The notes beneath the pieces were generated by a model, which saw nothing but the letters and a program-made list of their open reading frames with translations, did no database searches and was not told the DNA's origin. Positions 1 through 64,000 of a stretch of DNA of 64,000 nucleotides are shown in pieces. The DNA is from Flavobacteriaceae bacterium (GTDB lineage: Bacteria; Bacteroidota; Bacteroidia; Flavobacteriales; Flavobacteriaceae). Where the stretch lies: the NCBI GenBank assembly GCA_019634365.1, contig JAHQVM010000003.1, positions 45,492 through 109,491 of the forward strand. Reading direction: 5' to 3'. The position numbers and the translations under genes were made by a program. Every line of letters starts with the position of its first letter. Positions within the stretch are counted from its first letter, which is position 1.

Positions 1-1
1 C

Positions 2-85
2 TCTGGAGACTATTGGTTTATTGTAGAAACCGATAGATCTGGCGAAATACGTGACTTTGTCGGACACTTTACATTGTATAGATAA
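2..85 (+). CDS. C-terminus of a T9SS type B sorting domain (gliding-motility-type) protein, truncated by window edge
   Basis: Frame 2 reads SGDYWFIVETDRSGEIRDFVGHFTLYR*, the typical end of type B sorting domains; directly upstream of a PorP/SprF gene. Confidence 0.8.
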   Translation, partial: SGDYWFIVETDRSGEIRDFVGHFTLYR

Positions 86-132
86 AATAGCACACCATGA
101 ATTGATACGTCACCCTAACAAAACCTACTTCT

Positions 133-1119
133 ATGAAAAAACTATTACAATACCTATTGATCGCCCTAGCCATGCAGAGCTACGGTCAAGAACTTAACTT
201 ACCTGTGTTTACACAGTATTTAGCAGACAATGATTTTGTGGTTTCCCCCACTTTTGCAGGTATCGGTGATAATTTTAGAATTAGAGCCAATGGATTGACA
301 CAGTGGGTCGGGATTAAAAATGCACCGCAAAACTTAGCCTTTTATAGCGATATTAGATTGGGAACCCGCTCCGGTGCCGGAATTTCGGCCTATGTGGACC
401 GCAATGGGCATACTCGGCAAAACGGGGTGAAACTATCCTTTGCGCATCACCTTATTCTCGATTTGACTACGCAACAGTACCTATCCTTTGGTTTATCCTA
501 TAATGTAAATAATTTTAGGATTGCTATTGAAGATTTCAATACAACCTATGAAAACCCAACGATCGATCCCAGGGTGACGGACGACCGATCGACGACAAGC
601 CATAATTTCGATGTGGGTGCGTTGTATAGAATTGGTGAGTTTTGGTTGAGTGCAAATGCCAATAACATTCTTCCTAAAGACGATGACCCATTTACGGGAT
701 TTGAACCCAATGGACTTCTTAATCTTCAGTTTTATTCGGGGTACATTTTTAAGTTGAGTAATTATTCTGAAGTAGAACCTTCTACGTTCGTTCAGGTATT
801 TACTGGGGATGGAAGGTCCAGTACCGACTTGAATTTTAGGTACCGAAAATACAATGGCAATGACGACTTTTATTGGGTGGGAGGATCTGCTCGTTTTTTG
901 AACGATCAGGTATTACAACCGCTTAATATTGGCCCAATGGCTGGACTCAAAAAATCGTTTTTCTATGTTTCCTATGCTTACCAAATAACACTGAACGACC
1001 TTACCACCTACAATACAGGAACGCATGCAGTAACCATTGGTTTCGACCTATTTCAATCCCTGAGTGTTTGTCCGTGTACCAAAGGAAAGTATCGAAAAGG
1101 AAACAAACTGTATCAATAA
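133..1119 (+). CDS. PorP/SprF family type IX secretion system membrane protein
   Basis: Signal peptide, 'LPVFTQYLADNDFVVSPTFAGIGDNFRIRANGLTQWVGIKNAPQNLAFYSDIRLG' PorP/SprF N-terminus; follows type B sorting domain gene. Confidence 0.88.
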   Translation: MKKLLQYLLIALAMQSYGQELNLPVFTQYLADNDFVVSPTFAGIGDNFRIRANGLTQWVGIKNAPQNLAFYSDIRLGTRSGAGISAYVDRNGHTRQNGVKLSFAHHLILDLTTQQYLSFGLSYNVNNFRIAIEDFNTTYENPTIDPRVTDDRSTTSHNFDVGALYRIGEFWLSANANNILPKDDDPFTGFEPNGLLNLQFYSGYIFKLSNYSEVEPSTFVQVFTGDGRSSTDLNFRYRKYNGNDDFYWVGGSARFLNDQVLQPLNIGPMAGLKKSFFYVSYAYQITLNDLTTYNTGTHAVTIGFDLFQSLSVCPCTKGKYRKGNKLYQ

Positions 1120-1203
1120 ATATCCAGTATAACCGCTTTTAAAAAGAAGTAGGAAACATTAAACGTACATGAGCGAAAGGTTTGGCAGCCTTTATTTACT
1201 GGA

Positions 1204-1240
1204 GAACAGGCCTTGATATAAGGCCTGTTCTATTTTATTG
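1204..1240 (+). terminator. Intrinsic terminator downstream of the PorP/SprF gene
   Basis: Perfect stem GAACAGGCCTT-gatat-AAGGCCTGTTC followed by TATTTTATT. Confidence 0.8.
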
Positions 1241-1256
1241 CCTATAGCAATCTACT

Positions 1257-2222
1257 TTATTTCTTAAGAAGTTGTTTGGTATACTTCGCCCCGTATTCTG
1301 AAGTGAACGTAAGATGATAAACTCCAGATTTCAAGAAATTCACATCCACGGTTTGATTCAATTCGGTGACCTGTATTCGCAGTAACACACTTCCTTTCAT
1401 ATCAGTAATTTCCATAGATGTCAAAGCGCCTAGGACCGATGCATCATAGGTCATGCTAAAACTTGCTGAAGTTGGATTAGGCGAAAGCTTGATGTTTTTT
1501 GCCAATGCGCTGGCATCGTTTATACTCAATGGTACATTTTCATAAATATCAACCACTTCCTGATCAGATAAAGCGCGATTATATACCAAGATTTCGTCTA
1601 TAGTACCCGGAAATTTATTGGTATCATTATCCGATTGCGACCCTACCACAAAAGGAAACACACTAGGGGTTAAATCGGCACTAGGAGCAGCTATGCTCGT
1701 TAAAATACCGTCCAAATACACCCTAGAAGTCGTCCCATCGAAAGCGGCAACCACGTGCATCCAAACACCGGTTGGAACAGGATCCGTGTCGATTACTTCA
1801 TCCGCATTTACATTCCAACGAATTTGTTGAGTGGGCGTTAACCCCAGATAATATCCCCCAGCATCGAAACCAGCCCAGTTATTGAGAAGTCCTGTCCAGT
1901 CGATGACAGTTTGATCTATTTTAATCCATGCAGCCAGCGAAATCGCATTCTCCGAATCAAAGTCGAACACTCCAGGGGCACTCGCCAAGGTTAAATAATC
2001 TTCCACGAACAATAGGGCTTTCATGGGCTCCCCAAATCGATCGTCTGCCGGTAATAAGGTGCCCGTACCTATGGGAGCCAGATCGTATCCATTGGCCGTG
2101 GCATCGACATAGGTGCCATTGTCCAATTCGTAACGTCCCATAAGGCCATCTTCGGGAATTTGAGCCTGCGCTTCCGCTAGGGAGAATAGACTAATAAGTG
2201 TAAAGAGTAATAGTTTTTTCAT
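1257..2222 (-). CDS. LamG (concanavalin A-like) domain protein with T9SS type A C-terminal sorting domain
   Basis: MKKLLLFTLISLFSLAEAQAQ signal, LamG-like core, C-terminal 'LSPNPTSASFSM...GVYHLTFTSEYGAKYTKQLLKK'; start moved from 2270 to the Met before the signal peptide. Confidence 0.85.
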   Translation of the reverse strand: MKKLLLFTLISLFSLAEAQAQIPEDGLMGRYELDNGTYVDATANGYDLAPIGTGTLLPADDRFGEPMKALLFVEDYLTLASAPGVFDFDSENAISLAAWIKIDQTVIDWTGLLNNWAGFDAGGYYLGLTPTQQIRWNVNADEVIDTDPVPTGVWMHVVAAFDGTTSRVYLDGILTSIAAPSADLTPSVFPFVVGSQSDNDTNKFPGTIDEILVYNRALSDQEVVDIYENVPLSINDASALAKNIKLSPNPTSASFSMTYDASVLGALTSMEITDMKGSVLLRIQVTELNQTVDVNFLKSGVYHLTFTSEYGAKYTKQLLKK

Positions 2223-2336
2223 AATGGTGGGTTTGAATTGAATGCTGAAGTTACTAAAATTTAAATTCACTCAATTGATTTGCAGTTCATTAAAACCAAA
2301 CCATATGCTAAAACCTTCCATAGAATCTAAAACAAC

Positions 2337-2357
2337 GAAGAAGAAGAAGAAGAAGAA
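2337..2357. repeat. (GAA)7 trinucleotide microsatellite
   Basis: Seven uninterrupted GAA units next to the tRNA-His terminator hairpin. Confidence 0.95.
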
Positions 2358-2381
2358 AACCCTTCAACGAATGTTGAAGGG
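2356..2381 (-). terminator. Intrinsic terminator of tRNA-His
   Basis: Minus strand: CCCTTCAAC-attc-GTTGAAGGG then TTTTCTTCTTCTT. Confidence 0.75.
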
Positions 2382-2386
2382 TTTAT

Positions 2387-2462
2387 GGGTGGAAGACCGG
2401 GTTCGAACCGGCGACCTCCTGAACCACAATCAGGCGCTCTAACCAGCTGAGCTACAACCACC
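2387..2462 (-). tRNA. tRNA-His (GTG anticodon)
   Basis: Minus strand GGTGGTTGTAGCTCAGCTGGTTAGAGCGCCTGATTGTGGTTCAGGAGGTCGCCGGTTCGAACCCGGTCTTCCACCC: D, anticodon (GTG) and T arms form, with extra 5' G typical of tRNA-His. Confidence 0.92.
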
Positions 2463-2539
2463 ATTTCACTTTCTTGGCAAAAGCGGATGCAAATATAGTG
2501 CATTTAAGCGCTATGCACAAAGCTCTTTTCGAAGATTTT

Positions 2540-3256
2540 TTAAATCAGATCAAAGATAGAGTGTACCGCCGGATACCGTTCTACCGTAAATCCTTCAGCG
2601 GCTTCGGTTTGGATAATTCTTCCCAAATTCCGGTTCCTGTAACGTAAGCTCTCATAAAGATTTTTAGACGAAGTATGAGTTTCCGGTTCTTTGGATTCTG
2701 GATCGTAAAACTGACTTTTATATGCTTTTATCGCTTCCATTTTTACATCCATATACCCTGTTACATCCACGACTACATTGGGCTCAATATCCTTCCATTG
2801 TATATAATGGTATACAGCCTTGGGTCGCCAAGCTTCCTGTAACTTACCATTGAGGCTTGTTTCAATGCGGCGTAACCCACTTAAAAAACAGGCATCGCTG
2901 GCCAACTTACTCCCTTTGCCGTGGTCTATATGACGATCCTCAACAGCGTTGCAAAAAACAATCTCCGGGCGGTACTTACGAAGTATTTGAATGATCGCCA
3001 ATTGTTCCTTTTTTCCATTTTGAAAGAATCCATCTCCTAAATCCAAATTCTCCCGGACCGAAGCCCCCAAAACTTTGGCAGCAGCAGCAGCTTCCTTGTC
3101 CCTTATTTCTGCCGTTCCACGGGTTCCCAATTCACCTCGGGTCAAATCCAGTATCCCAACTTTCTTTCCTTGGGCAATTTCCTTGGCAAGGGTAGCCCCA
3201 CAACTCATTTCCACATCATCGGGATGGGCGCCAATGGCTAAAATGTCTAATTTCAT
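2540..3256 (-). CDS. bshB1: Bacillithiol biosynthesis deacetylase BshB1 (PIG-L family)
   Basis: MKLDILAIGAHPDDVEMSCGATLAKEI...TRGELGTRGTAEIR...EDRHIDHGKGSKLASDACFLSGL motifs. Confidence 0.92.
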   Translation of the reverse strand: MKLDILAIGAHPDDVEMSCGATLAKEIAQGKKVGILDLTRGELGTRGTAEIRDKEAAAAAKVLGASVRENLDLGDGFFQNGKKEQLAIIQILRKYRPEIVFCNAVEDRHIDHGKGSKLASDACFLSGLRRIETSLNGKLQEAWRPKAVYHYIQWKDIEPNVVVDVTGYMDVKMEAIKAYKSQFYDPESKEPETHTSSKNLYESLRYRNRNLGRIIQTEAAEGFTVERYPAVHSIFDLI

Positions 3257-4425
3257 AGGGTGACCAATTGTTTTTTTGCAACCGTTTCAAACGCTTGTTC
3301 CAAGTCTGAAATCAAATCCTTCTTGTCTTCAATTCCTACCGAGAAACGCAGTAAACCATCTGCAATGCCCTGACGCTGTCGCTCTTCTGGTGTTAATAAG
3401 GCATGCGAAGTTTTAACTGGGGATAATATGGAAGATTCCACTCCAGCAAGGCTCATGGATTGCTTAATGAGTTTTAAGGATGACATAAATGCATCCGGAT
3501 CTATGGAATCAATCAATTCAAAAGAAAGCATTCCTGTAAAACCACGCATCTGACGTTTCGCTATATCATGATCTGGATGATTCTTCAATCCAGGATAGTA
3601 TACCTTATGAACCAGTGGATGCTTGTCCAGCCACTTGGCTAATTTCTTAGCATTCCTATTTTGTGCCTTCACACGAACCACCATAGTTTTCATGCTACGT
3701 TCCAAAAGCCAAACTGTATAATCGCTCAAACTGCCTCCGAAATTCTTGGCCAAATTCCAAATCCGGTCTATATGCTCTTGGCTAGCCGCTACGGCACCCG
3801 CACAGATATCGCTATGTCCTCCCATATATTTGGTGGCACTGTGCACCATGATATCGATTCCAAAATCGGCAGGGTTCTGGTTTACTGGAGATGCAAATGT
3901 ATTATCGATAATACTTGTTATTCCACGTTCTTTGCAAATACGGGTAATCATCTCTAGATCAGTTATAAGCATCAATGGATTTGAAGGCGTTTCCACGTAG
4001 ATAATTTTTGTATTGGGCTTCACCTTCGACAAGAAATCCTCTTCAGAAAAGCCATCGGTAAAATCGAATTCAATCCCCAACTTGGGTAACTCTTCGACCA
4101 TAAAATTAAAAGCACCCCCATAAATGGTTTTTTGCACCACCATATGGTCACCGGTTTTCAGAAAAGCCAATAAGGTATGGCTAATGGCAGCCATTCCGCT
4201 TCCAAAAATAAGACCAGCTTCACATTTTTCCAAGGCTGCAACCTTCTTGGCCAAGGCCTCTTGGTTGGGAGTATTGAAATATCTTGGATACCGCTTAATA
4301 TCCACATCTTCATAAGCATATGAACTGGAAGTGTATATAGGAGAAACAGCTCCTTTAAACTGTTCATCCTCTATGCCTCCCGTATGAGTACAAACGGTGT
4401 TCATACCAAATTCGTTGGATTTCAT
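3253..4425 (-). CDS. PLP-dependent trans-sulfuration enzyme (cystathionine gamma-synthase/lyase family)
   Basis: GLIFGSGMAAISHTLLAFLKTGD, SATKYMGGHSD PLP lysine motif; overlaps bshB1 by 4 nt. Confidence 0.9.
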   Translation of the reverse strand: MKSNEFGMNTVCTHTGGIEDEQFKGAVSPIYTSSSYAYEDVDIKRYPRYFNTPNQEALAKKVAALEKCEAGLIFGSGMAAISHTLLAFLKTGDHMVVQKTIYGGAFNFMVEELPKLGIEFDFTDGFSEEDFLSKVKPNTKIIYVETPSNPLMLITDLEMITRICKERGITSIIDNTFASPVNQNPADFGIDIMVHSATKYMGGHSDICAGAVAASQEHIDRIWNLAKNFGGSLSDYTVWLLERSMKTMVVRVKAQNRNAKKLAKWLDKHPLVHKVYYPGLKNHPDHDIAKRQMRGFTGMLSFELIDSIDPDAFMSSLKLIKQSMSLAGVESSILSPVKTSHALLTPEERQRQGIADGLLRFSVGIEDKKDLISDLEQAFETVAKKQLVTL

Positions 4426-4486
4426 AATGCATAAATTTTGAACCTCTAAGGTATTAATTCCTTTTCAGGTTTGCTATATTTAACCA

Positions 4487-5722
4487 ATGAAACTTTTGCT
4501 AACCAACATTAAGGAATTACTGCAAATCCGCGACAGTACTATCCAAAAAGTAAGTGGTTCGGATATGAGCCACCTACCCTCCCTGAAGAACGCATGGCTC
4601 TTGTTTGAAGATGAGGTTATAAGCGATTTTGGCAACATGGATTCATGCCCTAAAGCAATGGACTCCCAGAAAATCGATTGTACCGGTAAAATGGTTTTGC
4701 CAACTTGGTGCGATAGCCATACCCATCTGGTTTATGCCGGAAATCGGGAACAGGAATTTGTGGATAGGATCAATGGTTTAAGCTATCAAGAGATTGCCGT
4801 AAAAGGCGGCGGTATTTTAAACAGTGCCAAAAAGTTACAGGCAACTTCTGAAGAAGACCTCTACAAACAATCTGCTAAAAGACTGGAAGAAGTCATGGCG
4901 TTGGGAACAGGTGCCTTGGAAATTAAAAGTGGATACGGTCTTACCACCGAAGCCGAACTGAAAATGCTTCGCGTGGCGAAACAGCTGGAAAAACAATACC
5001 CTATCACCATTAAAACCACCTTTTTAGGAGCGCATGCAGTCCCAGCAGCCTATAAAGACAACAAGGATGGCTATCTGGATTTGGTATGTGATGAAATGAT
5101 TCCGAAAGTGGCCGATGAAGGGTTAGCAACGTATGTGGATATATTCTGTGAGGAAGGTTATTTTACAGTGGCCGATACCCATCGGGTACTTGCTGCCGGG
5201 AAAAAACATGGTCTCATCCCCAAAATTCATGTCAATCAGTTTCATGCCATTGGTGGTGTCGCCGCGGGAGTAGAACATCATGCCCTTAGTGTGGATCACT
5301 TGGAAGTTCTAACCCCAGAAGATATCGAGGTTTTAAAAGAAAGTGACACCATGCCTGTGGCACTCCCCTCCTGCTCTTTTTTCCTTGGGATACCCTATAC
5401 CCCAGGTCGCGAGCTCATCAATGCCAATCTCCCTTTGGCACTTGCAACCGATTACAACCCGGGTTCTACACCCAGCGGTAATATGAATTTCGTGGTAGCG
5501 ACGGCTTGTATTAAAATGAGACTGACACCAGAAGAAGCCATCAATGCAGCCACAATAAATGGCGCCTACGCTATGGGAATAAGCAGCACGCATGGCAGTA
5601 TTACCCAAGGAAAAAGCGCCAATGTTATTATTACCAAAGATATTCCTTCCATTGGCTATTTGCCCTATGCCTTTGGAAGTAACCTTATTGATAAAGTCAT
5701 CATTAATGGAACCTGCTTATGA
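4487..5722 (+). CDS. hutI: Imidazolonepropionase
   Basis: WCDSHTHLVYAGNREQEF, GGGILNSAKKLQ, LATDYNPGSTPSGNM motifs. Confidence 0.95.
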   Translation: MKLLLTNIKELLQIRDSTIQKVSGSDMSHLPSLKNAWLLFEDEVISDFGNMDSCPKAMDSQKIDCTGKMVLPTWCDSHTHLVYAGNREQEFVDRINGLSYQEIAVKGGGILNSAKKLQATSEEDLYKQSAKRLEEVMALGTGALEIKSGYGLTTEAELKMLRVAKQLEKQYPITIKTTFLGAHAVPAAYKDNKDGYLDLVCDEMIPKVADEGLATYVDIFCEEGYFTVADTHRVLAAGKKHGLIPKIHVNQFHAIGGVAAGVEHHALSVDHLEVLTPEDIEVLKESDTMPVALPSCSFFLGIPYTPGRELINANLPLALATDYNPGSTPSGNMNFVVATACIKMRLTPEEAINAATINGAYAMGISSTHGSITQGKSANVIITKDIPSIGYLPYAFGSNLIDKVIINGTCL

Positions 5723-6720
5723 ACTTGATTTTTTACAATCGCGAAAAACTGAAACAACACACCAAATGGCGTTGGGGTGAAGAGAAATTAGGAGAAGTAT
5801 GTGGCGTGGTTGACGATTGGGAACAGCTGGCCGAAAGTGAGGCTCAGTATGTATTGCTTGGTATCCCGGAGGACGTAGGTGTTCGGGCAAATTACGGACG
5901 CGTGGGAACCAGCAAAGCTTGGAACGCCTGTTTGGATGCCATTTGCAACATACAAGGCAACCGTTATATTCAAGCTGAAAATTTGGTGATATTGGGTGCC
6001 TTAGACTGTTCGGAAGAAATGATGGATGCCCAGCAATTGGAGAGTGACGACCCTTTCTTCCCTTCAAAAATAGGGAGTCTCGTAAAAGATATAGACGATA
6101 AGGTTACGGCGGTGATTGAAAAAATCATCACCCTGAACAAAACCCCTATTGTTGTAGGAGGCGGTCACAATAATTCTTACGGAAATATAAAGGGTACTTC
6201 ACAAGCTTATGACAAACCCATAAATTGCATTAATATCGATGCGCACTCCGATTTTATGGCCCTGGAGCACCGGCATAGCAGTAATGGATTCAGCTATGCG
6301 ATGGAAGAAGGGTACTTGGACAAGTATTTTATTCTTGGTTTGCATAGAAACTATAGTTCCAAAACCATTTTAACCCGCATTGAGGAAACCAAGGGCAAGG
6401 TGCAATTCGAACGATTTGAAGACATTGCCCTATATGGAAAGTCAACCGTTAACGATGCCATACAAAAGGCAAAAAAGCACTGTGCGGGTACCAATTTTGG
6501 TTTGGAGGTAGATGTAGATACCATAAAGGCAATGGGAAGCAGCGCTATTTCCCCAAGCGGTTTCACTATGGAAGAAGTTCGCCTATGTGTATCTTCCTTG
6601 TCCAAACATAAAAATTGTATGTACATCCATCTATGCGAAGGCAACCCACTTTTCGAAGTATTCGAAACACAAGTAAGCAAAACCCTTGCCTATCTCATAA
6701 GTGACATTCTAGGAATTTAA
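5719..6720 (+). CDS. hutG: Formimidoylglutamase / arginase-agmatinase family
   Basis: GGGHNNSYGN, NIDAHSDF and EVDVDTIK arginase-family metal motifs; overlaps hutI by 4 nt. Confidence 0.88.
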   Translation: MNLIFYNREKLKQHTKWRWGEEKLGEVCGVVDDWEQLAESEAQYVLLGIPEDVGVRANYGRVGTSKAWNACLDAICNIQGNRYIQAENLVILGALDCSEEMMDAQQLESDDPFFPSKIGSLVKDIDDKVTAVIEKIITLNKTPIVVGGGHNNSYGNIKGTSQAYDKPINCINIDAHSDFMALEHRHSSNGFSYAMEEGYLDKYFILGLHRNYSSKTILTRIEETKGKVQFERFEDIALYGKSTVNDAIQKAKKHCAGTNFGLEVDVDTIKAMGSSAISPSGFTMEEVRLCVSSLSKHKNCMYIHLCEGNPLFEVFETQVSKTLAYLISDILGI

Positions 6721-6763
6721 TCTTCAAAATTTGGTGATTTGAATGATTATATATATTTTTACA

Positions 6764-6785
6764 TAAGCACTTATATAATTACTTA
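6764..6785. promoter_or_regulatory. Candidate MarR operator (imperfect 22-bp palindrome)
   Basis: TAAGCACTTATATAATTACTTA, perfect TTATATAA core flanked by TAAG/CTTA arms, abutting the ATG of the MarR-GNAT gene. Confidence 0.4.
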
Positions 6786-7723
6786 TGGATACGATTAAAT
6801 CACTGGGAGAATTGAGCATGGGGTCTCGTTTAAAACGATTGAGCGATCAATGCATGCGGAACATTCAATTGGCTTATAATCAACACCACATAGATTTTGA
6901 CCCTTACCTTTTCCCAGCTTTTCACCATATTGCCAAATTGGGATCGACCACCACCAAGGAATTGTTCGAATCCCTCAAGACTTCACAACCTGCAGTGACC
7001 CAAACGGTCAATAAACTCTTGAAAAAAAGGCTAATTGAAACGTCCACGGATGCTGAAGACAAACGCAAAAAAACCATTACCCTTTCCGAAAAAGGAAAGG
7101 ACTTCCATACCCAAGTACGGCCTGTTTGGAGGGGCATGGAACGTGCCGTAAAGAAATTCACGCAGCACCCCGCCGATTCCCTCATTGAGCACCTCAATAA
7201 TTTCGAAGCAGTATTGCAATCTGGGGAGTTTTTAAATACCGTAAACGAATACATTGACATTGAAATGCAAATACAGATTATCAACTATCAAGAACAGTAC
7301 AAACAGGATTTTTATGACCTCAATATAGAATGGGTGCAAAAACACTTCTTTGTAGAAGATTTGGACCGTGAAGTTCTCAGCAAACCCCATCAATACATAT
7401 TGGATCCTGGGGGATACATCTTTTTCGCGGTTGAAAATGGTAAGGCGCTCGGCACTGTGGCCCTTATGAAAGCTGAAGACAACTTTTTCGAATTGACGAA
7501 AATGGCGGTGCACCCTGATGCAAGAGGCCGGAAAATCGGACAGCAATTGATGCAATATTGCTTGGACTTCGCCAAAGAGCATGATTTCGATCTCCTGCTC
7601 TACTCCAATACCGTTTTGGAAAATGCCATTCATATTTACCGCAAATACGGTTTCGAAGAAGTTCCTGTAGAGCCCGATAGTCCTTATGTTCGAAGTAACA
7701 TTAAAATGGTTTGGCATCGATAG
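6785..7723 (+). CDS. Bifunctional MarR-type HTH / GNAT N-acetyltransferase
   Basis: N-terminal wHTH 'KLGSTTTKELFESLKTSQPAVTQTVNKLLKKRLIE', C-terminal GNAT 'MAVHPDARGRKIGQQLMQYCLDFA'. Confidence 0.9.
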   Translation: MDTIKSLGELSMGSRLKRLSDQCMRNIQLAYNQHHIDFDPYLFPAFHHIAKLGSTTTKELFESLKTSQPAVTQTVNKLLKKRLIETSTDAEDKRKKTITLSEKGKDFHTQVRPVWRGMERAVKKFTQHPADSLIEHLNNFEAVLQSGEFLNTVNEYIDIEMQIQIINYQEQYKQDFYDLNIEWVQKHFFVEDLDREVLSKPHQYILDPGGYIFFAVENGKALGTVALMKAEDNFFELTKMAVHPDARGRKIGQQLMQYCLDFAKEHDFDLLLYSNTVLENAIHIYRKYGFEEVPVEPDSPYVRSNIKMVWHR

Positions 7724-7731
7724 AATTTTTC

Positions 7732-7763
7732 TTGGTATTGAGGATGGGGAATTCGTATTTTTG
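7732..7763 (+). promoter_or_regulatory. Bacteroidetes-type promoter (TTG ... TATTTTTG)
   Basis: TTG, 21-nt spacer, TATTTTTG (TAnnTTTG), 17 nt before ATG of MBL-fold gene. Confidence 0.5.
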
Positions 7764-7780
7764 AGGTCAAATCAAATTCC

Positions 7781-8584
7781 ATGAAAAAAGTTACCATCCT
7801 TCTTTTGGGCCTATTAACCATCGCCAGCTGTAAAAACGACTCCAAAGACACCGAGAATAAAGAGTCGATTGTCACTACTACCGAAACAACAGAAACAGAA
7901 GACACAAAGGTGTCTAAAAAAAGTAGTTTTCGTGTAAGCCCTATACAACATGCCACCATGGTCATTACTTGGGATGATGCTACCATTTATGTGGATCCTG
8001 TGGGTGGCGCAGAGGCATTCAAGAATTTCGAAGCGCCCGATCTCATATTAATTACCGATATACATCAAGACCATTTTAGTGCTGAAACGATTCAGGCCTT
8101 AAACACTTCGAATGCGAAGATCGTATTGCCTCAGGCGGTTGCAGATGAGATGCCTTCAGAATTTAGCACCAAGATCGAGGTACTGAACAATGGGGATTTG
8201 AAAGCACATCTCGGATTCAATATTGAAGCCATACCCATGTATAATTTAAGACCCGAGTCCTTAAAGTTTCATGAAAAGGGTCGTGGAAATGGCTATGTGA
8301 TGGAAAAAAATGGAAAACGGGTTTACATTTCAGGCGACACCGAAGATATCCCAGAGATGTTGGCACTAAAGGATATTGATATTGCCTTTGTATGTATGAA
8401 CTTACCTTATACCATGACCGAAGTTCAGGCTGCAAACGCGGTGGCAACTTTTAAACCGCGAATCGTTTATCCTTATCATTATCGCGGAGCAAGCGGCTTT
8501 AGTAACATCGAAGTATTCAAAGCGCGCTTAAAGAGTCTTAGTGGAAGTGAAGTTCAAGTGGTCGCCCTGGATTGGTATCAATAA
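7781..8584 (+). CDS. MBL-fold metallo-hydrolase lipoprotein
   Basis: Lipobox LLTIASC; 'LILITDIHQDHFSAET' and 'ISGDTEDIPE', 'YPYHYRG' as in beta-lactamase-fold hydrolases. Confidence 0.85.
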   Translation: MKKVTILLLGLLTIASCKNDSKDTENKESIVTTTETTETEDTKVSKKSSFRVSPIQHATMVITWDDATIYVDPVGGAEAFKNFEAPDLILITDIHQDHFSAETIQALNTSNAKIVLPQAVADEMPSEFSTKIEVLNNGDLKAHLGFNIEAIPMYNLRPESLKFHEKGRGNGYVMEKNGKRVYISGDTEDIPEMLALKDIDIAFVCMNLPYTMTEVQAANAVATFKPRIVYPYHYRGASGFSNIEVFKARLKSLSGSEVQVVALDWYQ

Positions 8585-9090
8585 TGAAATGAGCGATCGC
8601 CTATATCCAGATCCTCCCTTACCAAATAATCAGTTATTCTTCTTTTCTTGCCAAATTGGTTGTGCGAAAAGGAGAGAGTCAGTGAATCCTTGGACAGGAA
8701 AAGTATTTTGAAATATTTGTACTCTTTATCTGTTCCCAATAATTCTGGCAGTAAACTACTTGACAACTTAATATAGGAATGCCCTTTTTCACTTTGGGTA
8801 ATTTCCCAAGTTCCCTTTAAACTAGGCCCACATTGAGCATTGCGCTCATTATTGTCTACTACGGAATCATTGGTAAAATAGGTCTGCCCATATTTTATGA
8901 AACAGTCACCTTCTTCCATATTCATTCGTACTTTACCATTGTATCGTTTGGCGATTTTCCAGGTTTTTAAAGAATCCGAAGCAATAAGATATTCAGCTTG
9001 GGTCGGCAAAGCATAGACTGTTTTTTCTTTCTGATTTCCACAGGAAATAGTGAATAACAGGATGCCGCAAATCGCGAATAACCTCACCAA
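8578..9090 (-). CDS. Hypothetical lipoprotein
   Basis: Lipobox ILLFTISC; no ATG in position, likely TTG (9090) or GTG (9087) start overlapping the stop of the S9 peptidase gene; ORF-track start at 9168 lies inside the upstream gene. Confidence 0.65.
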   Translation of the reverse strand: MVRLFAICGILLFTISCGNQKEKTVYALPTQAEYLIASDSLKTWKIAKRYNGKVRMNMEEGDCFIKYGQTYFTNDSVVDNNERNAQCGPSLKGTWEITQSEKGHSYIKLSSSLLPELLGTDKEYKYFKILFLSKDSLTLSFSHNQFGKKRRITDYLVREDLDIGDRSFHY

Positions 9091-9091
9091 A

Positions 9092-11122
9092 TTACTTATA
9101 CTTTTCGAACCACGCCAGCGTGTGAGCCACTTTCGTGATGAGGTTAGACGGCCGGGCTGCAATACCATGGGAAGCTTCAGGAATTTCCACTAACACCGTT
9201 TCAATTTTCCGCAGTTTGAGAGCGTGGTACAATTGTTTCGCTTCACTAGGTGGCGTTCGCAGATCGTTCATACCCACCATGACCATCGTGGGCGTTTCCA
9301 CATTGCCCACCAATGAGATTGGTGAAAACTTCCAATACCCTTCAAAATTTTCCCAGGGTTGGCCTGGATAGCGACTGTTGGCATAGCCGTAGTAATTATC
9401 TGCCACAAGCGTCTTGCTAATCCAATTCATTACGGGTTTCGCGACCACAGCAGCCTTAAATTCATTGGTTTTTCCAATAATCCAAGCCGTCATTATCCCT
9501 CCAGCACTTCCTCCAGTAACAAATAGATTATCCTTATCTACCACTCCTTTCTTGACCAATTCATGCACCCCATCCATAACATCATTGTAATCCTGTCCTG
9601 GATAATTGTTGTAGAGCAAATTTCCGAATGCCTCACCATAGCTGGTACTTCCCCGTGGGTTCGGATAAAACACCACATACCCTGCAGCAGCATACAACTG
9701 AATTTCCGCAGAAAAATGGGGTCCATAATTAAGGATTGGGCCCCCATGGTTTTCGACCAAAAGAGGGTACTTTTTGTTTTTGTCGTAATTGGGTGGATAA
9801 ACGATCCATCCTTGAATATCCCTATTGTCATAGGTGGATTTGTACCAGATTTCTTCAACCTCACCCATGGTACGGTACGAAATGAGGTCGTCATTCAATC
9901 CTGTTAACACCAGCGGTTCTCTCAGTTTTCGAGAGGTTATGGCTACCTCAGCTGGGCGGTCCGTTCGAGACGAAGTATAGGCGACTCTTCCATCCTTGGC
10001 TACCGTAAAACTTCCGCTTGCATAGGGTCTTCCCAAGGTGGTACCTCCTACGTTGTCAACCAATACACTCACATTGCCTTTCAGATCCAGATACGCTATT
10101 TTCGTCAATCCCAAATCGTTGTATTGAATGTACAAGCCTTTACTATCGGCCGCCCATTTAGCACTGGAAATACTTCTATCCAAGTTACCGGAAACAACCC
10201 GCTTATTGCTCCCATCGACATTCATGACTTGCAACTTGCGCGTTTGATACGCTTGAACTTTATCTTCAAAACCGATATAGGCAATCATGCGGCCATCGGG
10301 GGAAACTTTGGGCGCACCGTCTGGTCCCGAGCGGGAGGTTAATGCATCAATAGTACCCGAATTTACATCTACCGAGTACACTTCACTATTTCTAAAATCA
10401 TATTCCCACTCTTCATTTCGATTCGCCGAAAAGAAAATCTTATCCCCTTTGTTGGTCCAAGAAAGTCCACCCCCATGGTTAAAATCACCCGAGGTTAACT
10501 GCCGTGCTGCTCCTCCTTCTGAAGAAATAGTGAAAATATGCCTGAATCCAGGTTTAAGGTATCCTGCGCCATCGGCTTCATGTTTCAACCGATCGGTAAT
10601 CCTAGGAGATTTCGCCCATTTAGCTCCTTTTGGCTTTCTAGGCATTTTTGCAATAACGGGTGCGCTGGCATTCACTTTCATGGTAAATGCAATCTGGGAT
10701 CCGTCTGGTGACCAAGCTAAACTGGAAGGGCTGTTCTCCAATTGCGTAAGTTTGGCAATAACACCTGTTTCCGTCCAGTACAGATAAATTTCGCTTCCCT
10801 CACTAGAACTGCTAACAAATGCTATGCGATCTCCGCTAGGTGACCATCTTGCTTGACTTTCCCCTGCCTCCCTAGAGGTAAGTTTATGGTGTATACGGCG
10901 ATCGTCTGTACTCAATATCCATAACGACCCCTTACTTCTATCCTTCATGATATCGAATCCCGTTCTTCGATAAACAATGTAATCGCCATTGGGCGAAATT
11001 TGGGGATCACTTGCGTATTCCAGATCGAAAACATCCAGGTATTCAAAATCGGGATGTGAATTCTGTCCGTAAAGGGAAAGCGCCAACAAGGCAATGATTG
11101 CCGAAAGCAGGTATTTTTTCAT
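9092..11122 (-). CDS. S9 family (prolyl oligopeptidase) peptidase
   Basis: WD40-like propeller repeats then alpha/beta hydrolase with 'GGSAGGIMTAWI', 'VGMNDLRTPPSEAKQLYHAL', 'SHGI'. Confidence 0.92.
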   Translation of the reverse strand: MKKYLLSAIIALLALSLYGQNSHPDFEYLDVFDLEYASDPQISPNGDYIVYRRTGFDIMKDRSKGSLWILSTDDRRIHHKLTSREAGESQARWSPSGDRIAFVSSSSEGSEIYLYWTETGVIAKLTQLENSPSSLAWSPDGSQIAFTMKVNASAPVIAKMPRKPKGAKWAKSPRITDRLKHEADGAGYLKPGFRHIFTISSEGGAARQLTSGDFNHGGGLSWTNKGDKIFFSANRNEEWEYDFRNSEVYSVDVNSGTIDALTSRSGPDGAPKVSPDGRMIAYIGFEDKVQAYQTRKLQVMNVDGSNKRVVSGNLDRSISSAKWAADSKGLYIQYNDLGLTKIAYLDLKGNVSVLVDNVGGTTLGRPYASGSFTVAKDGRVAYTSSRTDRPAEVAITSRKLREPLVLTGLNDDLISYRTMGEVEEIWYKSTYDNRDIQGWIVYPPNYDKNKKYPLLVENHGGPILNYGPHFSAEIQLYAAAGYVVFYPNPRGSTSYGEAFGNLLYNNYPGQDYNDVMDGVHELVKKGVVDKDNLFVTGGSAGGIMTAWIIGKTNEFKAAVVAKPVMNWISKTLVADNYYGYANSRYPGQPWENFEGYWKFSPISLVGNVETPTMVMVGMNDLRTPPSEAKQLYHALKLRKIETVLVEIPEASHGIAARPSNLITKVAHTLAWFEKYK

Positions 11123-11278
11123 AAGTTGTTTTTCAGAAAGCTAAAAATACGAATTGAAATCTGAATTACCGGCGTATTGAATTCTCGAATTTTTCTCATG
11201 TTTTTATAAACTATAGGAGACCTTTAACACGACAAGCCCCATTTTGTAGTATTTTTAAATATCCAAAAAAATGAAAAA

Positions 11279-13831
11279 ATGCGCTATAACCTCAAACCCG
11301 TTCATCTATTATGGATTTTCGGGGCAACTTTATCTGTTGTTTTACACTTTTCGGATGATATTATAGAACCCCAGACAAGCTCCAATGATTGGGACGAACT
11401 CAACAAGCAATACCCCGGGGAGTGGTTTTATAACGAACGTGCTTATCCCGATGGAATCATCAATGTACAGGCCATTAAAGAGGCTGAATTGCAAGCCAAG
11501 GAAATCCTTACGAATCGACTGCAACCCGCTGGGAATTGGGAATTGAATGGCCCTTTAAATACAGGAGGTAGAATTACCGATATTGCGTTGTCACCCAATA
11601 ATGACGATGTATTTTATGCCGGTGCAGCTACTGGGGGTATTTTTAAAACGACCGATCGCGGCGTATCCTGGACCGCTGTTTTCGATGAACAAGCAAAACT
11701 TTCTATTGGTGATATAGCCATTGCACCTTCTAATGCAAATACACTCTATGTGGGTACGGGAGAAGCCAACGGAAGTGTAAATACTGGGGCATTTTTTGGT
11801 GATGGTATCTACAAATCCACAGATGCCGGAGCTACTTGGAGCAATGTTGGCCTTCCCGAAAGTAATCATATAGGTCGTATAGTAGTGGACCCCACAGATG
11901 AGGACCGTGTATTTGTTGCAGCGACTGGTAAATTGTATGGATATAATCCAGAACGTGGAATTTATAGAACTACTGATGGCGGTAGCAATTGGGAACAGGT
12001 GCTTCATGTCACCGATTCTACCGCGGCTATCGATGTGGCGATGAACCCATCCAATACCGATATTGTATTTGCAGCTATGTGGGAAAGAACCCGTCAACCT
12101 TGGATACGGGACTATGGCGGAGTTACCTCGGCTATACACCGTACTATGGACGGTGGTAACACCTGGGAGGAATTAGGAGCTGCAAATGGATTACCAGCAC
12201 CAGATGCACAAACAGGGCGCATTGGATTGGCGATCTCGCAATCGGACCCTTCCACCATTTACGCGCGTTATACCACCAACGAAATCACCAATACTTTTAA
12301 TGGTTTGTATAAGTCTACCGACAATGGGGAAAACTGGACCTTGGTAACCCTCACCGAAATCGACTTTGTAGACTCCTTTTTTGGATGGTATTTTGGGAAT
12401 CTTAGGGTGAATCCTACAGATCCTGATCAGGTATATATTTTAGGACAATTGTTATTCAGAACCGACGATAGTGGTGATAATTGGAGTGAGGTGAACGGGA
12501 TGCATGTAGACCACCATGCTATGGAGTTTTCGAATAATGACAGTAACTTTATTCTGGCAGGTAATGATGGCGGACTCTATCGCTCCGAAGATGGCGGAAG
12601 TTCTTGGATAAAATATACCAATCTGCCCATTACACAATTTTACAATATTGAAGTCGATTTCCTCCAACCCGAACGGCTCTATGGAGGAACCCAGGATAAT
12701 AATACCATTAGAACCATCACGGGGGGACAAGATGATTGGAACCCGATTTGGGGAGGCGATGGATTCCATGTAAACGTGGATTATGCAGACAACAATTTTA
12801 TTTATGTAGAATCGCAATTCGGAAATCTAGGGCGTTCCATTAACGGAGGCAATACGTTTGTGAGTGCGTTGGATGGAATAGATCCAGGGGATCGGAATAA
12901 TTGGAATACCCCTGTGATAATTTCACCTTTCGACAATGAGAGGGTCTATTATGGTACGAACCGGCTCTATAGTTCTAACCGAGCTGTTTTCTGGACCGCC
13001 ATTAGCCCAGACCTTACCGACGGTCCTCATCCCAGTGGCGCTACAAGTTATGGAACCCTTACTGCCATTGGAGCCTCACACTTAAATCTGAACACCATTT
13101 ATACGGGGAGCGATGACGGAAATGTAAACGTAACCTTTGATGGCGGAACCACATGGACCAATATTAGTGCCGGTCTCCCAGATCGTTACATTACTTCCAT
13201 TGCTGTTTCCCCTTCTGATGATTTAACGGCTTATGTAGCACTATCGGGGTATCAGTTATTGGATTATGACCCACATATTTTTAAGACCACAGATGGTGGG
13301 CAGAATTGGACTGCTGTTTCTGGAAATCTGCCCGACATCCCCGTGAACGATATCCTTATTAACAGTACAGAAACGACCCTTTTCGCTGCGACCGATCTCA
13401 ATGTATGGTATTCTGAAGACGACGGTACCACTTGGACCATTTTAGGTGATAATTTACCGCTGACACTAACGAGAGACTTGAAATTACACGAACCTACCAA
13501 CACTTTGTATGCTGGAACCTACGGAAGATCCATCCATAGTTTTGATCTTTCCCAAGTATTGGATACTGAAGATTATGTCGCTGCCCAAAATTCGGTAATA
13601 GTGTATCCTGTGCCATCATCTGGAGAAATCAATATTCAGCATGCGCTCTCGGAATTCGGATCCATCAACCTTTTCGATGTAATGGGAAGAAATGTGAAGG
13701 CATTGTACCAGGGAGATCTTTCACTTTCTAATGACGCTTCTTTCTCCATTGGCGAATTACCTGCCGGAGTATATTTTGTTCAAATTCGGTCTGGCAATCA
13801 AAAAATAGCAAGGAAAATCGTAAAGCGATAA
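11279..13831 (+). CDS. Sortilin/BNR-repeat beta-propeller protein with T9SS type A sorting domain
   Basis: Repeated 'YKSTDAGATWSNVG', 'YRTTDGGSNWEQV', 'FKTTDGGQNWTAVS' BNR/Asp-box repeats; C-term 'VYPVPSSGEINIQ...GVYFVQIRSGNQKIARKIVKR'. Confidence 0.9.
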   Translation: MRYNLKPVHLLWIFGATLSVVLHFSDDIIEPQTSSNDWDELNKQYPGEWFYNERAYPDGIINVQAIKEAELQAKEILTNRLQPAGNWELNGPLNTGGRITDIALSPNNDDVFYAGAATGGIFKTTDRGVSWTAVFDEQAKLSIGDIAIAPSNANTLYVGTGEANGSVNTGAFFGDGIYKSTDAGATWSNVGLPESNHIGRIVVDPTDEDRVFVAATGKLYGYNPERGIYRTTDGGSNWEQVLHVTDSTAAIDVAMNPSNTDIVFAAMWERTRQPWIRDYGGVTSAIHRTMDGGNTWEELGAANGLPAPDAQTGRIGLAISQSDPSTIYARYTTNEITNTFNGLYKSTDNGENWTLVTLTEIDFVDSFFGWYFGNLRVNPTDPDQVYILGQLLFRTDDSGDNWSEVNGMHVDHHAMEFSNNDSNFILAGNDGGLYRSEDGGSSWIKYTNLPITQFYNIEVDFLQPERLYGGTQDNNTIRTITGGQDDWNPIWGGDGFHVNVDYADNNFIYVESQFGNLGRSINGGNTFVSALDGIDPGDRNNWNTPVIISPFDNERVYYGTNRLYSSNRAVFWTAISPDLTDGPHPSGATSYGTLTAIGASHLNLNTIYTGSDDGNVNVTFDGGTTWTNISAGLPDRYITSIAVSPSDDLTAYVALSGYQLLDYDPHIFKTTDGGQNWTAVSGNLPDIPVNDILINSTETTLFAATDLNVWYSEDDGTTWTILGDNLPLTLTRDLKLHEPTNTLYAGTYGRSIHSFDLSQVLDTEDYVAAQNSVIVYPVPSSGEINIQHALSEFGSINLFDVMGRNVKALYQGDLSLSNDASFSIGELPAGVYFVQIRSGNQKIARKIVKR

Positions 13832-14545
13832 ATGAATATGAGTGCTGCCTTGGAATCTTTCCGAAAGGAAGGATATGCCATATTGCCTAATTTCTTTTCG
13901 GAAATTGAACTAGAAGAAATAGCTTCCTGTTTGGAGGTATACGGAGAGGATCGTTTCGATGAAAACTCCCAACACCTTTTCGCCATCCGACAACTTCTCA
14001 GCCGAATACCCAAACTAAAGACTCACTTATTCAATTCCAACTTGAAAGGATTGCTAAGTACCTATTACGATAAGTTGCCCGTTCTAACAAAAGCCATTTA
14101 TTTCGATAAACCCAGTGCTTCCAATTGGTTTGTGGCATATCATCAGGACCTTAGCATTTCGGTCAAGGATAAATTTGATATCAAAGGATACAAAAATTGG
14201 ACGCATAAGAAAAGCCAATATGGCGTTCAACCTCCATTGGACATATTGGAAAACATATTGACCATTCGCATACACTTGGACGATACTACAAAAGGAAACG
14301 GAGCACTTAAAGTTATTCCCAAATCGCATGGCAAGGGAGTGATGAGAAATGAAAATTTAGGTATAACTCAAGAAAATGAAGTAATTTGCAATGTATCAAG
14401 GGGAGGCATCATGCTCATGAGTCCTTTGACCATGCACGCCTCTCATAGAACCACAAACGGTAAGCGCCGACGAGTTATTCATTTGGAGTTTAGCACTCAA
14501 CAACTTCAATCACCATTAGAATGGCTGGAGGCGAAAGCCGTCTAA
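13832..14545 (+). CDS. Phytanoyl-CoA dioxygenase family protein
   Basis: YHQD and 'MSPLTMHASHRTT' Fe/2OG motifs; starts on the base after the upstream stop codon. Confidence 0.82.
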   Translation: MNMSAALESFRKEGYAILPNFFSEIELEEIASCLEVYGEDRFDENSQHLFAIRQLLSRIPKLKTHLFNSNLKGLLSTYYDKLPVLTKAIYFDKPSASNWFVAYHQDLSISVKDKFDIKGYKNWTHKKSQYGVQPPLDILENILTIRIHLDDTTKGNGALKVIPKSHGKGVMRNENLGITQENEVICNVSRGGIMLMSPLTMHASHRTTNGKRRRVIHLEFSTQQLQSPLEWLEAKAV

Positions 14546-14555
14546 CAGCCAATAC

Positions 14556-15173
14556 GTGAAGAAAAAAATCGATCTTGAAACTTGGTCGAGAAAGGATCAT
14601 TTCCAATTCTTTTCTCAGTTCGAAGAACCCTACCACAGCATAACTGTGGAGGTAGACTGCACCCGAACCTATCATGAAAGTAAGGAAAAAGGGTATTCTC
14701 TTTTCTTGTCCTATTTGCATAAGTCGTTAATCGCCGCCAATGCTGTTCCAGCATTCCGACTCCGAATTTTAGATGGAGAGGTCTATGAATTCGATACTAT
14801 TAATGCCTCTCCAACCATTCCTAGGCCCGATGGCACCTTCGGCTTTTCGTATATTGATTTTCATCCCGACTTTTCCATTTTTCAGGAACGTGCCAAAGAA
14901 GTCATTGTGAAAGTTGAAAAGAGCACTGGATTAGATCCTGCTACTTCGGGGCAGAACGTGATCCATTACTCTTCCCTACCGTGGTTAAAGTTCACGTCTC
15001 TATCGCATGCCCGGAGCTACAGTTTTCCCGATAGTTGCCCTAAAATTTCTTTCGGAAAGATGACCGAATTAAATGGAAAAAGGGTCATGCCTATGTCTGT
15101 CCATGCTCACCACGGACTGGTTGATGGTCGCCATGTAGGCGAATACGTTAAAATCTTAGAAGAAATCCTATAG
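14556..15173 (+). CDS. Chloramphenicol acetyltransferase-family (CAT-like) acyltransferase
   Basis: 'SVHAHHGLVDGRHVGEY' HHxxxDG active-site motif; overall CAT fold length. Confidence 0.85.
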   Translation: MKKKIDLETWSRKDHFQFFSQFEEPYHSITVEVDCTRTYHESKEKGYSLFLSYLHKSLIAANAVPAFRLRILDGEVYEFDTINASPTIPRPDGTFGFSYIDFHPDFSIFQERAKEVIVKVEKSTGLDPATSGQNVIHYSSLPWLKFTSLSHARSYSFPDSCPKISFGKMTELNGKRVMPMSVHAHHGLVDGRHVGEYVKILEEIL

Positions 15174-15860
15174 TATTTGAAGCATTTCCGAAGCTTCCTT
15201 AAGTTCCTTAAAGTTAGGATGTTCCACCGGATCTTTCACCCGCTCATGTTCCCAAGTGGTATGAAATGGAATGTGAAATGCATGTCCTCCGATCTCTAAA
15301 ACGGGCAATATATCACTCTTCACACTATTCCCCACCATAAGAAACTCCCCCGGGAAAATATCCAAGTGATTAACCAATTTTTGATAATGCTTGGGCTGTT
15401 TATCACTCACAATTTCAATATGATGGAAATAGGGCTCCAATCCCGATTTTATCAACTTGCGTTCTTGGTCCAACAAATCACCTTTGGTAGCCATCACCAA
15501 ACGATACTTGGTAGACAGGTATTTCAAAGTTTCGTCAATTCCATCGATCAATTCAATGGGAGCTTCCAACATTCCTTTTCCGATATTAATAATTTCAGAA
15601 ATGGTAGTATTGGAAACCTTCCCTTTAGAAAATTGAATGGCAGCTTCAATAAGGGAAAGGGTAAAAGGTTTAATGCCATATCCATACATGGGAAGATTCT
15701 TCATTTCCATCTCGAAAAGGCGTTCATTGCACTCATCTTCGGGCATGAAATCTTTCATGAGCTTACAAAACTCCAATTCGGCATCCCGGAACAGGGTCTC
15801 ATTCACCCAAAGGGTATCGTCGGCATCGAAGGCTATTGCTTTTATATTGGCAAAGGACAT
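15168..15860 (-). CDS. HAD family hydrolase
   Basis: AFDADDTLW, 'LVMATKGD', 'MVGNSVKSDILPVLEIG' HAD motifs. Confidence 0.9.
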   Translation of the reverse strand: MSFANIKAIAFDADDTLWVNETLFRDAELEFCKLMKDFMPEDECNERLFEMEMKNLPMYGYGIKPFTLSLIEAAIQFSKGKVSNTTISEIINIGKGMLEAPIELIDGIDETLKYLSTKYRLVMATKGDLLDQERKLIKSGLEPYFHHIEIVSDKQPKHYQKLVNHLDIFPGEFLMVGNSVKSDILPVLEIGGHAFHIPFHTTWEHERVKDPVEHPNFKELKEASEMLQIL

Positions 15861-17551
15861 TAGCGGATCAGCTTCTTGTATTTAATTCGTTTCGGTAGAA
15901 GATCACCGCCTAAACGCTTCTTCTTGTTTTCTTCGTAATCGCTAAAGCCTCCTTCGAAGAAATATACCTGGCTGTCTCCCTCGAAAGCCAATATGTGTGT
16001 ACAAATTCGATCTAAAAACCAGCGATCGTGACTAATCACCACCGCACAGCCCGCAAAGTTTTCCAGACCTTCCTCCAAAGCACGCAACGTATTTACGTCC
16101 AAATCGTTGGTAGGCTCATCCAATAACAACACGTTTCCTTCTTCCTTTAAGGTCATGGCCAAATGCAAGCGGTTGCGTTCACCCCCGGAAAGCATAGAAA
16201 CTTTTTTGTTCTGTTCGCTACCACTAAAATTGAATCTACTTAAATAGGCTCTAGAGTTGATTTGTCGTCCTCCCATCATCACCAATTCCTGCCCATCACT
16301 AAAATTCTCCCAAATCGTCTTATTGGAGTCAATATTTGAGTGCGACTGATCTACATAAGCCAATTTGGCCGTCTCCCCTACTTCGAAGGAACCTTTATCG
16401 GGTTCTAATTCGTCCATGATCATTTTGAAAATGGTGGTCTTCCCTGCTCCATTGGGGCCTATAATCCCCACAATTCCAGCCTGTGGTAGATTAAAATTGA
16501 GATCTTCATACAACAGTTTTTCACCAAAAGCTTTGGATACGCCTTTGGCCTCAATCACATTGGTACCCAGTCTGGGGCCATTAGGAATGTATATTTCGAG
16601 CTTCTCATCCAATTTCTTTTGGTCTTGGCTCATCAGTTTTTCATAATTCTGCAAACGGGCCTTTTGTTTGGTCTGTCTCCCTTTAGGGGCCATCCGTACC
16701 CATTCCAATTCGCGCTCCAAAGTTTTTTGGCGCTTGCTGGCTTGCTTTTGTTCTTGAGCCAGGCGCTTGGATTTTTGATCCAACCAAGAAGAGTAATTTC
16801 CTTTCCATGGAATTCCTTCCCCACGGTCCAATTCCAGGATCCATCCCGCCACATTGTCCAGAAAATACCGGTCGTGCGTTACAGCAATTACGGTTCCTTT
16901 ATACTGGGCAAGGTGATGTTCCAACCAATGTACACTCTCCGCATCCAAGTGGTTGGTAGGCTCGTCGAGCAAGAGTACATCAGGCTCCTGAAGCAACAAT
17001 CTACATAGCGCTACCCTTCTTCGTTCCCCTCCGGATAATACTTTAATTGGGGTATCACCTTCTGGAGTGCGAAGGGCATCCATGGCAATCTCGAGTTTGG
17101 TATCCAATTCCCAAGCATTGGTCGCGTCTATCTTGTCCTGAAGCTTGGCTTGTTTGTCCATGAGCTCCTGCATCTTGTCTGCATCTTCATAGACCTCCGG
17201 CAGCCCGAACATATCATTTATTTTATTGTATTCATCCAAAACATCCACCACCTCTTGAACGCCTTCCTTAACGATATCGATCACCGTTTTGTCTTCATCC
17301 AATTGCGGTTCCTGTTCCAAATACCCTACTGTATAGCCCGGAGAAAAAACCACATCGCCTTGGTAGTTCTTATCAACACCGGCAATGATTTTCAATAAGG
17401 TGGATTTACCACTCCCGTTAAGTCCCAAAATTCCAATTTTGGCACCATAGAAAAAACTGAGGTAAATATTTTTAAGTACAGGTGTCTGGGCATTTTGAAA
17501 GGTTTTGGTAACCCCAGACATGGAAAAGATGACTTTTTTATCGTCGGACAT
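15860..17551 (-). CDS. ettA: Energy-dependent translational throttle protein EttA (ABC-F)
   Basis: Two ABC cassettes (GLNGSGKSTLLK, LSGGERRRVALCRLLLQEPDVLLLDEPTNHLD; GPNGAGKTTIFK); 'MSDDKKVIFSMSGVTKTF'. Confidence 0.93.
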   Translation of the reverse strand: MSDDKKVIFSMSGVTKTFQNAQTPVLKNIYLSFFYGAKIGILGLNGSGKSTLLKIIAGVDKNYQGDVVFSPGYTVGYLEQEPQLDEDKTVIDIVKEGVQEVVDVLDEYNKINDMFGLPEVYEDADKMQELMDKQAKLQDKIDATNAWELDTKLEIAMDALRTPEGDTPIKVLSGGERRRVALCRLLLQEPDVLLLDEPTNHLDAESVHWLEHHLAQYKGTVIAVTHDRYFLDNVAGWILELDRGEGIPWKGNYSSWLDQKSKRLAQEQKQASKRQKTLERELEWVRMAPKGRQTKQKARLQNYEKLMSQDQKKLDEKLEIYIPNGPRLGTNVIEAKGVSKAFGEKLLYEDLNFNLPQAGIVGIIGPNGAGKTTIFKMIMDELEPDKGSFEVGETAKLAYVDQSHSNIDSNKTIWENFSDGQELVMMGGRQINSRAYLSRFNFSGSEQNKKVSMLSGGERNRLHLAMTLKEEGNVLLLDEPTNDLDVNTLRALEEGLENFAGCAVVISHDRWFLDRICTHILAFEGDSQVYFFEGGFSDYEENKKKRLGGDLLPKRIKYKKLIR

Positions 17552-17579
17552 AGTTATAAAAGTTTTGGTTAGTGGTAGA

Positions 17580-17759
17580 TCAAACGCGGCCTTTCAATGC
17601 ATTAAATACCCAGGCAATGGCGAAAAAACCAAATCCCACAGCGGCAAAGCCCCATCCTGCAACATCATCGTATTTAAAAGCTCCCAACGCAATAAGCGCA
17701 CAGCCCACTACGATCATAATAAAAGTGGCCCAAGCTAGGACCGTATTCTTGTTCATCAT
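17580..17759 (-). CDS. CAL67264 family small membrane protein (59 aa), absent from the ORF track
   Basis: My translation: MMNKNTVLAWATFIMIVVGCALIALGAFKYDDVAGWGFAAVGFGFFAIAWVFNALKGRV*; 28 nt upstream of ettA. Confidence 0.85.
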   Translation of the reverse strand: MMNKNTVLAWATFIMIVVGCALIALGAFKYDDVAGWGFAAVGFGFFAIAWVFNALKGRV

Positions 17760-17897
17760 ACATATAAATTTTTGGGGTTAATTCAGAATTACCGGAATAA
17801 TTCCGTTTTTCTCCCTAAGGCAAATATCGTTAATTAATCCTTTATTTAGGAAGACAAAGTCTCCCACTTTCGTATTTTTGGGGAAACAATGCATGCA

Positions 17898-19526
17898 ATG
17901 GATATTAACTTCAATAAAAACGAAGATCACAATAAACTCTTACGCTCCGATTTACGAAGAAAATTAGCCAAAATCAAACAAGGTGGAGGACCCAAAAGAA
18001 TTGAAAAACATCACGCCAAAGGCAAAATGACCGCCCGCGAACGGATCGATTATTTGTTGGATGAAAAGAAACCTTCGATTGAAATAGGTGCTTTTGCAGG
18101 GGACGGCATGTATGAAGAACACGGGGGATGCCCGAGTGGTGGCGTTGTAGTGAAAATTGGATATGTCCAGGGCAAACAATGCATTGTAGTCGCCAATGAT
18201 GCCACGGTTAAGGCCGGGGCTTGGTTTCCCATTACAGGAAAGAAAAACCTAAGGGCTCAAGAAATTTCCATCGAAAATAAACTTCCTATCATTTACCTGG
18301 TAGATAGTGCCGGAGTCTACCTTCCCATGCAGGATGAGATTTTTCCTGACAAAGAGCACTTCGGAAGAATATTTAGGAACAATGCCGTGATGAGCAGTAT
18401 GGGAATTACCCAGATATCGGCAGTTATGGGAAGCTGTGTCGCCGGTGGGGCCTATCTGCCCATCATGAGTGATGAAGCCCTCATCGTGGATAAAACCGGA
18501 AGTATTTTCTTGGCCGGAAGCTATTTGGTAAAAGCTGCCATTGGTGAAACCATCGACAATGAAACTTTGGGAGGTGCCACAACGCACTGTGAGATTAGTG
18601 GTGTCACCGACTATAAGGCAAAGGATGATAAAGATGCATTGGATACCATTAAGAACATCATTTCCAAAATAGGGGATTATGACAAAGCGGGATTCAACCG
18701 TATTGAAGCTGAAAAACCCGCCGATGATCCAGAGGAAATTTTTGGAATCCTTCCGAAATCGAGAGCCGATCAATACGATATGCGTGAAATTATAAAGCGA
18801 CTGGTCGATGGAGGAAAATTCGATGAATATAAGGAAGGTTATGGAAAGACGATCCTAACGGGCTATGCCCGTATCGATGGTTGGGCTGTAGGTATCGTTG
18901 CCAATCAACGAACCTTGGTGAAGACCAAAAAAGGGGAAATGCAATTTGGAGGTGTAATCTATAGCGACAGTGCCGATAAGGCGACCCGATTTATCGCAAA
19001 TTGCAATCAGAAAAAGATCCCGCTAGTGTTTCTACAGGATGTTACCGGATTCATGGTGGGGAGCAAGAGTGAACATGGTGGTATTATTAAAGATGGCGCC
19101 AAAATGGTGAATGCTGTAAGTAATAGTGTGGTTCCTAAATTCACCATAGTCATCGGAAATTCTTACGGTGCCGGGAATTATGCCATGTGTGGTAAAGCCT
19201 ATGATCCCAGACTCATTGCAGCTTGGCCTAGTGCAGAACTGGCGGTAATGAGCGGTAACAGTGCTGCCAAAGTATTGTTGCAGATTGAAACGGCTTCTTT
19301 AAAGAAAGAAGGTAAGGAGATTACCCCCGAGGTAGAAAAAGAACTGTACGATAAGATTAAGGCTCGTTATGACAAACAGATCTCACCCTATTACGCCGCT
19401 GCTCGAATTTGGACGGATGCCGTTATAGATCCTATGGATACCCGCACTTGGATTTCAATGGGGATCGAAGCTGCGGATCATGCACCCATAGAAAAACCCT
19501 TTAATTTGGGGGTGATTCAAGTATAG
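17898..19526 (+). CDS. Acyl-CoA carboxylase beta (carboxyltransferase) subunit
   Basis: 'GGCPSGGVVVKIGYVQGKQCIVVANDATVKAGAWFP', 'GSCVAGGAYLPIMSDEALIV', 'IGNSYGAGNYAMCGKAYDPR'; start 17898 preferred over 17889 because TATTTTTG ends at 17880. Confidence 0.9.
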   Translation: MDINFNKNEDHNKLLRSDLRRKLAKIKQGGGPKRIEKHHAKGKMTARERIDYLLDEKKPSIEIGAFAGDGMYEEHGGCPSGGVVVKIGYVQGKQCIVVANDATVKAGAWFPITGKKNLRAQEISIENKLPIIYLVDSAGVYLPMQDEIFPDKEHFGRIFRNNAVMSSMGITQISAVMGSCVAGGAYLPIMSDEALIVDKTGSIFLAGSYLVKAAIGETIDNETLGGATTHCEISGVTDYKAKDDKDALDTIKNIISKIGDYDKAGFNRIEAEKPADDPEEIFGILPKSRADQYDMREIIKRLVDGGKFDEYKEGYGKTILTGYARIDGWAVGIVANQRTLVKTKKGEMQFGGVIYSDSADKATRFIANCNQKKIPLVFLQDVTGFMVGSKSEHGGIIKDGAKMVNAVSNSVVPKFTIVIGNSYGAGNYAMCGKAYDPRLIAAWPSAELAVMSGNSAAKVLLQIETASLKKEGKEITPEVEKELYDKIKARYDKQISPYYAAARIWTDAVIDPMDTRTWISMGIEAADHAPIEKPFNLGVIQV

Positions 19527-19535
19527 TGTATAAGT

Positions 19536-19943
19536 ATGAAATTTTTAAGCGCAAAAACAGTCATTCGGACCAAAGACTTTGAAGCTTCCAAAGCATTCTA
19601 CATGGAAGTTTTACAACTGGAACTATACGAGTCCTATGATGACGGAGATGGTTCTTGTGGTATTATTTTGAGGATTGGGGATGAAAACAGCACAGCGCTA
19701 TTGGAGATTTCTGAAATCAAAGACTTTCACGAATACCATCAAAAAGCATTCGATAAAAAATTTGCCAGTAATAAGGCGGGATTACAGATTCGCACCGACG
19801 ATGTACACTTTTGGGCCGACCGACTGAAAGCAATGAAATGGTCTGTACGCGGCCCAGTCCTAAGACCATGGGGATCCCATTACTTATACCTTCGAGATCC
19901 TGATGGACTTCAAATTATTATATACCAAGAAAAAAGCAATTAG
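19536..19943 (+). CDS. VOC family protein (glyoxalase/bleomycin-resistance superfamily)
   Basis: 'FYMEVLQLELYE...' and 'YLRDPDGLQIIIYQEK' VOC motifs. Confidence 0.88.
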   Translation: MKFLSAKTVIRTKDFEASKAFYMEVLQLELYESYDDGDGSCGIILRIGDENSTALLEISEIKDFHEYHQKAFDKKFASNKAGLQIRTDDVHFWADRLKAMKWSVRGPVLRPWGSHYLYLRDPDGLQIIIYQEKSN

Positions 19944-19945
19944 TC

Positions 19946-21217
19946 ATCCCAACCCATAAAGCCTCCCATACCTTTTATCTTATCCTCCTTATCCTTGCCG
20001 GGGAAGCCGTTTTTATTTTGCCCTTCGTATTGGCCCGAGTATTTCGCCCAACAGTGTTGGAAGCCTTTCAGCTTTCGAATACAGAATTGGGATTATGCTA
20101 TTCGGTTTATGGATTGGTAGCACTCCCCGCCTATCTTTTTGGTGGACCGTTAGCAGACCGCTTTCCACCTAGAAAATTGATTGCCATTGCGCTGTGGGCT
20201 ACTGCTTTGGGAGGTTTGGTATATGCTTCCTATCCCTCTCCTTTGGTTTTAAAAATACTTTATGGGTATTGGGGATGTACTACCATTTTCCTATTCTGGG
20301 CAGCCATGATAAAAGCTACACGGGTCTGGGGTGGAAACACCTCTCAAGGGAAAGCGTTCGGATTTTTAGATGGTGGGCGTGGCCTTGTGGGAGCTTCATT
20401 CGGTCTATTGGGCGTATTTATTTTTAGTCTATTCGCCTCAGGGGATTTCGAAAATATCTCTTTTGAAGAACGCAAGGAGGCCTTTAAATATGTAGTTTGG
20501 GTATCCGCCATAATCGTTACTGTAGTTGGGATATTGGTTTGGTTCTTTTTAAAATCTGATAGGGACGAGAAAGAGCTATTGGTAGAACGAATTTCTGCCA
20601 AGGAAATAGGAACACTGCTCCGAATTCCCTCGGTATGGTTGTTAATGATCATCATCCTTTGTGCTTACGTGGGCTACAAGTTCACAGATATCTTTTCCCA
20701 ATATGCCAACGAAGTCATGGGATATAACCAAGTCGATTCTGCCAAGGTAGGTACCTTTTTATTGTCCATACGTCCCATTGTAGGGGTTCTCATTGGTTTT
20801 ATGGCAGATCGGAGCCGAGTCTCCTTTTGGTTAGTGATAGGGTTTGCGGTTAGCATCGTAGGATCCCTACTGTTTGCCTCTGGATGGGTGATTCCTAACT
20901 TCACGGCCTTGTTTTTCCTTTCGGTACTCATTACGGCTACTGGAATCTACGCAGCTCGTTCGCTCTATTTCGCCGTCATGAAAGAAGGAAGAATTCCATT
21001 GGTGTTAACCGGTACGGCCGTTGGGCTTATTTCATTGGTAGGATACACTCCAGATATTTTCGCCGGTGCAGCCATGGGATATCTCTTGGATCAGACGCCT
21101 GGAATAGGCGGTCATCAAAATGTGTTTTGGTTGCTTACCGGCTTTTCCGTTGTGGGCGGTATTGCCTCCGTAATTTTTTGGATATGGAGTCGGAAATCTT
21201 CAAAAAACAACACCTAA
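19946..21217 (+). CDS. MFS transporter; probable non-canonical start (ATC 19946) rather than TTG 20018
   Basis: 12-TM-like hydrophobicity, 'GGPLADRFPPRKL'; open frame upstream of TTG encodes 'IPTHKASHTFYLILLILAGEAVFILPFVLARVFRPT', a full TM1. Confidence 0.75.
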   Translation: MPTHKASHTFYLILLILAGEAVFILPFVLARVFRPTVLEAFQLSNTELGLCYSVYGLVALPAYLFGGPLADRFPPRKLIAIALWATALGGLVYASYPSPLVLKILYGYWGCTTIFLFWAAMIKATRVWGGNTSQGKAFGFLDGGRGLVGASFGLLGVFIFSLFASGDFENISFEERKEAFKYVVWVSAIIVTVVGILVWFFLKSDRDEKELLVERISAKEIGTLLRIPSVWLLMIIILCAYVGYKFTDIFSQYANEVMGYNQVDSAKVGTFLLSIRPIVGVLIGFMADRSRVSFWLVIGFAVSIVGSLLFASGWVIPNFTALFFLSVLITATGIYAARSLYFAVMKEGRIPLVLTGTAVGLISLVGYTPDIFAGAAMGYLLDQTPGIGGHQNVFWLLTGFSVVGGIASVIFWIWSRKSSKNNT

Positions 21218-21276
21218 TTTTCGCATTGTTCTAAAAATGAGTATCTTATGATGACCTAATCAATATATTTTACGTC

Positions 21277-21699
21277 ATGGGAACCATTAAAAGCCTTAAC
21301 AAATGGGCTAATGCCCATTCCTATTATCCATTAGACTTTCTTCGGATTGCTTTGGGTGCATTCTTAATCATTAAAGGTTTTAATTTCATGGGAAATACCC
21401 TTGAATTATTAGAACTGATTAAACCTATGAAAAGTTTGGTGGGAGAAATGATCGCCATTCATTATGTCGTTCCTGCTCACTTTATTGGCGGATTGCTCAT
21501 TGCATTCGGATTATTGACCCGCTGGGCCTGCATTGCACAACTACCTATTTTAATTGGTGCGGTAATCATTAATTTTGCTGGCACCATGAATGCAACCAAT
21601 TTGATTTTAGCAAGTGTTGCACTCTTACTATGTGTTTTCTTTGCCATTTTCGGCTCGGACAAGCACTCTATGGACAAGTACTTTAAAATGTACCAGTAG
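21277..21699 (+). CDS. DoxX family membrane protein
   Basis: 'LDFLRIALGAFLIIKGFNFMG...HFIGGLLIAFGLLTRWA' four-TM DoxX pattern. Confidence 0.8.
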   Translation: MGTIKSLNKWANAHSYYPLDFLRIALGAFLIIKGFNFMGNTLELLELIKPMKSLVGEMIAIHYVVPAHFIGGLLIAFGLLTRWACIAQLPILIGAVIINFAGTMNATNLILASVALLLCVFFAIFGSDKHSMDKYFKMYQ

Positions 21700-23013
21700 T
21701 TACCAAGAAATGGGTTTAATTGCCTCTTGGCGACCATTTACATACCGAAAACCATTTTCACCGTAGAATCCAGCTTCTTCGAGCATGATTCGTATGTCCT
21801 TACTCCATTCTGGAAGGGTTACGGTGGTGTTCAATTCGATAGCATATACGGTATTTTCAAATAAAGGATAGTCGCCCGTACCCGGAACACCTCCTTGAGA
21901 ATCCCACATGCCAATGGTAGGCCCAGCACTATGTCCGTAGGTTCCCAATGGATGGGTATATATCGACGGGCGCATTCCTTCTGCTTTCCCTTCAGACAAT
22001 GACTTTAAAAGGATTTCATTGCCCGACTTGCCCGTTTCGAAATTCCCCGTAAAAATATCCTGAATCCGATTCCCCTTTGCAAAAGCCTCCTTCAAAAAAT
22101 CAGGTACCTCCTGCTCCCCTTCCCGCAAAACATAGGCATGTTGCTGGCAATCTGTATTCAAACCAATGTAAGTGATGCCAAAATCACAATGCAATAAGTC
22201 CCCTGGTAAAATCACTTTGTTCTTTTCACCTTTAGAAAAGGAATAGATGTGACTTTTAAGGGCTTCCTCGCTCCTTTGAACATCGATCGTTGGATGGAAC
22301 CAAGTCTCCAGTCCCATATCGGTAACCTTTTGGCGCAACCACCATACAACATCATCTGTGGTGGTAGTTCCAGGAGTAATTACTTTGTCACTGAAAGCTT
22401 CATCAATGATTCCATGTGTAACTTCTACGAGCGTATTGTACAATTCCATTTCTTGGTCGGTGCGCGTCTCAATCCATCCAACCGCAAGCTTCTCTGCCGA
22501 CACCAATTTATCTTCCCACTGTTGGGGTAAGGCTTCCTTTAATTCTTTGTAATCGGTAACGACCAAACCATCGGCAATTCCGAAGTGTTCGGACATATTA
22601 ATACCAATTTTGTTGGGATTTCGTTCTTCAATAATTTCTACCAAACGAGCCCATTGATCAGGCTGTTTTTCCTTATCCCAAGCAGATACTATATTTTCGC
22701 CCACATCGTAACGGGCCACTGCTAACTTTTCGATAAGTCCTTGGGCCTGGTTCCTATAAAACACCAATATCGTTCTACGACGGGCATTCAACCATTTGGC
22801 TGGTAACATGGTTTTCATCACCGGATCTTCGTTATATTCCCGGGAAATTACCAACCACATATCAATTTCGGTACGATCCATTAACATGGGCAATACTGTA
22901 TTGAAACGATTGGCCAAAAGCTCATCTTTCAGTAGTGACCTATCCCTTTCTGGTAGCATCTGAGCCGTTAACGTTGAAGTGATAAAAGCGGTAAGAAACA
23001 GGAAATATTTCAT
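21700..23013 (-). CDS. M24 family metallopeptidase (Xaa-Pro aminopeptidase-like), secreted
   Basis: MKYFLFLTAFITSTLTAQ signal; 'GDLLHCDFGITYIGLNTDCQQHAYVLREGE', 'HPLGTYGHSAGPTIG'; start moved to Met at 23013. Confidence 0.86.
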   Translation of the reverse strand: MKYFLFLTAFITSTLTAQMLPERDRSLLKDELLANRFNTVLPMLMDRTEIDMWLVISREYNEDPVMKTMLPAKWLNARRRTILVFYRNQAQGLIEKLAVARYDVGENIVSAWDKEKQPDQWARLVEIIEERNPNKIGINMSEHFGIADGLVVTDYKELKEALPQQWEDKLVSAEKLAVGWIETRTDQEMELYNTLVEVTHGIIDEAFSDKVITPGTTTTDDVVWWLRQKVTDMGLETWFHPTIDVQRSEEALKSHIYSFSKGEKNKVILPGDLLHCDFGITYIGLNTDCQQHAYVLREGEQEVPDFLKEAFAKGNRIQDIFTGNFETGKSGNEILLKSLSEGKAEGMRPSIYTHPLGTYGHSAGPTIGMWDSQGGVPGTGDYPLFENTVYAIELNTTVTLPEWSKDIRIMLEEAGFYGENGFRYVNGRQEAIKPISW

Positions 23014-23056
23014 GGAGGATAATTTTCCTAAAAATACACATTTCACCATAAAGAAA

Positions 23057-23078
23057 GGGAACCGAACAAACGGTTCCC
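23057..23078 (-). terminator. Intrinsic terminator downstream of plug-only gene
   Basis: Minus: GGGAACCG-tttgtt-CGGTTCCC followed by TTTCTTTATGG. Confidence 0.7.
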
Positions 23079-23126
23079 TCAACCCCAATTAAAACTGGCC
23101 GTAACTAGCGCAGTATTATTTTTCTG

Positions 23127-23867
23127 CTACCTACTAGCGTAGGCTCCCGATTTGGTCGTAATAAGGACGACGCCATTCCTACCCAATGAACCGTAGAGAT
23201 TGGTAGCTGCAAGACCTTTCAATATTTTTACGCTTTCTATGTTATTTGGATCAATATCGAAGGATCGATTCGACCCCAAATCACCACAAACTGGGTTGCC
23301 AGGATGTGTTATGGTAGTATCAAACGGCACACCATCCACCACATACAAAGGATGGCTCGATCCATTAATGGTGTTCAACCCTCTAATGGTTACCAAATTA
23401 CTGGAACCTACAAATCCCGATTGGGGTTTCACCATAATTCCCGCTGTGGTTCCTTCGAGCATGCGGGAAAAATCTTTTTGAAGGTTATCGCTTAATTGCG
23501 TTCCACAGAGCGTAGAAACTGCATATCCTTGAGCTTTCTTATCGGAATACCCTCCCGTAAACAAGGCCATAATGGAAGCGTTGTCCCGCTCCATAACCAT
23601 ATTGATGGGACTGTCATCTTCGACAAGTACGGTCATGGTATAATATCCTGCATGACTGAAGGTGATGTGTTTTCCTGTTTCGACGATTAAGGAATATGCG
23701 CCCATTTCATCGGTACGGGTAAGCAATTGTTCGTCTTCTCCGATGATCTTCACGTTGGGAAAAGGCTCATTGTTTTCATCTGTAACGGTTCCTTCAATTT
23801 GAACCTGTTGACTGTAAACGTTAACCATTGAAAGTGCAAAAATTAAGATGGCGGATAGTGTTCTCAT
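23127..23867 (-). CDS. Carboxypeptidase-regulatory-like + TonB plug domain protein without beta-barrel
   Basis: MRTLSAILIFALSMVNVYSQ signal; 'VTDENNEPFPNVKIIGEDEQLLTRTDEMGAYSL'; 'GLNTINGSSHPLYVVDGVPFD...GRNGVVLITTKSGAYASR*' ends at end of plug. Confidence 0.85.
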   Translation of the reverse strand: MRTLSAILIFALSMVNVYSQQVQIEGTVTDENNEPFPNVKIIGEDEQLLTRTDEMGAYSLIVETGKHITFSHAGYYTMTVLVEDDSPINMVMERDNASIMALFTGGYSDKKAQGYAVSTLCGTQLSDNLQKDFSRMLEGTTAGIMVKPQSGFVGSSNLVTIRGLNTINGSSHPLYVVDGVPFDTTITHPGNPVCGDLGSNRSFDIDPNNIESVKILKGLAATNLYGSLGRNGVVLITTKSGAYASR

Positions 23868-23984
23868 AATTGATTGATTAAAAGTTAATAACCTGAAACT
23901 ACCCCATGAAAATGTTTTAGGCAATGTAGAATGAGTGAAACGGCATTTTCATTGAGGGAAAACGCTATCCATGCATCCATATCT

Positions 23985-24026
23985 AAAATTACTGGGGAAC
24001 CATTGGTTTGGTTCCCCAGTAATTTT
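23985..24026 (-). terminator. Strong intrinsic terminator / perfect 17-bp inverted repeat overlapping the stop of the vWA gene
   Basis: AAAATTACTGGGGAACC-attggttt-GGTTCCCCAGTAATTTT. Confidence 0.8.
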
Positions 24027-26175
24027 AATAACTTTTCACCAAACGAATGAATTCGGCTTTATAGCCATCTTCATCATTGCCTTTACCGGCTACTGCCAGA
24101 TCGATGACATCTTCTCGATTGAAAGTGTCAATAAAGATTGACTTTCGTAGCTGAAGCCCAAAAAGAGCCACTGCCGCTGAAAATTTGAAATCCTGTGAAG
24201 CCTTTTCAAAGCCTACATCTGAATCATTAAGGGTTTTAACAATAAGCTTGCTCTTGTTACCATCTGGTTCCTTATATCGAAACTTCACCGTAAGCAGCTC
24301 CTTATTATCATCCTTAAGGGAGAATTTTCTGTACTTCAATGCATCTACTTTTCCAACATAAACACTTTCCACACCTACAGGAATGACTTCATACAATGCA
24401 GTAACCGTATGACCGCTACCAATTTCTCCTGCATCTTTGGTATCATCATTAAAATCGCTGTCTTCCAGTAATCTGTTTTCGTATCCAATAAGTCTATGTG
24501 CTTGGACTAAGGTTGGATTGAATTCTACTTGAATCTTAACATCCTTAGCTATGGTATACATGGTTCCAAAAAATTCTGCTCCAAGTACCTTTCTAGCTTC
24601 CTGCATGGTATCTATATATGCATGGTTGCCATTTCCTTTATCGGCTAGGGTTTCCATTTTTGAGTCTTTGTAATTCCCCATTCCGAAACCGAGAACCGTA
24701 AGAAAAACTCCACTTTTACGTTTCTCCTCAATGAGTTCTTCCATAGCCATATCACTGGATGCACCTACATTAAAATCGCCATCGGTAGCTAAGATCACTC
24801 GATTGTTGCCTCCTTTAATGAAGTTTTTTTCAGCAGTTTTATAGGCTAGTTCTATACCTTCGCCTCCTGCCGTGGATCCTCCAGCGCTAAGACTTCTAAT
24901 CGCTTTCATGATGGTCTCTTTATCATCCCCATGGGTAGGCTCCAATACCATTCCCGCGGCACCGGCATATACGACAATGGATACTTTGTCTTTTTCGCGT
25001 AATTGATCAACCAATACCCCAAAAGCAGGTTTTAGTAGCCCTAACTTATTACTTGAATTCATAGATCCAGAGACGTCAATAAGAAATACAAGATTCGAAG
25101 GAGGTGCATCCCCTTTGGGAAGGTCTTTACCCTTTAAACCAATTTTAACCAATTTGGCGTCCTTGTTCCAAGGCGAATTGGCCATTTCGGTATGAATGGA
25201 AAATGGATGCTCATCTTCAGGGTTAGGATAGTCGTATGAGAAATAGTTAATCATTTCCTCAATTTTAACCGCTTCCTGCGGAACCTTTTGTCCATTGTTG
25301 ATCATTCTCCGAATATTGCTATAACCCGCCTTATCAACATCTATAGAAAAGGTGGAAAGTGGACTGGTACTTACATTTTTAAAGGTATTTTCAGGAATGT
25401 ATTTGTAGCTTTCATTGTCCGAAACTGGATTGTGATTCCCGTTCTGAGTTGTGATTAGAATTACTCCATTTATCGCCTTACTCCCATAAAGTCCAGTTGC
25501 TTCCTCTCCTTTAAGAATAGACACATCTTTTATGTTTCCGGGTTTAATATTAAGTGTGTTCTCCATCCAATAACTGTCTTTCTCTGTCTTTTCCATTCCA
25601 GTTTCAGGTCCGACATATGGGACACCGTCTATAACATATAGGACATCGTTGTGCCCAGTAATTGAATTGGTTCCTCTAATAACAACTTTACTACCCGCAC
25701 CAGAATTACCATTCTGGGCACTAATCTGAATGCCGGCTGCCTTACCTTGCATTTTTTTAGATTTAGTTCGCCTTGTTCCATTCCTGCCGATAGATTCTGC
25801 TTGCACTGAACTCACTGCATAACCAAGGGCTCTTTTTTCCTTTTTAATAGCAAATCCCGTAACAACCACCTCTTCCAATAATGCAGGATCTGGTTCCATT
25901 TGGAAGGAAATCTCTTTGGTTTTTGAGTCAATCTTCTTTTCGGCAGTTTTATAGCTGATATAGCTAAAAACCAATGTTTGGCCAACCTCTGCAACAATAC
26001 TATAATTGCCATCGAAATCGGTACGGGTGCCATTGGAGGTTCCTTTAACAATGACATTGACCCCTGGCAATGGCATTTTTGTTTCATCGGTAATAGTTCC
26101 ACTAACCTCTGCTTTTTGAGCTTGTAACAGGCTGTGTGATAGTACGAATGCAAGAAAGAATAGTAATGTTCTCAT
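24025..26175 (-). CDS. Carboxypeptidase-regulatory-like + SusC-type TonB plug + von Willebrand factor A (YfbK-type) fusion protein
   Basis: Signal MRTLLFFLAFVLSHSLLQAQ; 'LPGVNVIVKGTSNGTRTDFDGNYSI'; 'LEEVVVTGFAIKKEKRALGYAVSSV...GVILITTQNG'; vWA MIDAS 'FLIDVSGSMNSSNKL'; YfbK-like C-terminus. Confidence 0.9.
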   Translation of the reverse strand: MRTLLFFLAFVLSHSLLQAQKAEVSGTITDETKMPLPGVNVIVKGTSNGTRTDFDGNYSIVAEVGQTLVFSYISYKTAEKKIDSKTKEISFQMEPDPALLEEVVVTGFAIKKEKRALGYAVSSVQAESIGRNGTRRTKSKKMQGKAAGIQISAQNGNSGAGSKVVIRGTNSITGHNDVLYVIDGVPYVGPETGMEKTEKDSYWMENTLNIKPGNIKDVSILKGEEATGLYGSKAINGVILITTQNGNHNPVSDNESYKYIPENTFKNVSTSPLSTFSIDVDKAGYSNIRRMINNGQKVPQEAVKIEEMINYFSYDYPNPEDEHPFSIHTEMANSPWNKDAKLVKIGLKGKDLPKGDAPPSNLVFLIDVSGSMNSSNKLGLLKPAFGVLVDQLREKDKVSIVVYAGAAGMVLEPTHGDDKETIMKAIRSLSAGGSTAGGEGIELAYKTAEKNFIKGGNNRVILATDGDFNVGASSDMAMEELIEEKRKSGVFLTVLGFGMGNYKDSKMETLADKGNGNHAYIDTMQEARKVLGAEFFGTMYTIAKDVKIQVEFNPTLVQAHRLIGYENRLLEDSDFNDDTKDAGEIGSGHTVTALYEVIPVGVESVYVGKVDALKYRKFSLKDDNKELLTVKFRYKEPDGNKSKLIVKTLNDSDVGFEKASQDFKFSAAVALFGLQLRKSIFIDTFNREDVIDLAVAGKGNDEDGYKAEFIRLVKSY

Positions 26176-26302
26176 ATCTGTATGGATTAAAAGTGATGGG
26201 ATAAAACTAGCAGGGACACTCATCTTAAAAAAAGAACAATGAGGCATCAGGTACTTTGAGTGAGGGAACTCACAATTAGCAATTTAACGTTGTTCAAATA
26301 AG

Positions 26303-26335
26303 AAAAGGGAGCCCAACCAAGCGACTCCCCTTTCC
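26303..26335 (-). terminator. Candidate intrinsic terminator in the menE/vWA intergenic region
   Basis: Minus: AAAGGGGAGtcgcttggttgggCTCCCTTTTCTTAT. Confidence 0.5.
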
Positions 26336-26429
26336 CAAAAAAACCAACCAAAAAAACTAAGATGACTTACTTATGTTAATAAATAAATACACTCAAACTT
26401 ACTTTGGATGTCTATAAAATAAAAGTGGG

Positions 26430-26460
26430 ATTGAGGGAAGTACCCACCCCATTGAGGGAA
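26430..26460. repeat. Two direct repeats ATTGAGGGAA, 21-bp period
   Basis: ATTGAGGGAA at 26430-26439 and 26451-26460. Confidence 0.85.
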
Positions 26461-26464
26461 GCTG

Positions 26465-27541
26465 TTACTTGTGCTTGTGAAGCAAGGAAAGCACGTCCTG
26501 TCGTTTTATTTTTCCGGTTTCCGTATACGGAAACTGTGACAAGGAATATATTTTTTTGGGACGCTCGTATTTATGTAGGCCTTGAAAGGCTTTAGTATAA
26601 ACGGCTTCGCTTGGCAATTCCTGTCCTTCCACAATAAGAATAAGGCGATCACCCAAAGCTTCATCTTTCTCTGAAGCCACGATAAAGGAAAAATTGAAAT
26701 GCTTGGAAAGTTTCATTTCGATCTCTTCGGGACTCAACTTAATGCCCCCGCTGTTAATTACGTTGTCGATCCTACCCAACCAGCTAAATGACACTGGGGA
26801 GTGCAAGGTGACCAAATCGTTCGTTATCACTGTGTGGTAACTTACTTTAGGGGCTTCTATTACAAGACACCCTCGATCATCATGAGAAAACGTAACATGA
26901 GGTAAGGCCGAAAAAACATCCGATTTGGCAAAACCATTCAACCTTCTTACTGCCACATGTGTTATGGTTTCGGTCATACCATAAGTGGCAAAAACCTCGG
27001 TAGTCTTATGCTGAAGTTGTTTTTCCAATTCCGTAGAAATAGCTCCACCACCCACAATCATTTTCTTGACCTTGTCTAACGCCTCCAAAGAGTGGTGGAG
27101 TTGAAAGGGCACCATCGCCACGAAGTCATAATTGTTATCGTATTCGGTAAGAGCATCTTTATTGGGTGCAACCGCATGTAAATCCCAACCCAGCACCAAT
27201 GCACGTACCAACATCATTTTTCCAGCGATATAATCGGCAGATAGGCATAAAAGAGCTTTTGTGCCCTCTCCTATTTTAAAATAGGCGCCGGTGGCTTCAG
27301 CACTATTGATCATGTGCTCTTTTTCAAGAAATATTTCCTTAGGAATGCCTGTTGAGCCTGAAGTTCGCACCCTAATGGTTTCACCAAAATCCAACCATTC
27401 TTCCATAAAATTGGCAATACTTACCTCATAAGGTGCTCCATGGGTTTTAAGGTCATCAACGAAATTCAATAATTCCTCGGCAGAGGAATAGGACAGCCCA
27501 TTGAACTTAAACTTTGGATGTATAGAGGGTGAGGTTGGCAT
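26465..27541 (-). CDS. menE: o-Succinylbenzoate-CoA ligase (AMP-binding protein)
   Basis: 'RVRTSGSTGIPKEIFLEKEHM', 'FATYGMTETITHVAVR', 'WLGRIDNVINSGGIKLSPEEIE'; linked to menC and menA. Confidence 0.9.
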   Translation of the reverse strand: MPTSPSIHPKFKFNGLSYSSAEELLNFVDDLKTHGAPYEVSIANFMEEWLDFGETIRVRTSGSTGIPKEIFLEKEHMINSAEATGAYFKIGEGTKALLCLSADYIAGKMMLVRALVLGWDLHAVAPNKDALTEYDNNYDFVAMVPFQLHHSLEALDKVKKMIVGGGAISTELEKQLQHKTTEVFATYGMTETITHVAVRRLNGFAKSDVFSALPHVTFSHDDRGCLVIEAPKVSYHTVITNDLVTLHSPVSFSWLGRIDNVINSGGIKLSPEEIEMKLSKHFNFSFIVASEKDEALGDRLILIVEGQELPSEAVYTKAFQGLHKYERPKKIYSLSQFPYTETGKIKRQDVLSLLHKHK

Positions 27542-27552
27542 CTTGTTTGGTT

Positions 27553-28515
27553 CTAAGCGTTTCCGATTTCGGCAACGGTTTCATCGGGGGGGCGTTCTAC
27601 CTTACCGAAGAGCTTTCCACCCCAATCCTTCCATTTGTACCGCCATGCCATGATTAACAAAAAGACTGGGTATACAATCAATACAGGAATAAGCACGTCC
27701 CATCCCATGGTAGGTTCTGAAACATCCTTTAAAATAGAATGGGTCTTGAAGGCGGTCCAATCGGCAGTGACCAATAAAGCGGCAATAAGATTATTTCCAG
27801 CATGGAATCCCAAAGCGAGTTCCAATCCTTCGTCCATTAAAGTCATGATTCCCAAGAAGAAGCCCGTCCCAATATAATATACCATAACAATAGGACCCAA
27901 TTTATCCACTTCTGGATTGAAATAATGCATTCCTCCAAATACCACAGAGGTAATGATTAAGGGCAACCATTTATTCCCAAACATTACCCCAAATCCTTGC
28001 ATGAGGTAGCCTCGAAACAGATATTCTTCAAAACTGGTTTGCAATGGAATCATAACGATGGCTACCAATGCCAAAATGATAAAAGGTTGCCAATTAAATT
28101 GCACCACATAATCTTCTGGTGATTGATAATAGTCATATACTGTGGTTCCAATGGTAAAAACTGCAACTAAAACAAACCCAAACCAAAAACGGCCCCAATC
28201 AATTTTTTTGCGTGATGTGGTCACGGCGCGCATGGGTTGCTGATGTACATATCGCACCCATATATAAAGGCCCAAAAGCCCAATGGCAAAGGCCAGTAAC
28301 ATTAAAAACAAGGTGAGATTGGAATCCAATATTCCCATAATGGCATTGGGGTCTTCCATAAGGGCAAAGGCATCCATGCCTTCGGATACGGCTTTCATCA
28401 TGGCTGCAATGATGAAAGGAAAGGAACCAAATTGCCAGATAAAAAATATAACCAAAAACCCCACAATATAGCGCCAGCCTTCGTGTAGGTATTTATAAGC
28501 AAGCTGTATAAACAT
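27553..28515 (-). CDS. CPBP family intramembrane glutamic endopeptidase
   Basis: 'SFEEYLFRGYLMQGF' EExxxR motif and downstream 'HYFNPE', 'HAGNN' in a multi-TM protein. Confidence 0.85.
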   Translation of the reverse strand: MFIQLAYKYLHEGWRYIVGFLVIFFIWQFGSFPFIIAAMMKAVSEGMDAFALMEDPNAIMGILDSNLTLFLMLLAFAIGLLGLYIWVRYVHQQPMRAVTTSRKKIDWGRFWFGFVLVAVFTIGTTVYDYYQSPEDYVVQFNWQPFIILALVAIVMIPLQTSFEEYLFRGYLMQGFGVMFGNKWLPLIITSVVFGGMHYFNPEVDKLGPIVMVYYIGTGFFLGIMTLMDEGLELALGFHAGNNLIAALLVTADWTAFKTHSILKDVSEPTMGWDVLIPVLIVYPVFLLIMAWRYKWKDWGGKLFGKVERPPDETVAEIGNA

Positions 28516-28558
28516 AGTATCTTTTTAAAACGGATTAGAGGGCGATTCCTGCATTTTG

Positions 28559-29599
28559 TTACGGAATCTGGGAAATATCCCATTGTTTATCGGAATCGTA
28601 CCAAATATTCCCTTGTTTTATGGTTAATGGTGAGGGCATATTGTTGGTGTATAAGCTGCCGGTTCCCAATCCTTGCGGCAATTTACTATTTTTTGTGAAG
28701 GTATATTGCGAAATGGCATTCAATCCAACATTACTTTCCAAGGCTGAGGTAATCCACCATCCCACATTTTTTTCTTCTGCTAGGGAAATCCAGGTGTCAC
28801 TCCCTTGAAAACCACCAATAAAACTGGGCTTCAAAATGATAAATTGTGGTTGAATGGTATCGAGTAACTCCCATTTCCTTTCGGAAGAAAATACCCCAAT
28901 TAATTCTTCATCCAAGGCAATGGGTAATGGAGTCACTTCACACAAATGTGCCATTTCCTGCCATTGTCCTTGTTTAATGGGTTGTTCGATGGAATGAATC
29001 TGAAGCTCTGAAAGGTACTTCAATTTCTCCAAGGCTTCCGAAGGAGCAAAAGCACCGTTGGCATCTACCCTGAGTTCTATTTGTGAAGGGTTGAATTCTT
29101 TTCGGATGGCTTTAAGTAGTTGCAATTCCGTATCAAAATCGATCGCACCAATCTTCATTTTAATACAAGTAAAGCCTTTGTCAATTCGCGCTGCGATCTG
29201 TTCCTTCATAAAGGTTTCATCGCCCATCCATATAAGTCCGTTGATAGGAATACCTTCAGTACCATTTGAAAATCCAGAAGGATACAATTGAAACGGATCT
29301 CCTGCATGGAGGGATCGAAAAGCCGCCTCCACGCCTATCTGAATGGAAGGAAATTCCTCCAATTCCGAATAGAGCCACTCCAAACCCTTTTCTATATGTT
29401 GGCAAGTCCATGCCAGCTTTTCCTCATAATCGGGACGATCGTCAATGCTCAATCCTCTTAGCAGGCCACATTCCCCAAGACCCCATCGATCTCCCTCCTG
29501 AATTTTCAGGTAATAGGTTTCCTTGGTTCTAAGGACGCCTCGGGAAGTTCCCGCAGGGCTTTTAAATTCTAGAATGTGCTTTGTGTAATTTGCTTTCAA
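28559..29599 (-). CDS. menC: o-Succinylbenzoate synthase (enolase superfamily)
   Basis: 'CIKMKIGAIDFDTELQLLKAIR', 'RVDANGAFAPSEAL', 'EQPIKQGQW', 'ALDEELIG' motifs. Confidence 0.9.
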   Translation of the reverse strand: MKANYTKHILEFKSPAGTSRGVLRTKETYYLKIQEGDRWGLGECGLLRGLSIDDRPDYEEKLAWTCQHIEKGLEWLYSELEEFPSIQIGVEAAFRSLHAGDPFQLYPSGFSNGTEGIPINGLIWMGDETFMKEQIAARIDKGFTCIKMKIGAIDFDTELQLLKAIRKEFNPSQIELRVDANGAFAPSEALEKLKYLSELQIHSIEQPIKQGQWQEMAHLCEVTPLPIALDEELIGVFSSERKWELLDTIQPQFIILKPSFIGGFQGSDTWISLAEEKNVGWWITSALESNVGLNAISQYTFTKNSKLPQGLGTGSLYTNNMPSPLTIKQGNIWYDSDKQWDISQIP

Positions 29600-29623
29600 T
29601 CGAATTGAATATGATAATGAACA

Positions 29624-30301
29624 CTAAACTTCCATAAAGGCTCCAATGTCTAACAGAACTAGTTCCTTACCTGCTTTACTAAAGGCATCCTGAGCTCCTT
29701 GGGTATCAATTTCAATATAACCGAAGGTATTGTAATGAACTCCCAATACACGATTGCATTCCACAAAATCACTGGCTATTACGGCGTCTTCAATTCCCAT
29801 GGTGAAATTATCACCTATGGGTAAGATGGCAAGATCGAGTTTGGTTCGCATAGGAATCAACTTCATGTCCATTGTCAAGGCGGTATCGCCTGCGATATAG
29901 ATGTTCTTTTCACCCTCAATGACAAATCCACCGGGAAAACCACCATCAGATCCATCGTCAAAGGTGCTAGTATGAATGGCATTTACGTATTTTACCTTTC
30001 CGAAGTCAAAAGACCAACTTCCACCATGATTCATAGGATGAACAGTGCAACCTTTGGCTTGATAGTGCATGGCGATTTCATAATTGGAAACAATGGTTGC
30101 TCCCGTATTTTTTGCAATGGCTTCGGCGTCCAACACATGATCCAAATGGGCATGTGTCAACAATATATAATCGGCTTTTAAGTCATTTACAGAAACGGCA
30201 TCTTTAGAGAGCGGATTTCCCGAGATAAAAGGATCAACGATTATGTGCTTTCCAGTGGTTTCAATGGCTAGACTGTTTTGACCGTAGAATGTGATTTTCA
30301 T
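29624..30301 (-). CDS. UPF0173-type metal-dependent hydrolase (MBL fold)
   Basis: 'ILLTHAHLDHVLDAEAIAKNTGATIVSNYEIAMHYQAKGC', 'IYIAGDTALTMDMKLI', 'LPIGDNFTMG'. Confidence 0.88.
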   Translation of the reverse strand: MKITFYGQNSLAIETTGKHIIVDPFISGNPLSKDAVSVNDLKADYILLTHAHLDHVLDAEAIAKNTGATIVSNYEIAMHYQAKGCTVHPMNHGGSWSFDFGKVKYVNAIHTSTFDDGSDGGFPGGFVIEGEKNIYIAGDTALTMDMKLIPMRTKLDLAILPIGDNFTMGIEDAVIASDFVECNRVLGVHYNTFGYIEIDTQGAQDAFSKAGKELVLLDIGAFMEV

Positions 30302-30452
30302 GTGCTATAATTTATGATGAGAGGGTAAAACTTTGTTCCTTCTGTAAATTTAGTGGATTTTACCTTCTCAGTTTATGTCTACAGGTGTTCATTTTATGCT
30401 TGGGCAAATCATTCACCCTTCAAATTATTCGAATCCCAAAATGAAAAGGTGT

Positions 30453-31343
30453 TTAGTGAAAAATTCCGAAGAGAAAAGCGAACGCAAAGGTACTTAGGGC
30501 CACCTTCTTTAATTCTGCATCCAAAAGGCGTGGTTCCCTGTTCTTCTTTACCACAATCATATTCAAGATAAGAGGAACGAAGGCGATGAGGTAAATAAAC
30601 TGTAACGGTTGGTTATAATTCAATAGCGTGTACACAATTGCCGTCGCCATTCCTGAACAGAGCAAGAAATAATGGTACTTTTTGGCTTTTTCACTTCCCA
30701 TTTTCACCACGAGTGTATTCTTCCCAACGTTGGCATCGTTCTCAATATCCCGCATATTGTTTACATTCAGTACAGCGGTACTGAATACTCCAATACTTAT
30801 GGCAGGCAACAATAACTCCCAATCGAGTGACTTTGTAAACAAGAAATAGGTTCCCATCACGCTCAGTAATCCGAAGAACAAAAACACAAAGATGTCTCCC
30901 TTACCCGAATACCCATAAGCACTTTTCCCCACGGTATATTTTATGGCTGCTATGACTGCGGCAATCGCCAGATTAAAGAAAATAAATGCCAACAAAAAGT
31001 TTTCATTACCAAAGGCCATGAATATGAGCATACTGGCAATGAGTAGCGTAATTCCTCCCGTAATATACATGGCCCGTTTCATTTGCTTGGGAGTAATGAT
31101 CCCACTTGCCACCATGCGTTGTTCCCCTTCCCGGTTTGCATCGGTTCCCTTCACGCCATCTCCGTAGTCATTGGCGAAATTGGATAGTACCTGAAAACCG
31201 ATGGTGGTTAATACAGCAAGCCAGAACATGGGAGACTTCAGTACATATTCAGTTGCTAATGATGATCCAACAATGATCCCAGAAATTGAAAGTGGAAGGG
31301 TTCTTAAACGGGCTGCTCCTAACCAGGCTTTTACTTTTGACAT
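30453..31343 (-). CDS. menA: 1,4-Dihydroxy-2-naphthoate polyprenyltransferase
   Basis: UbiA family 'NFANDYGDGVKGTDANREG', 'NNMRDIENDANVGKNTLVVKMG'. Confidence 0.92.
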   Translation of the reverse strand: MSKVKAWLGAARLRTLPLSISGIIVGSSLATEYVLKSPMFWLAVLTTIGFQVLSNFANDYGDGVKGTDANREGEQRMVASGIITPKQMKRAMYITGGITLLIASMLIFMAFGNENFLLAFIFFNLAIAAVIAAIKYTVGKSAYGYSGKGDIFVFLFFGLLSVMGTYFLFTKSLDWELLLPAISIGVFSTAVLNVNNMRDIENDANVGKNTLVVKMGSEKAKKYHYFLLCSGMATAIVYTLLNYNQPLQFIYLIAFVPLILNMIVVKKNREPRLLDAELKKVALSTFAFAFLFGIFH

Positions 31344-31432
31344 GGATAAAAATTATCTCGCAAAAATAGGGTAAAAAAGAAAATCCGCCCCCACAATAGC
31401 GAGAACGGACTTTCCATTACTAACTAACTAAT

Positions 31433-34222
31433 TTATCTAACTATGAATCTTGAAATTTGTCCTTTGGAACTCTTAATAATATAGGTTCCGCTTGTAAAGG
31501 AGGCAATATCAATAACTGCGACCTCTCCAGTAGTAGCGATCAATCTTCCGGTAATGTCATAAATTTGATAGGTTCCCGGCTTGCTCAAGAAAATCATATC
31601 ATCTGCTGGGTTCGGATACACCACCAAAGCTTCCGAAGCGATTTCGACATCGTTTATGGATAGAATGTCATTGTTAATTTCGAATACGCTCAAGGTAGCA
31701 CTACCTTCATTCGCGATCACCAACAAACCAGTGTCGGTTGGGCTTTCTTCAAAAGGAATGTAAAGAACACCTTCTGGCGCCAAATCTCCCATTTCGTCTC
31801 CTCCAGGTGTAGCATCACGACTGTTTTCGTACTCCAAGAATACTGGATTGGCAGGGTCGGTTACGTTGTACACCATAACACCACCTATTCTTTCCAATAA
31901 AATGAAAGCGTAATACTCACCGTTAATTTCCTGAACAATGACACCTTCTGGTTCAGGGCCCTTGTTATCACTTCTGTTTTTAAAGTTGTTGTTGCTGTTA
32001 CTGGCATTGAAGATTCCTCCATATACAGGATCATTGGCCGTGATTACTTCAAAATCGTTGGCACTATCGTACACCAAGTTTCCTGTGTCTGCTTCGAAAA
32101 TACTGAAGGAACGTCCTCCAAACACGTGAATCTGCTCGAACAGACCGTCATTGTCGATATCACCGGAAGCATTGGTTACATTGATTTCGGCCAGATTGCT
32201 TTCCAATTCCAACACATCGATATCCGAAAATAATGCTGGATCCAAGGTGTAATCGTCGTCATCTATTTTGCGCTCTTCTTCGTAGGTATCATACTCCCTT
32301 GCATCTCCTTCGTTGGCAGTTACCACATAAGTAGTTCCATTTACTTCGTAGGTAGTAATGGCATCGGGCATGTACATTCCGTAAATGGGCCAATTGGCAT
32401 CGAAAATAAAATCGGTTTCGTCACTCACATCGATGGTATTTGGGAACTGACTGTGATCTTTCAATCCGAAAGGCAGTACTTCTGTGATCTCCATGTTTAC
32501 TAAATCGACCACGGCGTAAGCATTGTTTTCCTGAAGGGAAACATAAGCCATTTGCGAATCATCGGAAACTGCCACGTATTCTGGCTCAAGGTCTTGGGAA
32601 ACAGTAGCTCCAGGGCCATAAATTCGTACTCCAGCATCCTCCAATTCCGTCTCCTGCGAATCGAATGCATTAAAACTTAACGTAGTAACATTCGCTTGTG
32701 AGATAGTACCCAAACCTCCACTTACATCGATAATGGAGATACTTCCTTCGGGATCGATAGAGTAATCGTCGTTAGGCTCACCTTCATTGGCTACGATTAC
32801 TTTGGTCCCATCGGGTGTAAAGGTCACCATATCGGGCAGGGCTCCTACTTCCAGGTATACCCCATCTGTATTAGCCACATCACCAATAAGAACGGTTCCG
32901 TTATCGGTTTTTTCTATTCCAGAAATTGCCAAAGCGTACAAACCACCATAGGTTGCAACACTCTGTACACCGTCACCTGTGGCGGCAAAATCGATGGATA
33001 GATTGGTCGACATATTACTTGGATCGGAAAAATCGATGAATTCCAATTTCGTGTCATTCGTTACTAAAATCTGCTGACTATCGGCATCGTAAGCAGCAAT
33101 TTCTGCTGTTCCGTCACCATCCACCAAGAAACTTGCTAAATAGGAAAGGTCCAGTTCGGTATCATCACCGGCAGGAACCACAGTGTCATCATCCAAGATG
33201 TACACTCCTAAGGTGTCATTTCCTCCTAAAGTAACATTGTTTTCATTCTGAAGTTGAAGTACGAAAAACAAATCCCCTTCGTCATCTGAATTATTGGTAA
33301 TAGGAATAGTAACAGTCTGTGCTCCGGACTGGGACACAGGAAATGTTAGTGTTTCGGTTGAAACGTAGTTGAAATCGGAACCATTTACCGCCGTTCCTCC
33401 TGAGATCAAAACCACATCTACAGATCCTTCTTCTGTAGGAGCCTGGTCCGGTACCACGGAAATTTCAACCGAGCTATCGTTTTCGTTTACTGAAACAAAG
33501 GCATTGTCGAACTCCACATCGGCAATGATAATAGGATCTGCTTCAAAACGTACATTGTCCAAATACAAGGCTTCGCTACCAGAATTGGATCGTAGCTCAA
33601 CCACCAATTGCACCATGGCATTGTCTGGCACGGCAGCACTTCCGTTTTGCCATGCATCTTCGATATTAAGGTCGTCAATGTCAGACCCCTCTGTATTTAA
33701 AATGTCTATTTCGGTGCTATTGGTCAAGTCGCGAACATAAATGCGAATTCTGTCGTTAGAATCGTCATTGGCAGTTCCATCGCCTTCCCATCCAGTACCA
33801 TTTACGAAGTAATCTATAAAAACCACATTGTTTGAGAAACCTGCAAAGTCTACTATATCGAACTCTAGGATCATATTTCCATCGGCATCAGACATTTGGT
33901 ATCCGTTAGCACCGTCGGTATATGCAGTAACATCTCCCGTGAAATCTGTAGTTCCTACAAAGTCACCATCGGTAAGGCCACTTCCAGGAGTGTCGTAAGG
34001 AACATAGGTTGCATTGTATCCCATTTCTCCTCCGGTTGTTGTGAAGTCTACTTCAGGTTCGCCAGCATTATTGATTAGATCATGGGCTGTACTGGCATCG
34101 CCCGTATCTGTATATTGACCTCCAGGTACTGGGGGTTCTTCAAAACTAGTGGCAGCCACTTGGGCAGTAAGTGTGCTCAGGCATCCTAAAAAGGCCAGGG
34201 CAAAAAGGGTAATTTTTTTCAT
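31433..34222 (-). CDS. Choice-of-anchor I family beta-propeller protein with Calx-beta-like region and T9SS type A sorting domain
   Basis: Signal MKKITLFALAFLGCLSTLTAQ; 'VAVSDDSQMAYVSLQENNAYAVVDL', 'VVTANEGDAREYDTYEEERKIDD', 'VVYPNPADDMIFLSKPG...GTYIIKSSKGQISRFIVR'. Confidence 0.87.
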   Translation of the reverse strand: MKKITLFALAFLGCLSTLTAQVAATSFEEPPVPGGQYTDTGDASTAHDLINNAGEPEVDFTTTGGEMGYNATYVPYDTPGSGLTDGDFVGTTDFTGDVTAYTDGANGYQMSDADGNMILEFDIVDFAGFSNNVVFIDYFVNGTGWEGDGTANDDSNDRIRIYVRDLTNSTEIDILNTEGSDIDDLNIEDAWQNGSAAVPDNAMVQLVVELRSNSGSEALYLDNVRFEADPIIIADVEFDNAFVSVNENDSSVEISVVPDQAPTEEGSVDVVLISGGTAVNGSDFNYVSTETLTFPVSQSGAQTVTIPITNNSDDEGDLFFVLQLQNENNVTLGGNDTLGVYILDDDTVVPAGDDTELDLSYLASFLVDGDGTAEIAAYDADSQQILVTNDTKLEFIDFSDPSNMSTNLSIDFAATGDGVQSVATYGGLYALAISGIEKTDNGTVLIGDVANTDGVYLEVGALPDMVTFTPDGTKVIVANEGEPNDDYSIDPEGSISIIDVSGGLGTISQANVTTLSFNAFDSQETELEDAGVRIYGPGATVSQDLEPEYVAVSDDSQMAYVSLQENNAYAVVDLVNMEITEVLPFGLKDHSQFPNTIDVSDETDFIFDANWPIYGMYMPDAITTYEVNGTTYVVTANEGDAREYDTYEEERKIDDDDYTLDPALFSDIDVLELESNLAEINVTNASGDIDNDGLFEQIHVFGGRSFSIFEADTGNLVYDSANDFEVITANDPVYGGIFNASNSNNNFKNRSDNKGPEPEGVIVQEINGEYYAFILLERIGGVMVYNVTDPANPVFLEYENSRDATPGGDEMGDLAPEGVLYIPFEESPTDTGLLVIANEGSATLSVFEINNDILSINDVEIASEALVVYPNPADDMIFLSKPGTYQIYDITGRLIATTGEVAVIDIASFTSGTYIIKSSKGQISRFIVR

Positions 34223-34434
34223 TATGGTATTCGTTTTTTAATTAGCACTACAAAATTACCCAGCAAGGATGCGAAGGGTTTTAGCTAATCTTTAAGGAAT
34301 GATGAAGTGTATATTGTATTGCTGTAGTCCATGCCTTTCAAAATTTAAGAGAAGGTAAAGTAAACGTTAGCTGTTCCCCGAGATGCTATAATTTTTATAT
34401 TTTTAACAAATAACCCATCAAAAACAAACAACGA

Positions 34435-34809
34435 ATGAAAAGAAACCCTGACATTGGATTGCTCGTACTTCGAGTAGGACTCTCCGCCCTAATGCTTACG
34501 CATGGAATCCCTAAATTTTTGGAACTCATTGGAGGAAATACGAACGTGGTAGGAGACCCTATCGGTGTAGGAGGACTTCTTAGTTCCATATTGGTTGTCC
34601 TAGGAGAGTTTATTGCTCCCGTACTTATTATCATTGGACTAAAAACGAGGATGTCGGCTGTTGTAGCTGCCATTACCATGGCTGTTGCTGCCTTTATTGT
34701 TCATGCAGCAGATCCAATTGCCACCAAGGAAAAAGCCCTACTTTATCTAGTAGGTTTTATCGCAATCGCCCTGATGGGTGCAGGACGAATTTCTGTTGAC
34801 AAAAAATAA
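34435..34809 (+). CDS. DoxX family protein
   Basis: 'IGLLVLRVGLSALMLTHGIPKF...LGEFIAPVLIIIGLKTR'. Confidence 0.88.
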   Translation: MKRNPDIGLLVLRVGLSALMLTHGIPKFLELIGGNTNVVGDPIGVGGLLSSILVVLGEFIAPVLIIIGLKTRMSAVVAAITMAVAAFIVHAADPIATKEKALLYLVGFIAIALMGAGRISVDKK

Positions 34810-35541
34810 ATGCCTTTATTCACAAAAAGCTTGAAATTAAAGTCCTTTAACGATCGTCGTTTGGGGCGTTACTTATTGTACGCCCTAGGCGAGATTGTGT
34901 TGGTGGTTGCTGGTATTCTTATTGCCTTAAGTATCAATAATCATAATGAAGAGGTAAAGCAGAAGAAGTACCTCAACGGAATTTTTCAAAGTATCTCTGC
35001 CGATCTCGAAAGGGATACACTTATTGTGGGACAAGCGGTAAAGAATTACGAGCAACGGGAAGAAATTCTTCAGAAAATATTGAACGATTCCCTTTCGTTG
35101 GAAGATTACAAAAAATGCGTATTGTGCACGGCTGTTATCTCTTCCTACGTTCCTTTCGATATTAATGACAAAGGCTACCTTCAGCTTCGTGATTTCAATG
35201 CTTCATCTAAAGAAAAGGACAGTTTGGCGGTGAGTCTTGTTCAGTTTTACAAGTCCTACCAACTTACGTTGACACAGTTGAGTGATGAAATAAAGAATAA
35301 CTCCCTAGAAAATCTAAAATACTGGAGGGATCATTATCCTTGGTTTAGTTCTATGATGGCCAACAAACAAGATGATCGCATTGCCGATTACATGAAAAAC
35401 GATCCCGATTTTAAGAATCGAGCCGGATATTACAATTTAATTGCCTGCAAAAATTTCAAGCTCGTGGTTTCCTTGTACAAGGATGATGCTATAGAGGCAC
35501 TTGAAGAAATTGAAAAACGATTGCAAGAAGCGGAAGATTAG
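34810..35541 (+). CDS. DUF6090-like membrane-anchored protein
   Basis: 'RYLLYALGEIVLVVAGILIALSINNHNEEVKQKKY' N-terminal signature; start directly abuts stop of DoxX gene. Confidence 0.78.
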   Translation: MPLFTKSLKLKSFNDRRLGRYLLYALGEIVLVVAGILIALSINNHNEEVKQKKYLNGIFQSISADLERDTLIVGQAVKNYEQREEILQKILNDSLSLEDYKKCVLCTAVISSYVPFDINDKGYLQLRDFNASSKEKDSLAVSLVQFYKSYQLTLTQLSDEIKNNSLENLKYWRDHYPWFSSMMANKQDDRIADYMKNDPDFKNRAGYYNLIACKNFKLVVSLYKDDAIEALEEIEKRLQEAED

Positions 35542-36542
35542 TCGAATATCTTCGTCAGGAGTTCTTTTAAAAGATCTCCCTGTGGCATATTGGAAGCACC
35601 TACCCCTTTACTTTTCATATCAATTTCGCGAATGGCAGTTATAATCTTACTCACTTTTTTCATGGGATAATTACGTGCAGCCACCTCATAGTCCTTAATG
35701 AAATAGGGACTCACCCCTAATGCCTTTGGGGCCTGGGAAGGGTTGGAGAGTGAGTGATACTTCAGCAATTTAGAGAAGAAACTGTAAAGCAGGGCAATCG
35801 TCATTACGATAGGATGGTTCTTAGGATTCTGGGCAAAATACTGTACGATGCCAAAAGCTTTTTTTACATCCTTCACTCCTATGGCATTCTGCAATTCGAA
35901 GTTATTGAAATCCTTACTTATCCCAATGTTTTCTTCAATAACCTGCGGGGTGATCTCCTCACCGGGCTTTATAATAAGCTGTAGTTTTTTCAACTCATTG
36001 TTCACCTTACTCAAATCGTTGCCCAAGAACTCCGTGAGCATTTGGGCGGCCTTTGGACTTATGGAATACCCCTTACCTCCCATGACCCTTCGGATCCAAT
36101 CGGGCACCTGATTTTCATAAAGTCTTTTACTTTCGAAAAGAATACCGTTCTTTTTTAGCACCTTCGAAAGTTTTTTACGGGCATCCAACTTTTTGTACTT
36201 ATAGCAAAGTACCAGTACCGTGGTTGGTTGGGGGTTTTCTGCATAAGGAACCAAATTCTCAATAGTTCGAGCCAAATCCTGAGCTTCCTTAACGATCACC
36301 ACTTGTCGTTCGGCCATCATGGGATAGCGCTTGGCATTGCTTACAATGTCATCGATGGAAACGTCGCGGCCATATAGCACCATTTGATTAAACCCCTTTT
36401 CTTCTTCCGATAAAAAGTTGTCCTCTATATAGTCGCTAATGCCGTCGATATAATAGGGTTCTTCCCCCATTAGAAAATAAATGGGAGCCGCGTTGCCATT
36501 TTTAATGTCTGAAATGATCTGTTTTACTTGATCTAGTGCCAA
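35538..36542 (-). CDS. holA: DNA polymerase III subunit delta
   Basis: 'APIYFLMGEEPYYIDGISDYIED...', 'FLGNDLSKVNNELKKL' HolA motifs. Confidence 0.92.
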   Translation of the reverse strand: MALDQVKQIISDIKNGNAAPIYFLMGEEPYYIDGISDYIEDNFLSEEEKGFNQMVLYGRDVSIDDIVSNAKRYPMMAERQVVIVKEAQDLARTIENLVPYAENPQPTTVLVLCYKYKKLDARKKLSKVLKKNGILFESKRLYENQVPDWIRRVMGGKGYSISPKAAQMLTEFLGNDLSKVNNELKKLQLIIKPGEEITPQVIEENIGISKDFNNFELQNAIGVKDVKKAFGIVQYFAQNPKNHPIVMTIALLYSFFSKLLKYHSLSNPSQAPKALGVSPYFIKDYEVAARNYPMKKVSKIITAIREIDMKSKGVGASNMPQGDLLKELLTKIFD

Positions 36543-36562
36543 ATTAACCTATCTGTGTGTTA

Positions 36563-36602
36563 GAGCGCAGTGGAAAACTTAATGCTCCTATCGACTGCGC
36601 TC
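36563..36602. repeat. REP-like inverted repeat
   Basis: GAGCGCAGT ... ACTGCGCTC, 22-nt loop, in the holA/HsdR_N divergent intergenic region. Confidence 0.6.
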
Positions 36603-36662
36603 GAAGGGACAAGTTCCATGCTTAAATTATGAAATCTGGTGTGGAAAGTGTTACTTTGTTCG

Positions 36663-37103
36663 ATGTCGAAACTGAATTTTCCAGCCTATACCTTCCGATT
36701 CAAAAATAGGGAAAACAAACGACTGATTTTCGATCCCATCCGAAAAAAATTTGTTGTTCTTACCCCCGAGGAATGGGTACGCCAGCATACCGTTCAGTAT
36801 TTAATTACAGAAAAAGGTAATTCGGCCAACCTCATCAATGTAGAAAAACAATTGATCCTAAATGAAACCAAAAAGCGGTATGACATTGTCGTTTTTAGAC
36901 CGGATGGCTCCATTTTCTTGATTGTGGAGTGCAAGGCGCCCCATATAGAAATCACACAGGAGACTTTCGACCAAATAGCCCGTTACAATCTAGTTACCCA
37001 AGCTACTAATCTCATGGTGACCAATGGCATTGTTCATTACTACTGCAGAATGGACTATGAAAACGAACGGTATGTGTTTTTGGAAGACCTGCCCAAGAAC
37101 TAA
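36663..37103 (+). CDS. Stand-alone type I restriction enzyme R N-terminal (HsdR_N) domain protein
   Basis: 'KRLIFDPIRKKFVVLTPEEWVRQHTVQYLI...RYDIVVFRPDGSIFLIVECKAPHIEITQETFDQIARYN' PD-(D/E)xK core; start moved to MSKLNFP. Confidence 0.85.
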   Translation: MSKLNFPAYTFRFKNRENKRLIFDPIRKKFVVLTPEEWVRQHTVQYLITEKGNSANLINVEKQLILNETKKRYDIVVFRPDGSIFLIVECKAPHIEITQETFDQIARYNLVTQATNLMVTNGIVHYYCRMDYENERYVFLEDLPKN

Positions 37104-37126
37104 TCAAAAATGTTTTTCTTTGCCCT

Positions 37127-38119
37127 GTGAAAGTAGCCGTTGTCATACTTAACTGGAATGGTAAATCCCTTTTGGAACAATTCCTGCCCTCGGTGTTAGC
37201 GCATTCCAAAGAAGCGAACATTTATGTGGCCGACAATGCTTCTACGGATGACAGTTTGCATTTCCTTTCCGAACATTATCCGCAGGTTGATGTGATTCAG
37301 AATTCGGAGAATGGAGGATATGCAAAAGGGTACAACGATGCACTAATAAATCTTACGGAAGATGTCTTTGTACTCCTTAACAACGATGTGGAAGTGACCA
37401 AAGGATGGTTGACTCCAATGATAACTGCTTTTGAAAACGATCCTTCGTTGGTGGCTGCACAACCCAAAATTTTGGATTATAAAGACAAGTCCTATTTCGA
37501 ATATGCGGGTGCCGGCGGTGGTTTTATTGACAGGCTTGGTTATCCCTATTGCCGTGGACGGATTTTCAACACACTTGAAGTAGATGAAGGACAATATGAT
37601 GATGTAATTTCCATCTTCTGGGCAACGGGCGCATGCCTGTTCGTGCGGAATGAGGCATTTTGGGAAGTTGGTGGTTTGGATGAGGACTTGTTTGCACATA
37701 TGGAAGAGATCGACCTTTGCTGGCGATTGCAAATTCGGGGAGGCGCTATCAAGTATTTTGGCAATTCGACCCTATACCATTTGGGCGGTGCCACATTAAC
37801 GGCAGCCAATCCCAAGAAAACCTTCTATAATTTTAGGAACTCACTGCTTATTCTCTTAAAGAATGTAAAAGGCTTTGTCGCTTGGCGTCGCATTTTCATA
37901 CGGATGTTATGGGATGGTGTTGCTGGAATTTTATTTCTTTTACAAGGAAAACCAAGTCACTTCCTTGCTGTGATCAAGGCCCATATTAGCTTTTACAGAC
38001 TACTTCCCAAATTTCTGAAGAAGCGTAAAAAATGGGCATCGGATCTTTCTTACTCCACAATTAATTCTATTGTTTGGAAGTACTTTATTGCAAAAAAACG
38101 TAACTTTAACAACCTCTAA
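37127..38119 (+). CDS. Glycosyltransferase family 2
   Basis: 'VAVVILNWNGKSLLEQFLPSVL', 'NASTDDS', 'NGGYAKGYNDAL', 'LLNNDVEV'; GTG start. Confidence 0.92.
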   Translation: MKVAVVILNWNGKSLLEQFLPSVLAHSKEANIYVADNASTDDSLHFLSEHYPQVDVIQNSENGGYAKGYNDALINLTEDVFVLLNNDVEVTKGWLTPMITAFENDPSLVAAQPKILDYKDKSYFEYAGAGGGFIDRLGYPYCRGRIFNTLEVDEGQYDDVISIFWATGACLFVRNEAFWEVGGLDEDLFAHMEEIDLCWRLQIRGGAIKYFGNSTLYHLGGATLTAANPKKTFYNFRNSLLILLKNVKGFVAWRRIFIRMLWDGVAGILFLLQGKPSHFLAVIKAHISFYRLLPKFLKKRKKWASDLSYSTINSIVWKYFIAKKRNFNNL

Positions 38120-38151
38120 TAAACTTTACCTAAAATAATGTTAAGTGCCGG

Positions 38152-38179
38152 TTGGCAACTGAATGAATTTATAATTTTG
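38152..38179 (+). promoter_or_regulatory. Bacteroidetes-type promoter of the OmpA-family gene
   Basis: TTG, 17-nt spacer, TAATTTTG (TAnnTTTG), 22 nt before ATG. Confidence 0.6.
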
Positions 38180-38201
38180 ACTCACCTAATTTCGTAACAA
38201 A

Positions 38202-39104
38202 ATGAAAAAGCTATTCATCTTAATGGTATCTGTCGGATTTGTTTTTACTTCCTGCGTGTCGAAAAAAACATATGCCGAATTAGAAGCCAGACAAAAAGAA
38301 ACTCAAGATCTTTTAAATACAGCAACGGTTAAACTCAATGCCTGCGAAGCAGATAGAGCTGCGGCCAATGCACGGATTGCTTCCTTGGAAGACCGTATTG
38401 CCGATCTTCGAAAAACCAATTCGGATCTTATTCAAAGCTCGAAAGATCTAACGATTCTTACCAAACAAGGAGCAACGAACCTAGAGAAGTCATTAGAAAG
38501 TTTAAAGGAAAAAGACCTTAAGATTAGTCGACTCCAGGACGCCTTGAATAAAAAGGACAGTGTAACACTGGCATTAGTGACCAGTCTTAAGAAAGAGGTA
38601 GGACTGGACGATGAGGACATTGAAATCAATGTTGAAAAAGGCGTGGTATTCATTTCCTTAAGTGATAAAGTACTATTTAGAAGCGGAAGCTATAACCTAT
38701 CTACAAGAGCCAACGAAATCCTTGGAAAAGTTGCTACGGTAATCAATAGTAAACCAGACTTCGAAGCCTTGGTAGAAGGGCACACCGATAACGTTCCATA
38801 CAAAAAAGGAGTACTGGAAGACAACTGGGACTTAAGTGCGAAACGTTCTACTGCCGTAGTAAGAAAACTAATGGAACTAGGAGCCAATCCAGCACAGCTC
38901 ATCGCTGCAGGAAGAAGTGAGTTCGTTCCATTAGTTCCTAACGATACTGCTGAGAATAAATCGACCAACCGAAGAACCAAAATATACATCTTACCGAAGA
39001 TCGATCAATTCTATGAAATGATTGAAGACGAATTGGAAGTGCTTTCCTCTGAAGGAGGCGGCGGTGATGTTGAAGGTGGCGGTGAAGATGGCGACGGAAA
39101 CTAG
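38202..39104 (+). CDS. OmpA family lipoprotein
   Basis: Lipobox FVFTSC; coiled coil; 'VEGHTDNVPYKKG...NWDLSAKRSTAVVRKLMELG...NRRTKIYILP'. Confidence 0.93.
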   Translation: MKKLFILMVSVGFVFTSCVSKKTYAELEARQKETQDLLNTATVKLNACEADRAAANARIASLEDRIADLRKTNSDLIQSSKDLTILTKQGATNLEKSLESLKEKDLKISRLQDALNKKDSVTLALVTSLKKEVGLDDEDIEINVEKGVVFISLSDKVLFRSGSYNLSTRANEILGKVATVINSKPDFEALVEGHTDNVPYKKGVLEDNWDLSAKRSTAVVRKLMELGANPAQLIAAGRSEFVPLVPNDTAENKSTNRRTKIYILPKIDQFYEMIEDELEVLSSEGGGGDVEGGGEDGDGN

Positions 39105-39124
39105 TCATTAAATCAGAAGATTAT

Positions 39125-39152
39125 AAAAAGCCCAGCACTTGCTGGGCTTTTT
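39125..39152 (+). terminator. Bidirectional-looking intrinsic terminator
   Basis: AAAAAGCCCAGC-actt-GCTGGGCTTTTT between convergent genes. Confidence 0.9.
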
Positions 39153-39174
39153 ATGTTTCCTATGCAATTTATTC

Positions 39175-39576
39175 TTAAGATCCCTTTGCCATCTCTTGGG
39201 AAAATTCCAGAACAATGTACTCGGCAGGATGTACGATGGCCACCTTCACACTAACATTCATGACCCCATTGGTAATATCTTCGGCCGTCATGGTGGACCC
39301 CAGACCGCATTCCACGGAAAAGGCGTCCGATGCCTTGGCTCCTTGTAGGGCTCCCTCCTTCCATATAGCAGTTAAAAAACTCCCTATTTCACTTTTCACA
39401 GCTTCCCAGGTATTTTTATCATTGGGTTGAAATATATAGTTCTGAGCGGCAAGCTTGCAAGATTGTTCGATAAAAGTCATGGTTCTCCGAACCGAAATAT
39501 CGCTCCAGTCCATGGATTTAACAGTTTCCATGGCACTTGCTAAATTTTGGGGCATTAAATTCTCCTGGTTCTCCAT
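39175..39576 (-). CDS. Orphan phage-tail/contractile injection system sheath C-terminal domain protein (133 aa)
   Basis: 'WSDISVRRTMTFIEQSCKLAAQNYIFQPNDKNTWEAVKSEIGSFLTAIWKEGALQGAKASDAFSVECGLGSTMTAEDITNGVMNVSVKVAIVHPAEYIVLEFSQEMAKGS' matches the ending of sheath proteins; ATG at 39576, 10 nt past the sua5 stop. Confidence 0.82.
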   Translation of the reverse strand: MENQENLMPQNLASAMETVKSMDWSDISVRRTMTFIEQSCKLAAQNYIFQPNDKNTWEAVKSEIGSFLTAIWKEGALQGAKASDAFSVECGLGSTMTAEDITNGVMNVSVKVAIVHPAEYIVLEFSQEMAKGS

Positions 39577-39586
39577 TAATTTCAAA

Positions 39587-40204
39587 TTAAATCTCCAAAC
39601 TCCCCTTCCCTTCTCGAATGAGTTCGGGTTCTCCAGAGGTTAAATCGATAACGGTCGATGCTACATTGCCACCATACCCCCCATCGATCACCACATCGAC
39701 CAGATCACTCCATTTTTCATAGATCAATTCGGGATCGGTAGTATATTCTATCACTTCATCCTCATCCTTAATAGAGGTAGATACAATGGGATGCCCTAAC
39801 TCACGCACAATCGCCTGAGCAATAGAATGATCGGGTACGCGGATTCCGACCTCTTTCTTCTTTTTAAAAACACTGGGTAAATTATTGTTGCCAGGCAATA
39901 TAAAAGTATAGGGGCCTGGCAAGGCTCGTTTCAACAACTTAAATGTACTGGTGTCGATTTGCTTTACATAATCGCTCAAATTGCTCAGGTCTTCACAGAT
40001 AAAAGAAAAGTTGGCTTTTTCCAACTTCACGCCTTTAATTTTTGCAATGCGTTCCAGAGCACCTTTATGGGTAATATCACAGCCTAGGGCATACACGGTA
40101 TCACTGGGATAAATTACCAATCCACCCGCCTTTAGTGCATCCACTACCTTCTTTATTTCTTTGGGATTGGGATTTTCTTCGTAAATTTTAAGGAATTCTG
40201 CCAT
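39587..40204 (-). CDS. L-threonylcarbamoyladenylate synthase (Sua5/YciO/YrdC/YwlC)
   Basis: 'GGLVIYPSDTVYALGCDI...KRALPGPYTFILPGN...VGIRVPDHSIAQAIVRELGHPIVSTS'. Confidence 0.92.
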   Translation of the reverse strand: MAEFLKIYEENPNPKEIKKVVDALKAGGLVIYPSDTVYALGCDITHKGALERIAKIKGVKLEKANFSFICEDLSNLSDYVKQIDTSTFKLLKRALPGPYTFILPGNNNLPSVFKKKKEVGIRVPDHSIAQAIVRELGHPIVSTSIKDEDEVIEYTTDPELIYEKWSDLVDVVIDGGYGGNVASTVIDLTSGEPELIREGKGSLEI

Positions 40205-40323
40205 AGCGTTGATTTTTAGGGTTGCACAGAATAGTTCCTGAGTCTTCTAAAGATACGTCTCTTTTGGCTTTCATCATAATAGTTCATTAATTATTTCGTT
40301 TGAATAAACAAACCATCCGTTTT

Positions 40324-41205
40324 ATGAAAAAAATAGTTGCATCCGTTGTTTTTTTCTGTAGCCTTACGCTCTTACTGGTTTCTTGTTCTTCGGAAGATGA
40401 TACTGCTTTGGAAGAAACAGGTGAAGCTTCACTGGAAGCCACAGAATTCTTGGATGTTTCTTACGGAATCCATACACGACAAACCTATGATATTTTCCTC
40501 CCTGAAGGAAGATCTATGGAAAAAACGAAAACCCTTATCCTTATTCATGGCGGAGGATGGACCCAAGGTGATAAAGAAGATATGTCTGGTTTTGTGGATG
40601 CCATCCAATTGCTGCATCCCGACCATGCCATAGTGAACATCAATTATGTGTTATCCAATGTTACGACCCCTGCCTTTCCCAATCAGTTTTTGGATATAGA
40701 TGCAGTCATCGAAAAATTGAATTCTGAACAGGAAACGCTTCAAATTTCTACGGAATTTGGTATGATCGGAACTAGTGCTGGTGCCCATTTGGCGCTTATG
40801 TACGATTCGCTGTACGATTTGGATGACCAAGTTAAGTTTGTGGCGAATATCGTTGGCCCAACCGATTTAACAGATCCCTTTTATTTAGAGGATCCTAACT
40901 TCAATTTTGCATTTTCTTTATTGGTCGATGAAAACGAGTATCCCGAAAACGCCATTGAAGCGGTGAGCCCAATTTATAATATTCATTCAGGTACCAGCCC
41001 AGTGGTAATGTTCTATGGCAATCAGGATCCCTTGGTTCCATTGTCCAATGGAATGGCCTTAGAAACGGCTTTGAATAACCATCAGGTGTCTCATAGTTTC
41101 ACAGTGTATGAAGGGGGCCATGGCGATGACTGGAGTGATGCTGATTTTGATAATCTGAAATCACAAATCAGCGATTACATCAATACGTATCTTTTTATTG
41201 ATTAA
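40324..41205 (+). CDS. Alpha/beta hydrolase lipoprotein (esterase-like)
   Basis: Lipobox LLLVSC; 'LILIHGGGWTQGDK', 'GTSAGAHLALM', 'GNQDPLVPL', 'GGHGDDW'. Confidence 0.88.
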   Translation: MKKIVASVVFFCSLTLLLVSCSSEDDTALEETGEASLEATEFLDVSYGIHTRQTYDIFLPEGRSMEKTKTLILIHGGGWTQGDKEDMSGFVDAIQLLHPDHAIVNINYVLSNVTTPAFPNQFLDIDAVIEKLNSEQETLQISTEFGMIGTSAGAHLALMYDSLYDLDDQVKFVANIVGPTDLTDPFYLEDPNFNFAFSLLVDENEYPENAIEAVSPIYNIHSGTSPVVMFYGNQDPLVPLSNGMALETALNNHQVSHSFTVYEGGHGDDWSDADFDNLKSQISDYINTYLFID

Positions 41206-43520
41206 TCGACAACATTTAATTTCGCAAAACGAAGCAACAACTTTTTCAAACCGCCATTTTCAAACTGAATCTCGGCCTTCGTATCGGCCCCTACGCCTTC
41301 TATTTTCAGTATTTTTCCTTTTCCGAAGCGCACATGCTCCACAATTTTGCCTACTTCAATATTAGCTGTTGACGGATCGAAGTTCTTGCTGGCCGAACTA
41401 CTAACTGGTTTTAGCTTACGTAGCTTGCGAAGTTGTTCTTCGGTGGGGCCTTTGGGCGGAGATCCAGCAACGGGTTTTCGTAAGCGCAGCTTGCTTTTAT
41501 CCACTTCCCCAAAAATATCGGCATCCAAAAGGGGTTTATATCTATGTTCGGTAACTGGGGTTAGATACTCCAAATAAACGTCATCTATTTCTTCAATGAA
41601 TCGGCTGGGTTCAGCATCGATCAACTTACCCCAACGGTATCTACTTTGGGTATAGGTTAAGAATGCTTGCTTTTCTGCCCGTGTTAATGCCACATAAAAC
41701 AAACGGCGTTCCTCTTCAAGCTCTGCTCGTGTGTTCATGCTCATCCCACTGGGAAAGAGATCTTCCTCCATCCCAACAATATACACATAAGGAAATTCCA
41801 ATCCTTTGGCCAAATGCACGGTCATCAGGGCCACTCGATCATCATCTCCCTTATCATTGTCCATATCGGTTGCCAAGGCTACATCTTCCAAAAATTCGGC
41901 CAAGGAACCTGTAGTATCGGCCAGTTCTTTTTGCTCTTCCACAAAATCCCGAATACCATTAAGGAGTTCTTCTATGTTCTCGATTCGTGCAATCCCTTCT
42001 GGGGTTCCATCTTTTTTCAATTCTTGAACCAACCCTGTCTTCTTGGTGACCTGCTCAGTAATTTGAAACGCATTGTAACCCTGATTCATCACCTGAAAGC
42101 TCTCGATCATGGTCACGAAATTCAGCAGTTTCGTCTTTGTTCCACTATTGATCTTCAGGTCGATTTTATCGATCGCCTTAATGACATCGAAAATAGGACG
42201 GTCGTAATGATTGGCAGCCACTACCAATTTATCCATGGTGGTTTGCCCAATGCCTCGCGCGGGATAGTTGATCACTCGTTTTAATGCTTCTTCGTCCTTC
42301 GGATTAAGGATTAATCGTAAATAGGCCAGTACGTCCTTTATTTCCTTTCGCTGATAGAAGCTTAAGCCTCCATAAATACGGTAGGGAATGTCCTTTTTGC
42401 GGAGTGCATCTTCCATGGCCCTTGACTGGGCATTGGTTCTGTAAAGAATTGCGAAATCCCCATAACCAATTTGATTGTTCATGGCAGTTTCAAAAATATT
42501 GCTAGCAACAAAACGTCCTTCGTCCCCATCGGTCATGCTGCGATTCACCTTGATTTTATTCCCTTCGGCATTGGCTGTCCACACGACCTTCTCCAATCGG
42601 TTTTTATTTTTTTCGATAATGCTATTGGCCGCATTTACGATATTCTTGGTCGATCGGTAATTTTGCTCCAAACGGTACACCTGAACATCGTCGTAATCTT
42701 TCTGAAAATTGAGTATATTATTAATATTTGCCCCGCGGAAAGCGTAAATACTCTGTGCATCGTCCCCTACCACACAAATGTTCTGAAAACGATCACTCAA
42801 TGCCCGAACAATAAGATATTGACTGTGGTTGGTATCCTGATACTCATCTACTAGTATGTAGCGGAAACGATCTTGGTACTTGGCCAGCACTGCCGGAAAA
42901 CGAGTCAACAATTCGTTGGTCTTCAACAACAAATCATCGAAGTCCATGGCTCCTGCCTTAAAACATCTGTCCACATAGTTTTTATAAATATCGCCAAGAC
43001 GCGGCATCTTTGCCATGGCATCGGCTTCCACCAATTCAGGATTCTGGAAATAGGCCTTAACGGTGATCAGACTGTTTTTATAAGACGAAATTCGCGAATA
43101 GACCTGCTTGTACTTATAAATGTCCTTGTCGAGCTGCATCTCCTTGATGATGGCCCGAATTACACTCTGCGAATCTTGGGTGTCATAAATCGTAAAATTG
43201 GAAGGATAGCCTAATTTATCCGCTTCGAAACGAAGAATCTTGGCAAAAATACTGTGGAAGGTTCCCATCCATAGATTCTTGGCCTCGCTATTCCCCACAA
43301 TTTGGGCAATACGCTTTTTCATCTCACGTGCCGCCTTATTCGTAAAGGTGAGGGATAATATATTAAAAGCATCCACTCCTTGTGACATTAAATAGGCTAT
43401 GCGATACGTAAGCACACGTGTCTTACCAGATCCCGCTCCAGCGATCACAATCATCGCCCCATCCTTTTGCAATACGGGAGCCCTTTGGGCATCATTCAAC
43501 TGTTCTAAGTAATCCTGCAA
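41202..43520 (-). CDS. UvrD/PcrA-type ATP-dependent DNA helicase
   Basis: 'VIAGAGSGKTRVLTYRIAYL', 'YILVDEYQDTNHSQY', 'VGDDAQSIYAFRGA', 'VALMTVHLAKGLEFPYVYIVG'. Confidence 0.95.
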   Translation of the reverse strand: MQDYLEQLNDAQRAPVLQKDGAMIVIAGAGSGKTRVLTYRIAYLMSQGVDAFNILSLTFTNKAAREMKKRIAQIVGNSEAKNLWMGTFHSIFAKILRFEADKLGYPSNFTIYDTQDSQSVIRAIIKEMQLDKDIYKYKQVYSRISSYKNSLITVKAYFQNPELVEADAMAKMPRLGDIYKNYVDRCFKAGAMDFDDLLLKTNELLTRFPAVLAKYQDRFRYILVDEYQDTNHSQYLIVRALSDRFQNICVVGDDAQSIYAFRGANINNILNFQKDYDDVQVYRLEQNYRSTKNIVNAANSIIEKNKNRLEKVVWTANAEGNKIKVNRSMTDGDEGRFVASNIFETAMNNQIGYGDFAILYRTNAQSRAMEDALRKKDIPYRIYGGLSFYQRKEIKDVLAYLRLILNPKDEEALKRVINYPARGIGQTTMDKLVVAANHYDRPIFDVIKAIDKIDLKINSGTKTKLLNFVTMIESFQVMNQGYNAFQITEQVTKKTGLVQELKKDGTPEGIARIENIEELLNGIRDFVEEQKELADTTGSLAEFLEDVALATDMDNDKGDDDRVALMTVHLAKGLEFPYVYIVGMEEDLFPSGMSMNTRAELEEERRLFYVALTRAEKQAFLTYTQSRYRWGKLIDAEPSRFIEEIDDVYLEYLTPVTEHRYKPLLDADIFGEVDKSKLRLRKPVAGSPPKGPTEEQLRKLRKLKPVSSSASKNFDPSTANIEVGKIVEHVRFGKGKILKIEGVGADTKAEIQFENGGLKKLLLRFAKLNVVD

Positions 43521-43725
43521 ATCCTTTCTTAAATGAAGTACAATTAAGATGTGAAAATACAGAAATTCGGTAGAAAGAAATGAGGTAGATTTCAGAATTT
43601 ATAAACAACCTAAAGGCGTTGGAGTTGCTGAAAATTTTAAATACCTTTAGCACAATGGAGCAATTCCTTGAAACCAACAAATGGTGCTTAGTGCACCAAT
43701 CTCATATACAATTTACAGCTGCTTT

Positions 43726-45006
43726 ATGAAAAGACTACTTGTTATTTGCATTGCCATGATTTACATGGGGCAAGGCTATTCGCAGATGGATAAAGAAATC
43801 CTGAATGATATTGAAGCCATAGAATCCAAGGTGATCGATTGGCGACACCATTTCCATCAGTACCCAGAACTTTCCAATAGGGAATTTAAAACAGCCGAAA
43901 AAATAGAAAAGCATTTGAGATCCCTGGGAATGGAAGTTCAAACTGGCATTGCGAAAACGGGTGTGGTTGGAATCCTAAAAGGAGATCAGCCTGGAAAGGT
44001 AGTTGCTTTGCGTGCCGATATAGACGCCCTGCCCGTTACCGAACGCAACGACTTAGCTTTTAAAAGTGAAGTAACCACCACTTTTTTGGATAAAGAAACC
44101 GGGGTAATGCATGCTTGTGGGCATGACACCCATATTTCAATCCTGATGGGCGTTGCAGAAGTGTTATCCCAACATAAAGACAAAATAAAGGGTACTGTAA
44201 AGTTCATTTTTCAACCTGCAGAAGAAGGACCACCACCCGGGGAAGAAGGCGGTGCCAAACTAATGATTAAGGAAGGGGTACTAAAGAATCCAGATGTGGA
44301 TGCCATCTTTGGATTGCATATCAATAGTGGCACCCCCGTGGGAACCATCAAATACAAAAGCGGTGGAACCATGGCGGCTGTGGAGCGTTTCGTGGTTACC
44401 GTAAATGGAAAACAAACTCATGGCTCGGCTCCATGGTCGGGTGTAGATCCCATTCTTATTTCAGCAAAGATTATTGATGGCTTCCAAACCATTATTAGTC
44501 GTGAATCACCATTGGTGGAAGAAGCCGCTGTTATTACTGTAGGTAAAATAACGGCTGGGGTTCGTTTCAATATTATCCCAGAAAGTGCCGAAATGATCGG
44601 AACCGTGCGCACCTTGGATCCCAGAATGCGCGAGCTTATTATGCGTAGAATGAACGAAATGGCTCGGGATATTGCCAAAGCCTATGGCGGAACGGCCACG
44701 ATCGAATGGCAAAACAACACAGTTGTTACCTACAACGATCCCGCATTGACTGCACAAATGCTACCTACCTTAGAGGGCATTGCTGGAAAGGAAAATGTGA
44801 AATTGATGAAAGCTACTACAGGAGGGGAAGATTTCTCCTATTTCCAGGAAATCGTTCCCGGGTTTTACTTTTTTCTGGGAGGTATGACACCAGGAAATAC
44901 GGAGCCCTATCCGCATCACACTCCAGATTTTAAAATAGATGACGCCGGAATGCTACTGGGAGTTAAAACCATGACTCAGGTAGCTATTGATTATTTGGCC
45001 AATTAA
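43726..45006 (+). CDS. M20 family amidohydrolase (secreted)
   Basis: Signal MKRLLVICIAMIYMGQGYSQ; 'DWRHHFHQYPELSN', 'ALRADIDALPVTE', 'MHACGHDTHISILMG', 'FIFQPAEEG'. Confidence 0.92.
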   Translation: MKRLLVICIAMIYMGQGYSQMDKEILNDIEAIESKVIDWRHHFHQYPELSNREFKTAEKIEKHLRSLGMEVQTGIAKTGVVGILKGDQPGKVVALRADIDALPVTERNDLAFKSEVTTTFLDKETGVMHACGHDTHISILMGVAEVLSQHKDKIKGTVKFIFQPAEEGPPPGEEGGAKLMIKEGVLKNPDVDAIFGLHINSGTPVGTIKYKSGGTMAAVERFVVTVNGKQTHGSAPWSGVDPILISAKIIDGFQTIISRESPLVEEAAVITVGKITAGVRFNIIPESAEMIGTVRTLDPRMRELIMRRMNEMARDIAKAYGGTATIEWQNNTVVTYNDPALTAQMLPTLEGIAGKENVKLMKATTGGEDFSYFQEIVPGFYFFLGGMTPGNTEPYPHHTPDFKIDDAGMLLGVKTMTQVAIDYLAN

Positions 45007-45020
45007 TACGATCGCAATCT

Positions 45021-46592
45021 ATGGATACTGTTTTTGACTTTATTTCATCCATTCCATGGTGGGTTTGGCCCTTACTGGTTTTAGGGTTGGTAGCCCTTCG
45101 GGATATACTACAGAAAAAGCATACCATTCAGCACAACTTTCCCATCATCGGGCATTTGCGATATATGTTCGAAAGTATTGGACCCGAGATGCGACAATAT
45201 TTTGTTGCCAACAACCGTGAAGAATTACCTTTCAACCGTATAGAACGGGGTTGGATTTATGCCTCATCCAAAAAAGAGAACAACTATGAGGGTTTCGGTA
45301 CCGACCGGGATATTTATGCACATCAGCATATTTTTATCAATAATGCCATGATGCCTTTTAAGGTGGATAAGGAACATCCCAATGCCATCGACAAAAGTTT
45401 TTTGCCGTGTGCAAAGGTGATGGGGGCTTACAATAAACGAAAACGGCCCTATCGCCCTGCTTCCATCATTAACGTTTCTGCCATGAGTTTTGGTTCTCTC
45501 AGTGCCAAGGCCGTCGAATCCCTCAACCTGGGCTGCGGTATTGCTGGCGCGTATCACAACACAGGAGAAGGCGGACTTTCGCCCTATCATAGTACGGGAA
45601 GTGACGTGGTCTTTCACTTTGGAACGGGATATTTTGGTGTACGGGATTCCGATGGGAATTTTTCCATGGAGAAAATGAAAGAATTGGTGGCCAACAATCC
45701 CTTTGTAAGAGCGATAGAAATTAAATTGTCACAAGGCGCCAAACCAGGAAAAGGTGGTGTATTGCCTGGGGCGAAAATAACCAAGGAAATTGCTGGAATT
45801 AGGGGTGTTGAAATTGGAAAAGATGTATTATCTCCCCCCAATCATTCTGCATTCTCCAATGTGCCGGAACTTCTTGATTTTATTGAAGCGATTGCCGAAG
45901 CCACAGGACTTCCAGTAGGGATAAAAGCGGCCATCGGGAAATTGGATCAATGGAAAGAACTGGCCGATCTCATGATCGAACGGGGTACCGGGCCCGATTT
46001 TATTGCCGTAGATGGCGGCGAAGGAGGAACGGGAGCCGCGCCACCCAGCTTTGCCGACCATGTCTCACTGCCTTGGGTATATGGGTTTAGCGATGTATAC
46101 AAGGTTTTTAAGGCACGTAAACTTACCGATCGTATCGTTTTTGTAGGCAGTGGGAAGTTAGGATTTCCTGCCAAAGCTGCCATGGCTTTTGCCATGGGGG
46201 CAGACTGCATCAATGTAGCTCGAGAAGCTATGATGAGCATTGGGTGTATCCAGGCTCAAATTTGTCATACCAACCGCTGCCCCAGTGGCGTGGCTACCCA
46301 GAACAAATGGTTGCAAAAAGGGATTAACATTCCGTTGAAAAGTGAACGATTGGCTCAATACTTCAAGACGTTCCGAAAAGAATTGGTAGAAATCACCCAT
46401 GCCGCAGGTTATGAGCATCCTTGTCAGTTTACCATGAATGATCTGGAGGTGAATGTAGACGACCACAACCTTTCCAAAGAATTGAGTCGCACCTATATGT
46501 ATGAAAAAGATAAGGTGGCCTATACCAATATGCAGGATTTAAAAGATTGTGTATTTTTAGGCGGCCACTATAAAAAAGCCCCAATAGAATAA
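45021..46592 (+). CDS. FMN-binding glutamate synthase family protein (stand-alone synthase domain)
   Basis: 'MSFGSLSAKAVESLNLG', 'GEGGLSPYH', 'AVDGGEGGTGAAP', 'CHTNRCPSGVATQ'. Confidence 0.92.
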   Translation: MDTVFDFISSIPWWVWPLLVLGLVALRDILQKKHTIQHNFPIIGHLRYMFESIGPEMRQYFVANNREELPFNRIERGWIYASSKKENNYEGFGTDRDIYAHQHIFINNAMMPFKVDKEHPNAIDKSFLPCAKVMGAYNKRKRPYRPASIINVSAMSFGSLSAKAVESLNLGCGIAGAYHNTGEGGLSPYHSTGSDVVFHFGTGYFGVRDSDGNFSMEKMKELVANNPFVRAIEIKLSQGAKPGKGGVLPGAKITKEIAGIRGVEIGKDVLSPPNHSAFSNVPELLDFIEAIAEATGLPVGIKAAIGKLDQWKELADLMIERGTGPDFIAVDGGEGGTGAAPPSFADHVSLPWVYGFSDVYKVFKARKLTDRIVFVGSGKLGFPAKAAMAFAMGADCINVAREAMMSIGCIQAQICHTNRCPSGVATQNKWLQKGINIPLKSERLAQYFKTFRKELVEITHAAGYEHPCQFTMNDLEVNVDDHNLSKELSRTYMYEKDKVAYTNMQDLKDCVFLGGHYKKAPIE

Positions 46593-46613
46593 TTAAAACT
46601 AAGATACTACCCC

Positions 46614-47141
46614 ATGGAAGAAATGAACCAAGTCTTAAGCTACGCTTCTTATTTATTACCTGCTGTGGTAGTGGGAATTGTTGCCTACTACTTTTTTAAA
46701 GGACATATAGCCAACGAAGAAGGAAGAAGGCGCTATTTGGTGCAGAAAGAGGCTCAAAACAAAATGTTGCCTGCACGATTGCAAGCCTATGAGCGGCTTA
46801 CCCTATTATTGGAGCGCATTGACCCCAACAAACTATTGATTAGGGTCAAACCCTTCTCTGATGACATCGATAAGTATGAAGAATTGCTTATCAAGAACAT
46901 TGAGCAGGAATTCGAGCACAATGTTACCCAACAGATCTATGTTACTCCAGAATGTTGGGACCTCATAAGTGCTGCCAAAAATGCAACCATCCATATTATC
47001 CGACAAGCTGTAATGCACGAAAAAGGCTCTAATGCAGATAAGTTACGTGAGTATTTGCTTCGCAATTTTATGGAAGAAGTAACCCCTTCTCAAAAGGCTT
47101 TGGCGTATATAAAGAAAGAAGTGGCAGAATTGTTTGCCTAG
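46614..47141 (+). CDS. Conserved hypothetical protein, one N-terminal TM helix (DUF7935-like)
   Basis: 'LPAVVVGIVAYYFF' TM then 'LPARLQAYERLTLLLERIDPNKLLIRV'. Confidence 0.65.
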   Translation: MEEMNQVLSYASYLLPAVVVGIVAYYFFKGHIANEEGRRRYLVQKEAQNKMLPARLQAYERLTLLLERIDPNKLLIRVKPFSDDIDKYEELLIKNIEQEFEHNVTQQIYVTPECWDLISAAKNATIHIIRQAVMHEKGSNADKLREYLLRNFMEEVTPSQKALAYIKKEVAELFA

Positions 47142-47148
47142 TTAGTTT

Positions 47149-49194
47149 TTAGATAACTCGCTTCAAATAGGCTTTTTCTTTTTCGGGAAAAGTTTCCATC
47201 TTACTTTTCAGGTATTGTTTCAATTCCCTTGTTTCCATTAGTTCATTAAGCATATCACGGCAAAAATCCCGGAACCGCCAATAATGATGGGTACATCCGT
47301 TTACCAAATTGCGCAAGACTTCTTCGTTCCAATTTCCCAAAGAAGATATATACTGAAAAGCATTTTCCCGAATTTCATAGCTGTATTCCGGTCTCGAATA
47401 ATTCCGTAGTTCATTTTCAAACAAGGGCTTGGCCGAAGTAGCATAGTTATCGGTGCTTAGGGCCAGTGTTAACCAAAGCAATCGTATATTTTTATCCTGA
47501 AACCCATGCACGTACTTCATTTTGTCCAAAAAACGGGACCGCTCCTCAGGATAGGATGCCCAGAGAACATATAAAGCTGTTTCCTGTGTGGAATAGGACC
47601 TATCATCGAGCAATGACTCATAGGCCGCTTTGAGACCATCAAGGATAGGTGGATCCATAGATAATGCAACAGCTTGACGGGTTGTAATACTGCCCTGGAA
47701 AGCAACTTTATAAAGCTCCACTGCTGGAGCTCCTTTTTCCAATGCCAACTGAATGATAGCCTCTTCGGCCAAATATTCGTTGCCCGACTGCAATGCTTCT
47801 ACCAACAACCCCCGCTTATCCTCCAATGTCATTTCACGAAGGGCCACCAGATCAAAGTACTGCGTTAGAAACTTGCTTTGCGTTAATGAATTCAAGGCCT
47901 GTTCTCCTTTAAAAGCAGATTGCTTTAACCAATCCTTTTCCCAATCGGAAATATTAACCTGTGCTACGGCCCTCACTTCAGAAAGAAAATTTTCTGTTGT
48001 TACATTCTTGAATTGATATTTCTCAAGGTAATTCTTAACCGCTTCCCGAAAGGCATCCCTCCCGATACGCTCGTTAAGCATATGCAAAGCCCATGCACCT
48101 TTCTCATAAAAAGTAAGGGAACTGGCTTTGGGGTTCAATAAGGATTGCCCTTTTCCCTGCTCGCTTAGTGCCCTAAGTTGTTCCGCGGTATTGTACAACT
48201 TCCAGTAATAGTAATCGTCACCAAAAAGATGGCGTTCCGCCAGTAAGGCGTAATAGGTCGCAAATCCTTCGTGCAACCAGTGGTGTTTCCCTTCGGTCTC
48301 GGTAACTAAATTCCCAAACCATTGATGTGCCAATTCATGGGCATTTACATTTACATAATTCCGATCGTGAAAACCAATACTATCTACCACAAAAGCTTCT
48401 GAAAACAAGGTAGCAGTGGTATTCTCCATACCGGCATACAGAAAATCGCGTACGGGAACCTGCTTATAATTTTGCCAGGGATAAGGAACCCCTATCTCTT
48501 GTTCGAAAAAATCGAAAATCTCCTTGGTATGCCGATATGTAGGTTCCATTTTTAAGGAATCCTCGGTACGTAGATACAATTCTATGGGGATTCCAGATTC
48601 TGATTGGATTTCCTTTTTTACAAAATCCCCTATAGCGAAGGCCACCAAATAGCTTGACATGGGTTGATCCATATTAAAAGACCAAACCGTTGAGCCAGCA
48701 TGCTCCTCATATTTGCGACCTCTCCCGTTAGCTATTACAGTCTTTCCCTTTTCAGCTACAAACTTAAGATCGAATTCAATCTTATCGTTCATATCATCAA
48801 TACTCGGTAACCAATTGGAGGTATATTTCCCCTGTCCCTGTGTCCAAACCTGATCATACGTAAAGTACAGGGCGCGTTTGGGGGTCATTGTATATCCAAA
48901 GTGGATACTGTACGTCTTATCTTTTTCAAAATCTGAAATGATCCATAGTTTGTCATCAGAAGCCCTAAGTCCAGAATCTACCATCCTATTCTCAATATGG
49001 TTAATACCTACTGCATCTAAATAGATGCTATCTGCTTGCTTCAACATGGTAAAGGATACCGAAACTTCTCCCTCAACCTCACGATTTTGAATGTCGGGTC
49101 TAATGAAAGCGCTAATATTAGTGAAGTCAACCACGTCGGTTTGTTGGGAAAAAACCACCGACGAGCAAAAGAAAAATAAAACTAAAATCCGCAT
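47149..49194 (-). CDS. M1 family metallopeptidase
   Basis: 'NAHELAHQWFGNLVTETEGKHHWLHEGFATYYALL' HExxH...E zinc site; signal MRILVLFFFCSSVVFSQ; start moved to 49194. Confidence 0.93.
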   Translation of the reverse strand: MRILVLFFFCSSVVFSQQTDVVDFTNISAFIRPDIQNREVEGEVSVSFTMLKQADSIYLDAVGINHIENRMVDSGLRASDDKLWIISDFEKDKTYSIHFGYTMTPKRALYFTYDQVWTQGQGKYTSNWLPSIDDMNDKIEFDLKFVAEKGKTVIANGRGRKYEEHAGSTVWSFNMDQPMSSYLVAFAIGDFVKKEIQSESGIPIELYLRTEDSLKMEPTYRHTKEIFDFFEQEIGVPYPWQNYKQVPVRDFLYAGMENTTATLFSEAFVVDSIGFHDRNYVNVNAHELAHQWFGNLVTETEGKHHWLHEGFATYYALLAERHLFGDDYYYWKLYNTAEQLRALSEQGKGQSLLNPKASSLTFYEKGAWALHMLNERIGRDAFREAVKNYLEKYQFKNVTTENFLSEVRAVAQVNISDWEKDWLKQSAFKGEQALNSLTQSKFLTQYFDLVALREMTLEDKRGLLVEALQSGNEYLAEEAIIQLALEKGAPAVELYKVAFQGSITTRQAVALSMDPPILDGLKAAYESLLDDRSYSTQETALYVLWASYPEERSRFLDKMKYVHGFQDKNIRLLWLTLALSTDNYATSAKPLFENELRNYSRPEYSYEIRENAFQYISSLGNWNEEVLRNLVNGCTHHYWRFRDFCRDMLNELMETRELKQYLKSKMETFPEKEKAYLKRVI

Positions 49195-49240
49195 ATAAGA
49201 TATACCACAATTGTTTTGCCAAAATAAGTAAATTCGTTGT

Positions 49241-51346
49241 ATGAATACCCAATTTTTACAGACACCCATCGATTATTTGAAAGGAGTTGGCCCTAACCGG
49301 GCCGATTTGCTCAAAAAGGAATTGGGGATTCACACGTATCAAGACCTCATCAACCTTTTTCCTAATCGCTATCTCGATCGAACACGCTATTATAAAATTG
49401 GGAATCTACAGCGCAATTCATCGGAAATACAGATTGTTGGGAAAATTACCCACATAAAGACGGTTGAACAAAAGAGAAACAATCGACTCGTTGCGACTTT
49501 TGTGGACGACACTGGAAAAATGGAATTGGTTTGGTTTAGGGGTCATAAATGGATTCGAGAAAATTTAAAGTTGAACGTTCCGTATGTCATTTTCGGAAAA
49601 ACCAATTGGTTTAATGGCACGCATTCCATGCCGCATCCAGAAATGGAACTGCTGTCCCAGCATGAAAAAAGTTTACGTTCTGCCATGCAACCCATTTATC
49701 CTTCTACCGAAAAATTAAGCAGCAGTGGTATTACGAATCGGGTGATCAACACCCTCATGCAAACCCTATTCAAAGAGCTGAATAACACCATAACCGAAAG
49801 CTTATCCGAATTCTTACTGAAGACGCTCAAATTAATGCCCAAAAACGAAGCGTTCTTCAATATACATTTTCCTCAGAGTCAGGAAAAATTGACAAGAGCA
49901 CAGTATCGATTAAAATTTGAGGAATTATTTTACATCCAACTACAATTGCTTCAGAAAAAGCAACTTCACAAATCTAAAATCAAGGGATATCCATTCGAAA
50001 GAGTAGGCAATTATTTCAACACCTTTTTTAAAGATCATTTGCCTTTTCAACTTACCGAAGCACAGAAACGAGTGATCAAGGAAATTAGGAATGACCTCGG
50101 AAGTAACGCCCAGATGAACCGACTTTTACAAGGGGATGTGGGTTCCGGAAAGACGATTGTAGCGTTTATGTCAATGTTAATAGCCCTTGACAACGATTTT
50201 CAAGCCTGTCTAATGGCGCCAACTGAAATTTTGTCAGTCCAACATTACCACAACTTATTTAATTGGTGCAACTTATTGAATATCAGAATAGAGTTATTAA
50301 CAGGTTCAACCAAAACTTCAAAAAGAAAAGAAATACATGAACAGCTGGAAAATGGGAGCCTTCAGCTATTAATTGGTACTCATGCGCTGCTCGAAGATAA
50401 GGTAAAATTTCGAAACCTGGGATTAGCCATTATTGATGAACAACATAGGTTTGGTGTGGCGCAAAGAAGTAGGCTCTGGCACAAAAACACCCACCCACCC
50501 CATATCTTGGTAATGACTGCCACCCCAATTCCGAGAACCCTCGCTATGAGCGTATATGGGGATTTGGATATAAGTGTTATCGATGAGCTACCACCGGGAA
50601 GAAAAGACATTAAAACAGTGCATCGTTTTGATGCAAACAGACTCAAGGTCTTTCGCTTTATGAAAGACGAAATTGCTAAAGGAAGACAGGTTTATATTGT
50701 GTATCCATTAATCAAAGAAAGTGAGGCCATGGACTACAAGGACCTCATGGATGGCTATGCAAGTATTGAAAGGGAATTTCCCAAACCCAATTATCAGATT
50801 TCAATTGTACATGGGCAAATGAAAGCTACGGACAAGGACTTTGAAATGGAGCGCTTTGTAAAGGGCGAAACCCAAATCATGGTGGCCACGACCGTAATCG
50901 AAGTGGGCGTTAATGTTCCCAATGCATCGGTTATGGTAATTGAAAGTGCCGAGCGCTTCGGACTTTCACAACTGCACCAACTTAGAGGGCGTGTGGGACG
51001 AGGGGCCGAGCAAAGCTATTGCATCTTAATGACAAGCCACAAATTGAGTGCCGATGCACGTACCCGCTTGGAAACCATGACGCGAACCAATGATGGCTTC
51101 GAAATTAGTGAAGTAGATTTAAAGTTACGTGGACCAGGCGACCTTATGGGAACCCAACAAAGCGGAGTGCTCAATCTTCGGATTGCCGATATTGTTAGAG
51201 ACAGTGAAATCCTGAAAATAGCCAGGAGTTATGCCATACAGGTAATGAACGAAGATCCTCAGTTAGCCCTTCCCCAAAATGCCCCCATACGAAATACCTA
51301 TCAACAGCTGGGACGTTATAAGAACATCTGGAATTACATTTCTTAA
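49241..51346 (+). CDS. recG: ATP-dependent DNA helicase RecG
   Basis: 'LKGVGPNRADLLKKELGI', 'LLQGDVGSGKTIVAFM', 'DEQHRFGVAQR', 'MTATPIPRTLAMSVYGDLD', 'QLRGRVGRG'. Confidence 0.95.
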   Translation: MNTQFLQTPIDYLKGVGPNRADLLKKELGIHTYQDLINLFPNRYLDRTRYYKIGNLQRNSSEIQIVGKITHIKTVEQKRNNRLVATFVDDTGKMELVWFRGHKWIRENLKLNVPYVIFGKTNWFNGTHSMPHPEMELLSQHEKSLRSAMQPIYPSTEKLSSSGITNRVINTLMQTLFKELNNTITESLSEFLLKTLKLMPKNEAFFNIHFPQSQEKLTRAQYRLKFEELFYIQLQLLQKKQLHKSKIKGYPFERVGNYFNTFFKDHLPFQLTEAQKRVIKEIRNDLGSNAQMNRLLQGDVGSGKTIVAFMSMLIALDNDFQACLMAPTEILSVQHYHNLFNWCNLLNIRIELLTGSTKTSKRKEIHEQLENGSLQLLIGTHALLEDKVKFRNLGLAIIDEQHRFGVAQRSRLWHKNTHPPHILVMTATPIPRTLAMSVYGDLDISVIDELPPGRKDIKTVHRFDANRLKVFRFMKDEIAKGRQVYIVYPLIKESEAMDYKDLMDGYASIEREFPKPNYQISIVHGQMKATDKDFEMERFVKGETQIMVATTVIEVGVNVPNASVMVIESAERFGLSQLHQLRGRVGRGAEQSYCILMTSHKLSADARTRLETMTRTNDGFEISEVDLKLRGPGDLMGTQQSGVLNLRIADIVRDSEILKIARSYAIQVMNEDPQLALPQNAPIRNTYQQLGRYKNIWNYIS

Positions 51347-51456
51347 TTCTTAAACTTGGCTGCCCTACAAAAAACAATAAACTAAGTAATTGAAGCGTTT
51401 CATAATCAAACCATTACGCATAAGGACATACTACCCTAACCAATACTTTTTTAATT

Positions 51457-52050
51457 ATGATTCCTAATTACTTTAGGTTTCTAGTCCTTGGTCAATTGTT
51501 TTTATTGTCACTCCCAAACTACCTGTACTCGCAAGACACTGTAGATGACGGCGGTCATGAACAGTGGGAATTTATCCTAGAAGGTTCTGGAGATGTCTTG
51601 CAGCTGGCACTTCCCATTACTGCGCTTTCGGTAACGCTCATTGAAAAGGATTATCAAGGAACCAAACAGTTTGCTTATTCCTATGGTAGTGCTATGTTAC
51701 TTACACATACTTTAAAACACCTCATTCATAAACAGCGCCCCGAAGGTCGGGAGCGGTATGATTCGTTCCCCAGCGGCCATACTGCCTCAGCATTCTCCGG
51801 GGCGTCATTTATACAAAAGCGATATGGATGGAAATATGCCTGGCCTGCCTACATTTTAGCCACAGTCGTAGGCGTTAGCCGAATGGAAGGTCCAGATGGG
51901 TATCACGATATTTGGGATGTCATCGCAGGTGCAAGCGTTGGGGTGGGAACCACTTATCTATTCACCAATTCGTATAACGATCAACCATTCGATATAGGTT
52001 TTGCTTCTGGCAATAACAATTACTTGCTAACCATCAGATATCATTTTTAG
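51457..52050 (+). CDS. Phosphatase PAP2 family protein
   Basis: 'KHLIHKQRPEGRERYDSFPSGHTASAFSGASF...GVSRMEGPDGYHDIWDVIAGASVG'. Confidence 0.92.
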   Translation: MIPNYFRFLVLGQLFLLSLPNYLYSQDTVDDGGHEQWEFILEGSGDVLQLALPITALSVTLIEKDYQGTKQFAYSYGSAMLLTHTLKHLIHKQRPEGRERYDSFPSGHTASAFSGASFIQKRYGWKYAWPAYILATVVGVSRMEGPDGYHDIWDVIAGASVGVGTTYLFTNSYNDQPFDIGFASGNNNYLLTIRYHF

Positions 52051-52058
52051 TAATAAAA

Positions 52059-52080
52059 AAGGCCCCATTTCAGGGGCCTT
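52059..52080. terminator. Intrinsic terminator between convergent genes
   Basis: AAGGCCCC-attt-caGGGGCCTT, flanked by A run on 5' side (U run on minus strand). Confidence 0.75.
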
Positions 52081-52096
52081 CCTCAAAAACCAACAA

Positions 52097-53203
52097 CTAA
52101 TTTATATCCTCACCGTTCTTCAACTTCTCGATATTAGCCGCCACACGGCCTTTACTGCCAGGGTTGGGCGCATTGGCATGCGCTTTTTCCAAGTGTTTTA
52201 AGGCTGTTTTATAATCGCCCTGGGCGGAATAAGCCCTAGCCATGCCATAATGTACTGGCCAAGTATCCTTGTTCTTCTTGGCGTTATACTTAAATATCTC
52301 CATGGCCTTATCCTTCTCACCCAAACCAATAAGTTGTCTTCCATATTGATGAACCTCGAATACTGTCCCCATATCCAAATTATCGTCCAAGAGCTGCTCG
52401 GCTTCTGCTTCTTTTCCCATTTTAGCAAGGATTGCAGATTTAATCTGAAGGTTGGCAAATGTCTTCTGACTGAAAAACTGGCCTGCAATGGCATTGTCGA
52501 TCCAACCTAAAGCCTCATTCAGGTCGCCGCCATTATTCAAAGAATAATTAGCAGCCTGTTCCCAAGTCTGTCTGTTAAACCCGGGCTGATCCCGCATGCT
52601 ATTTCTTATATCGGCCAACACAATTTCTGTTACAGGGACTTCAATCTTGAAGGGAAAGGACTTTTTCTCCCACTTTAGAGCGGCGACCGCACTGGTTGGC
52701 GTTACTTCAATGAAATCGAAGGTTAGCATTTCGGTGTGATGTATGTCTTCAGCATTGATGTTCGCCGTAAGGGCATCTTCAGAAGGGTCGTAAAAAAAAC
52801 TTCCCCATGAGGTCGAATTATTCGAAAGAATAAGCTTGGCCTTATTGCCTTCGTTCACTTCTAGATGAAACCCATAGGTCCCCGCTTTAACGGGCTTGCC
52901 TTCAATTTTCATATCATGGGATAAGGTAATGGTGGTATTTTCATTGGCCCCGGCTCGCCATGGCGCCGCAGTGGAAGTTCCAAAACCTAGATTATTTAGG
53001 CCATAAGGCACGAGTTTTCCCCATATTTCACGATCATTAACGCTGGGACGTGAATAGGTGATTTCAATCGTGGAAGTCCCAACCGTTTGGGAAACGGTTG
53101 CCATTTGACTACCTCGAGGAGCATTGATTTGGGAATGGGCTGCGAAGGTGGTAATTAGAAAAAGAACGACTAAAGTAACCACCCTGGTGTAAACGTTTGA
53201 CAT
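52097..53203 (-). CDS. DUF2911 domain protein with C-terminal TPR region
   Basis: 'INAPRGSQMATVSQTVGTSTIEITYSRPSVNDREIWGKLVPYG', 'PWRAGANENTTITLS'; TPR 'MARAYSAQGDYKTALKHLEKAHANAP'. Confidence 0.87.
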   Translation of the reverse strand: MSNVYTRVVTLVVLFLITTFAAHSQINAPRGSQMATVSQTVGTSTIEITYSRPSVNDREIWGKLVPYGLNNLGFGTSTAAPWRAGANENTTITLSHDMKIEGKPVKAGTYGFHLEVNEGNKAKLILSNNSTSWGSFFYDPSEDALTANINAEDIHHTEMLTFDFIEVTPTSAVAALKWEKKSFPFKIEVPVTEIVLADIRNSMRDQPGFNRQTWEQAANYSLNNGGDLNEALGWIDNAIAGQFFSQKTFANLQIKSAILAKMGKEAEAEQLLDDNLDMGTVFEVHQYGRQLIGLGEKDKAMEIFKYNAKKNKDTWPVHYGMARAYSAQGDYKTALKHLEKAHANAPNPGSKGRVAANIEKLKNGEDIN

Positions 53204-53299
53204 AATTTAATGGATTTGATTGTTTCCCTTAAAAGTACAGTCGACTGTCACCCCAGAATGTTACGGGTTCGTTAAATGGAAAAGATCGATGTTAATTAA

Positions 53300-54514
53300 C
53301 TATTCCTTAAGAAGTTCCGCTAAAAAGCCTTCGAATTCCTTAGTAAACTCTTTATACTTCTCTCCCGTCGCCTTTCCATTAAAGCCGGTATGGATTTTTC
53401 GAACCTCTCCTTGCTTATCAATAAAAATGGTTGTTGGATAACTCAATACATGATTTAGCATGGGTAGTTTTTCGTTGGCCTTTTGTTTACTACTGGTTCC
53501 GTATTGCGCCAATAAAATGGGATAAGGCACACCTACCGAGGTTTTTAAACGCTCTATGGCCTTCACGGCTTTCTCTTTCGTGGGTGCATATTCGAATGCC
53601 AAGGAAACAAATTCAAGATCCGACGATGGGTGCTCCTTTAGGTATTGGGTATAATACTGAGTCTCTTCCAAACAGTTTGGGCACCAAGTACCCATGATCT
53701 GAACCACCACAACCTTGTTCTGAAAGCGCGCATCTGAAAGGGATATTATTTGACCTTCCGCATTGGGAAAAGAGAAATTAAATCGGTCGAAACCTTCCTT
53801 TAAATAGGTAAGGGAATTTTCATCCGGGAGTTCATAGTTTTCATTACGCCTGCCCATGAAGGGTTCTTTCCAATGATTCCCACTATAAAAATTTCCGTAT
53901 AGTACACTATCCTTAACTTCAGCTTCGAAAAGAAAAGCATGTGCCCCATCGAAAGTAGAAAGCCTAAGAATATCACCATCGACAACACCTTCTAAATACC
54001 GGTAATCTCCTGTTGTGGTTCGAATGGTCCCAATAACCTTGTCGCCTTTTTGTTGAAATATTCCCTTGGCGATATAACGATCTTCTTCAGATGCTTCGCT
54101 AAACACCATTTCCCAATTTCCTGAGACATTTTGGGTCGCACCCTCTCGAACCAAAAAACGAGGCTCTTCTGAATGCACCATGGTAAAGGGAACCACCCTA
54201 TCTAAACTAGGCTTAATAAAACTCCCTTCGATCTTATCGGCAGTATAAACCCCCTTAAAGACACCTTCAAAAACGGGATGCATGACTGTAATGGAATCTC
54301 CATGGTAGGCAATATCGATAACGTCAATGCGCTCGTCGGCATTCTTAATGATCCAATGCTCACTTTCTACCCATGTAACTTGAAATGGAAGTTCTTTTCC
54401 ATCCTGAATTTCCAAAGCTACTCGCCATTCCCCCAATTTTGGTTTTTCATTGGATTCTTGGCAAGACACTAAAATCAGGAACAGCAGTGATACGAAGAGG
54501 TGATTGTATTTCAT
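53300..54514 (-). CDS. TlpA-family thioredoxin-like lipoprotein
   Basis: Lipobox LILVSC; 'VVVQIMGTWCPNCLEETQYY' CxxC; 'PTTIFIDKQGEV'; start moved to 54514. Confidence 0.9.
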   Translation of the reverse strand: MKYNHLFVSLLFLILVSCQESNEKPKLGEWRVALEIQDGKELPFQVTWVESEHWIIKNADERIDVIDIAYHGDSITVMHPVFEGVFKGVYTADKIEGSFIKPSLDRVVPFTMVHSEEPRFLVREGATQNVSGNWEMVFSEASEEDRYIAKGIFQQKGDKVIGTIRTTTGDYRYLEGVVDGDILRLSTFDGAHAFLFEAEVKDSVLYGNFYSGNHWKEPFMGRRNENYELPDENSLTYLKEGFDRFNFSFPNAEGQIISLSDARFQNKVVVVQIMGTWCPNCLEETQYYTQYLKEHPSSDLEFVSLAFEYAPTKEKAVKAIERLKTSVGVPYPILLAQYGTSSKQKANEKLPMLNHVLSYPTTIFIDKQGEVRKIHTGFNGKATGEKYKEFTKEFEGFLAELLKE

Positions 54515-54549
54515 GGAAAAATAGTCGTTTAGGCTTTTCAAACATAACA

Positions 54550-54577
54550 AAAAGGGCGCTACAAATAGCGCCCTTTT
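54550..54577 (-). terminator. Intrinsic terminator of the coiled-coil gene pair
   Basis: AAAAGGGCGCT-acaaat/atttgt-AGCGCCCTTTT. Confidence 0.8.
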
Positions 54578-54596
54578 ACAGTATGTTATGGGTATC

Positions 54597-55403
54597 TTAG
54601 TTTTCTTTCTCTTCCTTATACATTTCGTTAAGGGTCGCTTTCTGGCGCTCGTAGGTCGCTTTTCCAGCTTCGATAGAGCTTTCTAGGTTCTTTAAACGTT
54701 CCTCGGCAGCTGCAATTTTAATGCGCTTGGCAGCAGCTTCTTCGTCGGTAATGTCTCCATTGGCAAGCGCTGCGTCAACACGATCTTGCGCTGCTCTAAT
54801 TCGGGACTTACCTCTGTTTACCATTTCTGCTTTTTTGTTCAGAGCCACTTCTCTTTCAGCCATTTTTTCCTTGGCCTTATTGGCACGATTCATTCCGTAC
54901 TGCTTGTCGACTTTGATTTCCTTAGCAGCATCAGTACCTTCTTCAACCTTCTTTTCGGCCTTTTCTTTTGCTTCGGCAGCTTCCTTCTTCACCTTTTCAA
55001 CCTCATTGGTACTGGAAACTTCTTTTTTAATTTCCTTACCTGTCTTATCCCCTTCTTCACGAATCTCACGAAGGTTTTCCATCATTTCGGCCTCCAACTT
55101 TTTCTTTTCCTTGTCGGTGGCAGCGTTTTTGATCTTCTTCTTGTATTCCGACTTTACCGCATCGTACTTCTCCTCCATTTCGTTGGCACCGCCTTTGGCT
55201 TCGTCTACTTTTTCCTGTCCGTGTTTCTTGATCTTTTCGGCACGGTCCTTGGCATCTTTTTCTGCTTGTTTAGCATCCTTTTTTACTTCAATAGACTTAT
55301 TCTCAGCGTTTTTCTTAACGTTGTCAACACTCTGTGCTTGTACAGATGCTGTGATCGCAAAAAGGAATAGTCCTGATACTAATATGTACTTTAATTTTTT
55401 CAT
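54597..55403 (-). CDS. Secreted, highly charged coiled-coil protein of unknown function
   Basis: Signal MKKLKYILVSGLFLFAITASVQAQ then about 240 aa of K/E/A-rich heptad-like sequence. Confidence 0.75.
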   Translation of the reverse strand: MKKLKYILVSGLFLFAITASVQAQSVDNVKKNAENKSIEVKKDAKQAEKDAKDRAEKIKKHGQEKVDEAKGGANEMEEKYDAVKSEYKKKIKNAATDKEKKKLEAEMMENLREIREEGDKTGKEIKKEVSSTNEVEKVKKEAAEAKEKAEKKVEEGTDAAKEIKVDKQYGMNRANKAKEKMAEREVALNKKAEMVNRGKSRIRAAQDRVDAALANGDITDEEAAAKRIKIAAAEERLKNLESSIEAGKATYERQKATLNEMYKEEKEN

Positions 55404-55414
55404 GTGTTCGGTTT

Positions 55415-55618
55415 TTAAATACTGTCTAGTTCCTGCAGGGCTTCTTCTAATTCTCCTGCTTCTTGTTCAATTTTTTCTGAAATTTCTTCGGCCTCACTTT
55501 CGACAGCCTCAATTTGCTCCACTACTTTTTGAGCCTCTTCTTCTTCGGCTTTCGTGTCACGGCAGGAAATAAATCCCACCAGCAATAGTGCTAATAGCAA
55601 TCTGGTTACAATCTTCAT
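55415..55618 (-). CDS. Small acidic coiled-coil lipoprotein (67 aa)
   Basis: Lipobox LLVGFISC followed by 'RDTKAEEEEAQKVVEQIEAVESEAEEISEKIEQEAGELEEALQELDSI'; 11 nt upstream of coiled-coil gene. Confidence 0.75.
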   Translation of the reverse strand: MKIVTRLLLALLLVGFISCRDTKAEEEEAQKVVEQIEAVESEAEEISEKIEQEAGELEEALQELDSI

Positions 55619-55671
55619 AAATAAGTTGTTTTAGTTAATGGTTTTTAAATGTACAAAATATGAGGCATTAT

Positions 55672-55701
55672 TTGAATGCTACCATCAATATTTTATCTTT
55701 G
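55672..55701 (+). promoter_or_regulatory. Bacteroidetes-type promoter of pheT
   Basis: TTG, 19-nt spacer, TATCTTTG (TAnnTTTG), 22 nt before ATG 55724. Confidence 0.6.
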
Positions 55702-55723
55702 TAGGCTTAAAATTGCACCTCTC

Positions 55724-58150
55724 ATGAAGATTTCATACAACTGGATACAACAGTTCATCAATGTGGATTGGGATGCCCAAAAGACAGGCGAACTTCTTAC
55801 CGATCTTGGATTGGAAATTGAAGGCATAGCGCCTTTTACATCCATTCCCGGAGGCTTGGAAGGAGTCGTTGTAGGAGAGGTTTTGGAATGCATGCAGCAC
55901 CCCAATGCCGATCGGCTTAAATTAACCAAAGTGGATCTTGGTAACGGTGAAGCGGTTCAGATTGTTTGTGGAGCACCCAATGTGGCAGCAGGACAGAAAG
56001 TTCCTGTAGCGACGGTAGGTACTACTTTATATGATGGCGAGGGAAAACCTTGGCAGATAAAAAAGGGGAAAATCCGAGGAGAAGTAAGCATGGGGATGAT
56101 CTGTGCCGAGGATGAACTGGGATTGGGGCAAAGCCATGACGGAATTATGATCCTAGATGAGGACTTGGTTTCCGGAACGCCTGCTTCCGAAGTGTTCGAT
56201 ATCGAAAATGACCATGTATTCGAAATTGGTCTTACCCCCAATCGTGCCGATGCGATGAGCCACTGGGGAGTCGCTCGTGATTTACGAGCAGGTTTACTAC
56301 AAAACGAGGTGTCATTAGAACTAATCACTCCTTCTACCAGTAGTTTTAAAATTGAAAACCGTACCCTTAAGATGGATGTTTCAGTGGCCGATAATGAGTT
56401 AGCTCCCCGTTATTGCGGTGTCACCATTAGCGGTCTGAAAGTAGAAGAATCACCTAACTGGCTACAAAATAGACTGAAAGCTATTGGGCTTGCACCCATA
56501 AATAATGTTGTAGACATCACCAATTATGTTTTGCACGAACTAGGACAACCGCTGCACGCTTTCGATGCCGTAAAGATCGCGCAGAACAAAGTAGAGGTTA
56601 AAACATTACCAGCAGGCACCAAGTTCGTTACCTTGGACGGTGTTGAAAGAGAACTGCACGCTGAAGACCTCATGATCTGTGATGGTGAAAAGCCCATGTG
56701 TATCGCGGGTGTTTTTGGGGGTGAGCATAGTGGTGTTACGGAAAGCACAACCAGTATATTTTTAGAAAGCGCCTATTTTAACCCAATCAGTGTTCGTAAA
56801 ACGGCAAAACGTCACGGACTTAACACGGATGCTTCCTTTAGGTTCGAACGGGGTATAGACCCCAATATAACGGAATATGCTCTAATGAGGGCAGCTATTC
56901 TTTTATGCGAAATTGCCGGTGGTGAAATCACAAGTGATATTGTTGACATTTATCCTAAAAAAATTGAAGATCATCAGGTGTTCTTAAATTTTGAGAATGC
57001 TACCAAACTCATAGGACAGGAAATTCCAAGGGAAACCATCAAGGAAATACTTACCTCTTTGGATATTAAAATTGAGAATGTCACCGAAACGGGTATAGGA
57101 ATGACCATTCCGGCTTACCGTAATGACGTTACCCGTGAAGCCGATGTTATTGAAGAGATCTTGCGTGTATTTGGTTACAACAACATAGACTTTACTGTTA
57201 AACTCAATGCATCTATCGCTTCCTCTAAGATTATAGAAGATCATGAGATTCAAAACCGTGTGGGCGACCAGTTGGCATCCTTAGGTTTTCATGAGATGCT
57301 CTGTAACTCCCTTACCAATGCCAATTATACAAACTTGGTAGATGGTCTTAAGGAAGAATACAATGTTCCTATGCTCAATCCTTTGAGCCAGGACCTGGAA
57401 GTTATGCGCCAAACCCTATTGTTTGGAGCATTGGAGGCGGTAGCCTACAATAATAACAGAAAAACTTCGATTGTAAAGCTTTTCGAATTTGGGAAGACAT
57501 ATCACAATTACCCAAGCGGGCGAGAAGAGAAGAAACATCTTTCCTTGGTAATTAGTGGAAACCGTGAAGAGGATTCGTGGGCAGTGCCAAGTAAAAAATC
57601 TGATTTCTTCTACGGAAAGGGTGTGGTAAATGCTATTCTGGATCGATTGGGCATTCATGGTTATTCTGAAAAAGGACTAAAAAACGACGCCTTCTCCGAA
57701 GGTATTAAAATCACCAAAGGGAAAAAGGATTTGGTAGAATTCGGGGTTATTTCCAAAAAAGTCACAAAACATTTCGGCATTGGAGAAACCGTACTATATG
57801 CAGATTTTAATTGGGATTCGATTCTCGAAGAGATCCCAACTGGAAATTTCTTGGTTCGACCCATTCCGAAATTCCCGAAGGTAAAGCGCGATTTTGCACT
57901 TCTTTTGGATAACGAAATTACTTTCGATGCGCTAAAAACAGCCGCACTTCAAACCGAAAAACAGCTTTTGAAGGAGGTTTCACTTTTCGATGTTTACACA
58001 GGCAAAAACCTTCCCAAGGGTAAAAAGAGTTATGCCCTAAGCTTTACATTGCTTGACGAACGCAAAACCCTTACCGATAAACAGATCGACAAGATCATGG
58101 GGAAACTGCAACAGCGATTTGAAAAAGATTTCGGAGCACAGCTTCGTTAG
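55724..58150 (+). CDS. pheT: Phenylalanine--tRNA ligase subunit beta
   Basis: MKISYNWIQQFINVDWDAQKTGELLTDLGLEIEG; tRNA-binding, B3/B4 and anticodon-binding FDX domains; start corrected from 55676. Confidence 0.96.
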   Translation: MKISYNWIQQFINVDWDAQKTGELLTDLGLEIEGIAPFTSIPGGLEGVVVGEVLECMQHPNADRLKLTKVDLGNGEAVQIVCGAPNVAAGQKVPVATVGTTLYDGEGKPWQIKKGKIRGEVSMGMICAEDELGLGQSHDGIMILDEDLVSGTPASEVFDIENDHVFEIGLTPNRADAMSHWGVARDLRAGLLQNEVSLELITPSTSSFKIENRTLKMDVSVADNELAPRYCGVTISGLKVEESPNWLQNRLKAIGLAPINNVVDITNYVLHELGQPLHAFDAVKIAQNKVEVKTLPAGTKFVTLDGVERELHAEDLMICDGEKPMCIAGVFGGEHSGVTESTTSIFLESAYFNPISVRKTAKRHGLNTDASFRFERGIDPNITEYALMRAAILLCEIAGGEITSDIVDIYPKKIEDHQVFLNFENATKLIGQEIPRETIKEILTSLDIKIENVTETGIGMTIPAYRNDVTREADVIEEILRVFGYNNIDFTVKLNASIASSKIIEDHEIQNRVGDQLASLGFHEMLCNSLTNANYTNLVDGLKEEYNVPMLNPLSQDLEVMRQTLLFGALEAVAYNNNRKTSIVKLFEFGKTYHNYPSGREEKKHLSLVISGNREEDSWAVPSKKSDFFYGKGVVNAILDRLGIHGYSEKGLKNDAFSEGIKITKGKKDLVEFGVISKKVTKHFGIGETVLYADFNWDSILEEIPTGNFLVRPIPKFPKVKRDFALLLDNEITFDALKTAALQTEKQLLKEVSLFDVYTGKNLPKGKKSYALSFTLLDERKTLTDKQIDKIMGKLQQRFEKDFGAQLR

Positions 58151-58181
58151 ACCTGGTATTGTTAAAATGTTGGATTACTAT

Positions 58182-58220
58182 AACATAGTGCGTATTTTTA
58201 TGTAAAAATTGCGCTATGTT
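58182..58220. promoter_or_regulatory. Near-palindrome spanning the start codon of the downstream gene
   Basis: AACATAGTGCG-T-ATTTTTA-TG-TAAAAAT-TGCGCTATGTT; pairs with one bulged T and G.U wobbles; ATG 58216 lies in the 3' arm. Confidence 0.6.
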
Positions 58221-58935
58221 TCAAAAAGTAGATATCCAACACAAACTTGAAAAAGAACGCAACCGCCATACCACATCACAAAAGCTATTAGAGGAAGTAA
58301 AAACTATTTTCCTGGAAAACGATCAAGATCGTGATTCGATACGGGAAAATCTTACTACCCCCTCTTCCCAGAATGAAAATGATTTTAATATCGATTTATT
58401 GGATGCTGATAAGATTTTTCATCTAGCAGATATTAAAAATCTATGTGTAGATTACCGTCTACGATTTTTAGGATCACATTTTTTTAAGGGAGCGTTTCCA
58501 GAAGAAGCCATCTCGAAAATTAGGCATATGGAGCGCGACCATGGCATTTCATTGAAAGGATTGAAAATTGTGGCTCCAGCAAAGCTTCTAAAACTGGAAA
58601 ATGCAGACGACCCCTTGCTCTTCGCGCCTATTGGAAATGATTACTTCTATTTAATCCATAAATGGGGGAATGACCTGCACCCATTGCGCCGATGGCTGAT
58701 GTGGCCCTATAAAACCTTTGGAAACCTAGTATTCACGATTTTTTTGATAAGCATAGCCCTTACTGCCATAACTCCGATGCAAGCCTTCACCAAAGGTGTA
58801 GTAACCAATACTGAATACCTGCTCATGTTCCTGTTTATGTTCAAGGCAGTGGGTGGAACCGTCTTGTTTATAGGTTTCGCAAAAGGAAAGAATTTTAATA
58901 CGGCGATATGGGATAGCCGGTATTACAATGGATAA
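58216..58935 (+). CDS. Hypothetical protein with two C-terminal TM helices
   Basis: Uninterrupted 239-aa ORF; 'NLVFTIFLISIALTAITPM' and 'LLMFLFMFKAVGGTVLFIGFA'. Confidence 0.7.
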   Translation: MFQKVDIQHKLEKERNRHTTSQKLLEEVKTIFLENDQDRDSIRENLTTPSSQNENDFNIDLLDADKIFHLADIKNLCVDYRLRFLGSHFFKGAFPEEAISKIRHMERDHGISLKGLKIVAPAKLLKLENADDPLLFAPIGNDYFYLIHKWGNDLHPLRRWLMWPYKTFGNLVFTIFLISIALTAITPMQAFTKGVVTNTEYLLMFLFMFKAVGGTVLFIGFAKGKNFNTAIWDSRYYNG

Positions 58936-60561
58936 TTAAACCGTTACTCCGTACATTTTTTCGCGAAGTTCCTTAATCTTCTTATCGTTCATGTACTCAT
59001 CGAAAGTAGTATAACGGTCGATTACTCCATTTGGGGTAAGCTCGATTACTCTATTACCCACGGTTTGAGCAAACTCATGATCATGAGTGGTTAATAAGAC
59101 AGTTCCTTTGAAATTCATGAGCGAATTGTTGAAGGCTGTAATGGATTCCAGATCCAAGTGGTTGGTGGGTTCGTCCAGCATTACCACATTGGCCCTCATC
59201 ATCATCATGCGGCTCAACATGCAACGCACTTTCTCTCCTCCAGACAATACATTCGATTGTTTTAGGGCCTCATCCCCACTAAATAGCATTTTACCCAAGA
59301 AACCGCGTAAATACACTTCTTCTTTCTCCTCCTCTGTCTTCGCCCACTGGCGCAACCAGTCTACCAAGCTCATCTCATTGTTGAAGAATTCACTATTGTC
59401 AAGAGGCAAGTAACTCTGGTTCGTAGTCACTCCCCACTGAAATTCCCCAGCATCTGCTTTCACATTTCCATTGATAATCTGATAAAAAGCCGTAGTTGCT
59501 CTCGAATCCCTGGAAAAAACCACCACTTTATCTCCTTTGGCCAGATTTACGTCCACATTACGGAACAAGGTATCTCCTTCCAAACTTGCCGTCAAGCCTT
59601 CAATATTCAAAATCTGATCCCCAGCTTCGCGCTCCCTTTCAAAAATAATGGCGGGATAACGCCTACTGGAAGGTTTAATGTCTCCAATATTCAGTTTCTC
59701 CAACATCTTCTTTCTACTGGTAGCTTGCTTGGATTTTGCCACGTTGGCCGAGAATCGTCTAATAAACTCCTCCAGTTCTTTCTTTTTCTCTTCGGCCTTT
59801 TTATTCTGCTGTGCTCGTTGTCTGGCAGCCAATTGACTACTCTCATACCAGAACGTATAGTTTCCACTGTAGTGGTTAATCTTTCCAAAATCGATATCAC
59901 TAATATGGGTACAGACCGCATCCAAGAAGTGACGGTCGTGAGAGACTACAATAACACAGTTATCATAGTTAGCCAGAAAGGTCTCCAACCATGAAATGGT
60001 TTCATAGTCCAAATCGTTAGTGGGCTCATCCATAATAAGAACATCTGGATTTCCGAAAAGCGCCTGGGCCAACAATACCCGTACTTTCTGCTTTCCGTCC
60101 AGATCGCCCATCATCGCGTAATGCAAATCCTCTTTAATCCCCAAATTAGATAACATAGCGGCAGCATCACTATCGGCATTCCATCCATCCATTTCCTCGA
60201 ATTGCACCTGGAGTTCCCCAATCTTCTCTGCATTCTCATCAGAATAATCTGCATAAAGTGCATCGATTTGTGATTTTATGGCGAATAAATCTTTGTTTCC
60301 GCGCACGACCGTTTCCAATACTGGATACTCGTCGTAAGCGTTGTGCTCCTGTTCCAATACAGACATCCGTTTCCCAGGTTCTAAATGAACATGGCCAGAA
60401 GTTGCGTCCTGTTTACCTGCAATGATCTTGAGGAACGTCGATTTTCCCGCTCCATTGGCACCAATGATACCATAGCAATTACCCTGTACGAACTGAGTAT
60501 TAACCTCATCGAACAAAACACGTTTCCCGAACTGAACCGACAAATTAGATACTGAAAGCAT
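58936..60561 (-). CDS. ABC-F family ATP-binding cassette protein (YbiT-like)
   Basis: 'GIIGANGAGKSTFLKIIAGKQ', 'MDEPTNDLDYETISWLE', 'LSGGEKVRCMLSRMMMMRANVVMLDEPTNHLDLESITAFN'. Confidence 0.92.
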   Translation of the reverse strand: MLSVSNLSVQFGKRVLFDEVNTQFVQGNCYGIIGANGAGKSTFLKIIAGKQDATSGHVHLEPGKRMSVLEQEHNAYDEYPVLETVVRGNKDLFAIKSQIDALYADYSDENAEKIGELQVQFEEMDGWNADSDAAAMLSNLGIKEDLHYAMMGDLDGKQKVRVLLAQALFGNPDVLIMDEPTNDLDYETISWLETFLANYDNCVIVVSHDRHFLDAVCTHISDIDFGKINHYSGNYTFWYESSQLAARQRAQQNKKAEEKKKELEEFIRRFSANVAKSKQATSRKKMLEKLNIGDIKPSSRRYPAIIFEREREAGDQILNIEGLTASLEGDTLFRNVDVNLAKGDKVVVFSRDSRATTAFYQIINGNVKADAGEFQWGVTTNQSYLPLDNSEFFNNEMSLVDWLRQWAKTEEEKEEVYLRGFLGKMLFSGDEALKQSNVLSGGEKVRCMLSRMMMMRANVVMLDEPTNHLDLESITAFNNSLMNFKGTVLLTTHDHEFAQTVGNRVIELTPNGVIDRYTTFDEYMNDKKIKELREKMYGVTV

Positions 60562-60685
60562 TGGATTTCCCGTTTTTAAATTTTGCGCAAAATTAGCTAA
60601 ATAAGCCCGATTGAGGAAACGAATGCCTCTCGAAGTTATCGGTTTTTGAAAAAATCTTTTAACTAGTAATTAACAGCAAACACAG

Positions 60686-62137
60686 ATGAAGACGATTATT
60701 TTTGCTTTCAGAATCGAAAATACTTTGCATCTGATTAGAAAAATACTACTGCTCCCCCTGATCGCCCTGTGCACCTTTTCTTGTAAGCAAAACCCGTCCA
60801 ACGCTTGTGGGACGGCATGGATTGGTGGTGAAATCGTTAATCCCAAGAAGGATTTCGTGATCATCGGCAAGAGCCGCAAGATTATTGACACAGTTCGATT
60901 GGATGAGAATAACTTCTTTTTATATAAACTGGAGCATGTAGATCCGGGCATCTATTTTATTAGCCATTACGAATACCAAGCTGTATATGTTGAGCCCAAC
61001 GATAGTCTAATGCTGCGCGTTAACACCTTGGAATTTGACGAATCTCTATCCTTTACTGGAAAAGGATCGCATCGAAACAATTTCCTAATGGATTTATTTC
61101 TTCTGAATGAAGAAGTGGATGAGCTTTTACCCTCCTATTATATATTGTCTCCAGAAGAATTCGAAAGTAAATTGGATTCTATAAAAGGAGAACGCATGAA
61201 GTTGTTTGAAGAATATTCCAGTTCGAAACCAACTTCAAAAGGCTTTGATGAAGTGGCCGAAGCGGGTATTAATTATGGACTATTTGCCAAAAAGGAACTC
61301 TATCTTTCGACCAATGCCCGAAAGAAAATTTATAATGAAAGCATCGACATTCCAGAAAGCTTTTTGAACTACCGTAAAAATATAGATTACGGGAATGAAC
61401 ATCTTCGGAGTTATTATCCCTATTATCGCTTCTTGAGTTTTCATCTGGACAACCTCGCTTATGAATTATATGAGGAAAAAGGGAATTACAACAGAAACGG
61501 ATTTCTCCACAACTATCATAAGAATATACTCATCGATAGCCTCATCACTAACGATTCCCTTCGCAATAGTTTACTTAGAACCAATGCGCATCGCTATTTC
61601 GTAAGTGCAGAGGATGAAAGCAATGAGCGAATCATCCTGGAGCAATTCAATAGGTTTAGTTCCCATGAAGCGGATAAAAAAGAAATTGCCGAACTGGCCG
61701 AAGCCACCATGAAGCTTACGCCCGGACACACCATTCCGAATCTCATGCTGCTCACGACCGATAATACGGTAAAAGACCTGCATAGCACACTTACAAAACC
61801 CACTGTGATCTATTTTTGGTCCAACCAGTTTATCAAGCACTACCGCAATATTCACAATAGGGCTGGAGAATTGGAAGCCAAGTACCCAGAATTCAATTTC
61901 ATTGGCATCAACATAGACACACACTTTAAAAAGTGGTTGAAAACTGTAAAGTCCTCAGGCTACAGCGATATTACTGAATATCAATTCGAGAATTTCGATA
62001 ACGCGGAAATGAAATTGGTCATCAATTCGGTGAACAAAGCCATGATTGTGGATACCCGTGGAAAGATTCTGGATGGCAATGCCAATATATTCGAAACTTC
62101 CATCGAAAACCAGTTATTGAGCTACCTCAATAAATAA
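60686..62137 (+). CDS. Thioredoxin-fold (TlpA-like) lipoprotein lacking the CxxC motif
   Basis: Lipobox LCTFSC; C-terminal 'LTKPTVIYFWSNQFIKHYRNIHNRAGELEAKYPEFNFIGINID' aligns to TlpA folds but no cysteines. Confidence 0.7.
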   Translation: MKTIIFAFRIENTLHLIRKILLLPLIALCTFSCKQNPSNACGTAWIGGEIVNPKKDFVIIGKSRKIIDTVRLDENNFFLYKLEHVDPGIYFISHYEYQAVYVEPNDSLMLRVNTLEFDESLSFTGKGSHRNNFLMDLFLLNEEVDELLPSYYILSPEEFESKLDSIKGERMKLFEEYSSSKPTSKGFDEVAEAGINYGLFAKKELYLSTNARKKIYNESIDIPESFLNYRKNIDYGNEHLRSYYPYYRFLSFHLDNLAYELYEEKGNYNRNGFLHNYHKNILIDSLITNDSLRNSLLRTNAHRYFVSAEDESNERIILEQFNRFSSHEADKKEIAELAEATMKLTPGHTIPNLMLLTTDNTVKDLHSTLTKPTVIYFWSNQFIKHYRNIHNRAGELEAKYPEFNFIGINIDTHFKKWLKTVKSSGYSDITEYQFENFDNAEMKLVINSVNKAMIVDTRGKILDGNANIFETSIENQLLSYLNK

Positions 62138-62139
62138 TA

Positions 62140-62163
62140 AAAGTCCCAACTTCGTGGGACTTT
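62140..62163 (+). terminator. Intrinsic terminator between convergent genes
   Basis: AAAGTCCCA-acttcg-TGGGACTTTA. Confidence 0.75.
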
Positions 62164-62182
62164 ACCATGCTTTAATTATCTC

Positions 62183-62836
62183 TTAGTTTCCTTTGCGATA
62201 ATCGGCCAAGAATTTTTCCAACCCAATATCGGTTAAAGGATGCTTCAATAATCCTTCGATAGAAGAAAGTGGGCCTGTCATTACATCGGCACCAATTTTG
62301 GCGCAATCTATCACATGCATAGTATGTCGAACAGAAGCTGCCAAAATCTCGGTTCCGAATCCGTAGTTATCGTAAATATGTCGGATTTCAGCAATTAAAT
62401 TAAGACCGTCGGTAGAAATATCATCCAAGCGACCAATAAATGGGGAAACATAAGTGGCTCCGGCTTTCGCAGCCAAAATGGCCTGTCCTGGAGAGAATAC
62501 CAAGGTAACATTGGTCTTTATTCCTTTATCACTAAAGTATTTGCAAGCCTGTACACCCGCTTTGATCATCGGTAATTTAATCACGATCTGATCGTGTAAG
62601 GCAGCCAATTCTTCACCTTCTTTGACCATCCCATCAAAATCGGTCGAAATCACCTCAGCAGAAACATCGCCATCCACTATATTGCAGATATCCACATAAT
62701 GCTTTAAGATATTATCACGCCCCGTGATGCCTTCTTTTGCCATGAGGGAAGGGTTGGTGGTTACACCGTCCAATACCCCTAGGTTTTGGGCTTCACGAAT
62801 TTGATCTAAATTTGCTGTATCGATGAAGAATTTCAT
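62183..62836 (-). CDS. Fructose-6-phosphate aldolase / small transaldolase
   Basis: [36 protein letters not shown], '[33 protein letters not shown]'; start corrected from 62875. Confidence 0.94.
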
Positions 62837-62862
62837 AGTATCCGATTTTAGTTTTGATGTGG

Positions 62863-62870
62863 CAAAAATA
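62863..62870 (-). promoter_or_regulatory. -7 promoter element TATTTTTG of the transaldolase gene
   Basis: TATTTTTG on minus strand, 26 nt before ATG 62836. Confidence 0.45.
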
Positions 62871-62935
62871 CGCAACTAAATAGCCTTCGGAAACGATTCC
62901 CTTCAAAATTTATAACATAAAAATGTTAATAAGGC

Positions 62936-63745
62936 TTACTTGAGCTTGTAGTGGTTCATCAGCATGCGCTCATAGACCTTGTCTGGTAAAATCCGTTTGA
63001 GGACAATTGAAAATTTCTGAAGAAAAGCCCCGACTTTATAGTGAATCTTCGGGGTTGGAGTTTCAATAATACGATATACTTTTTGAGCCATGATATTGGG
63101 ATCACTTCCTCCGTCCACATGTTCATTCATCATAGCCAATGTATCTCCATAGGCCTTCTCATAAGGAGAGCCTTCAATCACGGGTGCGTGATATCTTCCT
63201 TGTGCAATATTCGTAGCAAAATCGCCTGGAGCCACATTGGTCATCTGAATTCCAAATTGTTTGGTTTCCATCCTGTAAGCCTCGGTAATCAATTCCAAAG
63301 CCCCTTTGGTTGCACTGTAGATTCCGCGATAGGGCAAGCCCATATAACCTGCAATGGAAGTAATGTTCAGAATATGGCCCTTCCCCTGCTCCCGCATGGC
63401 AGGTATCACCGCTTTTATTACTGAAAGGGGACCGTAAAAGTTGGTTTCGAAGGCATTCCTTATCTCTTCCGTAGGAGTTTCTTCTATAGGACCCGTAATC
63501 CCTACTCCAGCATTGTTCACCAGAACATCCAATCTGCCTTCTTGTTCGAGGATGCTATGAACAGCTTCAACAATGGTTTCTTCCTTGGTAACATCCAATG
63601 CCAATAACTTAAATGGAACAGCATCTACATATTTTGAAGGATTACGGCTGGTTCCATAGACTGTGAATCCCTTTTCGTGGAGGTATTCCCCTATTGCTTT
63701 TCCAATGCCGGAAGATCCTCCGGTAATCAATACAACTTTTGGCAT
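62936..63745 (-). CDS. SDR family oxidoreductase
   Basis: 'VLITGGSSGIGKAIGEYL' TGxxxGIG, 'NNAGVG', 'YSATKGAL' YxxxK. Confidence 0.93.
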   Translation of the reverse strand: MPKVVLITGGSSGIGKAIGEYLHEKGFTVYGTSRNPSKYVDAVPFKLLALDVTKEETIVEAVHSILEQEGRLDVLVNNAGVGITGPIEETPTEEIRNAFETNFYGPLSVIKAVIPAMREQGKGHILNITSIAGYMGLPYRGIYSATKGALELITEAYRMETKQFGIQMTNVAPGDFATNIAQGRYHAPVIEGSPYEKAYGDTLAMMNEHVDGGSDPNIMAQKVYRIIETPTPKIHYKVGAFLQKFSIVLKRILPDKVYERMLMNHYKLK

Positions 63746-63830
63746 AAACGTTAATGTGGGGACAAAGATGGCGATGAGAAATTAGTATTCCAAATCGAAG
63801 TGGTTTTTAGTTCGATTAGGGCCATAAAAA

Positions 63831-63933
63831 AATGGCAAGCTACCTACATCACACCGCTACGACCGAATACCCTTGCTGCGTTCCCACCCTGGGGGATTCA
63901 ACGGGAGCTGGTTGTGTAGGACTTGCCGGTGCA
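63831..63933 (-). ncRNA. ffs: Signal recognition particle RNA, small bacterial type (4.5S)
   Basis: Minus strand contains GGTGGGAACGCAGCAAGGGTA apical domain with long complementary arms (GGCAAGTCCTACACAACC ... GGTGTGATGTAGGTAGCTTGCC). Confidence 0.9.
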
Positions 63934-64000
63934 AATATACGCCCATTTTAAAGTTCCTACAAGCATTTTTCTATCAATTATTTATAGGCTATCTTGCCCA

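Follow-up and report, generated by a model that had tools for sequence, protein, structure and literature searches.

Neighbouring subunits of a contractile sheath are joined by strand exchange in the handshake domain, and the chain so formed is started by a gp25-like protein (Alg9) and ended by a cap adaptor, both of which mimic the handshake (PMC8894135). In the free sheath monomer, the N-terminus is a helix lying on the two long helices of domain I, and it later extends into the next ring (PMC6088184). Altered sheath subunits of the T6SS co-assemble with normal ones and block function in a dominant-negative manner (PMC5797969).

The gene described here encodes the C-terminal handshake domain of an extracellular contractile injection system (eCIS) sheath, minus the rest of the sheath. 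The domain, its fold and its motifs are the same in eCIS sheaths (AlgoCIS Alg2, 7adz; PVC Pvc2-4; AFP Afp2-4; Anabaena All3325, 7b5h); over about 100 residues aligned by Foldseek, the lone domain is 51% identical to Alg2, 49% to All3325 and 42% to Pvc2. Unlike these proteins, it has neither the N-terminal arm nor any further sheath domain, carries other residues in place of Y26 and M63, and lies outside any eCIS operon. Like gp25 and the sheath initiators (PF04965, PF10934), it is small and single-domain, with a strand-exchange fold that is possibly related, and the mode of action proposed below is similar to that of gp25. It differs from them in giving no PF04965 or PF10934 profile match and in being descended from a sheath, not from gp25. 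A limited search of open-access papers turned up no earlier description of a sheath C-domain that stands alone and is kept by selection.

A stand-alone handshake domain and its surroundings

The gene occupies 39175..39576 on the minus strand of the window (the whole stretch of 64,000 nucleotides that was analysed) and encodes 133 aa plus stop. The frame is complete, with its ATG at 39576 and its stop codon at 39175-39177, and it starts 10 nt past the stop codon of the upstream gene, sua5 (39587..40204, minus strand, 205 aa); both points agree with the first-pass annotation. On its other side lies an ompA-like lipoprotein gene (38202..39104, plus strand). A hairpin flanked by runs of A and of T (AAAAAGCCCAGCACTTGCTGGGCTTTTT), seen on sequence inspection at 39124..39153 with no strand assigned, is a probable terminator shared by the ompA-like gene and the lone domain. 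With these two genes as neighbours, there is no cluster of tube and baseplate genes around the lone domain. Nor does the chain have room for an N-terminal arm or a further sheath domain, as the profile match already begins at residue 20 and sua5 closes off the upstream side. The source genome (G000) is 88.6% complete in 144 contigs and, judged by this fragmentation and completeness, appears to be a metagenome assembly.

The first-pass annotation had recognised a sheath C-terminal domain from the sequence alone, quoting a peptide that corresponds to residues 29-129, and profile searches bear this out at a level well past what chance would give. The Pfam profile PF17482 (Phage_sheath_1C) matches model positions 2-101 of 104 with an E value of 1.3e-16 and 61 bits, well above the curated cut-off of 26.9 bits. 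PHROG tail sheath families also match (best 7e-23), as do the eCIS sheaths in the PDB (E 5e-31 to 4e-14), where the region matched is the last ~110 residues of the solved chains. At E values up to 10, neither PF04965 and PF10934 (gp25 / sheath initiator) nor PF14065 (Pvc16-type cap) was listed, and the NCBIfam search gave no match.

The predicted structure leads to the same identification. An AlphaFold model built from an alignment of 58 relatives (mean pLDDT 88) has the fold of sheath domain I, and its best 33 Foldseek matches in the PDB are all sheath proteins, with TM-scores of 0.6-0.66. The overall rmsd to these sheaths is large, compared with 1.3 A for one shorter match of 88 columns; this and the TM-scores probably reflect the terminal strand, which is folded back in the monomer model and exchanged with neighbours in the particles. 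A weak match (probability 0.84) was obtained to 2ia7, which we take to be gp25-like. By DSSP, the model has an N-terminal helix at residues 12-21, before the two long helices; the codons predicted to form it (codons 11-21, 39514..39546, minus strand) take the place of the sheath sequence upstream of the C-domain. Among relatives this helix has a similar hydrophobic pattern without conservation of its sequence, and an amphipathic character was rejected since its hydrophobic moment is not significant. The N-terminus was also considered as a relic of the first codons of the sheath itself, for which the start in G007, a second genome carrying the gene (MNEEKIPPP, against MNELMIKSP in the related genome G003), is a doubtful case that G000 does not share. 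Codon 63 sits in the second long helix, which by its position would correspond to the tube-attachment helix (PMC6088184). The model of a full-length sheath was poor (pLDDT 62).

Origin at the ompA-sua5 site

Comparison of the site across nine genomes of the genus (G000-G008) places the lone domain in a series of related arrangements. In G003, a complete second eCIS lies between the ompA-like gene and sua5, which are thus the left and right flanks of the island; we call the sheath type of this second island type B, as distinct from the resident type described below. G006 has the same kind of type-B cluster, complete as far as the contig goes, on a contig that stops short of the flanks. In G008 the island is down to one gene of cap-adaptor size, a sheath of 525 aa, two tubes and the final 169 residues of the tape measure. 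The surviving genes of this reduced island (L092:12900-16880) are all open, the tape measure being only its 3' third, and the baseplate and spike genes are gone. The sheath C-domain is the sole remainder of the island in G000, G001 and G007, the last of which also appears to be a metagenome assembly. The site is empty in two of the nine genomes (G002 and G005), which have only a terminator-like hairpin between the flanks, and the region is fragmented in G004. A short stretch on the minus strand of the G005 spacer (L115 ~2445-2470) is like the last sheath codons (ATGGCAAAAGATCT); it is possibly a deletion scar, at a length too short to be sure.

Over the C-domain, the lone domain is 69-72% identical to the full-length type-B sheaths of the sister species (G003, G006 and G008), and it shares the ompA-sua5 site with G003 and G008. 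Those sheaths are 525-526 aa long and are followed by two tube genes, within a full eCIS in G003, whereas the lone domain has none of these; the type-B tube has no close counterpart in the G000 assembly, where its best match (43%) is the resident tube. Because the relatives show full, reduced, C-domain-only or empty states at the same site, the comparison of sequences identifies the lone domain as, by origin, a remnant of the sheath gene of a lost second eCIS island. The first-pass annotation had seen no visible remnant of a longer gene. That is correct for this sequence taken alone, and it fails once the relatives are considered, as it follows from them that the site formerly held a full-length sheath.

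Its further proposal of an operon link with sua5 did not hold. The lone domain owes its place beside sua5 to the former position of the island. In G001 the two genes are kept apart by an oppositely oriented WG-repeat gene, and the lone domain there appears to start at a TTG and to have an upstream region of its own. The 10-kb flanks of the related type-B loci of Flavobacterium, Mucilaginibacter and Pedobacter contain neither sua5 nor an ompA-like gene, so that the neighbourhood is not conserved in these genera. A functional link was therefore rejected: of the loci compared, those of this genus alone use the site, and the pair is separated in G001. Judged from gene order, the linkage is the island's address and not a functional operon. 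Besides WG-repeat genes, the interval between ompA and sua5 in G001 (L093:6758-13085) and G007 (L094:5353-11714) contains a number of small genes and one resembling a sigma factor, and the lone domain lies to one side of the WG-repeat gene in G001 and to the other in G007; from its content the interval looks like an insertion hot spot.

Lone sheath domains are rare. In 400 genomes of the family, matches outside G000 and G001 all lie in frames of at least 450 aa, save one 62-aa fragment, and a search of 396 genomes of the phylum gave just one more frame shorter than 250 aa, in G435, from another family of the class. This gene (~110 aa; L120 ~3519-3854, plus strand; G435:C1:2480520-2480852) is also a stand-alone Phage_sheath_1C domain, without an eCIS gene in 7 kb; it is an independent truncation that begins further into the domain than the one described here, and none of 101 genomes searched has a stand-alone counterpart of it. 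An order-wide sample added one more short frame, in G990, with apparent counterparts of ~570-600 aa in related genomes.

Solitary full-length sheath-type genes also occur. Two of them, L097:3258-4661 (G005:C166; MKNYYLFSLVCLLWLGFPGYSQVNPN...) and L225:1315-2886 (G381; MNKRFALSFLLFFVFSYPILSQVNN...), begin with an apparent Sec signal peptide, and no tube or baseplate genes were seen near them (within 15 kb in G005 and ~1.5 kb in G381); a secreted or periplasmic sheath protein would be unexpected. Two others, L213:1360-2868 (G344) and L221:1471-2901 (G266), have no obvious signal peptide and no tube gene within ~1.5 kb on either side.

Sequence change in three species

A tree of 70 C-domains groups the three lone domains in a single clade (100/97) that lies within the full-length type-B sheaths; the deeper branching order is left unsettled by the 112 columns available. 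The lone domains of G000, G001 and G007 are mutually 64-69% identical, with pairwise pS of 0.77-0.84, at which synonymous sites are saturated, and pN of 0.19-0.25. The codon model gave an omega of 0.016 (0.045 at an earlier optimisation step), a value that is far below 1 and whose exact size is unreliable because dS is saturated. None of the three genomes has a stop, a frameshift or a neutral substitution pattern in the gene. In a neutral simulation run at the lowest neighbour dS estimate, not one of 2,000 runs ended with all three copies free of stops, and identity fell to 23% or less. By these sequence comparisons the lone domain is under purifying selection in three species, where it stays open and is not decaying. 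Since intact copies are carried by three species under such selection and without signs of decay, the first-pass description of the domain as domesticated is reasonable.

For the same three genomes, pN is 0.02-0.04 in sua5 and 0.04 in the ompA-like gene; when the same region is compared, it is 0.16-0.20 in the lone domain versus 0.03-0.05 in the C-domain of the resident sheath, so that the lone domain changes its amino acids about 3-6 times faster. A pN that is low, yet above that of the neighbours and of the resident C-domain, indicates a protein under constraint, though of a looser or different kind than that on a working sheath.

Alignment to 67 full-length sheaths shows that nearly all sheath motif residues are kept, including the C-terminal PAE[FY]IVL strand. 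All three copies have lost two internal positions that are strongly conserved. Residue 26 (39499..39501, minus strand), a Tyr in all 67 sheaths, is Asp here, Glu in G001 and Ser in G007, and residue 63 (39388..39390, minus strand), a Met in 88% of them, is Glu in all three lone domains. Such swaps from hydrophobic to polar residues fit what is expected once a covering partner is gone. A third change was flagged at residue 132, in the tail. The alternative of independent recent truncations is disfavoured by the monophyly of the clade and by the shared derived residues at positions 26 and 63.

Possible roles of the retained domain

The window holds no other sheath gene. Outside it the genome has a single significant sheath match, a 636-aa sheath on contig C142, and it is there that the contractile system suspected to lie elsewhere in the genome was found. 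Pfam matches on C142 comprise a Pvc16-type cap, the sheath, two gp19-type tubes, CIS_tube, spike, gp25, tape measure and eCIS_core, with large baseplate-sized genes interspersed among them, and from its gene content the cluster is apparently complete. The C-domain of this resident sheath is 51% identical to the lone domain, so that cross-assembly between the two is uncertain. The resident eCIS is of one type in all three carriers, and genomes with other eCIS types do not have the lone domain; among three related genomes, this co-occurrence may be due to common descent alone.

That a fragment was retained suggests that it has a job of its own, most likely, we infer, as a modulator of sheath assembly in the form of a soluble handshake monomer. 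The island was deleted down to the handshake domain of the sheath in the common ancestor of the three species, and the domain gained a new short N-terminus and has been retained since. It is predicted to fold as a soluble monomer, and the closed state may be held because the predicted helix at residues 12-21 precedes the same two long helices on which the N-terminus of a free sheath subunit lies. The protein would keep the surfaces that accept the strands of its neighbours and donate its C-terminal strand, and would have no N-terminal arm to hand to the next ring. Docking on a growing sheath in the manner of a gp25-type initiator or a cap, it could stop or limit polymerisation, and the resident eCIS on C142 would be the obvious candidate partner. 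The fast amino-acid change counts against a modulator, because a tightly fitted partner would not predict it; so do the unconserved sequence of the N-terminal helix and its lack of significant amphipathicity. We hold the explanation as a whole, from island remnant to retained modulator, tentatively, at somewhat less than an even chance.

The same fast change, much faster than in the resident sheath, sua5 and ompA and yet constrained, would suit a protein that has taken up a new function unrelated to contractile systems, for example as a soluble binding or scaffold protein that uses the strand-exchange surface as an interaction site. Such a protein could change its position relative to sua5 without being lost, as happened in G001, and the solitary sheath-type genes of the family, two of them with apparent signal peptides, indicate that sheath proteins exist outside eCIS loci. 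What makes this reading unlikely, if not strongly so, is that the canonical sheath motifs are nearly all kept, the PAE[FY]IVL strand included, which suggests that the geometry of strand exchange still matters. Fast evolution on a conserved fold would also be seen in an antagonist of foreign contractile tails, such as those of myophages, that poisons the sheath assembly of an incoming phage in the cell; sheath subunits are known to co-assemble in a dominant-negative way (PMC5797969), and contigs in a viral collection encode sheaths with this domain. The matches on those contigs are at most ~50% identical to the lone domain, however, and the neighbouring genes, by the gene listing of the region, do not suggest a defence island, so that we consider this improbable.

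Slightly lower still we place a minor structural part in the resident eCIS particle, as an alternative terminal sheath layer or a baseplate-proximal ring. Handshake mimics are normal at both ends of a sheath (PMC8894135) and every carrier has the resident eCIS, but proteins of the gp25 and Pvc16 types are already present in the resident cluster, and the lone domain is missing from genomes with other eCIS types. A slowly decaying, functionless remnant that is still open by chance is very improbable. It would agree with a last piece of a deleted island, with the empty site in two of nine genomes and with faster change than in the neighbours; it was rejected on the substitution pattern and the neutral simulation, as three copies remain open and 64-69% identical at saturated synonymous divergence with omega far below 1, and the shared derived residues oppose three independent recent truncations.

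Returning to the modulator, a handshake domain freed from a lost eCIS could have become a dedicated regulator that acts in trans on another contractile system in the same cell, as length limiter, terminator or blocker, or it could block contractile phage tails; this generalisation is possible and rather doubtful. A naturally selected handshake domain without an arm would lend itself to asking how sheath polymerisation is started and stopped. The full, reduced, single-domain and empty stages are all preserved at one site within one genus, and they show how an injection machine of many parts can be reduced to a single conserved domain.
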